From a virus, in the IMG/VR virus record IMGVR_UViG_3300044655_001046, positions 1 through 60,543 of that record: a stretch of DNA of 60,543 nt; one strand, 5' to 3'. Below are positions 1 through 60,543 of the stretch, piece after piece. Every line of letters starts with the position of its first letter. Positions within the stretch are counted from its first letter, which is position 1. The position numbers were made by a program, and so were the translations under genes. The notes under the pieces were generated by a model. It had not been told where the DNA came from. It did no database searches and saw nothing but the letters and a program-made list of their open reading frames with translations.

Positions 1-1303
1 CTAACGCAGTTACTGATGTTTGCAAAACATTAGATATCCCTTGAACGCCCTGCGGACCTTGTGGACCTTGGACTCCTTGTCTACCTTGGAATCCTGCTAT
101 TCCAACTGCTCCTTGAACTCCTTGTGGTCCAGTAACGCCAACTGCACCTTGTGCACCTTGTGGTCCCTGTGGACCTTGGACTCCTTGTCTGCCTTGAAAT
201 CCTGCAATAGAACTTGCAGCACCTTGAACTCCTTGTGGTCCAGTAACGCCAACTGCTCCTTGTGCGCCCTGTGGACCTTGTGGACCTTGGACTCCTTGTC
301 TGCCTTGAAATCCTGCAATAGAACTTGCAGCGCCTTGAACTCCTTGTGGTCCAGTAACGCCAACTGCTCCTTGTGCGCCCTGTGGACCTTGTGCGCCTTG
401 AAACCCTTGTCTGCCTTGAAATCCTGCAATAGAACTTGCAGCACCTTGAACTCCTTGTGGTCCAGTAACGCCAACTGCACCTTGTGCACCTTGTGGTCCC
501 TGTGGACCTTGGACTCCTTGGACTCCTGTTACGCCGATTGCTCCTTGAACTCCTTGAGGACCAGTAATACCAACTGCTCCTTGTGCGCCCTGTGGACCTT
601 GTGCGCCTTGAAACCCTTGTCTGCCTTGAAATCCTGCAATAGAACTTGCAGCGCCTTGAACTCCTTGGGGTCCAGTAGCACCGACAGCACCTTGTGCTCC
701 CTGTGGTCCTTGCGCTCCTTGGACTCCTTGTCTACCTTGGAATCCAGATATGCCAACTGCTCCTTGAACTCCTTGTGGTCCAGTAGCACCAACTGCACCT
801 TGTGCACCTTGTGGTCCCTGTGGACCTTGGACTCCTTGGACTCCTGTTACGCCGATTGCTCCTTGAACTCCTTGTGGACCAGTAGCACCGACAGCACCTT
901 GTGCACCTTGTGGACCTTGTGCGCCTTGAAACCCTTGTGGACCTTGGAACCCTGCAATAGAACTTGCAGCGCCTTGAACTCCTTGGGGTCCAGTAGCACC
1001 GACAGCACCTTGTGCTCCCTGTGGTCCTTGCGCTCCTTGAAATCCTTGTGGACCTTGGAACCCTTGTCTACCAACAACCCCTTGTATGCCTTGTGGTCCT
1101 GTAACTCCCGCAATTCCTTGAGACCCTTGTGGTCCTTGTGCTCCTTGTGGTCCTTGGAATCCTTGAACGCCTTGAAATCCTTGTGGTCCTTGCGGACCTT
1201 TTATGTTCGTTGTAGAAGCAATCCAAACAGAATTGTTGGAAATAACTGAAGTATTTCCAACAACTAATCCATTTTTTATTATTAGTTTAGATTGTTCTGC
1301 CAT
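1..1303 (-). CDS. Collagen-like tail fibre protein (partial, runs off the left edge)
   Basis: This is the first gene of a pair of collagen-like fibre genes. Reading leftward from the ATG at 1303, about 35 residues of non-repetitive N-terminus ([16 protein letters not shown]...) are followed by several hundred residues of Gly-X-Y triplets rich in PQG, VQG, GFQGRQG and GATG. The frame is open to base 2, and near the edge the repeat gives way to non-repeat sequence ([13 protein letters not shown]), so a C-terminal head domain probably lies outside the window. The N-terminus resembles that of the next gene (IKNGL-VG), so the two are paralogues. It starts 5 bases after the stop of that gene, so it is probably the distal cistron of the same transcript. 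Phage collagen repeats usually form trimeric fibre shafts. The receptor is unknown. Confidence 0.85.
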
Positions 1304-1307
1304 CTGA

Positions 1308-2996
1308 TTAGTTTCTTAATGTTAAAAGTTCTTTAATTTGCTTTTGTTGTTCTTTTATAGCTTCTACTATTATTGGAATTAATTTTTCATATTGTACTGT
1401 TATGTAATTTTCCCCAGAAATGCTATTTCCATCGGAATCCGTATCAAAAGGAGCAGGTTTAACTATTTCAGGAGCAAAAGGTTTTATTTGCTGTGCTATC
1501 AATCCTATTTTTTTACTATAATCGTTATATCCAAACTTTTCTGCTAACTTATTTTGAGTAAAATAAATTCCACTTATACTTAATACTTTTTCTAAACAAT
1601 TTTCAATTTTGTTTATATTTTTCTTTAATCTTTGATCTGAGTATGCTGCTATGATATTTCCAGATGCTCGTATTTCTCCAGTTCCGCCAAGTGCAGCATT
1701 TACTCCTAATGTACTAAGATTATTGGCAGGAATTATTAAATTTGCTCCTTGGAATCCTTGTCTGCCTTGGAATCCTGCTATTCCAGCAACTCCTTGAGGA
1801 CCAGTAGCACCTACAGCGCCTTGTGCTCCTTGTGCTCCTTGCGGACCTTGTGCGCCTTGGAATCCTTGTCTGCCTTGGAATCCTGCTATTCCAGCAACCC
1901 CTTGAGGACCAGTGGCGCCAACTGCTCCCTGTACGCCTTGTGGTCCCTGTGGACCTTGGACTCCTTGTCTACCTTGAAATCCTGCTATTCCAACTGTCCC
2001 TTGAACTCCTTGCGGTCCAGTAGCGCCAACAGCACCTTGTACACCTTGTGGTCCCTGTGGACCTTGGACTCCTTGTCTACCTTGGAATCCTGCTATTCCA
2101 ATAGCACCCTGAACTCCAGTATTACCAGTAGCACCAACAGCGCCTTGAACGCCTTGTGGTCCTTGTGGTCCTTGTGCGCCTTGGAATCCTTGTCTTCCTT
2201 GAAATCCTGCTATTCCAGCATTACCAGTAGCACCTACAGCGCCTTGTGCTCCTTGTGGACCAGTAGAACCTTGAAACCCTTGTCTGCCTTGAAATCCTGC
2301 TATTCCAATAGCACCTTGCACACCAACATTACCAGTAGCACCTACAGCGCCTTGTGCTCCTTGTGGTCCAGTAGAACCTTGTATTCCTTGTCTACCTTGA
2401 AATCCTGCTATTCCAATAGCACCTTGCACACCAGCATTACCAGTAGCACCAACTGCTCCCTGAACTCCTTGTGGTCCCTGTGGACCTTGTGTGCCTTGAA
2501 ACCCTTGTCTGCCTTGGAATCCTGCTATTCCACTATTTCCAGTAGCACCAACTGCTCCCTGAACGCCTTGAGGACCAGTAGAACCTTGTATTCCTTGTCT
2601 ACCTTGAAATCCTGATATTCCGATAGCGCCCTGAACTCCAGCATTTCCAGTAGCACCAACCACGCCTTGTACGCCTTGAGGACCAGTAGAACCTTGAACG
2701 CCCTGCCTACCTTGAAATCCTGCTATTCCGATAGCACCCTGAACTCCAATATTACCAGTAGCACCCAAAGCACCTTGTACGCCTTGAGGACCAGTAGAAC
2801 CTTGTACTCCTTGTCTACCTTGGAATCCTGCTATTCCAGTAAATCCAACATTTCCAGTTATCCCAATATTTCCTTGAAATCCTTGATCTCCGGTTATATT
2901 TGTTGATGGACCTACCCAATGACCAGTTGAATTTGCGACAAGAGTATCCCCAACAATTAATCCGTTTTTTATTTCAAAGGGTTTATTTGTTGCCAT
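1308..2996 (-). CDS. Collagen-like tail fibre with C-terminal S74 chaperone
   Basis: A 562-residue fibre subunit. Residues 1-35 are a conserved N-terminal anchor ([10 protein letters not shown]). Residues about 36-430 are almost pure Gly-X-Y repeats built from blocks such as IAGFQGRQG and [14 protein letters not shown]. The last about 110 residues form a peptidase S74 intramolecular chaperone: the signature SDQRLKKNI carries the Ser and Lys positions used for self-cleavage in this family, and the end is a coiled coil ([14 protein letters not shown]). In the family this domain trimerises the fibre and is then released. It lies one base downstream of the 206-residue structural gene. A paralogous collagen gene follows downstream, and a second S74 chaperone ends the 1955-residue fibre at 14687. 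Confidence 0.9.
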
Positions 2997-2997
2997 T

Positions 2998-3618
2998 TTA
3001 TACCAAGATTAGTTGTCTTGTTAATTTTACTACGGTAGTAGCATTGGTTGGAGTAAATAATAAATTCATATTACCGGAAGTAATTGTAGCATCAAATGTT
3101 CCTAGAGAAGCATTTGTGAATATTTCTCCATATTGAGCGAGATAAACTGTTGTGCCGTTATGTATTAGTTTTAGTGTTATTGTATGATAATTTGTAGATG
3201 AAGTCATTTGCACTTCATAAGTTGCTGTTCTATATGTTGCTGCGGGAAAGCTGTCTAGTGTAATTTGATTTGTGGTTGTGGTAGTATAATTTTCCGAAAT
3301 TAAAACTGTAGAAGGTCCGATTTGAACGTCGCCAGAATATTGGGCAAGTTTTACTAATCCAGTGTCTAAAACTTCTATAGAAGGAATACCAGAAATATCA
3401 TTAACAGAGAATATTGTTCCAGACATTGAGTCTGTGATAGAGAATAATTGTCCGGCGTTACCTTCAAAAGAAAGTGTTCCGTTTGAAGTTGGGTATACAT
3501 TAAGAACAATATTCTTAGCATTTGTTGATGCGTCTGCTGCGGAAAACGTAATTTTTGGGTTAGTATTTGCTATACCAACATTAGGTTGAATTACTATATT
3601 TTGTTCGTTTAATGCCAT
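2998..3618 (-). CDS. Virion structural protein with fibre-tip-like C-terminal domain
   Basis: A 206-residue beta-rich protein, first gene after a perfect TATAAATA late promoter at 3649-3656. Its C-terminal about 100 residues (YEVQMTSSTNYHTITLKLIH...) closely match the C-terminus of the 334-residue protein at 10864: both share Y-x-V/I-Q-x-TSST-x-Y, L-x-LIH-x-GTT and SPTN/TPTN. I infer a shared exposed virion domain. The middle (SFEGNAGQLFSITDSMSGTIF) resembles repeats common in marine T4-like phage fibre proteins. It heads the transcript that includes the two collagen fibres, so a role at the fibre base or as an adhesin is likely. The exact function is unknown. Confidence 0.75.
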   Translation of the reverse strand: MALNEQNIVIQPNVGIANTNPKITFSAADASTNAKNIVLNVYPTSNGTLSFEGNAGQLFSITDSMSGTIFSVNDISGIPSIEVLDTGLVKLAQYSGDVQIGPSTVLISENYTTTTTNQITLDSFPAATYRTATYEVQMTSSTNYHTITLKLIHNGTTVYLAQYGEIFTNASLGTFDATITSGNMNLLFTPTNATTVVKLTRQLILV

Positions 3619-3648
3619 TTGGTATTCTCTAAGGAGTTGTTATTTAAC

Positions 3649-3656
3649 TATTTATA
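3649..3656 (-). promoter_or_regulatory. Late promoter TATAAATA, start of the collagen-fibre transcript
   Basis: Perfect TATAAATAG on the minus strand, 31 bases before the ATG of the 206-residue structural gene; it overlaps the end of the LamG gene at 3652. Confidence 0.75.
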
Positions 3657-4389
3657 TCCCGAAGCGATTGCGAGAAGCGTTAAAATTTTGTTGAATTTCT
3701 GCTGCGGATAATGCTCTGTTATACGCCATAACACTCGATATTTCAATATTGCCAAACAAACTAGCTCCTCCCCTACAACCTATATAAAATTTTCTGTTAC
3801 CGAAATTATTAGTATTATTAGCATATCCAGAAAGGGGGTTAGATATTTCGTCTTTTATAACACCGTTGCTGTATATAAGATTTTCTTTGGAAGTTTGTGA
3901 AGTGTCGTGTATTATAATATTAGAATGCCAATTGGAATCGTTTAATAAAGTTTTAGAATATACTCCTATATTATATCCAACATTTCCTCTAACACTAGCA
4001 AAAATATCATAATTCGCTCCAACAGAATTATCAGAAAATGATGCTACAAAACAATCGGTATAACTGTTAAAATTTGGACCTAATTCATATAGAACTTTTG
4101 GAGAAGTCCCATAGGATAATACTTTTACTGAAAATAAAACTGTTACCGCATTGGTTGTTGATAAATTTAGAGGATTAATCGTTTCTACATAATCATTTAT
4201 TCCGTCTAATACAAATTTGCCATTATTTTCTGTAGAATAAACTGGTCCATTTACTAAAGAAGCGTGATTACCATTTCCACTCAAATCATACCAAACAGCA
4301 CCTGATCCAGGATAACTTTTTGGATTAGCAGCATCTAAACATAAAACTAATCCATTAGTAACAATACTTGCTCCGTGACCCAAACTCAC
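3652..4389 (-). CDS. LamG (concanavalin A-like) adhesin domain protein
   Basis: A 245-residue protein that is essentially one LamG/concanavalin-like beta-sandwich. Diagnostic blocks are GLVLCLDAANPKSYPGSG, WYDLSGNGNHASLVNGP and, at the C-terminus, LSAAEIQQNFNASRNRFGI, a combination common in phage and marine bacterial surface proteins. LamG folds often bind glycans, so a host-surface binding role is inferred. The start is a GTG at 4389, preceded by a strong GGAGG that lies in the last codons of the upstream 84-residue gene. The same head and tail sequences bracket the 789-residue protein at 4634, which is a paralogue with inserted domains. Confidence 0.85.
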   Translation of the reverse strand: MSLGHGASIVTNGLVLCLDAANPKSYPGSGAVWYDLSGNGNHASLVNGPVYSTENNGKFVLDGINDYVETINPLNLSTTNAVTVLFSVKVLSYGTSPKVLYELGPNFNSYTDCFVASFSDNSVGANYDIFASVRGNVGYNIGVYSKTLLNDSNWHSNIIIHDTSQTSKENLIYSNGVIKDEISNPLSGYANNTNNFGNRKFYIGCRGGASLFGNIEISSVMAYNRALSAAEIQQNFNASRNRFGI

Positions 4390-4644
4390 TTACATTTCCT
4401 CCATTGGAGCAGTCCATTCTAATCCATTTAATATTTCTAATATTTCTTCGTAAGTATACGGACCTTCTGTATTCTCCAAAGTAGAAACAAATTCTGGCTG
4501 TTCTCCATCCCATTTAACAAACGTTTTGGAACCATCCACAGAACGTCTAACCGTTTCGGCAGAAGTTTCTAATACTTGACTAAAATCAACTTTTGATAAT
4601 TCCGAAGTTGGAAAGATTATAAAATTTCTATCATTATATTCCAT
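4390..4644 (-). CDS. Small acidic conserved phage protein between two LamG genes
   Basis: An 84-residue acidic protein starting MEYNDRNFIIFPTSELSKV. I chose the ATG at 4644 because it has AAGGAG about 6 bases upstream. The longer open frame to 4758 lies inside the upstream gene and lacks a ribosome site. The gene overlaps the end of the 789-residue LamG gene by 11 bases, and the next LamG gene starts immediately after its stop, which indicates translational coupling. Similar small proteins sit beside fibre genes in marine T4-like phages. A fibre-assembly or chaperone-like role is a guess from position only; I recognise no catalytic motif. Confidence 0.7.
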   Translation of the reverse strand: MEYNDRNFIIFPTSELSKVDFSQVLETSAETVRRSVDGSKTFVKWDGEQPEFVSTLENTEGPYTYEEILEILNGLEWTAPMEEM

Positions 4645-7003
4645 ATCTGCTCCTTGTAGCGTTGAAGTTTTGTTGAATTTCTGTGGCGGATAATGCTTTG
4701 CTGTATACAGAAATATTAGAAGCTTTCCCTTGAAATTTAGATGACGTTGAAATGTCATTAAACAAATTATATAAAAGAATACCAGAATTTTCTACATTTG
4801 GAATTTCACATACTAATTGTCCGTTTAAATATGCTTTATAGGTAGAATTAGTATCCATAGATTCCACTAAATTTATAGTGGTATTCCCGTCAAAAATGTC
4901 ATATAATTCATTGGCTGTTAAAATTGTTTGCGATGCTCCGATAATAGTTAAGTCTACAGGTGTTTTGTTAACCCACGCAAATACAAACCCATCTAAATAT
5001 CTGATATTATAAAAATTTGTAGATAGATTTACACAAGATTCAAAATCAGAAGTAAGACCAAATATGTCTGTTACAAAAGTCCCATCATATATGTCTAATC
5101 CTACGAATCTACTTACAGCACTGCCTTGATATGTAGTGAATGAGCCACCAACATATAACAAACCTGAACTATCTGCTAATATAGAAAGCACAGCACCGTC
5201 AAACCCAGTACCATAAACAAAAGAAGTTTCTATTGACCCGTCAGTGTTTAATGTAATTATTCGGTTTGCTGCGGTTCCGTTATATGTAGTAAACGCTCCC
5301 CCAACATATAACCATGAAAAGTCATAACTGTATGATATTGATCTAACAACACCATTAAACCCAGTACCATAAACAAAAGAAGCATCTATCGACCCAGTAG
5401 AGGTTAATTTAACCATGCGATTTACTGCCGTTCCATTATATGTAGTGAACCCTCCCCCAACATATAAATCTCCGTTTTCGTCAAACTCTATACAAAGGAC
5501 TTGATCATTAAACCCAGTACCATAAACAAAAGAAGCATCTATCGACCCAGTAGAGGTTAATTTAATAATTCGGTTTGCTGCGGTTCCGTTATAAGAAGTA
5601 AAATTTCCTATAACATATATGCCTCCATTAATTGGATCTATGTAAATTGCTGTTACTACATTATTAAACCCAGTACCATAAACAAAAGAAGTATCTATTG
5701 AACCGTCAGTGTTTAATTTAATAATTCGGTTTGCTGCGGTTCCGTTATAAGAAGTAAAGGAGCCAACAACATAAATATTTCCTGAACTGTCTTCTGCGGA
5801 AAATGCCGTAGAAAAATTAAATCCAGAAGTAGATGTTCCGAAACCAGTATCTAACGATCCATCAGAATTATATCGTTTGAATCCTATTTTTCCATATTTA
5901 CTATATTGGCTAAGGTTTTCGCATACATATATTTTCCCAGAATAATATGTAGATGCTGTTATGTGAACTGGAGTGGATAGGTATCCTACAGAACCTGTAT
6001 TAAATCCTTGATCGACCGCTGTGAAAATAGAATTCATCTTAAAAATTTTAGGGATTCTTTCTGAACCAACAAAATTGGTTACATAGTTAGAACAAATATA
6101 AAAAGTGCTACCTATTGAGCTTTTAGGTGTTATATATGTAGTATCCGTTTGAGTTGTTAGTGGGACAGAACAAGGGTATCCTAGATAATTACCTTCAACA
6201 GCATAAAATACAGAAGCTCCTATTTTAGTGGAATTAAATACAGGACTTATCCAACACGATAGAGTCCACCCACTTCCTGATTTAAACGCCATAGGGTTTT
6301 GTTTAACGTAATCATCAACGCCATCGAACACAATTACCCCTTGAGATTGGTATGATGGACCATTGATTAAATCTGAATTTTGATTTCCGCCAGTTAAAAT
6401 TTGATTTGATGTTGCAGAGGATCTTATACCATTTACAAAAACAGTCGGATACGTTTTTTGTTCTACTTGTATATCCCAAATATCTATAATATCACCAACT
6501 TGAAATGTTGGTGTATCAAAAAATCTATATGTCGAATCATAAGTAATTCTTTTCGCCGTTGCTGAAGCAAAAATATAATCGCCTGTATCTATAATTAATC
6601 TGTCGCCAACATTAACATCACAAAAATCGTTTATTAAAAAGTTGGTTAATCCAGAAATGACTTTATATTTGTATGATAATGTATATGTTTGGTTGTTTAC
6701 TAACAAACCATTAGGAATTGATATTCTAATTAGCCCACTAGTGTTACACTGAACGCGATATTTACTATTTGCCTCTACAGTTGTCACTGAAAAAGAACCC
6801 GTTAATGTTCCAATAGACCCAACAAAAGTTCCGGAAGAATACATTAAATTTGTAGTGGTTTCTCCGGATATAGTTTCTGAACGATTGCCTTTTACTAAAT
6901 TAAACCAATTATTTCCAGTTCCTGGATAACTTTTTGGATTAGCAGCATCTATACATAATACCAAATTATCAGTAACAAGTTTACTATTATATGCAGTTGC
7001 CAT
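4634..7003 (-). CDS. Large LamG adhesin with inserted carbohydrate-binding-like domain and beta-propeller
   Basis: A 789-residue protein. Residues 1-30 (LVLCIDAANPKSYPG) and 205-260 (INGPSYQSQGVIVFDGVDDYV) begin a LamG fold, and the end (LSATEIQQNFNATRSRYGI) closes it. Residues about 38-200 form a beta-rich block reminiscent of family-4-type carbohydrate-binding modules. Residues about 300-650 hold about seven delta-60 repeats of the DUF5122 beta-propeller type: units such as LYVGGSFTTYNGTAANR-I-LN-DGSIDTSF, the first degenerate. Two domains therefore appear to be inserted into a LamG core that exists without them in the neighbouring paralogue at 3652. It is probably an elaborate receptor-binding protein. 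It starts one base after the 1015-residue fibre gene and belongs to the same operon. Confidence 0.85.
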   Translation of the reverse strand: MATAYNSKLVTDNLVLCIDAANPKSYPGTGNNWFNLVKGNRSETISGETTTNLMYSSGTFVGSIGTLTGSFSVTTVEANSKYRVQCNTSGLIRISIPNGLLVNNQTYTLSYKYKVISGLTNFLINDFCDVNVGDRLIIDTGDYIFASATAKRITYDSTYRFFDTPTFQVGDIIDIWDIQVEQKTYPTVFVNGIRSSATSNQILTGGNQNSDLINGPSYQSQGVIVFDGVDDYVKQNPMAFKSGSGWTLSCWISPVFNSTKIGASVFYAVEGNYLGYPCSVPLTTQTDTTYITPKSSIGSTFYICSNYVTNFVGSERIPKIFKMNSIFTAVDQGFNTGSVGYLSTPVHITASTYYSGKIYVCENLSQYSKYGKIGFKRYNSDGSLDTGFGTSTSGFNFSTAFSAEDSSGNIYVVGSFTSYNGTAANRIIKLNTDGSIDTSFVYGTGFNNVVTAIYIDPINGGIYVIGNFTSYNGTAANRIIKLTSTGSIDASFVYGTGFNDQVLCIEFDENGDLYVGGGFTTYNGTAVNRMVKLTSTGSIDASFVYGTGFNGVVRSISYSYDFSWLYVGGAFTTYNGTAANRIITLNTDGSIETSFVYGTGFDGAVLSILADSSGLLYVGGSFTTYQGSAVSRFVGLDIYDGTFVTDIFGLTSDFESCVNLSTNFYNIRYLDGFVFAWVNKTPVDLTIIGASQTILTANELYDIFDGNTTINLVESMDTNSTYKAYLNGQLVCEIPNVENSGILLYNLFNDISTSSKFQGKASNISVYSKALSATEIQQNFNATRSRYGI

Positions 7004-7004
7004 A

Positions 7005-10000
7005 TTATTCCTCTACTATTAATGAAGGTACATCTTTTCTTTCTGCCGTTATATCCCAAAAGAATTCGTATTCTTTAGTAAAAATGCTAGTAGTTTCGTC
7101 AATACCCACTGTAAACCGATTTTCTTTAATGTTAATGTCTTCTACCCATAATACTTTACCGTGTTTAATATTTGTTAATTGAATATTAACATCTTCTTCA
7201 TGAACCAAATCTCTAAAGTAATATGGTAAGGTTACTACTCCTTTTCCGTTAATAACTTTTCCTTTACCTGTTAATCTTACTCCGTGATATGGAGATTCCA
7301 ACGAACCATATCTTAATCGTTTATTTGGATCGGAAGGATGAACGATATCGAACGATTTTGTGGTAGCATTTAATGCACCCGAAATACCAACGCCACCAGT
7401 TACAATTAATGTTCCTGTTGTAGTATTAGTAGAAGCAGTATTTGCAGTTAGAGTTAATGTATTTGCTTTAGCAGTCCCCACAACTTCAAATTTGTAATTT
7501 GTAGTATTAGAACCAATTACTACATTACCCGAATTTAAAATTGCTAATTGGATATTATTTGCTGAGTCTCTAAACCAATGATTGGAATTTGAAGGTCTAC
7601 CAGAAACATAATTCATTCCGTGAGACAATCCGGCGAATTCTGAACCATAAAAATCGTATACTATTCTTGAAGTCGTATAACCAGAATAATTGACTTTAAA
7701 ATTGATGCCAGTAGCCCAACCAGAAGAATTGTCTAATGTTAGAATTGGTACACAAGCACCGGCGCTTTCGGTTATGTGTAACTTTGTTGTTGGTGTTGTT
7801 GTCGCAATCCCAAACCTACCATTTGCAACATCAAACGCAAACGCATTATTAGTATATCCAGCAAGAGTTCCGGAAGTAGCAGAAACCAATTGTGGATAAT
7901 ATGTTCCAGAAGTAGCGTTGGTTATTACTTCAAAATTAGCGACATTGGCAGTTAAATTTGACGCAGTTCCAGTTAAACCAGTTCCTTCTCCATAGAACGT
8001 AGTGGCATATAAATTACCATCGTAATTTAATCTAGTAGTATTTGTTGGTGCAGTTGAACCACCATCAAACTGACCAGCAGTTTTCGTAGTTCCATTATAT
8101 TCAATAAACGATGGAGTTGTGGAACCAGCGGTAACACCTCTATCGCCCGGAATTGTTCCTGTAGTCAAATTCGAAGCATTAGAAGCGTTTGTGTTTGTGG
8201 TATTTGCTTGGTTATAAGCAGAGTTTGCTTGGATAAATGCTGCAGTAATAGAAGTATTCTGAGTCGCGTTTATATTTGTTTGCAGAGTATTATTAGAACT
8301 TAACCAACTTGTTAAATTAGTAATATTTGTGTTCTGGGTAACATCAGTTCCTTCAATGACAGTCAATCTTGTATTTTGAGTATTATCTACTCCTTGTATA
8401 TTAGATATTGTTGTGGATGTTAGTACATCTATTCCGTTAATTTTATAGGTTTTACCAGAAGCAATGTCAATATTTTCGCTAGAAGTCCACGAAGAAGTTG
8501 CGTTAATCCAATTCCAAGTTTTATCTGTTGTTCCTCTAACAGTAATACCACCGCCATCAGCAGTAATATTCGTAGGAGAAGCAACATTTGCTAAAGTTAT
8601 GTTCTTGTCTTCTACAGCAATAGTATCAACATCAAGAGTGGTTGTAGTGCCTTGAACCGCAACATTACCAGTAATAACAACATCTCCTGTGATTGTCCCA
8701 CCAGAAGAACTAAATTTAGTATTAGAAGATAAGAATGCGGCATTAGCATGAGTAAATGCTGCTTGAGTAAATGTGTTTTGAGTAACATCAACACCTTCAA
8801 TAACAGTCAATCTTGTATTTTGGGTATTATCAACTCCAGCAATCAAACTTACATTAGAACTTAACCATGATGTTAAATTGCTAATATTGGTGTTCTGAGT
8901 AACATCAACACCTTCAATAACAGTCAATCTTGTATTCTGAGTATTATCTACTTCCTGTATAGATAATATATTTGTATTTTGGGTATTATCAACTCCAGCA
9001 ATCAAACTTACATTAGAACTTAACCATGATGTTAAATTGCTAATATTAGTATTTTGGGTAGTATTAATTCCCTGTAATAATGTTACATTAGAATTTATTA
9101 CATTATTGGTGTAAATTAAATTGTTTGTATTAGCAGTATCTGTATACCCTGTATAATAACTACCATGTTCGCCATCTAATTTATCGGAATTGCCAACATC
9201 TAAATTCGATTGAGGTTTATTCTCCCATCTATTATTCGCACTCCAAATAATAACATCGTTTGCTGAAATATTAGTAATCTTAACGTCACGTGCTTCTGAT
9301 AATTCATATCCAAAATCTGGACGAACCATCAAAATGCCATTATTAGAAGATGGAGAATTAGAAACTCTAACAACTGCTGCTAATGTTATAGCATAATCTG
9401 GGGCAGTAGGTCTTGTATTAGAAAATGCTCCAGGATTGTTATTATCTAGATATAAAATATCTCCAAGAGAATAATTGTACGTGTCAACGTCATTAACCTT
9501 ACCAAACCAAGTTACATATCCCCAATTATTTTGAGGAATAGTTTGGGTGGCAACACCAACAATCCATCTAGGTTCAAATCCAGTAACTTGTGTATTTGCT
9601 AATCTTAATAGAAGACCATCTCCTTGAGCGCCAGCGAACATAACAATTTTACCATTTTGGATGGTTTCTGTTGCTCTACCATAGATATGAGATTCTTGTC
9701 CTACTTGTAATGTAACTCCATTTAGTAGTTCCATATCATATGTTGAATATGTATTATTCCACGAGATATTTTTCAATCCCTCGGAAGAGTTCATATACAA
9801 TCCATTTAAAGAAATAAATGAATTTGCATCTCTTACGACTACAGTATTTGCAGCGTTTGATGTTGCAGTATTATAACCATCGAGTAAATCTACGTTGAGA
9901 TTTTCAACTTTTGTAGTTGATGAGACGGTTAGAGGTGGAGTTCCCGTAGAAACAAGAGCTGTTAATGTATTGGTTGATACATTATTGGCAGAAACAATAT

Positions 10001-10052
10001 CTTGATAATTGGCATCTATACCATGCCTAGTGGTAAACTTTTTTGTTGACAT
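7005..10052 (-). CDS. Long tail fibre / fibre shaft protein with coiled-coil repeats
   Basis: A 1015-residue fibre protein. The N-terminus (MSTKKFTTRHGIDAN) and the first about 300 residues resemble base segments of marine T4-like fibres. Residues about 320-440 contain near-identical repeats (VDNTQNTRLTVIEG, NLTSWLSSNVSLIAG) likely to form trimeric coiled coil. The middle has further beta-rich fibre motifs, and the last about 120 residues (KSFDIVHPSDPNKRLRYGSLE...) are a conserved terminal domain of cyanophage-type fibres. It is the first gene after a TATAAATA late promoter at 10084-10091. I infer a long tail fibre role; which T4 fibre gene it replaces cannot be told from sequence alone. Confidence 0.8.
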   Translation of the reverse strand: MSTKKFTTRHGIDANYQDIVSANNVSTNTLTALVSTGTPPLTVSSTTKVENLNVDLLDGYNTATSNAANTVVVRDANSFISLNGLYMNSSEGLKNISWNNTYSTYDMELLNGVTLQVGQESHIYGRATETIQNGKIVMFAGAQGDGLLLRLANTQVTGFEPRWIVGVATQTIPQNNWGYVTWFGKVNDVDTYNYSLGDILYLDNNNPGAFSNTRPTAPDYAITLAAVVRVSNSPSSNNGILMVRPDFGYELSEARDVKITNISANDVIIWSANNRWENKPQSNLDVGNSDKLDGEHGSYYTGYTDTANTNNLIYTNNVINSNVTLLQGINTTQNTNISNLTSWLSSNVSLIAGVDNTQNTNILSIQEVDNTQNTRLTVIEGVDVTQNTNISNLTSWLSSNVSLIAGVDNTQNTRLTVIEGVDVTQNTFTQAAFTHANAAFLSSNTKFSSSGGTITGDVVITGNVAVQGTTTTLDVDTIAVEDKNITLANVASPTNITADGGGITVRGTTDKTWNWINATSSWTSSENIDIASGKTYKINGIDVLTSTTISNIQGVDNTQNTRLTVIEGTDVTQNTNITNLTSWLSSNNTLQTNINATQNTSITAAFIQANSAYNQANTTNTNASNASNLTTGTIPGDRGVTAGSTTPSFIEYNGTTKTAGQFDGGSTAPTNTTRLNYDGNLYATTFYGEGTGLTGTASNLTANVANFEVITNATSGTYYPQLVSATSGTLAGYTNNAFAFDVANGRFGIATTTPTTKLHITESAGACVPILTLDNSSGWATGINFKVNYSGYTTSRIVYDFYGSEFAGLSHGMNYVSGRPSNSNHWFRDSANNIQLAILNSGNVVIGSNTTNYKFEVVGTAKANTLTLTANTASTNTTTGTLIVTGGVGISGALNATTKSFDIVHPSDPNKRLRYGSLESPYHGVRLTGKGKVINGKGVVTLPYYFRDLVHEEDVNIQLTNIKHGKVLWVEDINIKENRFTVGIDETTSIFTKEYEFFWDITAERKDVPSLIVEE

Positions 10053-10083
10053 CCCGATTCCCTATCCTCGGAGGTTTATTTAG

Positions 10084-10091
10084 TATTTATA
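10084..10091 (-). promoter_or_regulatory. Late promoter TATAAATA for the 1015-residue fibre gene
   Basis: Perfect TATAAATA on the minus strand in the 70-base gap, 32 bases before the fibre ATG. Confidence 0.8.
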
Positions 10092-10122
10092 CTAAGATTT
10101 AAAAAATATTAACAAAGAAAAT

Positions 10123-10860
10123 TCATCTTGCAATCTCTGTAATACGCAACCACATAGATGTAGGAGAGTTATCTATAATTATACCATCATCGGCGCTGTC
10201 TCTACGAGCACCAACTTGTATTTGTTTTGTTGATGTGCTAGAATTTGTGTATCTACCCGTCAATGGGAATAATACTCCCGAACGACCGCTTGTACCCTGA
10301 TTATTATCATTAGCCATCTGCCAAGCGTATGCAATTTCAGTGTTATCAACTAATAATTGCGAATACCAACTATCATCGGTGGTTCCTTGTGGTTGATATT
10401 TTGATAGATGATAGTGAATGATCAAATAACTCGATGAACTAACAGGAGTATAATTATAAGTAATAAAATTCACTGTTGATCCTGTCGTTGCAATAGTCGT
10501 ACTAACGACAGTAACTTGACTATTATCCAACATAGTATCTTTTATCACTTGACCTGCGGTATAAGATCCCGGAGTAATTGTACCTTTATTTGATATGTTG
10601 CCGCTGTTGGTTATTGTAAATATAACATTAGTATAGGTGCTATCAATTATTTCGATGCTTCCTGTACTATTTAAACGAACCGTTTTGTTTGGATCGGTTG
10701 TTCCTGGAGCAATATTTGTTGCTTTTAATAAATCGAAATATGTTGTTCCTCCGATTGTGTTATTTCCAGATAACATCAATAATGCGCCACTATTAGCCCC
10801 ATTATATTTTGAAAATAATTGACCAGAGGGTATTTTTGAAATTGCTCTTGAATTCGACAT
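10123..10860 (-). CDS. Tail fibre / adhesin protein with jelly-roll-like C-terminus
   Basis: A 245-residue beta-rich protein. The first half has fibre-like stretches (LLKATNIAPGTTDPNKTVRLNSTGSIEI). The C-terminal about 140 residues, from SQVTVVSTTIATTGS to MWLRITEIAR, look like a small jelly-roll or C1q/TNF-like tip of the kind that ends many phage fibres (conserved YLIIHYHLSKYQ and W-S-LLVDN blocks). The start lies 3 bases after the stop of the 334-residue protein, so the two are cotranscribed. It is separated from the downstream 1015-residue fibre gene by 70 bases holding a late promoter. Probably a receptor-binding or decoration protein; precise role unknown. Confidence 0.65.
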   Translation of the reverse strand: MSNSRAISKIPSGQLFSKYNGANSGALLMLSGNNTIGGTTYFDLLKATNIAPGTTDPNKTVRLNSTGSIEIIDSTYTNVIFTITNSGNISNKGTITPGSYTAGQVIKDTMLDNSQVTVVSTTIATTGSTVNFITYNYTPVSSSSYLIIHYHLSKYQPQGTTDDSWYSQLLVDNTEIAYAWQMANDNNQGTSGRSGVLFPLTGRYTNSSTSTKQIQVGARRDSADDGIIIDNSPTSMWLRITEIAR

Positions 10861-10863
10861 ATA

Positions 10864-11868
10864 TTATACTACAATTGAGGTTTTTGTGAATTTAATACTA
10901 TTGCTATTGTTGGTAGGAGATATCAATAATCTCACAGATCCTCCGGAAACGTCTGTATCATAACTCATTAATACGCCATTTGTTGTAATTAAACCATATT
11001 CTGTAATATAAGAAGTGGTTCCATCATGAATCAACAATAATTCACTTATTTGATAACTTGTCGAACTTGTGACTTGTATTTGATATTTCACGGATCTATA
11101 TAACGCGGTTGAAAATAAATCCAATACTTGATTTGCGCTATTTGTCGTAGTTATTATATTATTCGAATCAATATTTCCATATATTAAACTATAAGAATTT
11201 GCAACATTTACATCGTTATACCATTTTTGTATTGAAACGTCGTCACCTAAAGGTGCTGGAGACGATAATATTATAGATGTTCCATTTGTTGCCGTATAGT
11301 CGGAAGAATTTAAAAGTACACCATTTACAAATACTTTAATTTTACCTATATTATATCCATTTGTAATGGAAAATTCTGTTTGATTATTTGCGGCTGTGAA
11401 TTCTTGATACGCTAAGTTTGTTGATGTAGGACCAGATCCAGAACTGTTAAATGCTAAATTTGCTAAGTTATAGACAGCGTTTAATGCGTTTGCTGTTGCT
11501 ACTAACACAATAGAATTCGAATCAACTCCATCGTATAATTGAACAACACCCTCTTCAAAAACTGTTCCGGATTTTACTCCAATAGTAAATTTATCATTAA
11601 CAGAATCTGGAGTTAATGTTATTGCTCCCGTAGAGTCTATAGATAAAATATCAGAATTGGATGTTGCAATTAATAATGAAGAATTTACATTTAGAACAGA
11701 ATATGCGTTTGTTGTGGTATCTGTTCTTACGGTTCTTATAACATTAGAAGGATCTTTATAGAATAAAATACCGTCAGCGGTATTAATCGCTATTTCGCCG
11801 CTTTCTAAACTACTAGGAACATTTCCAGGTACTATAGATTTCTTTAATTGAATTACTGTGTTCGCCAC
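10864..11868 (-). CDS. Virion structural protein with tropism-determinant-like N-terminus
   Basis: A 334-residue protein with a GTG start at 11868 and an AGAG ribosome site. Its N-terminus, ANT-IQ-K-S...P-SLESGEIAINTADG, matches the pattern of the major-tropism-determinant N-terminal fold that caps many fibre proteins and is shared with the 501-residue protein at 12487. The middle contains a short beta domain (FTAANNQTEFSITNGYNIGK) of a type common in fibre proteins. The C-terminal about 100 residues are paralogous to the 206-residue protein at 2998. It lies between a coiled-coil protein and a jelly-roll protein in the fibre operon. Likely a virion-surface fibre component. Confidence 0.7.
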   Translation of the reverse strand: MANTVIQLKKSIVPGNVPSSLESGEIAINTADGILFYKDPSNVIRTVRTDTTTNAYSVLNVNSSLLIATSNSDILSIDSTGAITLTPDSVNDKFTIGVKSGTVFEEGVVQLYDGVDSNSIVLVATANALNAVYNLANLAFNSSGSGPTSTNLAYQEFTAANNQTEFSITNGYNIGKIKVFVNGVLLNSSDYTATNGTSIILSSPAPLGDDVSIQKWYNDVNVANSYSLIYGNIDSNNIITTTNSANQVLDLFSTALYRSVKYQIQVTSSTSYQISELLLIHDGTTSYITEYGLITTNGVLMSYDTDVSGGSVRLLISPTNNSNSIKFTKTSIVV

Positions 11869-11878
11869 TTAATATCTC

Positions 11879-12397
11879 TTAAAATGTTCCGCCGTCTTTA
11901 GAATAGGAATCTACTTCTTCTTTAATTTCTTTAGTTACTACGGGAGCGTTTTTAGCATCAAATTTTCTTCTTTGTGCTGGCGTCATTTGTAGATATTCTA
12001 TTTTAGAGTTTAATTCTTCTATTTTCTTTTCGTATCTTAACGCGAGTTTTTCTTTTTCTTTTTCTTTATTTTGTAATTCTTGTCTTGCAGAAATCAACTC
12101 GTTCTTAAAAGTATTTAAGTGGTTTGTTTCTGCTCTTATTTGTTCGAATTCGTTTTTTAATCTACCAATTTCTGTATTTTTATCGAGTAGTTGGTGGTCC
12201 TTTTCTTCTATGTTCTTTTCTATGTCGTTAAATTCTTGTAACTTATTTTCTAAAATTTCGACCTTCTTTTTTAATTCTTCTTGATCTTCTGCATTGATTT
12301 TTGCTTGCGCTTGGAATACTATATTTTTTCCCAAAGCGTCATGAAAGGTTGACGTCAACAATTCAACATAAGCGTTAAAAAATCTCTCATTATTCAT
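11879..12397 (-). CDS. Coiled-coil protein ending in the shared DGG-x-F tail
   Basis: A 172-residue, highly charged protein. Residues about 30-140 are strongly heptad-like (repeated Glu/Lys with Leu and Ile, e.g. KKKVEILENKLQEF), so a long alpha-helical coiled coil is predicted. The final residues, KDGGTF, match the last residues of the 501-residue (LDGGSF) and 95-residue (IDGGLF) proteins encoded just upstream. It is preceded by a TATAAATA promoter at 12458-12465 and a hairpin. I recognise no family. A fibre chaperone, scaffold or linker is possible, but this rests on structure prediction by eye and on position. Confidence 0.65.
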   Translation of the reverse strand: MNNERFFNAYVELLTSTFHDALGKNIVFQAQAKINAEDQEELKKKVEILENKLQEFNDIEKNIEEKDHQLLDKNTEIGRLKNEFEQIRAETNHLNTFKNELISARQELQNKEKEKEKLALRYEKKIEELNSKIEYLQMTPAQRRKFDAKNAPVVTKEIKEEVDSYSKDGGTF

Positions 12398-12418
12398 TTA
12401 TCACCCCTATTAATAAAA

Positions 12419-12455
12419 AACCGTAGAAAAGAATATATTTTTCCTTCCTACGGTT
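12419..12455 (-). terminator. Terminator after the 501-residue fibre gene
   Basis: AACCGTAG (12419-12426) and CTACGGTT (12448-12455) form an 8-bp stem, extended inward by further pairs, and the minus strand then reads TTTTTTAT. The promoter at 12458-12465 lies immediately upstream, so transcripts starting there begin inside the stem. Confidence 0.75.
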
Positions 12456-12457
12456 AT

Positions 12458-12465
12458 TATTTATA
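12458..12465 (-). promoter_or_regulatory. Late promoter TATAAATA for the coiled-coil gene
   Basis: Perfect TATAAATAA on the minus strand. With usual late-promoter spacing, transcription would start near 12452, within the terminator stem. Confidence 0.75.
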
Positions 12466-12486
12466 TGTTTTTACTAAAGATCTTTT

Positions 12487-13992
12487 TTAGAAAGATCCGC
12501 CATCAAGATGACCGAATTTTACTCCAGTTGCCGCAGCAAATTGTAATACATGACCGTCAGAAGCAGAATTTGTATAAGACATAGCATTTCCACTTCCGGA
12601 ATAGAATACTGCTGAGTTTGCGTTTGGATTGGTGAAACCAAGACCACCACCAAGCAAATCTAATGTTCCAAAAGTAGGAGCGCCAGAACCGCCAGATATA
12701 AACGCTTGTCCTGTTGTTCCAACTGTATTGAATAGATACGATGTACCATTACTATACGCAACAGAACCAGCAGAACCAATTGCCGCAGCATTAGTACCGC
12801 CATGAGCGATAGGTAGAATATCTGCTACGTGAGTGGCTAGACCAACTTTTCCGTAAGAAGGTGCTACACCAGTACCACCAGAAAGTAAAACGCTACCAAC
12901 AGAAACGTCGCTTAATACTGTTAGAGAAGTAGAACCATTAGCAAAAATTATATCGCCGACGGTATAACTTCTTAGTCCAGTACCACCATCTGAAGGTTGG
13001 ATTGCTTGATGTAAATTAGATATTACACCACCAGTTACATTAGCTCTTAATGTTGCGGTATTAGCAACAGTAATGGAAGCAGAAGGAATCGTATTTCCTG
13101 TGGGGTCGTCATCCAAGCCTTTAAATAAGAAATATTGTTTAGAATCCGAAATGGTTCTGGCTAAACCAGAGAATTTAACTCCAGAGTCGTTATAAGTTCC
13201 ATAGAAACCGATATCTAAACCATCGCCAGAAGTATTATTGTTTGCAAGTTTAATTAGAGAGTCTTCTACAAACAAACTAGAAGTATTAACTGTTACTGTG
13301 TTACCAAGTACGGTTAAATCGCCGGAAACTGTTAAATCGCCACCAACAGTTTGTCCGCCAGAAGTTCTAATAACAGTATTATCAACGAATATAGAAATAT
13401 TATCGTCGGTTACTGTGGTGGTAATTCCATCTCCACCTTGGAAATTCAAAGTCTCTGTTAATAGAGAAACGCCATCAGAACCAGTATCGCCAGTTATATT
13501 AAGTGTTGTTGCAATGGAAACATTAGCTGCTGCAGTAACAAGACCTTTACCGTTTACCGTAAATACTGGAATTTGAGAAACGCCACCAAACGTTCCAACG
13601 TTGTTATTTACTGTTGCGAAAGTTAATCCAATACCGGCATTAGCAGTTCCGTCTATAGATGCAGAACCAGACGCATCACCAAAAACAAATACGTCTCTTG
13701 CGGTTTGCCATTTCGTTGCTGTATTAGCGTTACCCCATAAACTAGCATTAACAACAGTGGCGGAAAAACTTCCGTCAGAATCTCTCTTAACAATGGTAGA
13801 ACCAGTATTAGAAGAAGTGGCGGCATCTAGCATTTGTGTATAGGTATTGCCGCCTATAACAACAACTCCAGTAGTAGCATCACCAATTGCTATTTTACCG
13901 GATTGGAACGAATATGCTAACTCACCGTAATTTAGTGTGGTTGGTAACGCTGTGGTTTGGGAGCGTTTTATTTGGATGATTGTATTTGCCAT
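12487..13992 (-). CDS. Tail fibre-like protein with tropism-determinant-like N-terminus
   Basis: A 501-residue protein. The N-terminus MANTIIQIKRSQTTALP...LNYGELAYSFQSGKIAIGD fits the major-tropism-determinant N-terminal pattern (GELAY...KIAIGD). The rest is low-complexity fibre sequence rich in Thr, Ser, Asn and Gly (GGDLTVSGDLTVLGNTVTVNTSSLFVEDSLI), as in marine T4-like phage fibres. The protein ends HLDGGSF, a C-terminal tail shared with two neighbours. It is probably transcribed with the 95-residue gene from the late promoter at 14318-14325, and a hairpin terminator follows at 12419-12455. Likely a distal fibre or collar fibre component. Confidence 0.75.
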   Translation of the reverse strand: MANTIIQIKRSQTTALPTTLNYGELAYSFQSGKIAIGDATTGVVVIGGNTYTQMLDAATSSNTGSTIVKRDSDGSFSATVVNASLWGNANTATKWQTARDVFVFGDASGSASIDGTANAGIGLTFATVNNNVGTFGGVSQIPVFTVNGKGLVTAAANVSIATTLNITGDTGSDGVSLLTETLNFQGGDGITTTVTDDNISIFVDNTVIRTSGGQTVGGDLTVSGDLTVLGNTVTVNTSSLFVEDSLIKLANNNTSGDGLDIGFYGTYNDSGVKFSGLARTISDSKQYFLFKGLDDDPTGNTIPSASITVANTATLRANVTGGVISNLHQAIQPSDGGTGLRSYTVGDIIFANGSTSLTVLSDVSVGSVLLSGGTGVAPSYGKVGLATHVADILPIAHGGTNAAAIGSAGSVAYSNGTSYLFNTVGTTGQAFISGGSGAPTFGTLDLLGGGLGFTNPNANSAVFYSGSGNAMSYTNSASDGHVLQFAAATGVKFGHLDGGSF

Positions 13993-14007
13993 TTATTTTC
14001 CTAATTT

Positions 14008-14295
14008 TTAAAATAATCCGCCATCAATATTGTTTATGTCAATAGAAGAAGAGTCTATCCTTTTGGATACATATTTACCTGTTACAGCATTAAATACCAA
14101 CACGTTACCGTCCACAGGACTAAAAGAGTAAACGTCTTCTAACTGAGATATTTTTTTAGCTCCATAATTTATAGATTTTACAGAATAATCTTGTTGGTTA
14201 TCAACTTTAACATTAATAGTATTATCATAAGTCACATTACCAACTCTAGTTGGGTTTTGCCCATTGACTTTTACTGATACTGCTCTGATTGACAT
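14008..14295 (-). CDS. Small virion protein ending in DGG-x-F
   Basis: A 95-residue protein (MSIRAVSVKVNGQNPTRVGN...) with an early beta-rich half and the C-terminus NNIDGGLF. Small proteins of this kind sit in the fibre operons of T4-like cyanophages, but no biochemical role is known to me. It is the first gene after a perfect TATAAATA late promoter at 14318-14325. The C-terminal DGG-x-F motif recurs at the ends of the 501- and 172-residue proteins immediately downstream, which suggests that all three dock on the same partner or are recognised by the same factor. Confidence 0.65.
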   Translation of the reverse strand: MSIRAVSVKVNGQNPTRVGNVTYDNTINVKVDNQQDYSVKSINYGAKKISQLEDVYSFSPVDGNVLVFNAVTGKYVSKRIDSSSIDINNIDGGLF

Positions 14296-14317
14296 TTTAG
14301 TTTCCTAATTTTATTAG

Positions 14318-14325
14318 TATTTATA
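14318..14325 (-). promoter_or_regulatory. Late promoter TATAAATA for the 95- and 501-residue genes
   Basis: Perfect TATAAATA on the minus strand in the 42-base gap, 23 bases before the ATG at 14295. Confidence 0.8.
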
Positions 14326-14337
14326 AAAATGTCAAAC

Positions 14338-14685
14338 TTATATTTTAGTTGAACTAGGTTCTACGTGAATAATCCCTTCCAAAACTTTTGATCTATTAGT
14401 GGGGTTTGATGTATTTGTTATAAAAACGTCATAAACATACCTTCCAGATTTAATGTTTTGTGTAGTATTTGCAGATAGTGATAAATTTATAATCCCTAAT
14501 TGGGTATTAGCAACATTTGCAGAAAAAGAAGCAGCAACGTTCGCAGACCAATAAGATTTTCTTATATCAGATTTTACGTTAGAATTGGTAAGATTATATG
14601 GATAACCGTTTAATCCGTCTAATGTGATATTAACGGAATAATCTTCCCCTTGTTCCAAAAATAATTCTAAATATCCTGCTGACAT
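14338..14685 (-). CDS. Ig-like small virion protein
   Basis: A 115-residue protein. The pattern LEQGEDYSVNITL...YNLTNSNVKSDIRKSY...SGRYVYDVFITN...VLEGIIHVEPS is that of a widespread small phage protein with an Ig-like or BppU-N-like beta-sandwich, found beside fibre and baseplate genes. It lies 1 base downstream of the 1955-residue fibre gene and upstream of the late promoter at 14318, so it is probably the last gene of the preceding transcript. A baseplate or fibre-attachment role is inferred from family context. No catalytic residues are evident. Confidence 0.75.
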   Translation of the reverse strand: MSAGYLELFLEQGEDYSVNITLDGLNGYPYNLTNSNVKSDIRKSYWSANVAASFSANVANTQLGIINLSLSANTTQNIKSGRYVYDVFITNTSNPTNRSKVLEGIIHVEPSSTKI

Positions 14686-14686
14686 A

Positions 14687-17600
14687 TTAGTTTCCTATTT
14701 TAGATTTTAGTTCGTCAATTTGTTTTTGCTGTTCTTTAATTGCCTCAATTAGAACACCTACGATATTACCATAAGCAACTGAAAGTATTCCATCGGAATT
14801 TTCTACAACAACTTCTGGAAGAACTTCTTGAACCTCTTGAGCAATTACACCGATTCCTTTCTTATTGGAGTCAATCTTGGTAAAAGACACACCTCTTAGA
14901 TTTAAAACTTTATCTAAAGAATTTTCTAATGTAATAACATCTTTTTTCAGCGTTTTGTCGGAATATGCAGTAACGTTTCCAGAAGCAGTGAAATCTCCTG
15001 AGGGACTTAAAATTGCAGTTCCAGTTCCGGCAGACATTCCAGTATTACCGGAACCGATATTAGACATCCAAAAATTACCATTAGCACCAACATCTTTAAT
15101 AATTCTAGCATGATAATCATATTGCCCAGGAGTTCCTGCTGAATGAAAGTCGATTAAAGCTCCCCTATCGCCTGTTCCTTGTCTTCCCAGTTCAATAGTC
15201 CCAACACTACTAAATTCGGAGGTTCCAATTATTGCGGTAGTAGCAGTAATTTGTCCGTTACCATCTCTAGCGACAATTTTGTTTGCTGTATTAGTTGTTG
15301 TAGCATCTACTGCCCAAGTGGTTGCAGCAGAACCGTCAAAATTGCTGCCTGTTAAATATGTTCCTCTGGTTAAAATGTTATTTACTTTACTTGCAGTAGA
15401 CGCATTACCAGATAAAGATGCTGTAATTGTTCCTGCAGAGAAATTACCAGAACCGTCTCTAACAACAATTTTGTTTGCTGTATTAGTTGTTGTAGCATCT
15501 ACTGCCCAAGTGGTTGCGTTATAGCCAGTATAATTAGAACCAGTTAAATACGATCCTACAGTTAATGTTGCTGGAGTGTATTCGTACCAAGTTGTTGCGT
15601 CGTTTGTACCACCCCAAACCCTTGCCGGAGTTCCTGCTTGATCGGTGTTGTCAAATGCTATACCAAGAGTGGAATACGGAATATTCCACGATGATGTTGC
15701 AGCAGACCAACCACCGACTTGCAGTCTATTGTTAGTTCCTAGACCAAAATATGTAGCGTAAGCTCCTGGTCTATGAAATGCTATGAATGCTGCGGAAGAA
15801 CTGTTTGGTCCTTGGATTTCAATACCACCAAGAGAACCTGTTGAAGTTCCTAAAGAAGACGATGCTTGAGAACCAGTAGCAAGTATTCTCGTAGAAGACG
15901 AGAATTGTCCAGTTACTGATAAAGTAGAACTAAATGATCCTGTCGATACGCTAACGGTTCCAGCACCACCAATACCAGTAGCAGTACCGTTGATGTTCAT
16001 TGTCTGACCGCTGATAAAACTTGCGACAGCAGCAGCACTAGCAGTTCTATAAAAATTATCAGAAGTCTTCGATATAATTCCAGTCACACCAGTAGTAACT
16101 GAATTATCAGAAGAATTAAAATAAGATGAGGTAATTGTTCCTGCAGAGAAATTACCAGATCCATCTCTAGCAACAATTGTAGAAACGGTATTTGCACTTG
16201 TAGCATTAGAAGCTATTGTTGGATTTCCAGCAGATCCATCGGCATTAGTAATAGAAATTCCTGTTCCAGAAACAGCGATAGACCTAGCAGTTATTGTACC
16301 AGAAGATGTTCTAGTAAATAATCCAGTAGTTGTCATGTCGTGAAGGTTTAATGCTTGTCCAGTTAAACCAATAGTCCATGATCTATTTGTAGATAAATCT
16401 GTAGCAGAACCGCCGCCAGTAATACCAGTTCCATTCGCTATTGTCAATGTTCTGCTTGTTGGAACCATAGTACCCGCAGTTAATACAACATTACCAACCG
16501 GAAGAGTAACAGAATAGTTGGACGTTACGTCAGAAGTAATGAATTCCCAATAATTGGTGTTATTAGTATCCCATATTCTTACGGTACTAGTTCCTGGTTT
16601 TAGGTCTATAGCTCCTAATCCAACCCCGGTATCTAGAGTTATCGCCCCAGTACCTTTTGTAGATATGGTTAGACCAACATTACTATCAAACTGCCCCTCT
16701 GTTGATATCAACACTGGAGATCCGTTTGCAGCGTTTGTTATGGTTGCATAATTCACACCAGAAGTAACACCTACTGTGTTTAGTGTTGTTGTTCCGTTGG
16801 TTCCAAAAAGATTTGGAACGAGTATATTCGCAGAACCATTAAAGGACACTCCATTAATATTTCTTGCAGTTTGTAAAGTAGTTGCAGTAGAAGCATTACC
16901 GCTTAAAGCTGCGGTAATTGTTCCCGCAGAGAAATTACCAGATCCATCTCTAGCAACAATTTTGTTTGCTGTATTAGTTGTTGTAGCATCTACTGTCCAA
17001 GTGGTTGCTGCAGATCCGTCAAAATTGCTGCCTGTTAAATATGTACCTCTGGTTAAAATGCTGTTTACTTTAGATGAGCTGGTTGCATTACCGCTTAAAG
17101 ATGCGGTAATTGTTCCTGCAGAGAAATTACCTGAAGCATCCCTAGCAACAATTGTAGAAACGGTATTTGCACTTGTAGCATTAGAAGTTATTGTTGGATT
17201 TCCAGCAGATCCATCAGCATTAGTAATAGAAATTCCTGTTCCAGAAACAGCGATAGATCTTGAAATTATAGATCCGGCAGAGTTTCTGGTAAATAGACCA
17301 GTAGTTGCTAAATCATGTAAGCTCCTTGCTTGTCCAGTTAATTGGAACTGTCTATTAACGCTTAAATTGGTAGTCGCGTCGGTTGCGATACCTCCAGAAG
17401 CAGTAATAGTTAAAGAAGTTGGAACCATAGTGCCGGGAACTAGAGTAGTATTTCCAGCGGCAAGATTTAACAAATAATTAGCTGTTGTATCTCCAGTAAC
17501 AATTTCATGATAATTTGAATTATTGTTGTCCCAAATTCTAACATTAGTTGATAAAGGTTTTAGGTCTATTTGTCCAGTTAACCCCGAAACCACTAATTTA

Positions 17601-20554
17601 TTATTAACATTTGCTTCTTCAGCAATAAAAGCGTCGTTGTTTGCTCGAAAATCTCTAGTAAATATTGTTTGGGTTACAGAAAGATTTTGGGTATTAGCAA
17701 AATTGTTTGCTTGTAAGCTGTTTGAAACAACTATTGGAGAAATTACATTAGTGTTTGCAACAACAAAGTTAGATAATGTTGTTCCTGTTACCGACAATGT
17801 TGATATACCACCAAAAACTGTATTAGTTCTATTTAAATATACTGGCGTTGTCCCTATAGTTATTGCTGAATTTGCGTGTGTATAAACAGAATTTGCATGT
17901 GTATAAGCAGAATTAGAATTTAAGAATGCAGAATTTGCGTGTGTTCTTGTTAGAGAATGTACTCTAGAAGAAGGAACTCTTACGGAACTAGTTTCATTTA
18001 GATTATCAGCAATATCTAACTCTAGCAATAAATTAGTATAAATTTTACTGTTGGCGGTAGAATTAGGAACATCGACTGCTCTCCATCTTAAAGATAGATC
18101 GGACCAAGATATTGCTGCGTCAGAGTTTGCAGAATACCATATACCATTTGCCTCATCTAATTTTCTATTAACAATCAGTTCTGCAGGAATGGTGTTGGTC
18201 CACCAAGAAGGGCTGTTAGCACTTAATCTTATTGATTTACCATCATACTGAGTAGCCCCTAAAACTTTTAAGTCTCCTCCAACAACCATGTTTGAAACTA
18301 TCGAAGCATTATTGAATAGTGCTTCTCTTGAATATACATTATATACAGATGGATTTTGGCTGTTATCTAGATATCCTACACTATTAGCTTGAACTAGATT
18401 TGATGCGTATAAATTGGTAGTATTTGCATTATTTACTACTAAAATGTTAGTATTAGATATAAAATCATTTGTAAATATTCTCTGAGTTACTGATAGGTTT
18501 TGAGTGTTTGCTGCACTATTTGCTTGCAAAATCGCAGTAAATACGTTACTACTACCGTGTAAAGTAGGAGAAGTAACTAATGAATTAGCTGAAACAGTAT
18601 TAGTTATTACATTAGTATTAGATTGAACAGTTTCAGTGACAACTCTAGTATTAGCTTGGACAATACCTGTCACAACTCTAGTATTTGCTAAAACATCATT
18701 AGTTATTACATTAGTATTAGCTTGGACAATACCTGTCACAACTCTAGTATTTGCTAAAACATCATTAGTTATTACATTAGTATTAGATTGAACAGTTTCA
18801 GTGACAACTCTAGTATTTGCTAAAACATCATTAGTTATTACATTAGTATTAGATTGAACAGTTTCAGTGACAACTCTAGTATTAGCCTGAATATATCCAG
18901 AGAATACATTACTACTACCATGTAAAGTAGGAGAAGTAACAACAGTATTAGCAGAAACAGTATTAGAATGAACTATATTATTTGCCTGAACAATACCTGT
19001 TACAACTCTAGTATTAGCCTGAACATATCCAGAAAATACATTACTACTACCATGTAAAGTAGGAGAAGTAACAACAGTATTAGCAGAAATAGTATTAGAT
19101 ATTACGGTATTGTTTGCTTGAACGAATCCTGCAACAACTCTAGTATTTGCTAAAACATCATTAGTTATTACGTTAGTATTAGCTTGAACAATACCAGTAA
19201 CTACTCTAGTGTTAGCTTGAGCGTAGTCGGTATATATGTGGGTGTTCGCTTGAACAATACCAGTAACTACTCTAGTGTTAGCTAAAATGTCGTTTGATAG
19301 TATAGAATTATTAGATTGTAAAGTCGCTGTAATTATTCTAGTATTAGCTAAAGCAGTATCTGTTATAACTCTAGATTGAGATTCAATAACATCAGTAACA
19401 ATTAAATTATTTGCTTTAAGAAATCCTGTATAAACGTTCGAAGAAGCTTGAACTGTAGGAGTAACTATAGAACTATTAGCAGAGATTGTTGCAGTAAATA
19501 TGTTAGTATTAGCTTGAACTATACCTGTAACAACTCTCGTATTAGCTTGAACATAATCGGTGAATACGTTACTGCTACCATGCAACGTTGGAGTAGTAAC
19601 CAAAGAGTTGGCGGAAACGGTATTAGCAATAACGGTATTATTTGCTTGAACAATACCAGTAACGATTCTGGTATTAGCTTGTACATATCCGCTGAATACG
19701 TTACTACTACCATGTAATGTTGGCGAAGTAACTATTGAGTTAGCAGTAACTGTATTAGCAATAACAGTATTATTCGCTTGAACAATACCAGTAACGACTC
19801 TCGTATTTGCAACAGCAACCCCTGTTTGTAAATTTGTATTCGCTTGCAAGTAATCTACAAAGGCGTCATCAGTTACAGAAAGATATCTAGTATTTGCAGA
19901 AGTATTTGCCTGCAATCTATCGGTATAAGATAAACCTATAACATGAGAATTTACAGACACAAATAAATTTCTATTAGTAGAAATATTATTTGCAGCATAT
20001 ATAAAATTATTACTTACCAAATTTCCAACTGTAACGTTCGCAGAAAATTGTGCAGTATTCCCAGATAAATTGTAATAAATTATTTGATTGTTTGCTTGTA
20101 TTAAATTTACATTGGCTGTTTCTAGAATATCTACGCTATTGGCAAATAGAGATTTAGCAAGAGTAACTATACCGTAACTATTGTTAACATTTTCATAACC
20201 AATTCCGGTTAAGTAAGAAGCATAATTTTGATATCCACCAGAAAATATTGAAGTTCCGTTCGAATACAACGTTACGTTATTCGCTCTATCTGTGAGAGAT
20301 AGAGTTTTCCCCACTTCAGCATTATTTTGGACGTATAAACTACTGCCAACACCTTCTACCCTAGTTTCTCTAGAAAATACTGATATCGTATTGGAAAGAA
20401 ACCCAGTTCCAGAACTTGATATAGAAAAAGTTCCAGAAGGTTTATCCCAATCATAAAACCCCAAATATTGCCAAGCGTTTACTAGGTTATTTGCGGTTCT
20501 TACTAAATCACCGAAAGTATTAGAGAAATAGATATTGGTTATATTATTTGCCAT
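14687..20554 (-). CDS. Giant tail fibre with tandem repeats and C-terminal S74 chaperone
   Basis: A 1955-residue fibre. After a conserved N-terminus (NNITNIYFSNTFGDLVRTANN) comes a long repeat region, about residues 240-660, built from units such as QANTRVVTGIVQANT-NVITNDVLANTRVV and SPTLHGSSNVFSGYV. This is followed by beta-rich blocks duplicated in the second half (FSAGTITASLSGNAS, ATTWAVDATTTNTANKIVARDGS). The last about 105 residues are a peptidase S74 chaperone (AYSDKTLKKDVITLENSLDKVL, then IGVIAQEVQEVLPEVV and a terminal coiled coil [14 protein letters not shown]). In the family the chaperone trimerises the fibre and cleaves itself off. The start overlaps the end of the 76-residue gene by 11 bases. 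Likely a main long fibre or whisker. Confidence 0.9.
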   Translation of the reverse strand: MANNITNIYFSNTFGDLVRTANNLVNAWQYLGFYDWDKPSGTFSISSSGTGFLSNTISVFSRETRVEGVGSSLYVQNNAEVGKTLSLTDRANNVTLYSNGTSIFSGGYQNYASYLTGIGYENVNNSYGIVTLAKSLFANSVDILETANVNLIQANNQIIYYNLSGNTAQFSANVTVGNLVSNNFIYAANNISTNRNLFVSVNSHVIGLSYTDRLQANTSANTRYLSVTDDAFVDYLQANTNLQTGVAVANTRVVTGIVQANNTVIANTVTANSIVTSPTLHGSSNVFSGYVQANTRIVTGIVQANNTVIANTVSANSLVTTPTLHGSSNVFTDYVQANTRVVTGIVQANTNIFTATISANSSIVTPTVQASSNVYTGFLKANNLIVTDVIESQSRVITDTALANTRIITATLQSNNSILSNDILANTRVVTGIVQANTHIYTDYAQANTRVVTGIVQANTNVITNDVLANTRVVAGFVQANNTVISNTISANTVVTSPTLHGSSNVFSGYVQANTRVVTGIVQANNIVHSNTVSANTVVTSPTLHGSSNVFSGYIQANTRVVTETVQSNTNVITNDVLANTRVVTETVQSNTNVITNDVLANTRVVTGIVQANTNVITNDVLANTRVVTGIVQANTRVVTETVQSNTNVITNTVSANSLVTSPTLHGSSNVFTAILQANSAANTQNLSVTQRIFTNDFISNTNILVVNNANTTNLYASNLVQANSVGYLDNSQNPSVYNVYSREALFNNASIVSNMVVGGDLKVLGATQYDGKSIRLSANSPSWWTNTIPAELIVNRKLDEANGIWYSANSDAAISWSDLSLRWRAVDVPNSTANSKIYTNLLLELDIADNLNETSSVRVPSSRVHSLTRTHANSAFLNSNSAYTHANSVYTHANSAITIGTTPVYLNRTNTVFGGISTLSVTGTTLSNFVVANTNVISPIVVSNSLQANNFANTQNLSVTQTIFTRDFRANNDAFIAEEANVNNKLVVSGLTGQIDLKPLSTNVRIWDNNNSNYHEIVTGDTTANYLLNLAAGNTTLVPGTMVPTSLTITASGGIATDATTNLSVNRQFQLTGQARSLHDLATTGLFTRNSAGSIISRSIAVSGTGISITNADGSAGNPTITSNATSANTVSTIVARDASGNFSAGTITASLSGNATSSSKVNSILTRGTYLTGSNFDGSAATTWTVDATTTNTANKIVARDGSGNFSAGTITAALSGNASTATTLQTARNINGVSFNGSANILVPNLFGTNGTTTLNTVGVTSGVNYATITNAANGSPVLISTEGQFDSNVGLTISTKGTGAITLDTGVGLGAIDLKPGTSTVRIWDTNNTNYWEFITSDVTSNYSVTLPVGNVVLTAGTMVPTSRTLTIANGTGITGGGSATDLSTNRSWTIGLTGQALNLHDMTTTGLFTRTSSGTITARSIAVSGTGISITNADGSAGNPTIASNATSANTVSTIVARDGSGNFSAGTITSSYFNSSDNSVTTGVTGIISKTSDNFYRTASAAAVASFISGQTMNINGTATGIGGAGTVSVSTGSFSSTLSVTGQFSSSTRILATGSQASSSLGTSTGSLGGIEIQGPNSSSAAFIAFHRPGAYATYFGLGTNNRLQVGGWSAATSSWNIPYSTLGIAFDNTDQAGTPARVWGGTNDATTWYEYTPATLTVGSYLTGSNYTGYNATTWAVDATTTNTANKIVVRDGSGNFSAGTITASLSGNASTASKVNNILTRGTYLTGSNFDGSAATTWAVDATTTNTANKIVARDGNGQITATTAIIGTSEFSSVGTIELGRQGTGDRGALIDFHSAGTPGQYDYHARIIKDVGANGNFWMSNIGSGNTGMSAGTGTAILSPSGDFTASGNVTAYSDKTLKKDVITLENSLDKVLNLRGVSFTKIDSNKKGIGVIAQEVQEVLPEVVVENSDGILSVAYGNIVGVLIEAIKEQQKQIDELKSKIGN

Positions 20555-20774
20555 TAGTTTTATCCGATATTAATTGAATTAGCATAGATTTAATATCACC
20601 TATGTCGTTTTTTAACGAATCTATCTCATTATTTATATTAGCAATTTCTGTCTTTTGTATATGTAACATTTTCGCTTTCATGAAATATTCTTCTCTGGCG
20701 CTTCTATCAGTATTAAGAAGCGCCATAGATTCTGTATCCCTAATAAAGTTTCCTTCCTCAGTTTTTACTAACAT
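20544..20774 (-). CDS. Small coiled-coil virion or assembly protein
   Basis: A 76-residue protein with a charged N-terminus (MLVKTEEGNFIRDTESMALLNTDRSAREEYFMKA) and a C-terminal heptad region (NINNEIDSLKNDIGDIKSML). It starts 2 bases after the stop of the giant DUF4815 gene and overlaps the start of the 1955-residue fibre by 11 bases, so translation is coupled to both. Similar short proteins are found next to the DUF4815 gene in marine T4-like phages. A chaperone or linker between the baseplate protein and the fibre is a reasonable guess from position; nothing in the sequence proves it. Confidence 0.7.
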   Translation of the reverse strand: MLVKTEEGNFIRDTESMALLNTDRSAREEYFMKAKMLHIQKTEIANINNEIDSLKNDIGDIKSMLIQLISDKTNGK

Positions 20775-20775
20775 A

Positions 20776-23700
20776 TTACCTCATTCCAGTTCCAGCAGGA
20801 AGAGCAATTGCCCTAATATCAGTTAAGAAAGGAACATATGTAGGATCTGTAGTTGTCATTACCACCTTAATAGCAAATTGGTTAAATGTTGAATATGTTG
20901 CTCCAGAACTACTGGTGTAAACAATATTATTATTAGCTATATTATCCTTACCTGGAGCAGCAACATATTCAATTAAATCTGTTCTTGTAGAGGAAACCCT
21001 ATTAGTAGAAGAAATTGGAGTCATTATTTGCCAAGTTCCATCATCAAATTTTTGTTCGTCTTCTCCAGAAAGAATCTTATAATAAACATATATTTCTGTA
21101 TTCAATGGTTTATATGCAGTATAATAAACTCTTAGATCTCCGGCTTCATCTCCAGGAGCAAGAACAACCCGTTTAGAAATATATTTTGCCAGACCGTTTC
21201 CTGTTCTAGTACAAGTTTCGCAATTTATAATAATCGCGGGTTTTCCATTTTCAAATCTTGGTTCTCCATCGATATAGAAAGTTTGATTCGTCGAAGTTCC
21301 AAATACATTATTAGAAACCGTAACCCAACCATTGGCATTGTTTGCAGAAACTACTGTTGTAACAAACGAACTATTACCATTAGATATAGATTGACCATAC
21401 CAAATAGAACCATTAGCAATGCTCCCATTTTCTGTTTTAAATATGATATTATCATTACCAGATACAGTATTTGCAGTAGATATTGTAGAAAGATATAATT
21501 TAGGTCTTACTGCATAATTACGTCCATTATTAGCAAATACTATTTTAGAAATAGAATTTCCATTAGACGGATCAACAACAACGTCTGCAAGTGCACCAAC
21601 CCCATAACCATCAGCTTCTATTCTTACTCCAGTAGTCGTGTTGGAGTAATTTTTACCCCCATCAACAATATTGATATTATAATCATATACTCCTAGATCG
21701 TTAATCAACCATTTTGTTGTATATAAAGAAACACCATCATCAGAAATCATGGGGCTAACCCATTTATTTGAAGATGTTAATTGCGCAGTCATAACTAAAG
21801 AATTATTACTATTTCCAGCAATAATTCTAGCACCCCTACCATCAGTTAAAAACTGATCAGCAGAAGGAGTTCCATACCTACCAGGATTAATAGGAGTTTT
21901 TGTTCCTGTTAACAACCAAGTATTTTTTGGTGTTGTATCATAAGAATAATTTATTTTAGTCTGTGTTGGAGTGAAATCCGAAGTTGATAGATTCAACTTA
22001 TCATATTCAATAGAATTTCTTTGCGAGAATACAGAATATGTTGTATTAGCAATAACTTGTAAATCATCTTTAAAATACGCAGAAGCAAAATCTATTGGCT
22101 TAGATCTTGGGGCGCTTTTTGGGATGACAAAATCAATATTCGGAGTTTTGGAAACGTCGAATTCACAAGCATCAATGGTAAACATTAACGATTTTGTTTG
22201 TTCAGCGCTCCAAGTTATTGCGTTTTGAGATACAAATAACGTTCCAACATATGGATTAGAACTCAATTTAGCTGTTGTTTGTGGGTCTGGGTCTGTTGGA
22301 AGATTTTTTGAAGTTGACGCCAACGCAAAATCGTTTTGAGCAGCCAACCAGCAAGTATACTCCAAAGAAGAAGATCTAACAACAAATGCGTACAAAATGT
22401 CGGGTTTGATGTATACTGGAACATCAAATTCAAATGTTGTTTTTGAATTTTGATCCAAGTAATGAGGTCTTTCGGAAGTATTTACAACTAATGGGTCTAT
22501 GATGACTTTAGAATTTTCAAGAACCTTTGATGTAGGATACCCATTTAATGTTTCAACCAAATAAATATAAATTGGTTGATCTATAGACCTTGTTCTAAAA
22601 AATAGACTTAAAGATTTTAAGAAAACCCCATTAGGATATAAATTTCCTTCGACGATAAAAGATTGACACAAAGGGTCTTCTGGTGGTGGAGGAGGTGGAG
22701 GTGGGGCAATATATTCTTGCTCCTTCCTAGTAGAACTCTTGTTGATTTTATCCGTTTCTGTCCATCCAGGTATTTTTGACGCAAATTGTAAACTTTGACT
22801 TTGCGTCGCCAAGTTTGAAGCAAAGAAGGACGATTCTGCGTATGTTGTAGCAGAATTTGCATTACCATCAATACCATTATCCACTCTGAAAACTTTAGTT
22901 CCAGAGAAAAACTTACCACCAGGAACTTTAAATATACCACAAAACATACCATTAACAGAAGACATAAACGGCATTGGTTCTGAGAAATTAACTGGGTTAT
23001 TTCTTGAAGTTGCTAATGGTGTAGAAGCAGAAGTTTTGAAAATAGAAGTATTTCTACTTATAGAGTAAATAGTGGCAGAAGAAATTTCTACATTTATTGT
23101 TGTGGATAATGTTGCTACTTTAGTAGACCCATTATAAGCAGAAATTACTGCAGAACTGCTCCATTCGTCATTTATTGGATTTGGATTGAAAATAGTAACA
23201 ATAGCATCTTTATAAAAATTATTAGTAGAAGAAGCCATTGACGATAAAGTAATTGAAGTTACTCCCAATTGCCTACGAACCGTTCTCTTAAATAGGGTTT
23301 TTGGTAAATATGTATTATTATTTTGACCCAAAGATTCTGCTCTACTTATTGCTGAATAGTCTCTCCCGGTTTCGTCTTCGTATAAATCTGCTGTTTGCGC
23401 AGTTCCTCCAGAAACAGCCCCTAATAATCCAGACGAATGTAACGTTTCTACTAAAACGCCAGAAGCGGTTGTCCTAGAAAAACTTCCGTTTGTATTAAAT
23501 ACGCCAACATTAATCGAATTGGTGTCTGGAGCCGCATATCTTGTAATACCAATATCTCCAACAACATATAGGTATTGGTGAAGCATTCTTAGTCTTAGAG
23601 TCGTTAGAGCACCAGAAGGAAATCTAGAAACTGGTTCATATGCAACCCCGAGTATTTTTCCTGTAGGAACGAAAACCCCTGCAGATAAATAACCAATAAC

Positions 23701-26700
23701 ATCACCTTCTTTAAATTCTCCACCAGAAACCGCAACTTTTAGAAGATTTGGTAATCTGACGTTTTCGTTAATGTTTACGTTATCGAAATAACAATTTAGC
23801 GGGGTATTAATTAATAAACCTTTAGTTTTAAACTCAATTTCTTGCGCTCGAACAAAGGGCATTATATTAATATCTGTAATGAAATCGTTGGTTTCTATAA
23901 AGTTTGTATTTAAATCTTTGTAGTATCCATATAAACTATCCCTCGATTCTTGCCAAGTTTTTAGGAACTCTTTTGTTATAGTAGTACCACCAGCAGAATC
24001 AACTATTCTAGTTGTATCAACCAATTTTTCTGTAGTAGTTCCAGCAACGAGTTTCCAATCAGACTGACTTAAAAGATTTACTTGATCGGATGGTTCATAG
24101 AATTTAAACGCTGGGTCGGCTATCAATAAACTTGGTAGTTTTAAGTTATCGACATAAGTATCCATTGGAGGGGACAAATCCAAGTCTCCAACAACATCAA
24201 TAACAGCAACAGGGTTGACGTTTATAGTTCTGCTTGCTAGTTTTTGTTCAATAACTGGTTTTTTTGTAAATGGTAACGTGTAGAATTTATTTGTTTTGTT
24301 GCTTGTTATTGCAAAATCTGTTAATTGAGAATTATCAATCGCTCCCATATTTCTAGAAAGAGCAGAACACTGCAACTTCCAATTTTCTACTGTATGTGAA
24401 GCAGTTAAAGACCTTTCAAGTTTTAATACAGCGCTATTGAAGTCGTAATTTGCAGTATCAGAAGCAGAGAATCCAGTAAAATCATCTGCTAGTATACCAT
24501 ATTTAAACCTATTTAATCCGTTTTCGTCTGGAATTTGTAAAGATTCCGCGTTCTTTTCTAATAAACTTAGGGAAGTATAATATTCAATATTATTAACTCT
24601 CTTTTCCAAATCGGAAATGTTCTTCATCTTCCATGTTTTATGGGCTATTTTTTGAATTGCAATATTTGTTACTTTTGAATTTTCTCCAGTTATATATGCT
24701 GTATATGGGTCTAAATTTATTTTGGCAATATCCATAGAAGCATCTGGTATGGTTGGAAATTTTGGATATTGCGCAGGAACTCCTTGTACGATTTCAAATG
24801 TTCTATCTTTTGTTAATATTAAAATGTCCTTTCTACCTAGATAGTATTCATAATCTCCAGTAAATGCAGTTAGGTAATTTGGAACAATGTAATCTTTATC
24901 AAAAACGAAATTTGCATCTCCATTTTTTCTGGTTGGTCTGAAGTCAATACTATCAGACGCACTATATACATCGCCATTTTTAGCGGTATAATTAGAATTT
25001 AATACTTCGGAATATTCTTCTTTTCTTACACCCTTAAAATAAGACATTACGCTAAAGTAACCTATATCACCAGAATGTGAATAGTAATCGAATATTACTA
25101 ATAAATTACCTTTTCTTATTGGAGCGCCAAAATTTAATTGAATATATGCGTGATCATAATACGAATCTTTTTGTCCACTATTAAAAGTGTAATATTTCGT
25201 AACGTCTGTTACATTAGTTAAAGTGGAATTCGGGGCTGTTGAAGAATTTGCTGTTTCATATATTTTAAGAATCCTTTTTACGTCACAAACATATAAACTT
25301 TGTATTTGTGTTATTGGTACTAATTCTGCAAAGGGAATATAAACTTGACCTAAAGCCGAATTAAATCTAATATTACCTTTATCGACAACAGAAGTTCCTG
25401 TTGAATAGTAAGAAGTATTGCCTTGGTATAATTCTTTAGTTCTTAAAATATTCGTAGCGTCGGCATTATTGACGTTTAATTTAGAAATAATATCAATATC
25501 AAAAGAAATATTACCGAGATTAGAAATTTCTAATTTAGCAGACTGTCTGTTAGTTGGTTCTACAATAACTTTTCTTGAAATCGTGTCAAAGGTCAAAATT
25601 TGTCCATTAGCACTTCTTGACACTATAAAATTCGATTTTATTTGATCTGCACTTAAAGAACCAGAACCAGAGAAAGTCGTTGAATTTGGCGCCGTTAAAT
25701 ATAATTCCAATTTACCATTAGCGAATTGTAAAGATTGGTCTGCGTATAGATATGTTCCCTGATAACTGGTATCTGTTAATTGTTTAACATAAGAATGTCC
25801 AAGGTTCCACACCATTTCTGGATCGCTTGGCTCGACCAATTTGGCATAACCAGTAGAAAACCCTCTTTCTTTACCGTGTTGAGAATTTATATTACTTCTT
25901 ATCGTTTTTGACACGGGAGAAGTGGATAGTACAATACTTTCTGCGTCTTTTATGCCAAAATTTAGTGTGTATTTTGAAGTGGAATCTATTCTTTCAGAAA
26001 AATTTGAGCTAACTACAATCATGCCGCTAGAGTAAGATTCGACGATTGTTCTAGTATCTCCGGCACTAGACCCAGAAGTAATAGAAACCGTAACTCCAAC
26101 ATAAGCATTTGCAGTAGTAGTAAAAGTTCCAGACTGTAACCATAAACGGTCAAATGTTGGTGCAGTATTCGCCGCAGCCCCATTTATGTTTCTTGTTTGT
26201 ATATCGGTAACAAACATTTTATAAACGATAGAATCTGGATTAGAAATATCGCCAGAATATTGTTCTAAGTTCCTCACATAAGAAGTTCCGACTAAAGTTT
26301 TATTATATTCTGTGGTTGAAGAAACATTTATATTATTATAAGGTACGCAATGAATATCTACTTTTGGTAATTTCGTTATTTCGAAAAACCCTTCTAAATT
26401 ATCAACATAGAAATAGTTTCCATACTCAAAATATACAGTCGCATTATTACTAGATTCTGTTGTTCTTGCTCTTTGACCAAGAATGCCAATATCAGATTGA
26501 TTTTCTACTCTATACCCATTTACATAAGCAACACCCTTTCCTACAGTCATAATATAAGAATTTGCGTCTGCTGGATTTATTTTTGGCGTAAATGCGAAAT
26601 CGTTTACAATATAGTTTCCGTTTGTTTCTGAAGTCCTTTTGGCGAAATAATCATCAATAACAGAATATACAGTATTGTTTACTTGCTTTTTTATTTCTCC

Positions 26701-27543
26701 TTCTTCCATTCTGACCAATTCAATGAAGCTTTGGTCGTCACCAATGGATAAAGGTCTGGTTTCTAAATCCAATTCAATGACGTATCTATCTGCGCCAGGA
26801 GCCTGATAATTGGATGCACCAATAGCTGGATCTAATAAAGAAGGGTCGTCAACATAATCATAAACTGTTTCGTTTATATTTAAACCCACTCTTAATGTTG
26901 GTTTATTTCCATACTTATCAAGAATTGCAATTTGCGGTTGAACTCCAACAAAATTACCAATAGTATATTTTGAATAAGTTCCGTCTGGATTTTGAATATT
27001 TGAGTAACTATATCCATTTACGACAAAGAAAACCCCTTCTGCAATATGAGCGACAGAAGATTTTCCAGAATGATTTGCTGAAGTTAATTGTGCAGTAAAA
27101 TTAGAATCGTCAGCAGAATAAATTATATCTCCAGCATCAAATTGTTGTCCGGAAATATAAGAAACAATTAAAGTTGGGGCTTCTGCGGAAACTTCGTTAA
27201 CAAAAGTTTCTTCTGCTACTGCAAGAACTCTAGCAATAACAGTTCCAGTATCGTCCCTAATGATTCTATTGAGAAAATTATTTACATCAATAGAATTTTC
27301 TTCATATTCTGGTAATAGTCGAAGATAATAACAATCGGTATTGATGGTTACATTACCTCCAGTTACTGGGGTATTTTGTGAAAAAATATGAAATGCAAAT
27401 TTGGAAATTTGATCCTGTAAAATCGTTTGGGATTGAGTCAATTCCCTTGCCTGAATCGCTTTTCCAGGTTTGAAAAGAATTCTGTGAAAATGTTTATTAG
27501 GATCGAAATCGTCTCTGTACGGCTCAACATTAAAATTTAGCAT
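20776..27543 (-). CDS. Giant baseplate-associated structural protein, DUF4815 N-terminus
   Basis: A 2255-residue protein. The first about 400 residues (FNVEPYRDDFDPNKHFHRILFKPGKAIQARELTQSQTIL) match the DUF4815 family of phage structural proteins, encoded beside gp8 in many T4-like cyanophages. Later regions are beta-rich. Eight consecutive prolines near residue 1610 (22685-22708) form a probable hinge before a jelly-roll-like domain (SFIVEGNLYPNGVFLKSLSLFF). Near the C-terminus are a GGKNY/NNGRNY repeat domain also seen in gp6 and gp8, and a final domain with cysteines ENGKPAIIINCETCTRTG. It is transcribed after gp8, possibly from a late-like promoter at 27576-27583. Its place suggests a peripheral wedge or fibre-attachment protein that may replace T4 gp10-like functions; this is inference. 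Confidence 0.8.
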   Translation of the reverse strand: MLNFNVEPYRDDFDPNKHFHRILFKPGKAIQARELTQSQTILQDQISKFAFHIFSQNTPVTGGNVTINTDCYYLRLLPEYEENSIDVNNFLNRIIRDDTGTVIARVLAVAEETFVNEVSAEAPTLIVSYISGQQFDAGDIIYSADDSNFTAQLTSANHSGKSSVAHIAEGVFFVVNGYSYSNIQNPDGTYSKYTIGNFVGVQPQIAILDKYGNKPTLRVGLNINETVYDYVDDPSLLDPAIGASNYQAPGADRYVIELDLETRPLSIGDDQSFIELVRMEEGEIKKQVNNTVYSVIDDYFAKRTSETNGNYIVNDFAFTPKINPADANSYIMTVGKGVAYVNGYRVENQSDIGILGQRARTTESSNNATVYFEYGNYFYVDNLEGFFEITKLPKVDIHCVPYNNINVSSTTEYNKTLVGTSYVRNLEQYSGDISNPDSIVYKMFVTDIQTRNINGAAANTAPTFDRLWLQSGTFTTTANAYVGVTVSITSGSSAGDTRTIVESYSSGMIVVSSNFSERIDSTSKYTLNFGIKDAESIVLSTSPVSKTIRSNINSQHGKERGFSTGYAKLVEPSDPEMVWNLGHSYVKQLTDTSYQGTYLYADQSLQFANGKLELYLTAPNSTTFSGSGSLSADQIKSNFIVSRSANGQILTFDTISRKVIVEPTNRQSAKLEISNLGNISFDIDIISKLNVNNADATNILRTKELYQGNTSYYSTGTSVVDKGNIRFNSALGQVYIPFAELVPITQIQSLYVCDVKRILKIYETANSSTAPNSTLTNVTDVTKYYTFNSGQKDSYYDHAYIQLNFGAPIRKGNLLVIFDYYSHSGDIGYFSVMSYFKGVRKEEYSEVLNSNYTAKNGDVYSASDSIDFRPTRKNGDANFVFDKDYIVPNYLTAFTGDYEYYLGRKDILILTKDRTFEIVQGVPAQYPKFPTIPDASMDIAKINLDPYTAYITGENSKVTNIAIQKIAHKTWKMKNISDLEKRVNNIEYYTSLSLLEKNAESLQIPDENGLNRFKYGILADDFTGFSASDTANYDFNSAVLKLERSLTASHTVENWKLQCSALSRNMGAIDNSQLTDFAITSNKTNKFYTLPFTKKPVIEQKLASRTINVNPVAVIDVVGDLDLSPPMDTYVDNLKLPSLLIADPAFKFYEPSDQVNLLSQSDWKLVAGTTTEKLVDTTRIVDSAGGTTITKEFLKTWQESRDSLYGYYKDLNTNFIETNDFITDINIMPFVRAQEIEFKTKGLLINTPLNCYFDNVNINENVRLPNLLKVAVSGGEFKEGDVIGYLSAGVFVPTGKILGVAYEPVSRFPSGALTTLRLRMLHQYLYVVGDIGITRYAAPDTNSINVGVFNTNGSFSRTTASGVLVETLHSSGLLGAVSGGTAQTADLYEDETGRDYSAISRAESLGQNNNTYLPKTLFKRTVRRQLGVTSITLSSMASSTNNFYKDAIVTIFNPNPINDEWSSSAVISAYNGSTKVATLSTTINVEISSATIYSISRNTSIFKTSASTPLATSRNNPVNFSEPMPFMSSVNGMFCGIFKVPGGKFFSGTKVFRVDNGIDGNANSATTYAESSFFASNLATQSQSLQFASKIPGWTETDKINKSSTRKEQEYIAPPPPPPPPEDPLCQSFIVEGNLYPNGVFLKSLSLFFRTRSIDQPIYIYLVETLNGYPTSKVLENSKVIIDPLVVNTSERPHYLDQNSKTTFEFDVPVYIKPDILYAFVVRSSSLEYTCWLAAQNDFALASTSKNLPTDPDPQTTAKLSSNPYVGTLFVSQNAITWSAEQTKSLMFTIDACEFDVSKTPNIDFVIPKSAPRSKPIDFASAYFKDDLQVIANTTYSVFSQRNSIEYDKLNLSTSDFTPTQTKINYSYDTTPKNTWLLTGTKTPINPGRYGTPSADQFLTDGRGARIIAGNSNNSLVMTAQLTSSNKWVSPMISDDGVSLYTTKWLINDLGVYDYNINIVDGGKNYSNTTTGVRIEADGYGVGALADVVVDPSNGNSISKIVFANNGRNYAVRPKLYLSTISTANTVSGNDNIIFKTENGSIANGSIWYGQSISNGNSSFVTTVVSANNANGWVTVSNNVFGTSTNQTFYIDGEPRFENGKPAIIINCETCTRTGNGLAKYISKRVVLAPGDEAGDLRVYYTAYKPLNTEIYVYYKILSGEDEQKFDDGTWQIMTPISSTNRVSSTRTDLIEYVAAPGKDNIANNNIVYTSSSGATYSTFNQFAIKVVMTTTDPTYVPFLTDIRAIALPAGTGMR

Positions 27544-27575
27544 TTAACTTTTCCTTCAGTAAAGATGTTTTTAAC

Positions 27576-27583
27576 TATTTATT
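27576..27583 (-). promoter_or_regulatory. Late-like promoter AATAAATA for the DUF4815 gene
   Basis: AATAAATAG on the minus strand, one base from consensus, 33 bases before the ATG at 27543. Confidence 0.5.
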
Positions 27584-27585
27584 TG

Positions 27586-29448
27586 TTAAAATTTTATGAC
27601 TAATCTGAATAATTCCAAACCGTCGCTGCTCCTCTGGATTTCTTGGCGGTTTTCTATATGGATTATGTGTCCTGTATACTTTATCAAATCTGGATCAAAT
27701 ACTTGCAGCAAAGTTCTGGCGGTACCAGAAGATAATCCATATATGGAAGAACCATTAACATAAGTACCATTTAAGTTAATCAGTCTAAGTTTATTTGGGG
27801 CTGACTCGAAATTTACGCAAGTTGCAGTAAACGTAGAGTTTGCAAAATTTGCATTATTTGGTGTCTGATATACTATTTCTCCATCCTGAAACGTACCAAA
27901 ACCGTTAGAAACAATAATATCAGTAGATGTGGCATAAGTTTCCGCGTTAGCAACGTATGGATATGTACTATTAGCAGTAGGACTAGAAAGTAACCCTATT
28001 TGTCTTATTTGCATGTCTGTTGGAAGTTTATTACCTTCAGATTCTTGAAACAAGAAAGCGACCATCACTCGATCACATCCCATCTCAGACATAATATCTG
28101 CACCATTTCCCCCTATTGGAGATATAGAAGCAATCGCAGAGGCATTATTTCCTGTTGCTGAAGATATAACGACGTTAGCGGTGGTATAATTATATCCTGG
28201 ATTTCTTACTACAATATTTTGAATTTTTTTTGTTGTTTGATCTACTTCCGCATAGGCAGAAGCACCCAAACCGTCTCCCATAATAGAAACATCAACAAGG
28301 GCTAATGATAAATCATAACCAGAACCACCATTTGTTACATTTATTACTTCTATTCCACCAGCCTTTTCGTTAGAAAATTTCGCTTCTGGTGGTGTTGAAA
28401 TTGGAATAGGAATCCAATTTTCATCCATAAACTGCTGAAGTTTACCATAAGAAATAGTAAACATATATTTCCATTTATACCCATCGTCTGGGTCGTAGAA
28501 AATATTAGTAGTATCATCAAAATTACCAGCAACGAAATACGGTTCTACTGTAGAAACGCCACCATTATTATTCCAAAGACATTTAAATACCTGATAAAAT
28601 TGATTCATTACATAGAATTTATATACCGGAGTTCCATCAGAATTTTTTTCATATAAATCAATATCATCTCTATAGTAATCGTATACTTCCCCTTCAGACC
28701 AATTTATTCTTCTTACTACCGGAGAAATATTATTTGAAGTAATTTTCTTCAAATAAAACATATTTTTAAATATTTGTTTTTTATATTTTATGGTATCTTT
28801 TGGTTTTGGTGGGTGATCGTTATCATTAACTAAAGTAACAGTAGAAGAACTATTAATTGGAGGATAATCCATTAAAGGCTCGTTTAGAGTTATCGTTTTA
28901 GTTGAAGCGTCATATCCAACTACGCTTCTATAATAATTTAATTCTCCAGGATCGTTTAAAATATCAATTTTAACCGCACAATCAGAATAAAAATTATCCT
29001 TATTAGACAAAGCCCCATTATCATTCAAAGTTATTTTATTATCATTAGGAATAAACCCAGTAAAAGTGAATTTACCTACTGAAGTTTTCGTTGCGTTTTT
29101 ACTTAACGTTAAAACAAAATCTTCATAATTTATTTGATCAACTACTGTATTTGCTGGAACGTTTTCATGAGAAACTTTTTGCCCAATAAAAAAATCATTC
29201 AGAGTTGGTTCGTTTACTATAATTAAACTATTAGAATTTTCAATAATAGCAGCATCTCTAATAATAATCGTTTCAGCTGCATTACTTGAGTAAGAAGTTT
29301 CGTTCCAAGGGTCATTATAAGAAATGAACCCGTACAAAGATTGCAAATTTTTGTTATCTGGAGGTAAAATTACCTGCGGAGCGTAAAAAAATTGAGTAAT
29401 TTCGTAACTATTACTATCATTAGTTAATATGCTGTTATTTGCTATCAT
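27586..29448 (-). CDS. gp8: Baseplate wedge protein gp8
   Basis: A 620-residue protein, about twice the length of T4 gp8 (334). The gp8 signature is clear in YKFYVMNQFYQVFKCLWNN, DDGYKWKYMFTISYGKL and especially the C-terminus LIKYTGHIIHIENRQEIQR, which parallels the end of T4 gp8 (SGEMIYMENRPPI). The extra length comes from inserted beta modules: one near residues 65-120 with G-QKVSHENVPANTVV, and one with NGGSGYD...NPGYNY near residue 310. I prefer the ATG at 29448, which overlaps the upstream stop as TAATG, over a TTG at 29463. Gp8 forms part of the baseplate wedge around gp6 and gp7. Confidence 0.85.
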   Translation of the reverse strand: MIANNSILTNDSNSYEITQFFYAPQVILPPDNKNLQSLYGFISYNDPWNETSYSSNAAETIIIRDAAIIENSNSLIIVNEPTLNDFFIGQKVSHENVPANTVVDQINYEDFVLTLSKNATKTSVGKFTFTGFIPNDNKITLNDNGALSNKDNFYSDCAVKIDILNDPGELNYYRSVVGYDASTKTITLNEPLMDYPPINSSSTVTLVNDNDHPPKPKDTIKYKKQIFKNMFYLKKITSNNISPVVRRINWSEGEVYDYYRDDIDLYEKNSDGTPVYKFYVMNQFYQVFKCLWNNNGGVSTVEPYFVAGNFDDTTNIFYDPDDGYKWKYMFTISYGKLQQFMDENWIPIPISTPPEAKFSNEKAGGIEVINVTNGGSGYDLSLALVDVSIMGDGLGASAYAEVDQTTKKIQNIVVRNPGYNYTTANVVISSATGNNASAIASISPIGGNGADIMSEMGCDRVMVAFLFQESEGNKLPTDMQIRQIGLLSSPTANSTYPYVANAETYATSTDIIVSNGFGTFQDGEIVYQTPNNANFANSTFTATCVNFESAPNKLRLINLNGTYVNGSSIYGLSSGTARTLLQVFDPDLIKYTGHIIHIENRQEIQRSSDGLELFRLVIKF

Positions 29449-30500
29449 TATACTATTACCCAACCTCTAGTAGAATCTATATAACACATTGTTATAGAAA
29501 CGTTTGGTACGTCTATTTTTAAATGTTCGTTTGGAGCAAGACCGTGTATTCTCGTACCATTATACTGAATGGTATTATTCTTAGATGGAGACATATTAGT
29601 AAAGTATATGAATGTATTTTCTTTAGGAACTCCAGCAGGAAGTTTTACGTGAATATTACTATTGACATCACCTAAAATTATATATCTATTGTTAGCAATG
29701 GTTACTAAATTATTTTGAGAGCTTGTGACATAATTAATTGCTGGTTTTATTATACAATTATTTGCATAATTATAAGAAGAATTTGCGTGATTATATATAA
29801 AAGCCCCGTCAAGCGTTATAGATTCTCCCAACCTCAATTGTTTTCCACCAGTAATACCATTTAACGTATTGATAGTTATTGGGTTGGCTCCTATAGTCAA
29901 AGGTTGGCCAAGGGATAAAGATTTATTAAGACCGCCGTCTATAGTTATACCGTTTGTTGCCGTCAATGCTATAGGCGAAACAGAAACCGATAAACTTTGC
30001 CCCAAAGATAATTTGGTGTTATCTGGATTAGAAGATAGCAAAGAAACTCCACCAGATGAAAACAAAGAAATAGCCGAATTTGCTTTATTAAAGGCAGAAT
30101 TAGCGTGATTATATGCAACGTTTGCGTGTTGTCTGGCAACATTTGCTCTAGAAAACGCACCGTTTGCATAAATTGAAGCAGAATTAGCTGTATTGTAGGA
30201 AGCATTTGAGTGATTAAATGTTGTTGTATCGCTGATTAAAAGAACATCACCCAAATTAGCAGTCGCTATAGAAGACCCGTTGGCTTTTAGTCCACCCTCA
30301 GTTTGAAATTTAAGGTATGGAAAAGGTAGGGGATCTCCAAAATATTCTGAAAGATATTTTAATAAAGCGTCTAGAGAAAGCCTTTTGGTTTTCATCTCGT
30401 TAACATTAACTATGGCGAACCAAGTATTACTTGGATTGCCAGCCATAGTTCTTTCTGTTTCTGGCGGAAGTTGAGAAATTCTTATGATAGGTGTAGACAT
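29448..30500 (-). CDS. Virion structural protein, baseplate-proximal fibre-like
   Basis: A 350-residue protein. Its N-terminus (IIRISQLPPETERTM...FAIVNVNEMKTKRLSLDALLKYL) resembles the anchor of the 471-residue protein encoded just upstream (SLPNLGNPTSNTLLIGVNVINE). Residues about 95-150 carry four- to seven-residue repeats (NANSAF, HANVAY) that form coiled coil in such fibres. The C-terminal third (NNLVTIANNRYIILGDVNSNIHVKLPAGV...RIHGLAPNEHLKIDV) looks like a small beta-domain tip. It sits between gp8 and the spike-like gene, a position where T4 keeps gp9-gp11. A short fibre or fibre-attachment protein is inferred. Confidence 0.65.
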   Translation of the reverse strand: MSTPIIRISQLPPETERTMAGNPSNTWFAIVNVNEMKTKRLSLDALLKYLSEYFGDPLPFPYLKFQTEGGLKANGSSIATANLGDVLLISDTTTFNHSNASYNTANSASIYANGAFSRANVARQHANVAYNHANSAFNKANSAISLFSSGGVSLLSSNPDNTKLSLGQSLSVSVSPIALTATNGITIDGGLNKSLSLGQPLTIGANPITINTLNGITGGKQLRLGESITLDGAFIYNHANSSYNYANNCIIKPAINYVTSSQNNLVTIANNRYIILGDVNSNIHVKLPAGVPKENTFIYFTNMSPSKNNTIQYNGTRIHGLAPNEHLKIDVPNVSITMCYIDSTRGWVIV

Positions 30501-30510
30501 TTATTTACCT

Positions 30511-31926
30511 TTATTCTGAGGCGTTTTCTATATTATTAACTTTCAAGGTATTAGGACCGACAATATTTATTCTCTTTCTTGTTATATTGTTGGAGATAAT
30601 GTTTTTATCACTTGTTCCTGTTTCTATGATATTATTAGCCAAATCGCTATCAAATATACTATTAACAATCTGCCCTTTAAAAGAATTAGAAATTACTACA
30701 TCATTATTACAGTTACTTGAAATGACAGAAGAAACTATATAATTTTTACAATTTGATAATTCAACACCTTTAGAAAAAGAATATCCAAATTCTGCATCAA
30801 TCTTAATATCTGATATTTTCGCATTAACACAAAGTAAAGAGCTACTATTGCCGGAAACTCCGATAGGAATACAATTAACAGTACCGTTAGATCTAAAACC
30901 AATACTAGATATAGAAATATTATCGGGACTTAGAGAGGTGTTGGATTTTGTATATTTAAGGACAGTAGAATTATTTGCTAACGTTACAAATATCGAAGAG
31001 TTACTTCCGTCGCCTTTAATGCTTATACCAGGATTAATATTCAAAGTGGTAACACCATAAAAGCCAGAAGGGATAAAGATCGTTCCAAAAGGAATAGAAT
31101 TAATAACGTTTTGCAAATTTACCGTATCGTCTGTAACACCATCACCAACAACATTAAATCTTTTCGCGTTAACGATAGGATATAGATTTAATTCAGAAAC
31201 CAAAGATTCATGTGTGCTGTTTGCCAAACTATACGCAGAAGATAATTTTATATCAGTATTTGCTGCAATAAATAACGCATTGTTTGCAACACTCAATGCT
31301 GTAAAAGCGTTTGTGTTTGCATTTTGAGAATCGCCTATTGCAGTTTGCGCTAAATCGTAAGCTACAGTTGAATTTGTGTTTGCAAATTGTGCAGATATAG
31401 AAGCTGAATTTGCTGTATCATATATTTGTTGTAATTTAGCGTTTACCCCTATAGCATAAGAATTTGCAGAATTTGCTTGAATAAATGCGGCGTTTGCTTG
31501 AATAAACGCATTAGCGGAAAAAGAAACCCCGGAATTAGCAACGCCAAAAATTATATTTGAGATATCATATAAAGAATTAGAGAAACTATATACAGAGGAT
31601 AATTTTATTTCTGTATTAGAGAGTGTGTTTGCCGTAGTGTTTGCGAAATTATAAGAAGCATTAGCCCAATTATATGCTGAATTGGCATAAACGAACGCTG
31701 AATTGGCGTAATTAGCAGCAGAATTTGATGCATCGTAAGAAGCATTAGCTTTTACAAAGGATTGATTCGCCTTTAAAAATGCTTCGGCAACAATAAACGA
31801 TTTTAGGTTTGCTGCGGTTATTTTTACGCTATTATTTGGGGTTTCGTTAATAACGTTTACCCCTATTAATAATGTATTACTTGTTGGATTACCTAGATTT
31901 GGTAAACTGCTGGTTATTATTCCCAT
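30511..31926 (-). CDS. Tailspike-like protein with right-handed beta-helix
   Basis: A 471-residue protein. Residues 1-50 are a conserved anchor. Residues about 55-230 are alanine-asparagine heptads (NSAFVYANSAYNWANASYNFANT), predicted to form a trimeric coiled coil. From residue about 240, RFNVVGDGVTDDTVNLQNVIN is the hallmark of the Pectate_lyase_3 / glycosyl hydrolase 28-like beta-helix, followed by helix rungs (GISIKGDGSNSSIFV, SISSIGFRSNGTVNC, NSIFDSDLANNIIETG). Such spikes often cleave or bind host polysaccharide. I cannot pick out a catalytic Asp/Glu pair, so enzymatic activity is unproven. Located in the baseplate cluster beside gp8. Confidence 0.8.
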   Translation of the reverse strand: MGIITSSLPNLGNPTSNTLLIGVNVINETPNNSVKITAANLKSFIVAEAFLKANQSFVKANASYDASNSAANYANSAFVYANSAYNWANASYNFANTTANTLSNTEIKLSSVYSFSNSLYDISNIIFGVANSGVSFSANAFIQANAAFIQANSANSYAIGVNAKLQQIYDTANSASISAQFANTNSTVAYDLAQTAIGDSQNANTNAFTALSVANNALFIAANTDIKLSSAYSLANSTHESLVSELNLYPIVNAKRFNVVGDGVTDDTVNLQNVINSIPFGTIFIPSGFYGVTTLNINPGISIKGDGSNSSIFVTLANNSTVLKYTKSNTSLSPDNISISSIGFRSNGTVNCIPIGVSGNSSSLLCVNAKISDIKIDAEFGYSFSKGVELSNCKNYIVSSVISSNCNNDVVISNSFKGQIVNSIFDSDLANNIIETGTSDKNIISNNITRKRINIVGPNTLKVNNIENASE

Positions 31927-31933
31927 ATTAAAC

Positions 31934-34900
31934 CTATTTAATTCTTATGTAAATTGTTGCTGATATGTTAACATTATTTTCTGTTAGTAGCGGTTCTCCA
32001 GATTCGCTTAATAAATCGTCATTGAATACAAAATAGTTTTCTTCTGGTCTTTGTCTCGCACCACCAATAGAACCGTATTTTTCAGTAAATTGACCAGATT
32101 CTACCCTTACGAATTCGGATGGAATTTCAGAGTCTCTATTACTAGTACCATCACCCAAGAAATAATAAACATTATCGATAGAAGTTTTTATACAATTGTT
32201 TGATAATAATAAAGTATTGTTCGACGTTATTATTCTACTTATTCTAGTATTGTAAGGAACGCTCTGGAATTGTATATAATTATATTTATATACGCCAACA
32301 GTGGTCTCGGTCTGTTTATCAAAGTAGCTATAGCTGTATCCGTTAGCATTAGCAGAAGCATTATGGGTCATAACAATGGTATTATTACCAGAAATTATTT
32401 GAGCAACCTTTGTTCCGTTGGGTATATTGTTTCCGGTAATATATTGCCCAACAACAACGTTGGAGACAGATTCAACTTCTTTAAGCATGTTACTGTTATT
32501 AACAGTGTTAGCATAGATAGTCGTAGTATTTCCAACAACGATCTGATTTTTAATCAAATCAGACGTTAAATTGCTACTAGAAGAAGTTCTTATTACCACA
32601 ACATTACTATTACTAGAAGTATTGCATAGAATCAATTGGTGCGGTAATATGTACTTATTATCCGATCCAGACCAATTATCCATAACCAGCAATAAAGTAT
32701 TGTTTTGGTTTTCAGTAGCGTTTTCTGTTAAAATTATGCTGCTGTTTGCAATATTAACAGATTTTATTTTAGTGTCCCAAAGAATTCCAGCACCATATAT
32801 GTTTTGGTCTTTAGAAATATTGGGGAATGTAGACAACCGCAACATATTGGAATTATTAGAATCAAGCGTTGCATATTTGGAAATTGATTCTGGGAATCGC
32901 ATTAATTCAGAATTAAACTCGTTTTCGGCAACTTCTTCAGTAGCCAACGCAGCCCATATATATTCAAAATCGTCAATATAATTTACATAAGTTGATTCTT
33001 TTAATTCTATTTCAGAGTTAGCTTCGTTCTTTATTACCGCTTGACCAATTACCTTGGTTCCAGAAGGATGCATACTTTCATATAGAATATCTCTATATTT
33101 TGAGATGTCTTTTTCAACAGAAACGACATAAGTAAAATTATTGTAGTTTTCATCTTCCAGAACAGAAAAAGAACTTGGTTGGTGCGATTCATCAATATAT
33201 CTTCCAGAACCAAGTATCAGTCCGTTTAAGAATTTAGAATTTGCTTTAGCAGTACCATCACCATAAGTTAATATACCGTCTTTACCAACTATCTGAGAAG
33301 TTCCGTCTGGTAAAAATTTTCTAGGGAAAACATAGTCGGTTTTTATAGTTATTGGATATGTATTTGGTTCTATTATTTTGGTTTTTTGTAGAGTTAATTC
33401 TGCGTTAGGGTTTGGAAGTTTATTATAATTATAAACCCTTAGTATATAAGTAGATGTTTCAGAATTTTCGTCAAACGTGATTCTATTAATAGAATCAACA
33501 TACGACTTATAAGTAAAACTAGTAGAATTGGCTCCTTGATATACTATGTCTCCCTTTTGAGGAACATATAATAATCTCACGTTACTTACAGCGATATCCT
33601 GAACCTTTAGAGAAACTTTTGGCGCAGAAATATAATCTTCACCAAAATTGGTAATTTTTATTGTTGTTATTGAACCAATTCTATCTGTAATTGGTACCAG
33701 CTTTGCTCCATCGCCAAGTACAGTACTGACGTATAAGTCTGCTCCGGTTCCAACAAAAGAATAAGTGTTGGATACATAGGTTCCTGTCGCGCTATTAGAT
33801 AATATTACCCAACCATTAGAATATGAATTTATAACGGTTGTTGTAACAGGAATACCATTACCAGAAACAGTTTGCCCCACTAAAACATTTCCAGTAACAA
33901 AAGAACTAGAAACCCTTAGTACATTATTGCTAGAAATACTAGCAGAAGTTTCCGTTGGTTTAACGTAAACGTAAGGCAATTCTCCGTTGGAATATCCAAA
34001 CCCGCCTAAAGGGGCAGGGTTGTTTGTGGACGTATAATAAGAAACGGTGTTGATTTCGCCTCCAGATAATACTGAAGTAACGTTTGCAAAAGCCCCTCCA
34101 CCAAGACCACCAGAAAATAGTATTTCGTCCCCTACCTTGTAGCCAACTCCTCGTTTTCTATTACCAGAAGAGTCTGTTCTGATAAGGATTGGTCCTAGAA
34201 TACCAAAATTTTTGATAGACGTTACCGTATTTGCTGCTGGAGTGTATCTAGGGTCGTATTCATCCCCCATTCCAAACGGCAAATCCGTTTCATACATTGA
34301 TTCGGCGGATATGGTGGGAATTGTTCTAAATCCACCACCACCATTTTGAACAATAACTGTATCAATAGAATACGTCGAAAATTCTCTAAACGTAAATGCA
34401 TTCGCCATAACCGTATTTGCATTACATATTAAAGAATTTGCTAATGTTCTTGAGAAATTATAATTAAGAGTATTGCTTATTGGGAACCCAGTAAAAACGT
34501 TGCAATTTAGTGGAATATTTTCTTTCAATTCCAAAGAATCCGCAACCATCATTGTCACGTTTGACGTATTTGCTGGATTTATAGCACCAACCGTTAATAT
34601 AGGTTTACCGGAATCGGGAGTTACAAAAATAAATGTGTTGGGATGTTCTCTATAACCATAAGATCCCTCTTCAACTTTTACGCGCTGTATAGCACCCAAA
34701 GTAACTTCCCCGACTTCAGCAACAGCACCAATATCAGAAGTTTCCTCTTCTAATCCTTCGTAAAAAACGACCGGGTCGCCCGATAAATAATAATTACCTC
34801 TATAATTTCGATTAACGTCAACTGAAGATATAGTTCCTAATAGTTTTCCCTCTAATATTTCCCCTTCTTCTACTATATTACCTTCAACATCAAAATAAAC

Positions 34901-35503
34901 GTTTTGGAGGTTTACGTCAACTACTTTTACAAATTCTCCAGTTTGGAACAACCTTTGTATGTCGGATATGAATATCTCTACCCTATCGTTTACAACCTTT
35001 GCCCTTTCGATTTTAGCCAAAGACTTTGAAATATCACCGAAAATAAACAAATTTTCAGCATTGATCCACCTAGAATCATTGGATTTAATTTTAACAGATT
35101 TAGGTAAAAACCATTTACCTGCAGACGCTTTTACTACATATTCTTTAGTTTCATATACGTCAGAATCAACATTATATAAACATCTAAATAGAAATTTATA
35201 AGCCGCTCTATTTCCTTTATTTTCATAAAGTTCTTTTGAGAACCTTAATAATTTTCTTTTGTCTGTAATAACATCTTTTGGAAATGCTGGCATAAACGTT
35301 GAATAAAAATATTCAACGAATTTTTCAACGGTAGAATCAATATCAATATATTCTTGTATTTTTTTAGATTCGCTTAATACATTAGAATCTTGTTCTAACC
35401 ATTCATAATAAGATTCTATAAAAGCAACAAAATTCTGATAGTTATCATCTTCCCTAACGAAACTAGGTAATTGCTGTTGTACTAATAGAGAAGTTTTTAT
35501 CAT
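31934..35503 (-). CDS. Large baseplate wedge-associated protein downstream of gp6 (gp7 position)
   Basis: An 1189-residue protein. The N-terminal about 150 residues are helical (SLLVQQQLPSFVREDDNYQNFVAFIESYYEWLEQ ... ENKGNRAAYKFLFRCLYN) and conserved in marine T4-like phages. The rest is a chain of beta modules: several with the pattern VGQ-I-GNGIP-xTxV (e.g. VVGQYITGNNIPNGTKV), NGGGGF/NFGEDY repeats, and GDIVYQG modules. Its start overlaps the gp6 stop by one base (TAATG). In T4 the gene after gp6 is the large wedge protein gp7, so it is probably the positional counterpart, but I see no clear sequence similarity to T4 gp7 by eye. Confidence 0.7.
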   Translation of the reverse strand: MIKTSLLVQQQLPSFVREDDNYQNFVAFIESYYEWLEQDSNVLSESKKIQEYIDIDSTVEKFVEYFYSTFMPAFPKDVITDKRKLLRFSKELYENKGNRAAYKFLFRCLYNVDSDVYETKEYVVKASAGKWFLPKSVKIKSNDSRWINAENLFIFGDISKSLAKIERAKVVNDRVEIFISDIQRLFQTGEFVKVVDVNLQNVYFDVEGNIVEEGEILEGKLLGTISSVDVNRNYRGNYYLSGDPVVFYEGLEEETSDIGAVAEVGEVTLGAIQRVKVEEGSYGYREHPNTFIFVTPDSGKPILTVGAINPANTSNVTMMVADSLELKENIPLNCNVFTGFPISNTLNYNFSRTLANSLICNANTVMANAFTFREFSTYSIDTVIVQNGGGGFRTIPTISAESMYETDLPFGMGDEYDPRYTPAANTVTSIKNFGILGPILIRTDSSGNRKRGVGYKVGDEILFSGGLGGGAFANVTSVLSGGEINTVSYYTSTNNPAPLGGFGYSNGELPYVYVKPTETSASISSNNVLRVSSSFVTGNVLVGQTVSGNGIPVTTTVINSYSNGWVILSNSATGTYVSNTYSFVGTGADLYVSTVLGDGAKLVPITDRIGSITTIKITNFGEDYISAPKVSLKVQDIAVSNVRLLYVPQKGDIVYQGANSTSFTYKSYVDSINRITFDENSETSTYILRVYNYNKLPNPNAELTLQKTKIIEPNTYPITIKTDYVFPRKFLPDGTSQIVGKDGILTYGDGTAKANSKFLNGLILGSGRYIDESHQPSSFSVLEDENYNNFTYVVSVEKDISKYRDILYESMHPSGTKVIGQAVIKNEANSEIELKESTYVNYIDDFEYIWAALATEEVAENEFNSELMRFPESISKYATLDSNNSNMLRLSTFPNISKDQNIYGAGILWDTKIKSVNIANSSIILTENATENQNNTLLLVMDNWSGSDNKYILPHQLILCNTSSNSNVVVIRTSSSSNLTSDLIKNQIVVGNTTTIYANTVNNSNMLKEVESVSNVVVGQYITGNNIPNGTKVAQIISGNNTIVMTHNASANANGYSYSYFDKQTETTVGVYKYNYIQFQSVPYNTRISRIITSNNTLLLSNNCIKTSIDNVYYFLGDGTSNRDSEIPSEFVRVESGQFTEKYGSIGGARQRPEENYFVFNDDLLSESGEPLLTENNVNISATIYIRIK

Positions 35504-37590
35504 TAGGATTTCTCTTTGATGTTTATCACTATTGCTGAAGGGTCAAACTGGTCTATAGTTAATATTCTATTTCTACTGGAACTTATAATGTTAGATTGAG
35601 GTTTTGCCGTCAAAGTTAATTGTGCCAATGGGTTATTCACATTCAAAGGATTAAAATCTGTTAGAGTTACTTTTCCAGTATAATAATCAACAACGCCAAC
35701 ATTTTCATCAAAAGAAGTTTTTATATTTTTCTTATTGTAATAATAAGATTTTATAGTACCATACCTACCTTGTAGTGTTGCTGTTGCTTGACCCAGATTT
35801 CCACCACCACCCTCAATTTCAATAATTGCCTGAGAATAATTCGCTCCGGGGTTATCAACAACAATTTTGCTCAAAGAACCATTAACAACTATAGAATACG
35901 CATTAGCGCCAGACCCATCACCAACTATTTTTATTGAAGGGTTTGTTTTATATCCAAATCCGGGATTAACAATATCGATTGATTCAACACCCCCAGAATA
36001 TGAAGGCAATTCTTCAAGGTATATCCCATCAATAACGGCATAAGAATTTTGTCTATCATAATATTGCATAGAAGGAGAAGAAGTTATACCAGAAAATAAT
36101 ATACCCCTCTCCAATACGCTTCCAAACTCTAATTCATATGTTGTGGCTACTTCTAAACTTGGTAAGAACTTCTTTTGAAGGGTTACGTCTATTTCGTTGG
36201 TCACGATAGAATTATCAGCGTTCTGAACTGCGAACATTAAATCCGGGTAACTAAATGTAGAATTAAAAGAGTTTAAAGTTTCTCTTGAAAACTCTTGTAT
36301 GGAAGTTCTTATTCTAGATTCAAGTTCACCAACGCTCAGTATAGTTTTTCTGGAATCATATATTACATCTATTTCTAATTTAATATATGTGTAGTCTGGA
36401 TCAATAATAGTAGGCTCAACAGTAATTACATTCAAAGGTTTAATCAACTTTGTTTTCACAATTTCTTTTTGAGATGTTGTTAAAGCGTAACCTCCTTGTG
36501 GTTTTAGAGAAACAAAAACTTGACCATACACAGGAGGATCATTTTCTTGTCCACCCCAAACATTAACAGAATCAAATATAAACCCATAATTATTGTTATT
36601 CAATAGGGTCATATAATCTTGATTCGTTACTGCCCTATTTTGCGCCGAGTATGATTTTGGAGCAATAAATTTTATTGACTCAATAGATTCTTTTTCTCTG
36701 CCTCCAAAGGCTGGACTAGTAGTTTCAACGCTTATGATGCCAGAAGCAAGCTGTTCGTTACCCCCCACAATAGTGAATTCTTTAGCTCCGTTTGCAATAC
36801 TACCATCAGACGTTATGTAGGAAACTATTACAACATTACCGTTTTCTAATTGTTTACCAAGAACTCCATCACCAAAGTAAATTTCATAAAAACCATCCAT
36901 AGATTCTTGAACGAAATAAATTTCTGATTCAGGAGTTATGGACAAAGTTTCAGTAGAACCCGTATAAAAAGAAACAGAAGAAAAATCCAACCGAGACTTT
37001 TGGACTATTACTTGGAGTGTGCTTAGGTCTATATTTGCGTCTGGTATTTTATATATACCCTTTGGGTTTTCTTTTAAATTATACGTGAATGTATACTGTA
37101 CTGGTTCTCCTTGTTTTACTATAACGTCTGCTATTACTATAGCAGTATTAGGGTTATTATTTGGATCGTTATTAACAACGTATTCTTTATCGGTCATAAA
37201 AACGTAGTTAACACCATCAACAGACTCTGATATAAATTTTGTAAATTTAGGAATAGTTATAGACGGTAGTTCATAATTAGTAATGGTTAATTTAATTGTG
37301 GCAGTAGGAGCAACAACAGATCTTGGAAAATACCCTAACATTTTCGAATGCGATATTACGGAAGCTCTTTTAACGGCAGAATCCAAAAACATTTCATTAG
37401 CAACCATATTCAAATAGAAGGCATTATAATGGGTATTGTACGCTAAAACGTCTAATAAAGTTTGAAGAACACTACCAGTATAATCTGCGTCTTTTAGAAC
37501 ATCTTGACCTCTAAGGAAAGTTAATAAATTACTTTTGATCTGATCAAAATCTGTCCCCACAAGAGTTAAATTAGAATTAGAGGTTGCCAT
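35503..37590 (-). CDS. gp6: Baseplate wedge protein gp6
   Basis: A 695-residue protein with the gp6 N-terminal signature (NSNLTLVGTDFDQIKSNLLTFL, then YTGSVLQTLLDVLAYNTHYNAFYLNMVANEMFLDSA) and the baseplate J-like core (QNRAVTNQDYMTLL...VNVWGGQENDPP...VFVSLKPQGG). Gp6 forms the inner iris of the T4 baseplate by dimerising between wedges. A C-terminal insert near residues 550-600 contains the NPGFGYKTNPSIKIVGDGSGA / NPGANY module also found in gp8 and the DUF4815 protein. It starts 10 bases after gp25, the same order as in other contractile systems. Confidence 0.92.
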   Translation of the reverse strand: MATSNSNLTLVGTDFDQIKSNLLTFLRGQDVLKDADYTGSVLQTLLDVLAYNTHYNAFYLNMVANEMFLDSAVKRASVISHSKMLGYFPRSVVAPTATIKLTITNYELPSITIPKFTKFISESVDGVNYVFMTDKEYVVNNDPNNNPNTAIVIADVIVKQGEPVQYTFTYNLKENPKGIYKIPDANIDLSTLQVIVQKSRLDFSSVSFYTGSTETLSITPESEIYFVQESMDGFYEIYFGDGVLGKQLENGNVVIVSYITSDGSIANGAKEFTIVGGNEQLASGIISVETTSPAFGGREKESIESIKFIAPKSYSAQNRAVTNQDYMTLLNNNNYGFIFDSVNVWGGQENDPPVYGQVFVSLKPQGGYALTTSQKEIVKTKLIKPLNVITVEPTIIDPDYTYIKLEIDVIYDSRKTILSVGELESRIRTSIQEFSRETLNSFNSTFSYPDLMFAVQNADNSIVTNEIDVTLQKKFLPSLEVATTYELEFGSVLERGILFSGITSSPSMQYYDRQNSYAVIDGIYLEELPSYSGGVESIDIVNPGFGYKTNPSIKIVGDGSGANAYSIVVNGSLSKIVVDNPGANYSQAIIEIEGGGGNLGQATATLQGRYGTIKSYYYNKKNIKTSFDENVGVVDYYTGKVTLTDFNPLNVNNPLAQLTLTAKPQSNIISSSRNRILTIDQFDPSAIVINIKEKS

Positions 37591-37600
37591 TTATTTTTTC

Positions 37601-37993
37601 CTATCTTGATCTTTCTAAAAGCATATCTACTACAACTGGTGTCGTTGAATTTTCTATATAAAATACAATATTTGCTCGTAATGCGTTTTCGTCAGGATAA
37701 CCTTTAACTTGAACAAAAACATTTTTTGCTCTGGGTTCAAAAGTTGTTACAACATTATAAATTTCTCTCTGAATGTAATTTTCTGTAAGAGAAGTAATTG
37801 GTTCAAACAACATTTTCTTAACGTTTGACCCTATTTCAGATTGAAACGGTCTTTCGTAATGGTTTGTAAGAACCAAATTTCTAACAGAACGAATTACTGC
37901 CTTCTCGTTTATACTCATAACCAAATCTTGTTTAACAGGATGTATGTTAAACATTAGGTCTAAGTCCGAGTATATTATGTCTTTATTTTGCAT
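37601..37993 (-). CDS. gp25: Baseplate wedge protein gp25 (GPW/gp25 family)
   Basis: A 130-residue protein of typical gp25 length. It shows DLDLMFNIHPVKQDLVMSINEKAVIRSVRNLVLTNHYERPFQ and EIGSNVKKMLFEP, the EPR-type core conserved from T4 gp25 to type VI secretion TssE. Gp25 sits at the sheath-wedge junction and helps initiate sheath polymerisation. It is cotranscribed with gp5 upstream (10-base gap) and gp6 downstream. Confidence 0.93.
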   Translation of the reverse strand: MQNKDIIYSDLDLMFNIHPVKQDLVMSINEKAVIRSVRNLVLTNHYERPFQSEIGSNVKKMLFEPITSLTENYIQREIYNVVTTFEPRAKNVFVQVKGYPDENALRANIVFYIENSTTPVVVDMLLERSR

Positions 37994-38003
37994 GTATTAT
38001 TTA

Positions 38004-38771
38004 TTAGCCCCCGCTATAGTGTATACCAATAGCATCTGTGTGAGTACCTGTAGTTTTGTGATTCGGAGTATCTTCATTAATGCCGCCAGGAGCTTTATTA
38101 TTTATGGAACCAGTCGCAATTATATTAACATTTTTACCCGAAATGGTGATATTTCCTCCAGAATCTATAGAAATAAAACTTCCAGTTCTATGAATTAAAG
38201 TAACCCTTTCCGCGTTTGGAGTATCGTCTAAATCCAAATAATGCCCAGATTCAGTTTGTATTGAAAATACATATGGATATTTCCCTCCATGAGACTTACC
38301 ATATGGCGTTTGATCCATATTTTCGTTTCTAGCAGACCTGCTAATTGTTGGCTGATTTAATTCTCCGTCTCCAGGATATCTCGTTTGTCCAGAATGCAAT
38401 GTTCTTGGTCTTTGTTTTATTTCTTCTTCTGTTGCTGGGTCTGCAAAACCTTTTTCCTTAGGATACCTTATTTCTGGTATATTTGGAATTACCCCCATAT
38501 AAAACGGTACTTGCGCGTATTCTCCATCCATAAAAAACCCAAACAAAACTTCTCCTTCCTTTGGTACGTGAGAAATTTGGTATGCGTTTGCCGACATAAC
38601 AGGTTGCGCCCATAATAAACCGTCAGAAGGAACGTTTGATTTATCGTCTTTATGCCAACCAAAAATTCTAACCCTAACCCTACCAACTTTCAAAGGGTCT
38701 TTACGGTCTTCTACTATACCAGTCCACCAAATAAACCCATCCATCCCAGGGAAATTTTTAGTTTTTTCCAT
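38004..38771 (-). CDS. gp5: Baseplate hub spike gp5, OB-fold type without lysozyme domain
   Basis: A 255-residue protein. Residues about 12-100 are the gp5/VgrG OB-fold: WWTGIVEDRKDPLKVGRVRVRIFGWH closely parallels T4 gp5 (FVGVVEDRMDPLKLGRVRVR). T4 gp5 is 575 residues and carries a lysozyme domain after the OB-fold; here that domain is absent and the chain continues through a linker (ADPATEEEIKQRP) to a short beta-strand tip (SFISIDSGGNITISGKNVNI). Lysozyme activity appears instead on the tail protein at 44980. It is encoded 3 bases after the gp27-like hub gene, its expected partner. Confidence 0.85.
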   Translation of the reverse strand: MEKTKNFPGMDGFIWWTGIVEDRKDPLKVGRVRVRIFGWHKDDKSNVPSDGLLWAQPVMSANAYQISHVPKEGEVLFGFFMDGEYAQVPFYMGVIPNIPEIRYPKEKGFADPATEEEIKQRPRTLHSGQTRYPGDGELNQPTISRSARNENMDQTPYGKSHGGKYPYVFSIQTESGHYLDLDDTPNAERVTLIHRTGSFISIDSGGNITISGKNVNIIATGSINNKAPGGINEDTPNHKTTGTHTDAIGIHYSGG

Positions 38772-38774
38772 GCA

Positions 38775-40271
38775 TCACCACCATTTATAATTATCAGAAC
38801 GGACCTGTATTATAACATTATTACTATTGTCAAAAGGTTTTAATCCTTGAACGTTAGTTCTCGCTTCTACTTGTCCACAATAAGCGTCTTTTACGCATTC
38901 TAAAACCGTTTCATAAACACCTTGATCAAACCTTTGTCTAACTGCAGAAACCAAATACCTACCCTTCAAAAACCTATCCAAAGGTTTTGTACCTTTTTCT
39001 TCTTTTGCTTGCGGAAAATGTACATAAATTATGTTACCAACGGCAATATATGGGTCTCCGGATATAAGCAATTTTAACCTATTGAAATTTATCAACCCCA
39101 ATTGAGCAAATCTGTACGGGATGGTATTCTCAACAAAATTTTGAGGTATATTTGGCTGTCTTTCTTTTATATATGGATTATTTTTTTGGTTTGTCGTTGA
39201 TGGAGCAATTTTTACTACTGGTTGATATTCGTTATGTTTTTTCTTAAATCTATCTTCTGCGTTACTAAGAATAGGGTTTTTATTATAGGTCTTATACATT
39301 TCAACTTTTTTTGCCAAATGATTATTAAAGTATTTTTCATAATCAAATACCTTTTCTTCGTGAGTTCTTCTTAAATAATCAATAGCAATAAGTTTATTTG
39401 AAACCATCCCGCTTTGCATCATATCCATTGCGTCGTGATTATCTACAATTTGATATGATATAATCTGCTCAAAGGGGTCGAAATCAAAATTCATATCTTC
39501 TTTTGGAGAAAGGTTCTTAGTACCATACCAATACCCAGAAGTGTTTTTACTTTTTTTGAACGGGCTTTTATATTCAAATTTAGGGATATTATTAAATATT
39601 GATAGTATGGATCTAAAATTCCAACCATACCTGTTCTTATAAAATAGGTATGTCGCACCACCTTCTGGACCACCATGAGAACCAGAACTATTATCAGCAA
39701 TCGCCATAGTACATAACCAAGCAACAGCTTCAAGGGGTCTCATATTCGGAATTACTATATCATACTTACCAAAAGTGGGTTCAATATTAGCGTCTGGAAA
39801 TTTATCTTTTGGAATTTTCAAAACATTTAAAGCGATATCTTTTACGATATCAGATATTCTCATTTGTTTATAAGATTTATTTAACTGCATCCGATTTGAA
39901 AGGAATTCTTCTTCGCAACAAAAATGTAATACGAAGGTTTCGTTAAATTCTCTTCCAGTTAAGTGCCTTCCTTGAGTTTTAAATATTCTAAACATCCCAC
40001 GAAACCGTTTATTTTTATCTAAATTTCCGGGTTTGTCGAATTCCAAAAGTACAAACTCGTCGCCGCACCAAGAATAAGCGTTATGCAAACCACCAGAGTC
40101 GTTTAAAACTATATTACCAGAAGTGGCGTTAGAAAATATATCCTCAAAATAGTTAATTTCAACCAAAGTTGGTTTTAAGTCTATGATTTTATTTTCTGCA
40201 GATAAAATCTGACACTTATATAATTCTAAACCATTAAGTTGAGTTACTGCGTTATCTGTAATTTCTGCCAT
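38775..40271 (-). CDS. gp27: Baseplate hub protein, gp27-like
   Basis: A 498-residue protein in the position expected for the hub ring that carries gp5, which follows immediately. The N-terminus (LNGLELYKCQILSAENKIIDLKPTLVEINYFEDIFSNATSGNIVLNDSGGL) and later NETFVLHFCCEEEFLSNRMQLNKSYK...ISDIVKDIALNVL fit the tube-like plus barrel domains of gp27/gp44-type hub proteins. The C-terminal GDPYIAVGNIIYVHFP...FLKGRYLVSAVRQRFDQG...TVLECVKD is typical of hub proteins. Similarity to T4 gp27 is weak by eye, so the symbol rests on fold pattern and gene order. Confidence 0.75.
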   Translation of the reverse strand: MAEITDNAVTQLNGLELYKCQILSAENKIIDLKPTLVEINYFEDIFSNATSGNIVLNDSGGLHNAYSWCGDEFVLLEFDKPGNLDKNKRFRGMFRIFKTQGRHLTGREFNETFVLHFCCEEEFLSNRMQLNKSYKQMRISDIVKDIALNVLKIPKDKFPDANIEPTFGKYDIVIPNMRPLEAVAWLCTMAIADNSSGSHGGPEGGATYLFYKNRYGWNFRSILSIFNNIPKFEYKSPFKKSKNTSGYWYGTKNLSPKEDMNFDFDPFEQIISYQIVDNHDAMDMMQSGMVSNKLIAIDYLRRTHEEKVFDYEKYFNNHLAKKVEMYKTYNKNPILSNAEDRFKKKHNEYQPVVKIAPSTTNQKNNPYIKERQPNIPQNFVENTIPYRFAQLGLINFNRLKLLISGDPYIAVGNIIYVHFPQAKEEKGTKPLDRFLKGRYLVSAVRQRFDQGVYETVLECVKDAYCGQVEARTNVQGLKPFDNSNNVIIQVRSDNYKWW

Positions 40272-40273
40272 AA

Positions 40274-41116
40274 TTATTGTTTAATCAATCGTTGAAATTC
40301 TTCTTGAGCCTTTCGTATGTAATTTTTATCTAAAATTTTAACGTTTCTTTTAGATTCATTTATTTCCATTTCTCTATCATAGATAGTTATTTCTGGGTAT
40401 TTTTTTGAAACTTCATATATACTATAATTAGATTGCGAATTATAGATAAATATTTTCCCATTAGTTTCACTACTTTTTGCTGGTATAGTTATATTAAATA
40501 AACTGTTCGCAGAATCAATAGATTCAACTTTAGCAAAATTTGGTATAAACTCATTACCGATTAATATATCCCCAACATTTAATACGGAGCCAGCATTAAG
40601 TGTTAATTGGTAAGAATTTAATTCCGATTCCGCATAAATTGTATAAGGGGTTCCAGTAGAATAAGTATTGGTAAATTCTAGTTCTCTGTACGACTTTTCG
40701 TCAATAACATAATTTCTTTTAGATATCCCTTCGCTTGTAGTTATAGTAACTGTCTTTTGGTATCTATATATCGGGTCAGGGGTTGTTTGGGCGTATGCCA
40801 ATCCAGTTTTGTTAACTATAGACCCTTGTTCTTTATATTTGTCTTCAATATATTTGTTGAAAGTATAATAATCTATTGGGAAATCCCAATTCGCATCAAA
40901 AATATTATTCGTGAATAGAATAACCCAGTGTAATTCTTCTTCTCCGTAATACTTGTGCGCTAAGTGTTCTGGTCTATCAGAATCCTTATACTTATAATTG
41001 TAATATATTCTTGGATCATTTAACCAAGATTCCCTAACCTTTGCTCTAACAAGCAGGTCTGTAACTATTTGTTTATTGTAAACAATACTAGGGTAAAAAT
41101 AAAAGAAATTTGACAT
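40274..41116 (-). CDS. gp53: Baseplate wedge protein gp53
   Basis: A 280-residue protein with the gp53 signature: FYFYPSIVYNKQIVTDLLVRAKV, then SDRPEHLAHKYYGEEELHWVILFTNNIFDANWDFPID and a C-terminal KYPEITIYDREMEINESKRNVKIL. Similar YYGEEELHW motifs occur in gp53 and LysM-like wedge proteins. It is longer than T4 gp53 (196 residues) because of an insert near residues 165-225 carrying the G-x-x-x-x-x-x-IP-x-x-x-x-V module also found in gp8 and the 1189-residue protein. In T4, gp53 clamps neighbouring wedges in the baseplate ring. It starts 1 base after the gp48-like gene and is followed 2 bases later by the hub gene. Confidence 0.9.
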   Translation of the reverse strand: MSNFFYFYPSIVYNKQIVTDLLVRAKVRESWLNDPRIYYNYKYKDSDRPEHLAHKYYGEEELHWVILFTNNIFDANWDFPIDYYTFNKYIEDKYKEQGSIVNKTGLAYAQTTPDPIYRYQKTVTITTSEGISKRNYVIDEKSYRELEFTNTYSTGTPYTIYAESELNSYQLTLNAGSVLNVGDILIGNEFIPNFAKVESIDSANSLFNITIPAKSSETNGKIFIYNSQSNYSIYEVSKKYPEITIYDREMEINESKRNVKILDKNYIRKAQEEFQRLIKQ

Positions 41117-42142
41117 TTAGTAACCTGCTTCAATATCTTGCTTAGTCACAACCTGAGTCTCAGTAAAATGTAAAGACATTCTTGTTTGTATGGGCATACC
41201 ATCTACGTGGGTTGACCAACCCGTTGGAGCGTAATCCACGTCATACCCAGTAAGAACGCAAGTGGAAACTTGATGTATTTTAGTGTTTCTAGAACCCCTG
41301 TGCATAAACTCTATATCAAAAGTTCCAGGAGCAATATAAAATAAACCATAATCTAATACTGCCTCCGGATGAGCATGAAACCTAAACGCTCTTATTATTT
41401 GCTGTACTGACTCTGCTTCTTTTGGACTTTTTGGGGTGAAGAAAAAATCGTATGAGAATTCTCGCAAACCAACTTGCCTAAAAAGAACCAACATTTGATC
41501 GTTTACAGTGACTCCACCAATTTTACCAAGGTTTTCCAAAAGGTTCATAGCGCCAGAAATACCTTGAACCAATTTACTGTTAGTTACCTTACTAAGATAA
41601 CCAGAAAGGGTTTTATCCAAAGAATTTAACAAAGAAGCGCCCATTTGTCTAGCGGAAGTGTGTTCGTATTGTATTTGCGAACTATACGACATAGTATCTG
41701 GAATATAAAGCGAAATCGCTTGGGATATCCTTTGGGTTCTAATATGGTTTACAGCGCCAGCAGCAGAAGTTGGGTCTTTGATTGGAGTCCCGTCGCGTTC
41801 AACTTCCTTTATAGAATATCCGTTCGAAGTAATACCGATAGAACCAAGTAAACCACCAACTTCTGGCATACCTTCATAAGAATAAGAAGAAATTCCTGTT
41901 TTTCCGTCTTTTTCCCAATATTTACCCCAAACTGGAGCGTTCACGTAAAAATTTATATAATGCCCATGCATAAAATAATGTTCTATATCTTCTGGATATT
42001 TTAACGATATAAAGTCATACATACCAACATTTCTACTGGGAAACACACCCCCAGGACTAAACGCTTCTAAACCTTCTAGGATCAAAGTTTCTGGGTCTAA
42101 AGAAGCTAGAGGATTTGCAGCTAAAAATGAAGGCATTGCCAT
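41117..42142 (-). CDS. gp48: Baseplate tail-tube cap protein, gp48-like
   Basis: A 341-residue protein. The C-terminal half (FSYDFFFTPKSPKEAESVQQIIRAFRFHAHPE ... TGYDVDYAPTGWSTHVDGMPIQTRMSLHFTETQVVTK) is the tail-tube-like beta domain of the gp48/gp54 group, which caps the baseplate hub and starts the tail tube. The length is close to T4 gp48 (364). It is the first minus-strand gene of the divergent pair at 42.15 kb, read from a TATAAATA promoter at 42174-42181, and heads the baseplate operon that continues through gp53, hub and gp5. A gp54 identity is not excluded. Confidence 0.7.
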   Translation of the reverse strand: MAMPSFLAANPLASLDPETLILEGLEAFSPGGVFPSRNVGMYDFISLKYPEDIEHYFMHGHYINFYVNAPVWGKYWEKDGKTGISSYSYEGMPEVGGLLGSIGITSNGYSIKEVERDGTPIKDPTSAAGAVNHIRTQRISQAISLYIPDTMSYSSQIQYEHTSARQMGASLLNSLDKTLSGYLSKVTNSKLVQGISGAMNLLENLGKIGGVTVNDQMLVLFRQVGLREFSYDFFFTPKSPKEAESVQQIIRAFRFHAHPEAVLDYGLFYIAPGTFDIEFMHRGSRNTKIHQVSTCVLTGYDVDYAPTGWSTHVDGMPIQTRMSLHFTETQVVTKQDIEAGY

Positions 42143-42163
42143 AAGAAATTCCTACGAATCTAC

Positions 42164-42179
42164 TAAATAATATTATTTA
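42164..42179. promoter_or_regulatory. Palindromic core of a bidirectional late-promoter region
   Basis: TAAATAATATTATTTA is a perfect 16-base palindrome between divergent gp48-like and gp4 genes. Read on the plus strand it contains CTAAATAA (weak late promoter for gp4); read on the minus strand it is part of the consensus TATAAATAA element. Confidence 0.55.
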
Positions 42180-42181
42180 TA
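42174..42181 (-). promoter_or_regulatory. Late promoter TATAAATA of the baseplate operon
   Basis: Perfect TATAAATAA on the minus strand, 32 bases before the gp48-like ATG. It would drive gp48-like, gp53, hub, gp5, gp25, gp6 and further baseplate genes. Confidence 0.8.
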
Positions 42182-42192
42182 TTGAACTTTAG

Positions 42193-42630
42193 ATGTCTAA
42201 TTACAAACAGGGTATTTATAAATTAAAGAATCCAGAAAAATATCATGGAGACCCTCATAACGTAATTTATCGCTCTTCCTGGGAGCTGAGAGTTTTTAAG
42301 TGGTTGGATAAAAACGAAAACGTTTTATCTTGGGGTTCTGAAGAATTGGTAATAAATTATATTTCTCCAGTAGACAACAGACAACACAGATACTTTCCAG
42401 ATATATTAGCAAAAGTTAAAAAATTAGACGGTTCTATAGAAACTTATGTCATAGAAGTAAAACCTTATGCTCAAACTATAGAACCAAAAATAAAGAAAAG
42501 AGTAACCAAAACGTATATTAACGAAGTTTGTACTTGGGGAGTAAATTCTGCTAAATGGGCGGCAGCAAAAGAATATTGCAGACATAGGGGTTGGACGTTT
42601 AAACTTCTTACAGAAAAAGACATCTTTTAA
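42193..42630 (+). CDS. gp4: Head completion protein gp4
   Basis: A 145-residue protein very close in pattern to T4 gp4 (150 residues): YKQGIYKLKNPEKYHGDP, NVIYRSSWELRVFKWLD, LSWGSEELVINYISPVDNRQHRYFPD. In T4, gp4 (genes 50/65) acts on filled heads before tails join. The fold looks like a TnsA/PD-(D/E)XK-type nuclease, with E in SSWE, D in YFPD and E-V-K in VIEVKPY as candidate catalytic residues. It is the first plus-strand gene of the divergent pair at 42.16 kb. No clear Shine-Dalgarno precedes the ATG, so the leader may be very short. Confidence 0.88.
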   Translation: MSNYKQGIYKLKNPEKYHGDPHNVIYRSSWELRVFKWLDKNENVLSWGSEELVINYISPVDNRQHRYFPDILAKVKKLDGSIETYVIEVKPYAQTIEPKIKKRVTKTYINEVCTWGVNSAKWAAAKEYCRHRGWTFKLLTEKDIF

Positions 42631-42647
42631 TATTCAATAAATAGTCC

Positions 42648-43391
42648 ATGGACAATACAAAATATTCGGAATGGCATGTTGTTGAATTAAAAGGCAAAAA
42701 ATATATTTTCAACCCGTTTTTTATGGGGGTTGGCGCTTGGGCAGAATTAACATTTACAAATTCTCCAGGAAGGTATGCAACAAACCAAGAAGAATTAAAT
42801 GAAGCGTTCTTTAAACAAAGAAAATTACCTTCTATGTATGAGAGGTTTAAAAACGCTTCTCCAGCAGAAAGATCTGCTCTAGCGAGTCAATCGATGGGTT
42901 GGTTAAATTTAAAAGTAAAGGCTTTAAAATCTAACGCTCCAGAACTGGACAAAATAATAAAGAAAAAGGTTTTTTATCCGGGAGGAATGTTTTTCTTTTC
43001 TTATGACGCAAAATATAAAGATACATTGCCTTATTGGGATAAATTTCCCCTGATAATTTTATTAGAAAATAAAGGTTCGCATTTTCTTGGGGTGAATATA
43101 CACTATTTACCCTATGAAGTTAGATCTTTGATTATAGCAGAAATAGCAAGCAAATCTCAATACATAAAAGAGAACGATATGTTAGTTTCTAATATAAGTT
43201 ATGAGATCATTAAAAGGTCTAAAAATTATAAAGATTTAAAAGAATATTGTATTAAACTGTATCTTAAATCTAATGTTAAAAGTAGGATACTGCCAGTAGA
43301 AGCGCACGAATGGTTATTTGCCGCAAACCTACCAGTAGCAGATATGCAAAAACAATCAAATTCAAAAGTTTGGAAGAAATATAAAAGATGA
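42648..43391 (+). CDS. Conserved T4-like phage protein of unknown function
   Basis: A 247-residue protein. Conserved-looking blocks are PGGMFFFSYDAKYKDTLPYWDKFPLIILL and FLGVNIHYLPYEVRSLI, a combination I associate with T4-like marine phages but cannot tie to a proven function. In T4, genes 2 and 4 are adjacent, so a gp2-like (DNA-end protector) role is one positional possibility, held weakly. It lies 18 bases after gp4, and its stop overlaps the start of the next gene as ATGA, so the two are translationally coupled. No signal peptide or membrane segment is evident. Confidence 0.6.
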   Translation: MDNTKYSEWHVVELKGKKYIFNPFFMGVGAWAELTFTNSPGRYATNQEELNEAFFKQRKLPSMYERFKNASPAERSALASQSMGWLNLKVKALKSNAPELDKIIKKKVFYPGGMFFFSYDAKYKDTLPYWDKFPLIILLENKGSHFLGVNIHYLPYEVRSLIIAEIASKSQYIKENDMLVSNISYEIIKRSKNYKDLKEYCIKLYLKSNVKSRILPVEAHEWLFAANLPVADMQKQSNSKVWKKYKR

Positions 43392-44065
43392 GCGAAATAA
43401 AATATAACTCAGATATAAGAAATTTTCTTGAAACTTTCTCTAAAACGGAAGTAGCAAGACCCTGTAACTTTGACGTTATGATCACCCCAACAAATCCGGT
43501 TTTTGCTTTGGATTTGATGGCGGCTGCAGGTCTTGACGGAGAAGACCCAGCTTCTGCTTGGAAAAAAATGAAATTTCACTGCGAAGCGGCAGAATTACCA
43601 TCAAGGACATTTTCTGCGGTTACGCAAAAGTTATACGGTCCAGAAATCCTACACCCAATACAAAATTCATATAACAAAATAAACCTAACTTTTATTTGCT
43701 CAGACAATATGATTGAACGTTGGATTTTTGAATATTGGATGAATTATATTTCAAACGCGTCTTTTTTCCCATTCCAAATAGGAATAGAAGACGTTGTTGG
43801 TCTATTTACTGACGGTCCAGTAGTAAACTACGATTTTAAATATAAAAATCAATACGAAGCATTTATATTAATCACGCAATATAACGTAAAAAACGACCCA
43901 TCGTATTGGGTTGGTTTGTTTCACGCATTTCCAATATCTTTAAACGAAATGCCCCTTTCTTGGGAAAATGGTAACGCAATACATAAACTAACAGTAACTT
44001 TTGCATACACATACTACAACGCAGCAATTCCTTTAGGTGGATCTATACCATTCCCAGTATTTTAA
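43388..44065 (+). CDS. Tail-tube-like protein, possibly baseplate tube initiator gp54
   Basis: A 225-residue protein with the pattern of tail-tube folds: FDVMITP near the N-terminus, CEAAELPSRTFSAVTQKLYGPE, then INLTFICSDNMIERWIFEYWMNYI and a C-terminal beta strand HKLTVTFAYTYYN. This arrangement occurs in T4 gp19 and the tube initiators gp48/gp54. It is larger than gp19 (163) and smaller than gp54 (320). Position between gp4 and gp26, near the gp48-like gene, favours the tube initiator. The start overlaps the preceding stop (ATGA). Confidence 0.65.
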   Translation: MSEIKYNSDIRNFLETFSKTEVARPCNFDVMITPTNPVFALDLMAAAGLDGEDPASAWKKMKFHCEAAELPSRTFSAVTQKLYGPEILHPIQNSYNKINLTFICSDNMIERWIFEYWMNYISNASFFPFQIGIEDVVGLFTDGPVVNYDFKYKNQYEAFILITQYNVKNDPSYWVGLFHAFPISLNEMPLSWENGNAIHKLTVTFAYTYYNAAIPLGGSIPFPVF

Positions 44066-44079
44066 TCATGGAGTAAATT

Positions 44080-44799
44080 ATGTTACCAAAAATCGAAAGT
44101 CCTTTGTATGAAACGACATTACCAATTTCAAATCAAACGGTTATGTTTAGACCTTTCCTAGTAAAAGAACAAAAAATTCTATTACTAGCAAAACAATCTG
44201 AAGACGCAGAATTCGCTTTAAATAATATTAAACAAATAATAAAAAATTGTTGTACCTCAGATATTGACGTTAACAAACTCAATCAAATAGACATAGAATA
44301 CTTTTTCCTACAACTTAGAGCAAGGTCTATTGGAGAAATTGTAGAAACAAAATATAGATGCAATAATAAAATAGAAGAAAATATTTGCGGGAACTTAATG
44401 CCGGTTTCTATAAACCTATTAGAAGTTTCTGTAGACAAAAAAGAAAATAACGACATAATTCGATTAACGGATAGTGTTGGGTTTAAAATGAAATATCCTG
44501 ATATTGCAGAATTGTCTAAATTGAATACTGAAATTACTGACGCCGTTACCCTAACATTAGAGGTAATTTATAACTCATTAGATTACATATTCGACGAACA
44601 AAATTTCTATTACAAAAACGAAACGCCAAAATCAGAGGTATTAGAATTTTTAGAATCTATGTCTATTGATCAATTTAAAAAGGTAGAAGAATTTTTCAGC
44701 AATTTACCAGTATTAAAAGAAACCCTAACGGTAAAATGTTCTAAATGTGGGTTTGTACACGATATTGATATTGTAGGTCTTGATAATTTTTTAGGGTAA
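44080..44799 (+). CDS. gp26: Baseplate hub / tail assembly protein gp26
   Basis: A 239-residue protein of the T4_baseplate family (gp26 group): LPKIESPLYETTLP...MFRPFLVKEQKILLLA is its hallmark N-terminus, followed by YFFLQLRARSIGEIVETKYRCNN and a C-terminal CSKC pair. A GGAG ribosome site lies before the ATG. In T4, gp26 is needed for hub assembly. Its last codons are aat-TTT-TTA-ggg-taa, containing the heptamer T-TTT-TTA, and an open -1 frame continues past the stop into gp51-like sequence. Some ribosomes may therefore make a 299-residue gp26-gp51 fusion, as lambda-type phages make G and GT chaperones. The large tape-measure-like gene follows. Confidence 0.85.
   Translation: MLPKIESPLYETTLPISNQTVMFRPFLVKEQKILLLAKQSEDAEFALNNIKQIIKNCCTSDIDVNKLNQIDIEYFFLQLRARSIGEIVETKYRCNNKIEENICGNLMPVSINLLEVSVDKKENNDIIRLTDSVGFKMKYPDIAELSKLNTEITDAVTLTLEVIYNSLDYIFDEQNFYYKNETPKSEVLEFLESMSIDQFKKVEEFFSNLPVLKETLTVKCSKCGFVHDIDIVGLDNFLG
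44787..44793 (+). promoter_or_regulatory. Candidate -1 programmed ribosomal frameshift site (T TTT TTA)
   Basis: The heptamer fits the X-XXY-YYZ rule in the gp26 reading frame (codons 237-238, TTT TTA) and is the same heptamer used by HIV-1 gag-pol. A slip here bypasses the TAA at 44797 and enters the 61-codon open frame ending at 44978. AGGT at 44775-44778, 8 bases upstream, could act as an SD-like stimulator. A perfect 5-bp hairpin (44842-44855) exists but lies 48 bases downstream, too far to be a classical stimulator. Confidence 0.6.
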
Positions 44800-44978
44800 C
44801 TCTTTCTCATGATAATTTGGAAAACTATTATAAAACAAATTTTGCAATGATGCAACATCACAAATATAGTTTATCTGAACTAGAAAATATGATCCCGTGG
44901 GAAAGAGAAGTGTTTTTGAATTTATTATTACAACATATTAACGAAGAAAACGAAAAACTAAGTCAAAATAGGAACTAA
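44793..44978 (+). CDS. gp51: gp51-like extension of gp26 in the -1 frame
   Basis: An open frame of 61 codons after the slippery site encodes RVTLSHDNLENYYKTNFAMM and then QHHKYSLSELENMIPWEREV, ending EENEKLSQNRN. This is the small gp51-like protein (baseplate hub assembly) usually annotated separately in marine T4-like phages. The first in-frame ATG (44847) lies within the conserved part, after the characteristic NLENYYKTNF, and has no Shine-Dalgarno; there is no ATG upstream of it in this frame. I therefore read it as the C-terminal part of a gp26-gp51 frameshift product. A separately initiated 43-residue version from 44847 or 44850 is the alternative. Confidence 0.7.
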   Translation, partial: RVTLSHDNLENYYKTNFAMMQHHKYSLSELENMIPWEREVFLNLLLQHINEENEKLSQNRN

Positions 44979-44979
44979 A

Positions 44980-47634
44980 ATGGCGTTACCAGCACTAAAC
45001 AACAAAAATGCTATTGGGAATTTATCCTTAGACGATAAATCGCAAATATTAACGTCATTGGTTCAATCGGGAAAACTCCAATTAGTAAATTATGGAGCCA
45101 TAAACCTCAATCAAAACGTTACTTCCAACGCTACTGCAACAAAAGAGAATTCTTCGAATTATTTTGGAGAAGCAATGGTAAGGGCATTGGAAAACATTAA
45201 AGGGCTTCTATTCGATTTAAACAATAACATTTTACGTTATATCGAAACGACATCAACGAGTCAACAAGTAACACAAAACCTTCTAGAATCAAAAGCAAAG
45301 GACATTGAAGTTACTAAAACCGCAGGTGGGATTGGGATAGGAAAAGAAAACCTAGAAAAATTCTATAAAATTTTTGAGTCCATGAATAATGGAATTCTAA
45401 AATTGTCCGAAGGTGTTGGTATAGGAGGAACGTTCGGAACTGGTAAAGGATTTTTGGGAAGTTTATTAGGGTCATTATTACCAAAACTTCTAAAAGGGTT
45501 TTTATTTGGTGCTGCCGGTGCTGGAATCTATAAAGCGATAGATTGGTTGGATGATAGAGAGATGAATAACTCTCCTTGGGAAAAGGCGAAGAAATTCGCA
45601 AAAGATACATTAGGTTTAGAGTTTGAAGAAGAGGGAGAAAACCAGGAACAAAGAACCGCAGAACAAACCGGAACAGGTACAACCCCAACAACAGGGACCC
45701 AAACAGAAACTCGCTCCCAACAAACTTCTCCAGGAGCAGGAACAACACCTACTGGAAGGTTAGTACAAGTTGCCGAAAAATTTGAGGGCATGACAGAAAA
45801 GGCAAACAAAAAAGAATTAGAAGCATTTTTTAAAACAAATTTGGGTTCTGGTTTTGGGATATCAGAAGCTTGGTGCGCAACATTCGTTAATTCTGTCTTA
45901 TCTGCCAATGGATATAAAAAATCAAAATCAGTAAAAAGTGCAAAAAGTTTCTTAACTTATGGAGAAGCAGTAAATTTAAATGACGCGAAACCCGGAGACA
46001 TAGCTGTATTTAATAGAGGTACAGATAAAAATAAGGGGCACGTCGGTTTTGTTGTTTCTTTAGACGGAAACATGATTACTATAATTGGAGGAAATCAAGG
46101 TACAAAAGGTGGCGGCGGAGTAACAAGATCTACAAGAAATACCAAAAAGAAAAATCACGAATTGGTCGCTATAAGAAGACCAACAGAAAAAGAAAGTGAG
46201 TCTGCATATAAAGAACCTAGTTTACCTCAAACACCCCAAACAACTCCAGTACAGCAAAATGAAACGCCAAAACTTGCAGATGATATCAAAAAGAAAGGTG
46301 TCACAGCACAACAACAAAATGTACCGTCAGAAATAGAAGAGGAAGAAGAACAAGAAGAAACTTCAGAAAAGGTCCAAGAAGACCCCTCGCTAAAAAAAGA
46401 AACTGCAACAAAAGAAACAGCAACACAATCAAACGAAAAGAAAGTTTTTGACTTTTTCGTTAGTAAAGGGTTTACAAAAGAACAAGCAGCAGGTATTACT
46501 GGAAGTTTAAAAATAGAAAGCCCCACCTTCAATCCCAACCAAAAACAAAAAGGTGGTGGTCCAGGGAGAGGTATCGCTCAATGGTCTGTTGATGGTCCTA
46601 GATTTAAAGAATTGAAAGCTAGAAAAGGTGATAAGTGGAACACCCTTAATGGACAATTAGAATATATCTACGAAGAAATAACAGGACAAACAAAACATAA
46701 AGAATACGGAAATGTTTATAAAGGCATAAAGTCTGCAAAATCCGCAAAAGAAGCAACTGAAATTTGGACGAAAGAATACGAAAAAGCTGGGAAAGAAAAT
46801 ATGACCCAAAGGATTTCCGCTGCAGAAGGAATTCTTAAAAAATATTCAATAGGTTCTACAGAAACAGAACTAGCTCAAGAAACCCCAAGTACTGGAGATG
46901 CAGCAAAGCCAAAAGGACAACAAACAGATACAGAAGAACAACCAAAAGAAAAAACTTTGGTCGATACTCTAAAAGACGCTTTTGGTTCTACTCTTGAAAA
47001 TATTACAAAACCCGGAAATATTAAATCAGTGGTTGATGAGGGTTTATATCAAGGATTGTCTGCTATAGGAGAAGGATTCACTTTTGCTGGAGTTGAAGGT
47101 TTTGATAATTCTAGGTTAAGGAAACTCAAGAAACCAGAAGAAACTATTGACGAAAAAATAGTTAGAAAGGCTACTGATTCCTCCAGACCAGAAGAAACTA
47201 TTGACGAAAAAATAGTTAGAAAGGCTACGGAGTTCTTCAGACCAGAAGAAACTATTGACGAAAAAATAGTTAGAAAGGCTACTGATTCCTCCAGACCAGA
47301 AGAAACTATTGACGAAAAAATAGTTAGAAAGGCTACGGAGTTCTTCAGACCAGAAGAAACAGCAAATCTACAACCAAACGTTAAAGAAGAATTATCCGGA
47401 AAACGATTAGAAGAAACCACAAAAAATAATGAATCGCTTAAAGAATCGAAAATGGAAGCAATAAAAGCCCCACAAGAATCTCAAGCGCCAAATATAAACG
47501 TCAATGCTCCTGTGAGCGGTGGAAATGGCGGCGGAGACGATTTTGCAGCTGGTGGTATATCTAAAATGGACGTTAGAGATTCGGTATTACACCAAATGCA
47601 ATATAGAAAAGGTTCTTCATCAGCTTTGGTATAA
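44980..47634 (+). CDS. Tape-measure-like tail/hub protein with endopeptidase and lysozyme domains
   Basis: An 884-residue protein encoded directly after gp26/gp51. Residues 60-125 are helical, and 145-195 are a glycine-rich hydrophobic segment (GFLGSLLGSLLPKLLKGFLFGAAGAGIY), as in tape measures. Residues about 260-400 form a CHAP/NlpC-like peptidase: EAWCATFVNS gives Cys299 and KGHVGFV gives His354. Residues about 488-624 form a phage tail lysozyme domain (VFDFFVSKGFTKEQAAGITGSL, candidate Glu513, GRGIAQWS). Then follow four 18-residue repeats (PEETIDEKIVRKAT) and an acidic C-terminus. Linkers are Thr/Pro/Glu-rich. It probably supplies both peptidoglycan cuts during DNA entry, because gp5 here lacks a lysozyme. 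It may be the counterpart of T4 gp29. Confidence 0.8.
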   Translation: MALPALNNKNAIGNLSLDDKSQILTSLVQSGKLQLVNYGAINLNQNVTSNATATKENSSNYFGEAMVRALENIKGLLFDLNNNILRYIETTSTSQQVTQNLLESKAKDIEVTKTAGGIGIGKENLEKFYKIFESMNNGILKLSEGVGIGGTFGTGKGFLGSLLGSLLPKLLKGFLFGAAGAGIYKAIDWLDDREMNNSPWEKAKKFAKDTLGLEFEEEGENQEQRTAEQTGTGTTPTTGTQTETRSQQTSPGAGTTPTGRLVQVAEKFEGMTEKANKKELEAFFKTNLGSGFGISEAWCATFVNSVLSANGYKKSKSVKSAKSFLTYGEAVNLNDAKPGDIAVFNRGTDKNKGHVGFVVSLDGNMITIIGGNQGTKGGGGVTRSTRNTKKKNHELVAIRRPTEKESESAYKEPSLPQTPQTTPVQQNETPKLADDIKKKGVTAQQQNVPSEIEEEEEQEETSEKVQEDPSLKKETATKETATQSNEKKVFDFFVSKGFTKEQAAGITGSLKIESPTFNPNQKQKGGGPGRGIAQWSVDGPRFKELKARKGDKWNTLNGQLEYIYEEITGQTKHKEYGNVYKGIKSAKSAKEATEIWTKEYEKAGKENMTQRISAAEGILKKYSIGSTETELAQETPSTGDAAKPKGQQTDTEEQPKEKTLVDTLKDAFGSTLENITKPGNIKSVVDEGLYQGLSAIGEGFTFAGVEGFDNSRLRKLKKPEETIDEKIVRKATDSSRPEETIDEKIVRKATEFFRPEETIDEKIVRKATDSSRPEETIDEKIVRKATEFFRPEETANLQPNVKEELSGKRLEETTKNNESLKESKMEAIKAPQESQAPNINVNAPVSGGNGGGDDFAAGGISKMDVRDSVLHQMQYRKGSSSALV
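47134..47360 (+). repeat. 54-bp tandem repeat, four units in ABAB order
   Basis: Units begin at 47134, 47188, 47242 and 47296, with a partial fifth at 47350. Units 1 and 3 read identically, as do units 2 and 4, and A and B differ only in the last third (ACTGATTCCTCC versus ACGGAGTTCTTC). They encode PEETIDEKIVRKAT followed by DSSR or EFFR within the tape-measure-like protein. The exact alternation implies a recent duplication of a 108-bp block. Confidence 0.9.
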
Positions 47635-47638
47635 AAAT

Positions 47639-47658
47639 GGGGAGGTTTTACCCTCCCC
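47639..47658 (-). terminator. Rho-independent terminator of gp32, between convergent genes
   Basis: GGGGAGG and CCTCCCC form a perfect 7-bp stem around a 6-base loop. Read on the minus strand it is followed by ATTTTTAT, a good U-tract just after the gp32 stop. On the plus strand it also lies directly after the tape-measure-like gene but lacks a U-tract there, so it acts mainly for gp32. Confidence 0.85.
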
Positions 47659-47666
47659 GATAATCC

Positions 47667-48581
47667 TTACTCTTCGTCTGAGAGCAGTTTACTGAAATAA
47701 TCCAAATCTTCGTCTGTTTCGTCAATATCTACTGACGAACTGGATGAGAATACTTCGTTGGATTCATCTACTTTTGGTTCTGGTTTCATTGCTCTGGCAC
47801 GTTCTACTGTGGTAGGACCACTGCGACCAGTAGAAGTATTACCAAGAACTCTGTCCAACTTAGACTTTAGTTCGTCATAAGTTTTAAAATTCTTTGGATC
47901 AATTACTTCCTTCAAGGAATGTTCTGCCTTCCAAACCGATTCCATTTTATCATCATCATCAAATAATGGACCAGTAGAATCAAATTCCGAAAGGTCATAA
48001 TTCTGATAACCATCAACCTTACGAATCTTCAACTTGAAATTAGCGCCAGACCAAAAATCAAAAGGATCAAATGGTTTATCGTCCTCAAACTGAGGATTCA
48101 TTGCTGTAGTAATCTTTTCCATAATCTTCTTACCATAACGGAAAAGGAAAATCTTACCTTCGTTTTCTGGATGCTTTGGGTCCTTTACAACATAAATGTT
48201 AGAAACATAATGTAGGCGACGCTTCTGTTTACGAGCAACTTCTTTATTTGCCTCAATACCAGAATTCCACAAAGAACTATTATGTTCAGAAACTGGATCG
48301 TTTTGTCCAATGGTTGTTAGGGACTTTTCGATATACCAACCACCTGGACCTTGAAACCCGTGATCGTAATACTTTACGAATGGAATAGCGTCATCACCGT
48401 CTTGAGAAGAAGCTGGAAGGAATCTGATTACGGCATAACCATTACCTGTTTTATCGGTTTCACACTTCCAATAAACATCTTCGCCATCATTATAAGAAGA
48501 AGAATTTAGTGATTCTACCGCCTTGGAGAGTTTTTCGAGACTAGATCCTGAGGATCTCTTTAGATTAGCAAAACTAGACAT
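47667..48581 (-). CDS. gp32: Single-stranded DNA-binding protein gp32
   Basis: A 304-residue protein starting MSSFANLKRSS; GAGGT 8 bases upstream fixes the ATG at 48581 rather than an in-frame start at 48602. The core (NGYAVIRFLPASSQDGDDAIPFVKYYDHGF, WYIEKSLTTIGQNDPVSEHNSSLW, YVSNIYVVKDPKHPENEGKIFLFRYGKKI) matches T4 gp32 closely (HGF, [27 protein letters not shown]). The C-terminus is acidic (DIDETDEDLDYFSKLLSDEE) as in SSBs that recruit partners. The three zinc cysteines of T4 gp32 are absent; only the His of DHGF remains. Downstream of gp59 and gp33, the T4 order. It coats ssDNA in replication and recombination. Confidence 0.95.
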   Translation of the reverse strand: MSSFANLKRSSGSSLEKLSKAVESLNSSSYNDGEDVYWKCETDKTGNGYAVIRFLPASSQDGDDAIPFVKYYDHGFQGPGGWYIEKSLTTIGQNDPVSEHNSSLWNSGIEANKEVARKQKRRLHYVSNIYVVKDPKHPENEGKIFLFRYGKKIMEKITTAMNPQFEDDKPFDPFDFWSGANFKLKIRKVDGYQNYDLSEFDSTGPLFDDDDKMESVWKAEHSLKEVIDPKNFKTYDELKSKLDRVLGNTSTGRSGPTTVERARAMKPEPKVDESNEVFSSSSSVDIDETDEDLDYFSKLLSDEE

Positions 48582-48651
48582 ATTTTTTACCTCTTTATAC
48601 AAACTTAATACAACTTAAAAACAATCTTATCCAAATAATCATAATATAGAA

Positions 48652-48659
48652 CTATTTAG
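48652..48659 (-). promoter_or_regulatory. Possible late-like promoter upstream of gp32
   Basis: CTAAATAG on the minus strand, a two-base variant of TATAAATA, overlaps the gp59 stop and would start a transcript about 65 bases upstream of gp32. The same variant occurs at 58274. Weak evidence; an early or middle promoter is equally possible. Confidence 0.3.
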
Positions 48660-49237
48660 CTACGACATTTTACCTCCTCTTTCAATATATTCTTAAACTT
48701 TGGGAGATCTATATTCATAAACGATCTATACTTATCACATTTCATCCTAAAAGGTTCCCAAACTATTCTTTCTTTTATTTTCATATTCCAGACATTAAAA
48801 AATTGTAATATAGAATCAGTCAAAAGTAAAGTATCCAAACTTACGATTTCTTGCATAGTTTTTACCATCAACAACGGATACGTTCCCTTAACAAGTATCA
48901 ATTCGTTTAAAGGATACTCATCCAATAAAGTTCCTATTTCGTTTTTATAAACATAAGAAAGAGAATCGTTTCGTTTTTTCCAACTTTTATATCTGGTTTC
49001 GCAATCGTCAGATAATAAATCCATCACCCAAAGTTTGGGGTTTTCTGATAAATTTGAGACGTAATAATGAATTAAATCGTCACCATACATTTTTCCAAGT
49101 TTTTGGAATATAAAAAATTGATTTTCTGGTACGAATTTAGATTTGGTCTTAAACCTATAGGTTATAGCATTATATTTTTCAGAAGTGAAATGTAATTTTA
49201 TAGCATTATATAAATTAGCAGCATCATTTCCATTCAT
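48656..49237 (-). CDS. gp59: Replicative helicase loader gp59
   Basis: A 193-residue protein (T4 gp59 is 217). Shared pattern with T4 gp59: LYNAIKLHFTSEKYNAITYRF, FIFQKLGKMYGDDLIHYYVSNL, LLTDSILQFFNVW, and a C-terminal VWEPFRMKCDKYRSFMNID. Gp59 loads the gp41 helicase onto gp32-coated forks. It lies between gp33 and gp32 exactly as in T4, and its start overlaps the gp33 stop. The N-terminus is shorter than in T4. Confidence 0.88.
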   Translation of the reverse strand: MNGNDAANLYNAIKLHFTSEKYNAITYRFKTKSKFVPENQFFIFQKLGKMYGDDLIHYYVSNLSENPKLWVMDLLSDDCETRYKSWKKRNDSLSYVYKNEIGTLLDEYPLNELILVKGTYPLLMVKTMQEIVSLDTLLLTDSILQFFNVWNMKIKERIVWEPFRMKCDKYRSFMNIDLPKFKNILKEEVKCRS

Positions 49238-49464
49238 TATATCGGCAATACTGGACTTTTTTCAATAAGGTTACTTCTCATTGCTTCCTCAGAAATCTTA
49301 GAAACAATAGAAGGGGTGATTAATTTTGCAGCAATTTCTATTTCTAGACCAATAGTTTCACAATATTCGGTAATTGCATCTATATAAGAAATATTATCCC
49401 TTTCTACTAAGGAAATAATATGTTTTGAGAATTTTTCCTTTTCTTCTACTTTCGGAGACACCAT
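49237..49464 (-). CDS. gp33: Late-transcription co-activator gp33
   Basis: A 75-residue protein (T4 gp33 is 112). ISYIDAITEYCETIGLEIEIAAKLITPSIVSKISEEAMRSNLI aligns without gaps to the T4 gp33 core (MSYLEATTAFLEEN...FIPSGIIEKIQSEAIDENLL). Gp33 bridges RNA polymerase and the gp45 clamp to activate late promoters, matching the TATAAATA elements seen throughout the window. AAGGAA precedes the ATG. The N-terminal extension of T4 gp33 is missing. Gene order gp33-gp59-gp32 is as in T4. Confidence 0.85.
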   Translation of the reverse strand: MVSPKVEEKEKFSKHIISLVERDNISYIDAITEYCETIGLEIEIAAKLITPSIVSKISEEAMRSNLIEKSPVLPI

Positions 49465-49481
49465 AATTTTTCCTTAAAAGT

Positions 49482-49503
49482 GGGATCCCCAAAAGAGGAT
49501 CCC
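49482..49503 (-). terminator. Terminator after the RlpA-like gene
   Basis: GGGATCC and GGATCCC form a perfect 7-bp stem with an 8-base loop, followed on the minus strand by ACTTTTAA. It separates the late-expressed RlpA-like gene from the gp33 ribosome site. Confidence 0.75.
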
Positions 49504-49513
49504 GTTATTACAT

Positions 49514-49852
49514 TTATTTCACCACTTGAAGCGAAACCGGAGCAGTTCCACCCATACCAATAGCATTTTTAGCGGCTTGTGATAAATCAATAATACGACC
49601 GCGAACAAATGGTCCCCTATCAGTGATTGTCACAAGTACTGACTTTTTATTTTTAAGGTTCGTAACTTTAACCTTAGACCCAAACGCAATATTTTTATGT
49701 GCTGCAGTAAACGCGCGAGAGTTAAAAGGTTTTCCAGAAGCAGTTTTCTTTCCGTGGAACCCCGGACCATACCAGGAAGCAGTACCAGTTTGAGCTAAAG
49801 AAACTTCGGAAGTTATGAACATTAAAAGTACAATTGAAAATAATTTCATCAT
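49514..49852 (-). CDS. rlpA: Exported RlpA-like double-psi beta-barrel protein
   Basis: A 112-residue protein. Residues 1-20 are a signal peptide (MMKLFSIVLLMFITSEVSLA, cleavage before QTG). The rest is an RlpA-like double-psi barrel: TASWYGPGFHGKKTASGKPFN, FTAAHKNIAFGSKVKVTNLKN, VTITDRGPFVRGRIIDLS. Bacterial RlpA proteins bind or cleave denuded peptidoglycan glycans; the His and Asp positions (AAHK, TDRGP) are kept. No SPOR domain or lipobox is present. It is preceded by a late promoter and a structured leader, and followed by a terminator, so it is a single-gene late unit. Export and late timing fit lysis or envelope remodelling; acquired from a host is likely. Confidence 0.85.
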   Translation of the reverse strand: MMKLFSIVLLMFITSEVSLAQTGTASWYGPGFHGKKTASGKPFNSRAFTAAHKNIAFGSKVKVTNLKNKKSVLVTITDRGPFVRGRIIDLSQAAKNAIGMGGTAPVSLQVVK

Positions 49853-49976
49853 TATTTTTCTCCTCTACAGTTGAAATAAATCAACCTTGAATTTGATGAT
49901 TTTTGACTACTTTAAAAAGTAACCTCATCGGTTAAAAGAATAGTTTACCTCGCTTTACTCGAAAAGTAAAGGTTGG
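49853..49976 (-). other. Structured 5' leader of the RlpA-like gene
   Basis: From the predicted late start near 49976 to the ATG the RNA can form several hairpins: CTTTACT/AGTAAAG, TAACC/GGTTA and ACTTT/AAAGT. CAACCTT near the 5' end pairs perfectly with AAGGTTG about 80 bases later, close to the GAGGAG ribosome site. Together these would make a closed multi-helix junction. No known riboswitch was recognised. Confidence 0.45.
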
Positions 49977-49981
49977 TTTTT

Positions 49982-49989
49982 TATTTATA
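49982..49989 (-). promoter_or_regulatory. Late promoter TATAAATA for the RlpA-like gene
   Basis: Perfect TATAAATA on the minus strand, overlapping the stop codon of the upstream nuclease gene. It gives a leader of about 125 bases before the RlpA-like gene. Confidence 0.8.
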
Positions 49990-50647
49990 TATGATAATAT
50001 CTATAATATTCTTTGATTTTAGATATCGTGGAAGGGATATAGTCTTTAACTTCTTTAATAAAGGCTTGATCGTCGCCATCATCAACCGAAACTAGAATTG
50101 CTATTTGTTTTGCTTGAATCCCCGTCAACTCAAAATACGACATTGAATAAAATGTAGCTTGAATAAAATAATCCTGAATCCAATCTTCTCTTTTTTCTTT
50201 TTTACTCGTCTTAAAGTCAATTATTGAAAGTCTATTATCAAAATTTGCTATGCAATCGCACCTTCCGGCAACCTTCAATTTATTAGAATATAAAGGAACT
50301 TCTAATTTATGAATATCAGATATCCTATGCAAAATACCTTTGAATTCGTAAAAAGAATTCAATGCGTCTGGCATAAATTGCTTTTTATCTATTTCTTCAT
50401 TAGATAGATATTTTTCGCAAAGTAGGTGAAATTTTGTTCCCCTAGAAGAAGCGACAGCAGAGACTCTATTCGCCTCTGCTTCGCCAACTCTTTTACGCCA
50501 TTCAAACAGAGCGCGATTTGGAAACGATCCCAACACACTAGTTATTGACGGATATTTTCCGTTTGGCGTCAAATAGTGCCTTTTACCGTTTAAATTTTCG
50601 GTATTCAATTCCAACAATTCTGTCGGATTTACATGATTAAATTTCAT
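49985..50647 (-). CDS. PD-(D/E)XK exonuclease (Cas4/RecB-like)
   Basis: A 220-residue protein. The nuclease core is visible: AGRCDCIANF (Asp), LSIIDFKTSKK (D-x-K) and the downstream Gln of IQATFYSMSYFE, which together make the RecB/Cas4-type active site, with SSRGTKFHLLCEKYL as the usual upstream H-containing helix. Length fits phage exonucleases of this group. I use the ATG at 50647 rather than a TTG at 50653. The start overlaps the end of the 79-residue gene. Likely acts in host DNA degradation or phage recombination. It has no fused helicase. Confidence 0.82.
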   Translation of the reverse strand: MKFNHVNPTELLELNTENLNGKRHYLTPNGKYPSITSVLGSFPNRALFEWRKRVGEAEANRVSAVASSRGTKFHLLCEKYLSNEEIDKKQFMPDALNSFYEFKGILHRISDIHKLEVPLYSNKLKVAGRCDCIANFDNRLSIIDFKTSKKEKREDWIQDYFIQATFYSMSYFELTGIQAKQIAILVSVDDGDDQAFIKEVKDYIPSTISKIKEYYRYYHI

Positions 50648-50876
50648 CTTCAATAAGTTCTCTCTGATAAAAAGACTTTTCGTGTATAGTTTTTTCGTTC
50701 CACACTTTTCTAGGATTAGAGCAGAAGAGACATTTTGGATTTCCGCAATTCACGCCATTCATCTTAGATAAACGATGAGGTTCATTATTATACTTTGGAT
50801 TCCAATTTGCACCTAATATATTCTTTCTTTTTTGAATAATTCTTTTGGTGTTATGTCGTCTTTCCGCTCTGTTCAT
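50637..50876 (-). CDS. Small basic protein with cysteine motif
   Basis: A 79-residue protein starting MNRAERRHNTKRIIQKRKNIL, very basic, with PHRLSKMNGVNCGNPKCLFCSNPRKVW: a C-x4-C-x2-C cluster plus His that could bind zinc. Proteins with this CGN-KC-xC-NPRK pattern are common in T4-like phages and some cyanobacterial genomes, with unknown function. It is coupled to the nuclease gene (17-base overlap including the TTG alternative). RNA or DNA binding is inferred from charge only. Confidence 0.75.
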   Translation of the reverse strand: MNRAERRHNTKRIIQKRKNILGANWNPKYNNEPHRLSKMNGVNCGNPKCLFCSNPRKVWNEKTIHEKSFYQRELIEDEI

Positions 50877-50899
50877 ATTTCTCCGTTAAATATTTTTAT

Positions 50900-50907
50900 T
50901 ATAAATA
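50900..50907 (+). promoter_or_regulatory. Late promoter TATAAATA for the homing endonuclease
   Basis: Perfect TATAAATA followed by A on the plus strand, 68 bases before the ATG at 50975. The predicted start (about 50913) falls in the 5' arm of a hairpin (50911-50916 with 50937-50942). Confidence 0.75.
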
Positions 50908-50910
50908 AAC

Positions 50911-50942
50911 GTAGGTCGCGGGAATCTCACCTCCCCACCTAC
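50911..50942 (+). other. Leader hairpin before the homing endonuclease
   Basis: GTAGGT (50911-50916) and ACCTAC (50937-50942) are perfectly complementary, and the interior GGG and CCCC can extend the stem. It lies at the predicted 5' end of the late transcript. T4 homing endonucleases are often controlled by leader hairpins, so a regulatory role is possible. Confidence 0.4.
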
Positions 50943-50974
50943 CCTAACATTTAAACTTTACGGAGCATGTCAGC

Positions 50975-51730
50975 ATGAATATTTATATTCCTTTTACCTA
51001 CATTATTGGTTGGTCTGAACATAAAAAATTCTATTATGGTAGGAAAACTGCCAAAGGATGTCACCCAAAAGTTTTATGGGAATCTTATTTTACTTCTTCT
51101 AAATATGTGAAAACCTTTAGAGAAGAATATGGAGAACCAGATATTATTAAAATTCATAAAATGTTTCCAAATAACCCAAAATCATGTTCCGATTTCGAAG
51201 AAAATTATTTAACAAAAATAGATGCTAAAAATCATCCACTATTTTTAAACAAACACAATGGAGGAAAAACTTTTGATACCACTGGAGACATTATTTCTCC
51301 AAAGAAAAAACAAATACTTTCCGAGAAAAATTCAAAAGAATATATTTGCGTTTCTCCAGAAGATGAAATTTTTGAAATCAAAAATCTAAGTTTATTTTGT
51401 AAAAAATATAAATTAACAGAATCAGGGATGCGTTGTGTTGCTAATGGTAGGGGACTATTGCATAAAAATTGGCAATGTTTCCATAAAGAATTATACTTCG
51501 GACACAAACCGTCAAATCAAATAATATTAGAAAAGAAAATTAAACTTAAAGAATTTGTAAAATCCCAAAAGGAAAAGTCTTATATAATAACCTTTCCTGA
51601 TGGGGAAATTCAAAAAATAAAAAATTTATCTACATTTTGTCAAAATCAAAATTTAAATATTGGATGTATGATCGCAGTCGCAAAAGGCGAAAGAAAACAT
51701 CATAAACAATTTAAATGTAAATATCTATAA
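50975..51730 (+). CDS. Free-standing homing endonuclease (GIY-YIG-like) with two DNA-binding repeats
   Basis: A 251-residue protein on the strand opposite to its neighbours. The N-terminal domain (FTYIIGWSEHKKFYYGRKTAKGCHPKVLWESYFTSSKYVKTF, then EPDIIKIHKMF and FEENYLTKI) is a divergent GIY-YIG-type nuclease domain of the sort found in phage mobile endonucleases: Y-I-IG, Y-YG, an Arg and a downstream Glu. Two copies of a C-terminal module follow (FEIKNLSLFCKKYKL...GLLHKNWQCF and QKIKNLSTFCQNQNL...KHHKQFKC), like the NUMOD/IENR-type DNA-binding repeats of intron endonucleases. It converges on phoH with a 6-base overlap. GGAG lies 10 bases before the ATG. Probably a selfish insert. Confidence 0.75.
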   Translation: MNIYIPFTYIIGWSEHKKFYYGRKTAKGCHPKVLWESYFTSSKYVKTFREEYGEPDIIKIHKMFPNNPKSCSDFEENYLTKIDAKNHPLFLNKHNGGKTFDTTGDIISPKKKQILSEKNSKEYICVSPEDEIFEIKNLSLFCKKYKLTESGMRCVANGRGLLHKNWQCFHKELYFGHKPSNQIILEKKIKLKEFVKSQKEKSYIITFPDGEIQKIKNLSTFCQNQNLNIGCMIAVAKGERKHHKQFKCKYL

Positions 51731-52495
51731 ACCGCATTTTTCTTTTACGGTTAAATATTCGCGGACAAGACCGCTGCGAACGCAATCTTCTATTGTAAAA
51801 TTTGTAATTGAAAACGAATCCATATTTTTAATAATTTTTATAAAATCTAAGAATCCGCTAGTTTCTTTCCTTCCGTCAAAATCTGATTGGACCATATCTC
51901 CAGAAAAGAATATCCTACTATTTTTACCGCAACGAGTGATAACACTATCTAATTCGTGAAATATGCAATTTTGCATTTCATCAACTAATATTAAAACATT
52001 ATCAAAAGTAGTTCCTCTGATATAAGAAGTAGATACGAATTCTATAAGATCTTTCTTCTTCAAGATTTCATACGCGTCTGCTCTTCCAAATAGATCATTA
52101 CATATACTTTTGTATGTTGTTTCGTAAATCGCTAATTTTTCATCTTCCGTCCCAGGTAAAAATCCTATGTTTCTTGTTGGGACAGCAGAACGAACAATTA
52201 AAATCTTTTCGTATTCGTTGTTATATACTAACTCTTGCAGCATTAAATACAATAAACAAAAAGTTTTTCCCGTTCCCGCAGAACCCGAACATACTAAATT
52301 CTTTTCTTCAGCATAAGCAGAAAAAACTTTTCCTTGATTTTCGGTTAATGGGTGTATTTCTTTCAATTGTAGGTTAGATAAACCCGCGTTTGGTTTTTTC
52401 TTCGCCTTTTTAATAAAAGAAACTTTATCTGCTTCATCTATTTCATGACTCTTTAGAAATTTTGTGTTTGCTTTCTTGACTGGTCTGATTGCCAT
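51725..52495 (-). CDS. phoH: PhoH-like P-loop ATPase
   Basis: A 256-residue PhoH protein. Walker A is GSAGTGKT (residues 71-78), Walker B is ILVDEMQN (Asp172-Glu173), followed by FFSGDMVQSD typical of PhoH. PhoH is a phosphate-starvation-associated ATPase with RNA-helicase-like fold, very common in marine phages. The phage role is unproven. The 3' end overlaps the homing endonuclease convergently. A terminator upstream (52520) separates it from the 81-residue gene. Confidence 0.93.
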   Translation of the reverse strand: MAIRPVKKANTKFLKSHEIDEADKVSFIKKAKKKPNAGLSNLQLKEIHPLTENQGKVFSAYAEEKNLVCSGSAGTGKTFCLLYLMLQELVYNNEYEKILIVRSAVPTRNIGFLPGTEDEKLAIYETTYKSICNDLFGRADAYEILKKKDLIEFVSTSYIRGTTFDNVLILVDEMQNCIFHELDSVITRCGKNSRIFFSGDMVQSDFDGRKETSGFLDFIKIIKNMDSFSITNFTIEDCVRSGLVREYLTVKEKCGL

Positions 52496-52513
52496 AGATT
52501 ATTCCTTTAAAAT

Positions 52514-52548
52514 AAAAAAAGGGAATAAGGCACTAGACCCTATTCCCT
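52514..52548 (-). terminator. Terminator after the 81-residue gene, upstream of phoH
   Basis: AGGGAATA and TATTCCCT form an 8-bp stem (52520-52527 with 52541-52548), followed on the minus strand by a run of seven T residues. A strong rho-independent terminator that isolates phoH from upstream transcription. Confidence 0.85.
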
Positions 52549-52605
52549 ACTGACTAAAAAATTGTCAAAACATCCATTATTATCAAGAATTTATCATAAT
52601 TTTAA

Positions 52606-52851
52606 TTAATCCCACCGAGAAGTCATTTGATTTCCCGGGTTATTTTTCTTAATTCTGTCGATTACTCCTTCCTTAAAATCCGATGGTGGTTTCTTAATTC
52701 CCAAAGATACAGAATCAGCAAAATTCAAAGTTGAAAAATGTTGTTCTTTATCTGGATTATTTTTCTTGAATTCTTCCCACTGAGAAATAGTCATAACCAT
52801 TTCGGTTACTTCTCCAGTTTTTTTATCTCTTACGTCATAAATTGGACACAT
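52606..52851 (-). CDS. Small conserved protein, FmdB-like without cysteines
   Basis: An 81-residue protein, MCPIYDVRDKKTGEVTEMVMTISQWEEF, with N-terminal similarity in pattern to FmdB-type zinc-ribbon proteins found in T4-like marine phages (P-Y-F-x-x-TGEV-E). The zinc-binding cysteine pairs are absent. The C-terminus is FKEGVIDRIKKNNPGNQMTSRW. Function unknown. A late-like AATAAATA (52879-52886) lies about 28 bases upstream, and a strong terminator follows. Confidence 0.7.
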   Translation of the reverse strand: MCPIYDVRDKKTGEVTEMVMTISQWEEFKKNNPDKEQHFSTLNFADSVSLGIKKPPSDFKEGVIDRIKKNNPGNQMTSRWD

Positions 52852-52878
52852 AATGATTACCTAAAAATGTTTGTCTAC

Positions 52879-52886
52879 TATTTATT
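52879..52886 (-). promoter_or_regulatory. Late-like promoter AATAAATA for the 81-residue gene
   Basis: AATAAATAG on the minus strand, one base from the TATAAATA consensus, overlapping the stop of the membrane protein gene and about 28 bases from the downstream ATG. Confidence 0.45.
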
Positions 52887-53199
52887 TTCTTACGTTCCTA
52901 GTGATTTTGGTATTAACGCTCCCTCTATCCCACCAATTTATAAATTGGGATAGACTTATCAGAGAATTCCCCAAAATTTCAGTAGCGATGAAAAAAACCG
53001 CTCCAAACCCAAAAAATATTAATTTATCAGTAAATATGTCTAAATTTTTGGTAATAAAAAAGGCGTCAACAAAGAAATATATAGCGCAAATAACAGTAAG
53101 CGTAAAAACTAAACCCCCTAGTTGGGCAACAGACAACCCCAACAAATAGATAGATTTACAAAATTTATTAGAACCCTCGTAGGTAAACTTTTTAGTCAT
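52882..53199 (-). CDS. Two-segment membrane protein
   Basis: A 105-residue protein starting MTKKFTYEGSNKF at 53199: GGAG lies 9 bases upstream and the start overlaps the preceding stop as ATGA. Two hydrophobic segments are clear, about residues 18-48 (SIYLLGLSVAQLGGLVFTLTVICAIYFFV) and 60-85 (IFFGFGAVFFIATEILGN), followed by a basic tail. Probably an inner-membrane protein with both ends in the cytoplasm. No family recognised. A role in superinfection exclusion or lysis control is only a guess. Confidence 0.7.
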   Translation of the reverse strand: MTKKFTYEGSNKFCKSIYLLGLSVAQLGGLVFTLTVICAIYFFVDAFFITKNLDIFTDKLIFFGFGAVFFIATEILGNSLISLSQFINWWDRGSVNTKITRNVRK

Positions 53200-53762
53200 G
53201 AAGGATTCTCCAAAACAAACCATTCTGGAATTGGTCTTGAATTTACCTTTCCCACCCAAGACGCAAGATGTTGTTTTGATTTGTTATAATAGTTTCTATA
53301 TGAAGCTACCGAATCATTTTGTATCTTATATTCTTCTGGCATCGCTGGAGTTACTTGAATAAACTCGCCAATTGGAATATTTTTTGGTTGGGTTTCTAAA
53401 AACGAAACTAATCCAGAAGACTCACATTTATGAATTTTTCCATATCGAAATGTGTATTCCTTACAGAGTTCAACCAATAAGTCGTAGAGGTATCTATAAT
53501 TGCTGTCAGATTGCCTACACCAAATAGCAGAAGGGTGTGAAATATGAGTTGATTTATACAATTTAACATCTCTTTCGTCCTCTAATTTCCAACGTTTAAT
53601 ATTTCTACCAGAAGCAGTTTTCTCGATAACTTCTTTACCATCCAAGACCCTATGAGCCGTACAAAGCAACTGCGAACACTCCAAAATCATTTTTACGCAA
53701 TGAGCGTTGTTGTGGTATTGTGCTGCAATTTTGGGGTTGTCGTCTAAAGCAAAAATGTTCAT
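53196..53762 (-). CDS. Conserved phage protein of unknown function
   Basis: A 188-residue protein starting MNIFALDDNPKIAAQYHNNAHCVKMILECSQLLCTAHRVLDG. This N-terminus, with H-x-VKMI-E--QLL-TAHR, is widely conserved in T4-like and other marine phages. It is sometimes annotated as related to pyrimidine-dimer glycosylases, which I cannot confirm. Other blocks are HPSAIWCRQSDSNYRYLYDLLVELCKEYTFRYGK and YRNYYNKSKQHLASW. The conserved His, Lys and Arg suggest an enzyme acting on nucleic acid, but the reaction is unknown. It is coupled to the downstream membrane protein gene (ATGA). Confidence 0.7.
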   Translation of the reverse strand: MNIFALDDNPKIAAQYHNNAHCVKMILECSQLLCTAHRVLDGKEVIEKTASGRNIKRWKLEDERDVKLYKSTHISHPSAIWCRQSDSNYRYLYDLLVELCKEYTFRYGKIHKCESSGLVSFLETQPKNIPIGEFIQVTPAMPEEYKIQNDSVASYRNYYNKSKQHLASWVGKVNSRPIPEWFVLENPS

Positions 53763-53930
53763 ATTATATTATTAATCAATGTTATCATTAATATTCTATA
53801 TCTAGGATTATAGACAATATAAGAAAGTTTATTTAATCTGTTTATCTCTAATAAAATCAGATTCAGTAACTGTCGCAAACTTAGCATACCTCTAAAATTT
53901 GAAAAAGTAAATAAATTTATTTATCATAAT

Positions 53931-53938
53931 TATAAATA
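53931..53938 (+). promoter_or_regulatory. Late promoter TATAAATA for the first capsid-targeted protein
   Basis: Perfect TATAAATA, 20 bases before the ATG at 53959. The following sequence (CTATTTAG, then an A-rich AGGATA site) closely resembles the leader of the paralogue at 59790. The rest of the divergent gap 53763-53930 is AT-rich; GATAAATAA on the minus strand near 53917-53925 is a possible weak promoter for the 188-residue gene. Confidence 0.8.
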
Positions 53939-53958
53939 CTTCTATTTAGGATACATAA

Positions 53959-54639
53959 ATGATATCGTTTAAAAGATTTCTTGAAGAAGGCGTACATTCT
54001 GATTTCGCAAAATCCCTCTCGCACGAAGATTTATTCAAACATCTGGAAACCCACGCAGACCCAAACGATAAAGCGTCTGATCACTGGGCTGATAGAAAAG
54101 CCGCAATACTAAAAGAATTGCACAAAAGGCATTCTTCTAAAGAAGAAGGATTTCATTCCCTCGGTAAGGAATATGTAAAAAACTCCGGACACGATCATTC
54201 TATATTGGATCGTTTTCTTTCCCATCACGCAGATTCTCCTTCTCCTTATGTCAAAAGAACTGCTGAAAGTTTGTTGGCGAAAATTGGTAAGCCAGTAATT
54301 CCTCAACAAAAACCAAAACAGGAAAAACCCGCTCCAAAAGAAAAGGTAAAAAAAGAAGTAGAAACAAAACTTGATACTTCTATACATCCAGAAGGAAAAT
54401 TGGAATCTGAAAAAGGAGATACGTCAGAACATGGCGGTTCTTCAGAAGTTACCCACATTTTCCATAAAACTCAAGACGGTAAAAGGAAAAAGGTTGCTAC
54501 AGTAGTTTCTACAGAAGACTCTCATACGCCACATATTGTAAAGAATGGCAAATTATCCCCGATTGAAACCCCATTCAAACACAAAACTCACAAAGAAGCA
54601 GTATTAAGGGCAATTAAAACTGTAAGAGACACTCAATAA
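53959..54639 (+). CDS. Candidate internal head protein with capsid-targeting-like N-terminus (copy 1)
   Basis: A 226-residue hydrophilic protein. Its N-terminus, MISFKRFLEEG, fits the capsid-targeting peptide of T4 internal proteins (M-x-T/S-Y/F-x-x-F-I/L-x-E), and L-E-E before Gly is a plausible prohead-protease site. Residues 20-110 are helical and His/Lys-rich with a HEAT-like SPYVKRTAESLLAKIG. Residues 112-150 are a Pro/Lys/Glu linker, and residues 160-226 a small domain (VTHIFHKTQDGKRKKVATVVS...HKEAVLRAIKTVRD). The same architecture recurs in the protein at 59790, so they are paralogues. It is a single late unit with its own promoter and strong terminator. I infer packaging in the head and possible injection. 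Confidence 0.7.
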   Translation: MISFKRFLEEGVHSDFAKSLSHEDLFKHLETHADPNDKASDHWADRKAAILKELHKRHSSKEEGFHSLGKEYVKNSGHDHSILDRFLSHHADSPSPYVKRTAESLLAKIGKPVIPQQKPKQEKPAPKEKVKKEVETKLDTSIHPEGKLESEKGDTSEHGGSSEVTHIFHKTQDGKRKKVATVVSTEDSHTPHIVKNGKLSPIETPFKHKTHKEAVLRAIKTVRDTQ

Positions 54640-54647
54640 TAAGAATT

Positions 54648-54677
54648 GGTGGAAGTTATCCTGCTTCCACCATTTTT
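54648..54677 (+). terminator. Strong terminator after the first capsid-targeted protein
   Basis: GGTGGAAG and CTTCCACC make a perfect 8-bp stem with an 8-base loop, followed by ATTTTT. It overlaps the 3' end of the convergent 69-residue gene, whose last codons form part of the stem. Confidence 0.9.
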
Positions 54678-54865
54678 AAATCGAAATATTTTGCCGCATT
54701 TTCTGCGATTTCTTTCGTTTGGAAATAATTAAACATCTTCTTACCGTATTTGGTTTGGGTGTATATAACCCACTGCCCCCTAAACGGAAAATCTTCTTTC
54801 TGTTCGATAAAATATAAGGTTTCTGTTTCTAATGGTTCTAATTTATCTGGTTGATTTTTTGCCAT
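54656..54865 (-). CDS. Small protein, last gene of the lipid-remodelling operon
   Basis: A 69-residue protein, MAKNQPDKLEPLETETLYFIEQKEDFPFRGQWVIYTQTKYG..., with no family I recognise. I use the ATG at 54865, which overlaps the stop of the glycosyltransferase gene as TGATG; a GTG one codon upstream is also possible. Aromatic-rich beta strands (LYFIEQ, QWVIYTQ) precede a helix (KEIAENAAKYFDLKMVEA). It has no signal peptide or membrane segment. Its coupling to agt suggests cotranscription, not necessarily the same pathway. Confidence 0.65.
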   Translation of the reverse strand: MAKNQPDKLEPLETETLYFIEQKEDFPFRGQWVIYTQTKYGKKMFNYFQTKEIAENAAKYFDLKMVEAG

Positions 54866-55881
54866 CACTTTTCAACTAAATTATTTTTAAAAATTTCCGT
54901 ACACTTTTTCCAAGTCCAATTATAAGATTCATCTTCAACGTATTTTCTGGATAATTCCATTGCAGCATTAATTTCGCTAATGCCAAAATCATCTACCAAA
55001 TATCCGCTCTTACCTTCCTTAATAATTTCTTCTGATACCGTTCCTTTATATGCTAATACTGGGGTTCCAGACGCTATAGCTTCTAATTGAGTTAATCCAA
55101 AAGTATCGTTTTTAGAAGGAAAAATAAAAACATCAGCATTAGCATAAGTTTCTGCTAAGTCTTTACCAGTTCTTTTTCCAACAAAAGCAATCGCTTCGGA
55201 ATGATACTTATTCATCAATTCTTTTAGATAAGGACCATCACCAACCAAAACTTTTAGATACCCGTCTGGAATAGGTATCTTACAAAAATCATCCAATCCC
55301 TTTTCTTTAGAAATCCTACTAACACAAAGAATAATTTTAAGAACAGTACCTTTTAGTCTATTTCTATAAGTAGAATTAAACGCTTTTCTATCAACCCCTC
55401 TTTTCCAAACAATCAAATTATTGAATCCTTTATCCATCAACAATTGTTTAATCTTATTAGTGGGAACCAAAACGTTTTTAGATTTAGAATGAAACCATCT
55501 AAAATAAGGATATGTTAATCCCGAAGGAACTTTAAACATATCTTGAATGAATTCTGGAAACATTGAATGATAAGAAGTTGTATAGTTATAACCTTTCTTA
55601 TCACAATATAGTTTTCCCGCAAGACCAACTGGACCTTCGGTTGCTATATGTATGTAATCTGGATTAATACATTCGATTTTATTACCAATCTTATAAACAT
55701 TTAAAGAAATATCTATCTCTTTATAAAATGGCAAAGAAATTCTATTGAAATGATGAGGATTAATCCAATATATATCAAAATCTTTATTTAAAATATCGGT
55801 TGTAGTTTTTAGAGTTCTAACAACTCCATTAGTTTGTTTCTCTGTAGTATCTGTTATTATTAAGAGTTTTTTCTTTTGCAT
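54865..55881 (-). CDS. agt: GT4 glycosyltransferase, Agt-like (diacylglycerol glycosylation)
   Basis: A 338-residue GT-B fold glycosyltransferase of family GT4. N-terminal acceptor-side motifs NGVVRTLKTT, YIHIATEGPVGLAGK and TTSYHSMFPEF...YFRWFH, and the donor-side GDGPYLKEL and DTFGLTQLEAIASGTPVLAY (D-x7-E, Asp259 and Glu267), are the pattern of alphaproteobacterial glycolipid synthases such as Agt. In SAR11 and other marine bacteria, Agt adds a sugar to diacylglycerol made by PlcP when phosphate is scarce. Here it lies just downstream of a PlcP-like gene in one operon, which strongly supports that pairing. It would act at the inner membrane. Substrate (glucose, glucuronate, mannose) cannot be read from sequence. 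Confidence 0.8.
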   Translation of the reverse strand: MQKKKLLIITDTTEKQTNGVVRTLKTTTDILNKDFDIYWINPHHFNRISLPFYKEIDISLNVYKIGNKIECINPDYIHIATEGPVGLAGKLYCDKKGYNYTTSYHSMFPEFIQDMFKVPSGLTYPYFRWFHSKSKNVLVPTNKIKQLLMDKGFNNLIVWKRGVDRKAFNSTYRNRLKGTVLKIILCVSRISKEKGLDDFCKIPIPDGYLKVLVGDGPYLKELMNKYHSEAIAFVGKRTGKDLAETYANADVFIFPSKNDTFGLTQLEAIASGTPVLAYKGTVSEEIIKEGKSGYLVDDFGISEINAAMELSRKYVEDESYNWTWKKCTEIFKNNLVEK

Positions 55882-56039
55882 TGTTTATCCAGTTTATACC
55901 ATTTAAAATCTATTTCATACTTAATTGTTGATGCTGATTTTTCGCAAAGTTCTTTCGTTGGGAATTCCATTACAAGTTTAGCAGGAATATCATTAGAGTT
56001 TAACGTATTAACTGCCGTTAGAATTAATATCCATTCCAT
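55860..56039 (-). CDS. Small possibly exported protein between plcP and agt
   Basis: A 59-residue frame starting MEWILILTAVNTLNSNDIPAK at 56039; a longer reading would need a TTG at 56072. It overlaps the plcP 3' end by 32 bases and the agt start by 22, so it is embedded in the operon. The first about 15 residues are hydrophobic and two cysteines (LCEKS, KQCKR) follow, fitting a small exported or membrane-anchored protein. No clear Shine-Dalgarno. Family unknown. Confidence 0.55.
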   Translation of the reverse strand: MEWILILTAVNTLNSNDIPAKLVMEFPTKELCEKSASTIKYEIDFKWYKLDKQCKRKNS

Positions 56040-56796
56040 CTTTTTTATCTTGAGTAAATTTATCCCACACAATTATTTCAAAAGTACCATCGAAATTTTC
56101 CACCAATGCCGTACAACTTTCTACCCAATCTCCATCATTCATGTATTCTATTCCTTCTATCGTCTTTATTTCTGCATGGTGAATATGTCCAGCTATAACT
56201 CCATCATAAAATTTTCTTTTAGAATATTCAACAAGATTTTTTTCATAATCGAAAATAAAATCTACAGCACCTTTTACTTTATGTTTCAATACTTTACTAA
56301 AAGACCAATACCCAAATCCAAATTTATGCCGTAACCAATTATATTTTGAATTTAAATCTAAAACTAGATCATAAAGTTTATCCCCAAGAAATCCAAGCCA
56401 AGGAGCAATTTTACTGATTCCATCAAACATATCTCCATGAATTACAAGATACCGTTTACCGTTTATACCGATATGCTCAGTTTTATTAAGAAATTCTATT
56501 TTACCAAAAGATATTCCGTGAGGAAGAACCGGACGAAGAAACTCGTCGTGATTACCTACAACATATATTATTCTAGTCTTCTTAGATAGTTTTAAGATAA
56601 ACCTTATAACATCTGTGTGGGATTTTTTCCATTTCCATTTATTTTGTTGAATTTTCCAACCATCTATTATATCTCCAACAAGATATAAGGTATTGCAGGA
56701 GTTATGTTCAAGAAAATTAAGCAGTAAATCGGCTTTACAATCTTTACTACCTAAATGTGTATCGGAAATAAAAATGGCTCTATATTTGTTTCGCAT
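56008..56796 (-). CDS. plcP: Calcineurin-like phosphoesterase of the PlcP type (phospholipase C)
   Basis: A 262-residue metallophosphoesterase. Metal ligands are visible in order: SDTHLG (Asp12, His14), GDIIDG (Asp42), GNHDE (residues 81-85), VIHGD (His120) and GHIHHA (His204, His206). The whole pattern, including YLVGDIIDGW, PWLGFLGDKLYD, YWSFSK, NDGDWVESCTALVENFDGTFEI, is that of the alphaproteobacterial family that includes PlcP, the phosphate-starvation phospholipase C that turns phospholipids into diacylglycerol. The related LpxH (UDP-diacylglucosamine hydrolase) has GNRD instead of GNHDE, which argues for PlcP. It is followed by agt in the same operon. Its ATG overlaps a tiny upstream frame (TAATG). 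Confidence 0.8.
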   Translation of the reverse strand: MRNKYRAIFISDTHLGSKDCKADLLLNFLEHNSCNTLYLVGDIIDGWKIQQNKWKWKKSHTDVIRFILKLSKKTRIIYVVGNHDEFLRPVLPHGISFGKIEFLNKTEHIGINGKRYLVIHGDMFDGISKIAPWLGFLGDKLYDLVLDLNSKYNWLRHKFGFGYWSFSKVLKHKVKGAVDFIFDYEKNLVEYSKRKFYDGVIAGHIHHAEIKTIEGIEYMNDGDWVESCTALVENFDGTFEIIVWDKFTQDKKDGMDINSNGS

Positions 56797-56897
56797 TATT
56801 CTGGAATAGTGTGTTGAATAAATTTTACTCTCTCAAAAACTGAAAGAGATAAAAATAACAATATTAAAAACTTATTCGCCTTAGTCGTTATCGTCAT
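56796..56897 (-). CDS. Tiny hydrophobic frame coupled to plcP
   Basis: A 33-residue frame, MTITTKANKFLILLFLSLSV then FERVKFIQHTIPE. It ends in TAATG with the plcP start codon, a typical translational-coupling arrangement, and has one hydrophobic segment. No good ribosome site precedes it. It may be a real leader peptide or chance. Confidence 0.3.
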   Translation of the reverse strand: MTITTKANKFLILLFLSLSVFERVKFIQHTIPE

Positions 56898-56970
56898 CCA
56901 TATTATATAAAATAAAAATTATACAAGATAAGACAATAAACGACATTGAAAATAAAAAGTTTGTTATCAT
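56881..56970 (-). CDS. Tiny membrane peptide with acidic tail upstream of plcP
   Basis: A 29-residue frame, MITNFLFSMSFIVLSCIIFI then LYNMDDDND: one clear transmembrane segment and a strongly acidic C-terminus. It overlaps the next tiny frame by 17 bases. No strong Shine-Dalgarno. The rest of the 56797-57018 gap is AT-rich with no convincing promoter that I can single out. Confidence 0.35.
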   Translation of the reverse strand: MITNFLFSMSFIVLSCIIFILYNMDDDND

Positions 56971-57018
56971 AACTTACAGTATATAGTTTTGTAATATTAA
57001 AATTAGAATACGATGATA

Positions 57019-57261
57019 TTAAGATTTAACTTTTTCTATTTCTTTTTTATTAATTGGTTTTGTTTCTTCCGGTAAAACAGAAACAGTAGGTTTTGTTAAT
57101 ACAGTTTTCAACGTTTCATAACCTTCCAAAACATTTTGAGTTCTACCATCAGAAAAATATAAAATAGAACCAGCACCGCTCCTTGCCGGCATTACTTTAT
57201 GTAAATTTTCTAAATTAACCAGAGTTCTATCAATAGTACCAACATTAACTTCAATAAACAT
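57019..57261 (-). CDS. Small protein of unknown function
   Basis: An 80-residue protein. The first about 55 residues (MFIEVNVGTIDRTLVNLENLHKVMPARSGAGSILYFSDGRTQNVLEGYETLKTVL) look like a small beta domain of the kind that reads x-NLENV-x-I...GS-L-F-DG..., and the tail is Lys/Glu-rich. It lies 6 bases after the 142-residue gene and is the last of a four-gene minus-strand cluster. No catalytic motif seen. Confidence 0.6.
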   Translation of the reverse strand: MFIEVNVGTIDRTLVNLENLHKVMPARSGAGSILYFSDGRTQNVLEGYETLKTVLTKPTVSVLPEETKPINKKEIEKVKS

Positions 57262-57267
57262 ATTACC

Positions 57268-57696
57268 TCACAATTTAAATATAATATTAGATTCTGTTTC
57301 TTTAAAATTTAAGAATGTATGCGGTATAAAAGAAACTTTAAGTTTTCTGCCAGAAGTTTCCTTATAAGAAATATAATAATTTTCTTTTAAATATACCTTA
57401 ACGATAAAAGAAACAAACTCGTATTTAACATACTCTGATTCTTCTAGATTATAAAATTCGTCAATAGAAATATATTCTCCAGTAAAATGGTCGTGCCATT
57501 GTCCGTAAGAAACAAAATAATATTTCCCTTCAATATCAAACCCGATATCATCAGACACATTTAATATATCTTTATTAGATAATATATCCACATTAATAAT
57601 ATTATCTTTAAAATATACCCTACAGGATTTAATTATTGGAAAACTTTTATGTATTTTGGGATTAAAATTCAAATAATCTACGGTTACTTTAGTCAT
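57268..57696 (-). CDS. Protein of unknown function
   Basis: A 142-residue protein with mixed beta strands (KSCRVYFKDNIINVDIL, KYYFVSYGQWHDHFTGEYISIDEFYNL). No family recognised, no signal peptide. The start overlaps the preceding gene by 8 bases. The cluster 57019-58247 is probably one transcript, in a region where T4-like phages keep host-specific early genes. Confidence 0.6.
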   Translation of the reverse strand: MTKVTVDYLNFNPKIHKSFPIIKSCRVYFKDNIINVDILSNKDILNVSDDIGFDIEGKYYFVSYGQWHDHFTGEYISIDEFYNLEESEYVKYEFVSFIVKVYLKENYYISYKETSGRKLKVSFIPHTFLNFKETESNIIFKL

Positions 57697-57874
57697 CTGA
57701 ACTCAAATCCTTAGTCATTTTTTTCAAAGATTCATTTTTCTTAGCATTATAAGAATGAACAGCCGATGCCATAGACTTAATATAAGTCCTATCTGTTTTT
57801 CCACAATTTCTAATTGCTGACATCATTGCCATATCTTTAACATATCCGGGAACACTAACCTTTACTTTACTCAT
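57689..57874 (-). CDS. Small basic protein of unknown function
   Basis: A 61-residue protein, MSKVKVSVPGYVKDMAMMSAIRNCGKTDRTYIKS..., lysine-rich. GGAG 6 bases upstream selects the ATG at 57874 over a longer frame to 57922. It overlaps the preceding stop by 8 bases and the next start by 8. Mostly helical; nucleic-acid binding is possible from charge but not shown. Confidence 0.6.
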   Translation of the reverse strand: MSKVKVSVPGYVKDMAMMSAIRNCGKTDRTYIKSMASAVHSYNAKKNESLKKMTKDLSSDD

Positions 57875-58247
57875 TATCACTCCAATCAATTTCAATAGTT
57901 TTATACAATTCGGGTTCTGCAAATCGTTTTGCTTCTTCCCTTGTTTTATGTAATTTAGAATTCCTAAACCACTTACCTTCCTTATATATATTCATATATC
58001 CCTTAATTCTATCATCAACAAACACATCAAATTTCCTAAAATCAGTATCTGTAAAAGACGAATCATAATTGTTGACAGTCCAACATTTTCCTTCTTCATC
58101 ACAACCCAAAATATTTCCTTCTAATAGGAATAGCAATTTACTTCTAGGATGTGCTTGAGAAACGTAATTAAGAAGTTTGACAGATTTTCCTTCTCTTGTA
58201 ACATAAGAAGTAAGTTCGTCTACCATAGAGATATCTACCTTTCTCAT
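57867..58247 (-). CDS. Protein of unknown function, first of a four-gene cluster
   Basis: A 126-residue protein beginning MRKVDISMVDELTSYVTREGK and ending EIDWSDNE. It has an alternating beta pattern (LLFLLEGNILGCDEEGKCWTVNNYD, FDVFVDDRIKGYMNIYKEGKWF) and no recognised domain. Preceded by a GAGG ribosome site and a possible late-like CTAAATAG element at 58274-58281. Coupled to the 61-residue gene. Confidence 0.6.
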   Translation of the reverse strand: MRKVDISMVDELTSYVTREGKSVKLLNYVSQAHPRSKLLFLLEGNILGCDEEGKCWTVNNYDSSFTDTDFRKFDVFVDDRIKGYMNIYKEGKWFRNSKLHKTREEAKRFAEPELYKTIEIDWSDNE

Positions 58248-58273
58248 TTCTACCTCGTTAAAGAATTTAAAAA

Positions 58274-58281
58274 CTATTTAG
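58274..58281 (-). promoter_or_regulatory. Possible late-like promoter of the small-gene cluster
   Basis: CTAAATAG followed by TTTTT on the minus strand, 27 bases before the 126-residue gene; same variant as upstream of gp32. The gap 58248-58412 also holds an inverted repeat (AAGTAAAG/CTTTACTT around 58334-58360). Confidence 0.3.
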
Positions 58282-58353
58282 ATATCTATAGATCAACCGG
58301 GGTACATACTTAATGTAATACGAAAAAAATAAAAAGTAAAGCTTTATTTTTAC

Positions 58354-58382
58354 TTTACTTATAGAAACTTATAAGATATAAT
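58354..58382 (+). promoter_or_regulatory. Sigma70-type promoter for the phosphoesterase gene
   Basis: TTTACT (58354-58359), a 17-base spacer and a perfect TATAAT (58377-58382), 31 bases before the ATG. A host-type early promoter is the simplest reading. Confidence 0.55.
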
Positions 58383-58412
58383 TCTAATAAAACAAATTTA
58401 AGGTGTTAAAAA

Positions 58413-59255
58413 ATGAAAATTGCATTTGCTAGCGATCTACATGTGGAGTTCCGAGAATTAGAAATCCATAATACCCAAAAAGCAGACGTGTTAGTCCTTG
58501 CTGGTGATATTATTCTTGCTTCTCGATTATACGATAAAAGCGAACGACATTTCCTAGGGGATAGAGAATTTCAATGCGGTTCTTCAGATAGATTTCACGC
58601 TTTCTTTCAACAAGTTTGTGAAGAATTCCCTAACGTAATCTACATTTTAGGTAATCATGAGTCGTATAATGACGACATTGCTAATACTTTTTCTTATATC
58701 AAAGAAAAACTTTCTTATCTGAAAAACCTTCATGTCCTGGAAAAGGAAACGTTTAAATTGAACGGGGTTACATTCGTCTGTGGAACAATGTGGACAGATT
58801 TTAATAAAAAAGACCCTATTGCAATGAATAAGATTTCTTATTTGATGAATGATTTTCAGATTATCAAGAATAGTAACAGAGAACGTACTAATGAATGGGG
58901 ATCTATTTGGCATCCAGAAGATGCGTATGAAGACCATCAAAAGTTTATGGAATTCGCCAAGAACGAATTGAATAATGAAGATAATAAAAAGGTAATAATG
59001 GTAACTCACCATTGCCCTTCTGATATTTGTGTTCCAGAAAAGTATCAAGGAGATACTACGATGAATCCAGGATATATTTCTAATCTAACAGATTTTATTC
59101 TAGATAACCCTAAAATATCCCATTGGATCTGTGGACATTCTCATCGTAGATTAAACGCTATGATTGGTTCAACCAATATTCTGATGAATTGCAGGGGATA
59201 TTCTGGACGCGAGAAAATGGCTGATTCCTTTGAATTAAGATATGTTGATATATAA
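58413..59255 (+). CDS. Calcineurin-like metallophosphoesterase
   Basis: A 280-residue phosphoesterase with SDLH (residues 8-11), LAGDIIL, LGNHESY, VTHHCPS and CGHSHRR, the five metal-binding blocks of the calcineurin-like family in order. The sequence is of the phage type common in T4-like and other myoviruses and is not closely like the PlcP-type enzyme at 56008. It may act on nucleic acid or nucleotides. It is preceded by a sigma70-like promoter and followed by a late-like element and the lipoprotein gene. Confidence 0.85.
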   Translation: MKIAFASDLHVEFRELEIHNTQKADVLVLAGDIILASRLYDKSERHFLGDREFQCGSSDRFHAFFQQVCEEFPNVIYILGNHESYNDDIANTFSYIKEKLSYLKNLHVLEKETFKLNGVTFVCGTMWTDFNKKDPIAMNKISYLMNDFQIIKNSNRERTNEWGSIWHPEDAYEDHQKFMEFAKNELNNEDNKKVIMVTHHCPSDICVPEKYQGDTTMNPGYISNLTDFILDNPKISHWICGHSHRRLNAMIGSTNILMNCRGYSGREKMADSFELRYVDI

Positions 59256-59259
59256 ACCG

Positions 59260-59267
59260 CTAAATAA
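59260..59267 (+). promoter_or_regulatory. Possible late-like promoter for the lipoprotein gene
   Basis: CTAAATAA on the plus strand, 45 bases before the lipoprotein ATG. The same variant is present on the plus strand at 42163. Confidence 0.35.
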
Positions 59268-59312
59268 ATTTACCGTTAATTCGGTGTGTGTTAAACAATA
59301 AAGGAGAAAATA

Positions 59313-59705
59313 ATGAAATATATTACTATGTTATTTGTATCAATTGCCCTTGTGGGTTGTTCAACTGTAGCAGGATATAAACCAACTCTAAACGAAAAGG
59401 CTGATAAAAATCTAGCAAAAGCCGATGAAGATTTTGTTTATTGCCAGCAATTAGCCAGCAAAACTGCTGGATATGCAACAGAAGGTGTTGAAGATGCAAT
59501 CGTTGCTGCTTCTGCCGCTGCTGCTATTGGTGCTGTTTCCGGTGCAATCATTACTGGAGCCGCTTCCGCTGGTGTTGGTGCTGCAGCTGGCGGTGCAATC
59601 GGTGGTATTACTGGACTTTGGTATGGAATGTATGAAGCGGACGAAACATATAAGCGTTCGTTTAACTCTTGTATGAGCCAAATGGGTCACCCAGTTCTTT
59701 GGTAA
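59313..59705 (+). CDS. Lipoprotein with glycine-zipper domain
   Basis: A 130-residue protein. Residues 1-15 are a signal peptide ending in the lipobox LVGC (Cys16 lipidated). Residues about 63-105 are an alanine-glycine zipper (AAAAIGAVSGAIITGAASAGVGAAAGGAIGGITG), like 17-kDa antigen or SlyB-type outer-membrane lipoproteins. Two further cysteines (VYCQQ, NSCMS) could form a disulfide. AAGGAG precedes the ATG. Not a classical spanin, because no partner or coiled coil is seen. Envelope modification, superinfection exclusion or lysis support are possible roles. Confidence 0.85.
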   Translation: MKYITMLFVSIALVGCSTVAGYKPTLNEKADKNLAKADEDFVYCQQLASKTAGYATEGVEDAIVAASAAAAIGAVSGAIITGAASAGVGAAAGGAIGGITGLWYGMYEADETYKRSFNSCMSQMGHPVLW

Positions 59706-59714
59706 TCTGAAAAT

Positions 59715-59742
59715 GGAGAAAGGGTTTAATTGCTCTTTCTCC
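59715..59742 (+). terminator. Hairpin after the lipoprotein gene
   Basis: GGAGAAAG and CTTTCTCC make an 8-bp perfect stem with a 12-base loop. The downstream sequence is A-rich, not U-rich, so termination may be partial. Confidence 0.6.
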
Positions 59743-59754
59743 AAACTTAAATAT

Positions 59755-59762
59755 TATAAATA
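59755..59762 (+). promoter_or_regulatory. Late promoter TATAAATA for the second capsid-targeted protein
   Basis: Perfect TATAAATA, 27 bases before the ATG at 59790. The leader (CCTATTTAGAAATAGG) contains a short inverted repeat and resembles the leader of the paralogue at 53959. Confidence 0.8.
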
Positions 59763-59789
59763 TTCCTATTTAGAAATAGGTATTGATAA

Positions 59790-60494
59790 ATGATTTCGTT
59801 TAAACAACTACTAGAAAAGTTAGAGCTTTTTGAAGCCGCAAAACATAAAGAAACGCATGAAGATTCTTCTCATGAAGAAATTAAAGCAGTTCTAGATAAA
59901 CATCTAGCGAAAGAAAAACATGACGATCCAACAATGTTGACTGTTGGATATGCTCTAAAGCATTTACATCATGAAAAACATCCAGAAATTTTTCATGATA
60001 CTATGAATAGAATGGCAGGACATAAAACTGCTTATTATAGATCTATTGTTGCTGGACACCCCCATACCTCTGAAGAAACCCTTAAACAATTAGCTACAGA
60101 TAAAGCGGGTAGAGTATCAAGAACAGCCCAAGAAAATCTAGCAAAACGTTCTGGAGAAGCCCCAGCAAAACCTGCTCCTGCTCCAAAACCAACAAAAACA
60201 ACGGTTTCTAAACCAGTTACTCCTAAACCTGCTGCAAAACCTGTTGCTGGTGGATATGGTATTGAAAAGGCTGATCCAGAAGAATCTCCATTAGGGTATG
60301 ACGCGGATTCAGTACATCATATTACCCATAATGGTAAAATTGTTGGTGCTGTAACTTCTTCTAGACATGAAGATGGTGGTAGATCTATTATTAAATCTTG
60401 GAAAGGTCATCCAGACAAAGGTTTTGATCAATTGGGTAAGCATACAGATTTACATTCTGCGATGAAGCATTTGGTATCATCACACAAGCAATAA
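59790..60494 (+). CDS. Candidate internal head protein with capsid-targeting-like N-terminus (copy 2)
   Basis: A 234-residue hydrophilic, His/Lys-rich protein. The N-terminus MISFKQLLEKLELFEA fits the T4 capsid-targeting pattern, and L-F-E before Ala is a plausible prohead-protease site. A helical region with HEAT-like AGRVSRTAQENLAKRSG leads to a Pro/Ala/Lys linker (KPAPAPKPTKT) and a C-terminal small domain (VHHITHNGKIVGAVTSSRHEDGG...LHSAMKHLVSSHK). These blocks match the protein at 53959 in the same order (VTHIFHK-DGK, SPYVKRTAESLLAK). It is a single late unit with its own promoter and a strong terminator. Confidence 0.7.
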   Translation: MISFKQLLEKLELFEAAKHKETHEDSSHEEIKAVLDKHLAKEKHDDPTMLTVGYALKHLHHEKHPEIFHDTMNRMAGHKTAYYRSIVAGHPHTSEETLKQLATDKAGRVSRTAQENLAKRSGEAPAKPAPAPKPTKTTVSKPVTPKPAAKPVAGGYGIEKADPEESPLGYDADSVHHITHNGKIVGAVTSSRHEDGGRSIIKSWKGHPDKGFDQLGKHTDLHSAMKHLVSSHKQ

Positions 60495-60512
60495 AGTAAT
60501 CCATTTAACATT

Positions 60513-60540
60513 AGAGGAGAGAACAAACTCTCCTCTTTTT
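60513..60540 (+). terminator. Strong terminator after the second capsid-targeted protein
   Basis: AGAGGAGAG and CTCTCCTCT form a perfect 9-bp stem with a 6-base loop followed by TTTTT. Confidence 0.92.
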
Positions 60541-60543
60541 CCT

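Follow-up and report, generated by a model that had tools for sequence, protein, structure and literature searches.

The window analyzed here, positions 1 to 60,543 of the IMG/VR record IMGVR_UViG_3300044655_001046 of an uncultured virus, carries on its plus strand a gene for gp26 (positions 44080..44799). The gene encodes 239 amino acids in the zero frame; the protein matches Pfam PF12322 (T4_baseplate; E 4.1e-51) and PHROG 150 (E 5.5e-56), and these matches together with an AlphaFold model identify it as a putative short tail assembly chaperone (TAC-N). The 3' end of gp26 reads AAT TTT TTA GGG TAA and includes the slippery heptamer T_TTT_TTA (TTTTTTA; 44787..44793, plus strand), which is followed after 3 nt by the zero-frame stop codon TAA (44797..44799, plus strand). 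An earlier note, made from the sequence alone, had recognized this heptamer correctly but gave TTT TTA as the last codons of gp26, which in fact closes with the sense codons TTT TTA GGG. The note also proposed that a −1 slip at T-TTT-TTA bypasses the TAA and opens a frame of 61 codons, and our check of the sequence and its reading frames agrees. The −1 frame, gp51, spans 44793..44978 on the plus strand, with its stop codon at 44976-44978; its product matches PHROG 634 (“baseplate hub assembly catalyst”; E 6.4e-27) and is the putative C-terminal extension, TAC-C.

Upstream of gp26, a gene at 43388..44065 (plus strand) encodes a tail tube-like protein (PHROG 45, E 1.7e-28). By its position, this protein is probably gp54, the baseplate-tail tube initiator; gp54 is annotated directly upstream of gp26 in three relatives (L085, L086, and L088), and the upstream order of gp4, gp2, and the tail-tube-like protein in the window is that of a Vibrio relative. 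The next gene after gp51 (44980..47634, plus strand) encodes a protein of 884 amino acids with CHAP and phage tail lysozyme domains (PF18013, E 1e-30; PF05257, E 2e-9). As the earlier note stated, this gene is large and follows gp51 directly; its tape-measure nature, also stated there, is that of a candidate. The protein has one hydrophobic stretch, its matches to tape-measure families either score weakly or stem from the lysozyme domain, and we consider it a candidate tape measure or tail lysin. Near-identical repeats (RPEETIDEKIVRKAT...) occur in its C-terminal part, at about 47050-47420 of the window. In five relatives (L002, L005, L008, L010, and L129), the gene after gp51 encodes GH19, an M23 peptidase (alone or paired with tail lysozyme), or T4-type lysozyme, and some genes at this place in relatives showed no domain of this kind; wall-hydrolase domains are interchangeable in this gene, the window having the CHAP and tail lysozyme pair. 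The gp5-like hub protein of the window (38004-38771) has only 255 aa, and its similarity to hub-and-lysozyme families is largely confined to their N-terminal part; the tail lysozyme may have moved from this hub to the gene at 44980-47634.

We compared the gp26-gp51 junction across 127 loci encoding gp51 relatives. This set consisted of 116 loci from IMG/VR, identified with a protein pattern, 10 isolate or named phage records, and the window, and contained a few near-duplicates; scans with gp51 of Vibrio and Sinorhizobium phages added few loci. Hosts of these loci include Synechococcus, Prochlorococcus, Pelagibacter, Vibrio, Sinorhizobium, Ochrobactrum, and Desulfovibrio. The earlier note had suggested that related junctions be aligned in search of a conserved slippery heptamer, and T_TTT_TTN was present in register, at the same position at the end of gp26, in 127/127 loci. 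The last base of the heptamer is C in 107 loci, T in 12, A in 6, and G in 2, the window having A, and the zero-frame stop codon usually lies 3 nt past the heptamer. The first Phe codon of the heptamer is always TTT, compared with 71.5% TTT elsewhere. At other gp26 codon positions in the 127 loci, T_TTT_TTN occurs 19 times in 29,958; given this background, 0.08 of 127 loci would be expected to carry it at one fixed place. There are 97 distinct junction sequences among the 127 loci, and clustering of the loci by gp26 identity gives 46 groups at 70% and 16 groups at 50%; because the loci are related, they do not represent 127 independent events, and the 16 groups are the safer count. Judging from these alignments, the slip signal in T4-like gp26 is real and ancient.

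Within the AT-rich window, bare TTTTTTA strings are common, although below expectation (47 observed vs. 79 expected). In-register T_TTT_TT occurs at 4 of 18,021 codon positions in the coding genes of the window, and only the occurrence at the end of gp26 adjoins a stop codon. A chance T-run at the end of gp26 is ruled out by this in-register rarity and by the conservation in 127 loci. Homopolymers are error-prone, and a sequencing or assembly error in the T-run could make a gene that is truly a single frame appear as two; however, the frames are identical in all 127 loci, including the isolate genomes P-SSM2, S-PM2, P-SSM4, and S-CAM1, which already refute such an error, and we give this explanation practically no credence.

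The gp51 frame matched 567 phage records by tblastn, and we aligned the protein sequences of 23. In the window, the earliest ATG, GTG, or TTG of the −1 frame is a TTG at codon 9 (44817), and no ATG occurs before codon 19 (44847); no Shine-Dalgarno motif was found before either codon, and the protein is conserved from codon 1, consistent with the earlier claim that the conserved part begins before any ATG and lacks a ribosome site. In 32 sequences with no start in codons 1-18, differences at −1 codon positions 1, 2, and 3 numbered 1883, 1598, and 3962, respectively, a pattern that indicates protein-level constraint in the −1 frame upstream of any possible start. Across relatives, the absence of a gp51 start anticipated in the note was found in part: 65/127 loci, the window among them, have no ATG, GTG, or TTG in the first eight −1 codons, whereas about half have one within the first five, near the zero-frame stop, and in those relatives some termination-reinitiation is possible. 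In only 3/127 loci is there a Shine-Dalgarno motif ahead of a potential start within −1 codons 1-11.

These observations bear on an alternative in which gp51 is a small protein in its own right, translated from a start codon of its own or by ribosomes that terminate on gp26 and then reinitiate. It is annotated as such in the GenBank entries of several phages, and in P-SSM2 and S-PM2 the fourth codon past the slip site is an ATG. We nonetheless regard a separate gp51 as very unlikely, given the many loci with a startless beginning to a conserved frame, the inconsistency of annotated starts among phages, and the invariant T6, which a separate gene would leave unexplained; in the window, the positions of the TTG and ATG and the lack of a Shine-Dalgarno motif at both rule out an independent start. 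Public annotations omit gp51 in S-CAM1 and S-CAM8 and vary its internal start in Mosig and vB_OspM_OC (loci L082, L092, L088, and L090); we attribute these missing or variable annotations to the frameshift, which misleads annotation.

Sequences that might stimulate slipping differ among the loci. Among the relatives, 19/46 groups have a strong Shine-Dalgarno-like motif 8-17 nt upstream of the heptamer; at other positions in gp26 its frequency is 0.43%. A conserved Glu-Gly accounts for much of the enrichment, but at this site the Glu codon is GAG or GAA at a ratio of 18:12, compared with 63:225 for Glu before Gly elsewhere (odds ratio 5.4, p 2.5e-5, for groups that are not fully independent). 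The window has no upstream Shine-Dalgarno-like stimulator, and its sequence 3' of the heptamer folds no better than shuffled sequences (z +0.46); both results count against the frameshift reading, as neither element is there to indicate a slip rate. RNAalifold found no consensus base pair 3' of the heptamer in 94 distinct junctions or in the 46 group representatives, and together with the shuffles of the window this rules out a conserved 3' RNA structure as a general stimulator. In relatives, the mean downstream folding z is −1.3, compared with −0.5 in control stretches, a weak excess that comes from a few loci. Hairpins are located directly 3' of the slip site in L057 (about 2631-2668; GGGCTCTC-TCAC-GAGAGCCT) and L004 (about 2995-3032; GGACTTTC-TCAC-GAAAGTCT). 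Both are perfect hairpins; their stems differ by paired changes, and the TCAC loop is identical. Whereas a −1 site of the dnaX type is stimulated by an upstream Shine-Dalgarno-like motif, a 3' structure, or both, the window has neither. We tentatively suggest that stimulators may turn over around the conserved T6, with GGAGG or GAGGG about 10 nt upstream in many lineages, a hairpin in a few, and a bare A-ending heptamer in the lineage of the window, although the odds lean somewhat against this scenario. If it is true, the ratio of the short to the extended product may differ between T4-like lineages.

The same comparison bears on transcriptional slippage, in which RNA polymerase slips on the T-run and yields frame-shifted mRNAs. 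The site is a homopolymer of six T, and 12 of the 127 loci have a run of seven or more; however, most relatives have exactly TTTTTTC, and a run of this length is short for efficient transcriptional slippage. In addition, the register T_TTT_TTN suits tandem tRNA slippage, and the upstream motif enriched in relatives is of a kind that acts on ribosomes. We consider transcriptional slippage highly improbable.

AlphaFold2 modeled gp26 of the window with a pLDDT of 92.7, based on an alignment of 65 sequences comprising the window and locus proteins. In a realignment with VIA-align, the best match to residues 1-93 of this model was 3fgx (Z 8.1), followed by the HK97 tail assembly chaperone 2ob9 (Z 7.2, rmsd 3.8, 83 residues aligned) and YqbN 3klu (Z 6.8). 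Below these came a Vibrio PICI-like protein (5ir0, Z 5.5), and no unrelated chain exceeded 3.1; by VIA-align's own note a Z of 7-8 is middling, but the leading rows are clear of the rest. Beyond residues 1-93, the model had no match in the PDB. Foldseek matched the model to viral models of the gp26 family; against the PDB alone, it returned nothing below E 0.3 and listed the HK97 chaperone at E 3.3, so the likeness to this chaperone stands out only after realignment. A gp26 profile had no match among sequences of solved structures. Based on these comparisons, the N-terminal domain of gp26 is predicted to be TAC-like, with a resemblance to the TAC fold at moderate Z.

Based on the conserved heptamer, the startless and conserved −1 frame, homology to T4 gp51, and the TAC-like predicted fold, we infer that gp26 and the gp51 frame belong to a single TAC gene, in agreement with the proposal of the earlier note that they are −1 frameshifted tail assembly chaperones. 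We hold with high confidence that slipping at T_TTT_TTA would yield the chaperones TAC-N and TAC-NC in a ratio set by the slip rate, although what is observed is the sequence, its conservation, the homology, and the fold similarity, from which we deduce that ribosomes slip, how often they do so, and that the products act as chaperones. Most ribosomes would stop at the TAA and release the 239-aa TAC-N; in a minority, both tRNAs would slip back one base at the heptamer and translation would continue in the −1 frame, producing a roughly 299-aa TAC-NC whose junction reads ...DNFLRVTLSHD.... Both forms would chaperone the tape measure during assembly of the tail tube and be absent from the finished tail. 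In short, it is very probable that a single gene of this uncultured T4-like phage gives rise to a tail-building helper protein in two sizes. For marine T4-like phages, the annotation of gp26 as “baseplate hub” and gp51 as “baseplate hub assembly catalyst” would then be replaced by that of one frameshifted TAC gene, and the 127 loci provide a sizeable collection of natural slip sites, some accompanied by stimulators and others not.

T4 differs from the window in arrangement. In T4, gp51 is 249 aa long; residues 1-201 match the gp26 family PF12322 (E 3.9e-52; hhalign probability 97%), the C-terminal part matches PHROG 634 (E 1.2e-23), and PHROG 150 spans the full length. T4 gp51 consists of a gp26-like domain and a gp51 domain, which means that the long form has a gene of its own in T4, its product being equivalent to the predicted fusion product of gp26 and gp51 in the window. 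Although the T4 proteins are homologous to those of the window, their two genes are separate and lie on opposite strands; T4 gene 26, which ends GAG TTC TTT GAG, has neither the heptamer nor an open −1 frame. A separate long-form gene of the T4 style was not found in the window record, in which there was a single gp26 match (a fragment). By this arrangement of frames, the window has the frameshift form rather than the T4 split-gene form. Vibrio phage PVA23, a member of T4's family Straboviridae, retains the frameshift form.

In lambda (gpG/gpGT) and HK97, the TACs are produced by −1 frameshifting shortly before the short form terminates. The lambda heptamer is GGGAAAG and differs from T_TTT_TTA in the window; the gp26 N-domain model resembles the structure of the HK97 chaperone, and the profile search against solved-structure sequences found no sequence similarity to lambda or HK97 TACs. 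Among T4-like phages, Vladimirov, Gautam, and Davidson (Virology 2022;566:9-15) are said to have identified the TAC genes, with frameshifting reportedly conserved in several groups and T4 using genes 26 and 51. According to the PRFect paper (PMC10885494, citing Vladimirov et al. 2022), the short TAC and the fusion are encoded by distinct genes in some T4-like phages, and the Adele paper (PMC12846349, citing the same study) refers to polyT slippery sequences as known −1 signals in T4-like TAC-N genes. By the statements in these two papers, TAC frameshifting in T4-like phages has already been described and the window locus is a known type of system; its reading as TAC-N and TAC-NC is well supported, and it adds a member rather than a new principle. 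The T4-like TAC-N and TAC-NC involve the same genes (gp26 and gp51) as the window, which differs in coming from an uncultured virus and in a heptamer that ends in A rather than the prevailing C. Phage Adele (Vandenendeviridae/Andersonviridae) resembles the window in having a polyT −1 site where its TAC-N gene ends (PMC12846349), but with a GTTTTT motif and in other phage families.

What the first reader, a model, noticed from the sequence alone, without database searches (positions are those of the whole stretch)
54656..56970. Phage-borne plcP-agt membrane-lipid remodelling cassette
A PlcP-type phosphoesterase (GNHDE, GHIHHA, NDGDWVESCTA) is followed in one overlapping operon by an Agt-like GT4 glycosyltransferase (NGVVRTL, IHIATEGPVG, SYHSMFPEF, DTFGLTQLE). 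In marine alphaproteobacteria, including SAR11, this pair swaps phospholipids for glycolipids under phosphate starvation. In a phage it could release phosphate for DNA synthesis, change the membrane during infection or block superinfection. The family calls are by pattern; the phage role is inference. I cannot say whether this has been reported.
Basis: partly seen in the sequence, partly recalled or inferred. Interest (0 to 1): 0.88.

Follow-up and report, generated by a model that had tools for sequence, protein, structure and literature searches.

The report
Phage genes that remodel host membranes
This virus of bacteria carries a two-enzyme kit (plus a tiny conserved companion protein) that very probably strips phosphorus-containing head groups off its host's membrane lipids and replaces them with sugars; hundreds of related viruses carry such a kit, often next to phosphate-uptake genes and behind a phosphate-starvation switch.

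Summary
On the minus strand of a T4-like virus record lie an intact PlcP-type phosphoesterase (56008-56796) and an Agt-like GT4 glycosyltransferase (54865-55881). The phosphoesterase falls with bacterial PlcP (46% identity to S. meliloti and P. aeruginosa proteins) and apart from LpxH (100/100 support; 34 bits against a 190-bit cut-off). All 13 GTcp residues shown to be essential are kept, including the Asp that marks DAG-glycosylating Agt. Both genes are under purifying selection (dN/dS 0.06-0.17).

At least 500 IMG/VR stretches encode a viral PlcP relative. In viral loci selected on the GT alone, plcP lies upstream wherever the contig is long enough (76/76). In PlcP-selected loci plcP is accompanied by this GT4 (42/80) or an unrelated GT2 (32/80), never both. 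About 20 viral loci carry pstS near plcP. PhoB-box-like repeats lie upstream of plcP in 51 of 222 loci (3 of 546 controls), though not in this window.

Best reading: a phage-borne phospholipid-to-glycolipid module that frees phosphorus, in relatives under host PhoB control. Activity, timing and host are untested. I found no earlier report; viral "lpxH" genes in AMG lists may be this.

The parts
56008..56796 (-). plcP: PlcP-type metallophosphoesterase (phospholipase C), 262 aa; ligand-type residues D12, H14, D42, N82, H120, H204, H206
55860..56039 (-). conserved 59-aa ORF (ATG at 56039) overlapping the plcP 3' end by 32 nt and the GT start by 22 nt; in the viral loci searched its family is found only beside plcP
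54865..55881 (-). agt-like GT4 glycosyltransferase, 338 aa; H105/D259 dyad and all 13 essential GTcp residues kept
54656..54868 (-). 70-aa ORF overlapping the GT stop codon, present after the GT in near relatives (clusters c61 and c53); function unknown
54647..54672 (-). hairpin terminator-like site at the 3' end of the operon (reads as one on both strands, between convergent genes)
56797..57018 (-). 222-nt 5' non-coding stretch of the cassette; no PhoB-box-like repeat here, unlike in relatives L011, L080, L083, L088

Best explanation
The locus is a phage-encoded membrane-lipid remodelling operon. PlcP, a metal-dependent phospholipase C, would cut the phosphorylated head groups from host phospholipids such as PG and PE and leave diacylglycerol (DAG); the downstream Agt-type GT4 enzyme would put a sugar from host UDP-sugar on the DAG, so the membrane stays intact as glycolipid while phospho-head-groups become available to the infected cell. 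Enzyme families, linkage, conserved catalytic residues and purifying selection are shown by sequence; the two activities, the order of events, and the use of the freed phosphorus for phage nucleotides are inferred. The 59-aa companion is inferred to work with PlcP, since its family follows plcP whichever glycosyltransferase comes next. In related phages the module probably answers to host PhoB.
For: PlcP: 46% identity to the S. meliloti and P. aeruginosa proteins, 17% to E. coli LpxH; LpxH split off with 100/100; bacterial genomes that hold both genes score 246-349 bits for true LpxH and 30-56 for their PlcP, like the window's 34. GT: 13/13 residues shown essential in SAR11 GTcp (PMC8231724). 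Same gene order as bacterial plcP-agt: 26 of the 30 closest Pseudomonadota loci and the experimentally studied PA3219-PA3218 operon (PMC8528852). Linkage in phages: 76/76 testable GT4-selected loci; GT4 and GT2 replace each other. dN/dS 0.06-0.17. Phosphate context in relatives: pstS near plcP, Mosig pstS divergent from plcP, PhoB-like boxes in 51/222 against 3/546.
Against: No biochemical or lipid data. The window itself has no PhoB-like box and no PstS-type gene in its 60 kb. The GT is only about 32-42% identical to bacterial Agts, below the 46-58% within the characterised GTcp group, and 18 of 57 viral GTs have Glu in place of the hallmark Asp. A phospholipase C frees phospho-head-groups, not phosphate itself, so host phosphatases are needed. 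The host is unknown, so a supply of PG/PE and UDP-sugars is assumed.
Confidence: 0.78

Rival explanations
1. The enzymes do what is proposed, but the gain for the phage is a changed membrane (superinfection exclusion, easier assembly or lysis), not phosphorus.
For: Glycolipids from this pathway protect P. aeruginosa against polymyxin B (PMC8528852); lipid composition affects phage attachment in Ruegeria (PMC9938194, title and abstract); the window lacks a PhoB-like box.
Against: pstS near plcP in about 20 viral loci and PhoB-like boxes upstream tie the module to phosphate supply in many relatives.
Confidence: 0.2
2. An envelope-modifying pair: the phosphoesterase is an LpxH-like lipid A enzyme and the GT decorates lipopolysaccharide or another surface glycan.
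For: Database labels of phage homologs are LpxH; the nearest solved fold is LpxH; glycosyltransferases of pelagimyophages were read as O-antigen modifiers (PMC7029224).
Against: LpxH model score 34 against a cut-off of 190; all 5 true LpxH have GNRDF and GHTHRP, the window has GNHDE and GHIHHA; tree split 100/100; DAG-contact and Asp residues of Agt kept.
Confidence: 0.1
3. The genes are captured host genes without a function in the phage.
For: Such pairs are common in bacteria.
Against: dN/dS 0.06-0.17; a diverse viral clade separate from bacterial sequences, none of which exceeds 55% identity to the window; conserved linkage.
Confidence: 0.02

Closest known systems
PlcP-Agt phosphate-starvation lipid remodelling of bacteria (S. 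meliloti, Phaeobacter MED193, SAR11 HTCC7211, P. aeruginosa PA3219-PA3218)
   Same: Same two families, same order, same essential residues; phage relatives have PhoB-like boxes as the bacterial operons do (PMC8528852, PMC4796936)
   Different: Carried by T4-like phages; short extra ORF between the genes; in other phages the GT4 is replaced by an unrelated GT2; viral proteins form their own clades
Phosphate-acquisition genes of cyanophages (pstS with Pho box, PMC10976474)
   Same: Phage genes tied to host phosphate limitation, probably through PhoB
   Different: Those take up or free phosphate from outside; this one would draw on membrane phospholipid
Viral 'lpxH' auxiliary metabolic genes (PMC10653327, PMC9611531)
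   Same: Deposited phage genomes give phage PlcP that name
   Different: The sequence tests here exclude LpxH for the window protein; I did not see those papers' sequences, so their reassignment is inference
LPS-related glycosyltransferases of pelagimyophages (PMC7029224)
   Same: Phage-borne glycosyltransferases
   Different: The family most represented there is GT8; this is an Agt-type GT4 locked to plcP

Membership tests
PlcP phospholipase C | Metallophosphoesterase domain with complete metal-ligand set (D, H, D, N, H, H, H) | tested here: met
PlcP phospholipase C | Groups with characterised PlcP (S. meliloti, P. aeruginosa) and apart from LpxH | tested here: met
   (100/100); 46.3% and 45.6% identity. 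L152 is taken as the S. meliloti PlcP from its quorum-sensing neighbours (own knowledge of the locus)
PlcP phospholipase C | Manganese-dependent cleavage of PG/PE to DAG | not testable with these tools
   needs purified enzyme
PlcP phospholipase C | Phosphate-regulated expression (PhoB box upstream); common in the bacterial operons, not required for family membership | tested here: not met
   no box upstream in the window, though 51/222 related phage loci have one
LpxH | NCBIfam TIGR01854 above cut-off (190 bits) | tested here: not met
   34 bits; positive controls 246-349 bits
LpxH | GNRDF and GHTHRP motifs | tested here: not met
   GNHDE, GHIHHA; 5/5 LpxH have the LpxH form
Agt/GTcp group of GT4 | GT4 domains, GT-B fold | tested here: met
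   (pLDDT 92)
Agt/GTcp group of GT4 | Essential residues, with Asp in place of the GT4 Glu in the catalytic dyad, and DAG-contact His, Arg, Trp | tested here: met
   13/13; residue list from PMC8231724
Agt/GTcp group of GT4 | Clade with bacterial Agts, other GT4 outside | tested here: met
   98/98; viral GTs lie beside, not inside, the main bacterial group
Agt/GTcp group of GT4 | 46-58% identity to GTcp, as within the characterised group | tested here: inconclusive
   about 32-42% to the bacterial Agts compared; the GTcp sequence itself was not available
Agt/GTcp group of GT4 | Makes glucosyl/galactosyl/glucuronosyl-DAG | not testable with these tools
   needs expression and lipidomics

The most novel reading that the evidence does not exclude
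A widespread phage module, [pstS]-plcP-companion ORF-(GT4 or GT2), under host PhoB control, turns host phospholipids into glycolipids during infection; its dedicated 57-60 aa protein, not found in the bacterial operons examined, acts on or with PlcP, and much of the viral 'lpxH' signal in aquatic viromes is this module.
Probability: 0.4. Interest if true: 0.88.

Novelty: new variant of a known kind. Interest (0 to 1): 0.78.

Why it matters
If true, phages of phosphorus-poor environments mine the host membrane itself as a phosphorus store without destroying it, a source not usually counted in viral phosphorus budgets. It would also correct a likely annotation error (viral 'lpxH' read as LPS biosynthesis), give a lipid signature that can be looked for in infected cells and in field lipidomes, and make it testable whether lipid remodelling seen in nature is partly viral.

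Tried and rejected
T4-type late-promoter motif TATAAATA: 13 in the window, 12.6 expected by chance, so no inference on timing. Sigma-70 promoter scan at chance level. Strict Pho-box search of the window: none. PstS-type gene in the window: none. Two pstS scans of the loci, one with the Mosig protein alone and one with a motif filter, missed most phage pstS genes; repeated with the proteins found by the Pfam search. PDB sequence search for PlcP: nothing. The fold search cannot tell PlcP from LpxH (TM about 0.5, low confidence in the helical insert). The GT2 has no counterpart beside plcP in the bacterial loci held. Apparent bacterial members inside viral clades: L130, labelled as a flavobacterial MAG contig, has mostly phage-like neighbours and is probably a mis-binned phage; L223, a gut 'phage' record, pairs with Parabacteroides and may be bacterial. 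The Acinetobacter 'phage' GT hit (L222) sits among chromosome-like genes and outside the Agt clade. The paper on manganese dependence of PlcP (PMC6052262) is not held.

Full report
What is there. The window is an IMG/VR virus record of 60,543 bases. T4-type genes (tail, baseplate tube cap, gp59 helicase loader, single-strand-binding protein, T4 baseplate protein) show a T4-like phage; no tRNA genes. Host and habitat are unknown. On the minus strand run plcP (56008-56796), a 59-aa ORF (55860-56039), the GT4 gene (54865-55881) and a 70-aa ORF (54656-54868), each overlapping the next, closed by a hairpin terminator-like site at 54672-54647.

The phosphoesterase is PlcP, not LpxH. It scores 42 and 34 bits on the two NCBIfam LpxH models whose cut-offs are 134 and 190. 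Bacteria that hold both genes show the same split: 246-349 bits for their true LpxH, 30-56 bits for their PlcP. All five LpxH have GNRDF and GHTHRP; the window and nearly all PlcP have GNHD and GHIH. In an 83-sequence tree LpxH separates with 100/100; the window lies in a viral clade inside the PlcP family, which also holds the S. meliloti protein (L152) and the P. aeruginosa protein of the plcP-agt1 operon (L216). The P. aeruginosa pathway has been tested by mutants and lipidomics (PMC8528852).

The glycosyltransferase is Agt-like. Mutational work on SAR11 GTcp (PMC8231724) lists residues whose change to Ala abolished activity almost completely. All 13 used here are kept in the window: G19, G83, G86, H105, R161, R189, K194, D259, T260, F261, G262, E267, W324 (mapped by motif anchors and alignment, since the GTcp sequence itself was not available). 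The Asp of the dyad, Glu in other GT4 enzymes such as MshA, is found in 77 of 78 bacterial Agt-like proteins, in 39 of 57 viral ones, and in none of the three other GT4 compared. The tree puts viral and bacterial Agt-like proteins together against other GT4 (98/98). The predicted fold is GT-B with high confidence.

The genes are in use. Against relatives at 69-90% identity dN/dS is 0.06-0.18 for both genes. No bacterial PlcP above 55% identity to the window was found by a pattern scan of the species genomes (apart from two short end fragments) or in 399 Pseudomonadota genomes; viral ones in the same clade range from about 60 to 100%.

The pair is a viral unit. Of 80 loci picked on the GT alone, 76 have plcP upstream on the same strand; in the other four the GT begins 3-404 bases from the end of the stretch. 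Of 80 picked on PlcP, 42 have this GT4 and 32 an unrelated GT2 near plcP, none both. The GT2 matches Pfam GT2 and GT21 models; bacterial plcP operons with other lipid glycosyltransferases are known (PMC4796936). That one glycosyltransferase can stand in for another while plcP stays argues that the second gene uses what PlcP makes, DAG. Different loci can be near-copies of one another, so these counts are not fully independent events.

A companion ORF. A 57-60 aa family with an invariant W, D-x-P and two Cys starts inside the plcP 3' end. Of 79 loci selected on it alone 76 have plcP, the other three being cut off at the contig end; 49 of the 76 have GT2 and 23 GT4. Its codons outside the overlap show dN/dS of 0.04-0.14 in four measurable pairs, and 0.5 for window against L011. 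It was not found in the bacterial loci held. Its role is unknown; a partner of PlcP is my inference.

Link to phosphate. A Pfam scan found a PstS-type protein in 5 of 25 large plcP contigs; two tested ones pass NCBIfam PstS equivalog cut-offs (334-401 bits). A search of all viral loci found pstS within 3.1 kb of plcP in about 20, mostly directly upstream on the same strand with gaps under about 110 nt; several are near-copies of one another. Pelagibacter phage Mosig has pstS divergent from plcP. The PhoB-box-like repeat YTGTMAY-N4-YTGTMAY occurs 75 times in 2.68 Mb of loci (1-3 in shuffles), 58 of them within 300 nt upstream of plcP or pstS. With up to one mismatch, 51 of 222 deduplicated plcP upstream regions have it against 3 of 546 control stretches, most of them 20-60 nt before the gene. 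I chose this degenerate form after seeing sites near pstS, so those sites are not an independent test; the plcP-proximal set is much larger. The window has no such site and no PstS-type gene; its clade-mates L011/L080, L088 and L083 have a box upstream of plcP or of its operon. A Pho box before a phage pstS has precedent in cyanophages (PMC10976474, found).

Mechanism and limits. PlcP would make DAG and release phospho-head-groups; the GT would turn DAG into glycolipid. Freed phosphorus reaches nucleotides only if the host dephosphorylates the head groups. Shown: families, linkage, residues, selection, phosphate context in relatives. Inferred: activities, substrates, timing, benefit, host.

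Novelty. No paper found in the held library joins plcP with phages as carriers; that library lacks most subscription papers and all preprints. Papers list viral 'lpxH' as LPS biosynthesis in surface waters (PMC10653327) and in Lake Baikal viral-fraction transcripts (PMC9611531); phage PlcP bears that name in deposited genomes, so these may be the same gene. The enzymes are known; their phage-borne form, tied to phosphate genes and with a companion protein, is a new variant.

Noticed in passing
L130 (genome contigs, labelled Muricauda sp. TMED12 MAG): Contig stretch with plcP and agt whose neighbours mostly match phage proteins; probably a phage contig binned into a bacterial genome.
   Followed up: partly
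L048, L024 and related loci: In many phages plcP sits between or beside ribonucleotide-reductase and thyX-like genes, i.e. within the nucleotide-synthesis module (named by reading the sequences, not by a family search).
   Followed up: partly
L063:2160-3044 and 8287-9027: A viral contig with two plcP copies, each followed by its own copy of the small companion ORF, each preceded by a PhoB-box-like site.
   Followed up: no
window 58413-59255 (+): A second, unrelated phosphoesterase of the phage family phrog_1649 (3.9e-56); not PlcP.
   Followed up: no
window 53959-54639 (+) and 59790-60494 (+): Two similar proteins beginning MISFK, each with a TATAAATA site shortly upstream; no family match for the first (the second was not scanned).
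   Followed up: no
L141 (Pelagibacter phage Mosig) 4900-6735: Isolated SAR11 phage with pstS and plcP back to back but no Agt-like gene next to plcP; a cultured system for testing the idea.
   Followed up: partly
viral GT4 set: 18 of 57 viral Agt-like enzymes have Glu in place of the hallmark Asp, a change that cuts GTcp activity by over 90%; they may use another donor or acceptor.
   Followed up: no
L065: A viral contig with amyloid-repeat (curli-like) genes before plcP and a RimK-like ATP-grasp gene after it instead of a glycosyltransferase.
   Followed up: no
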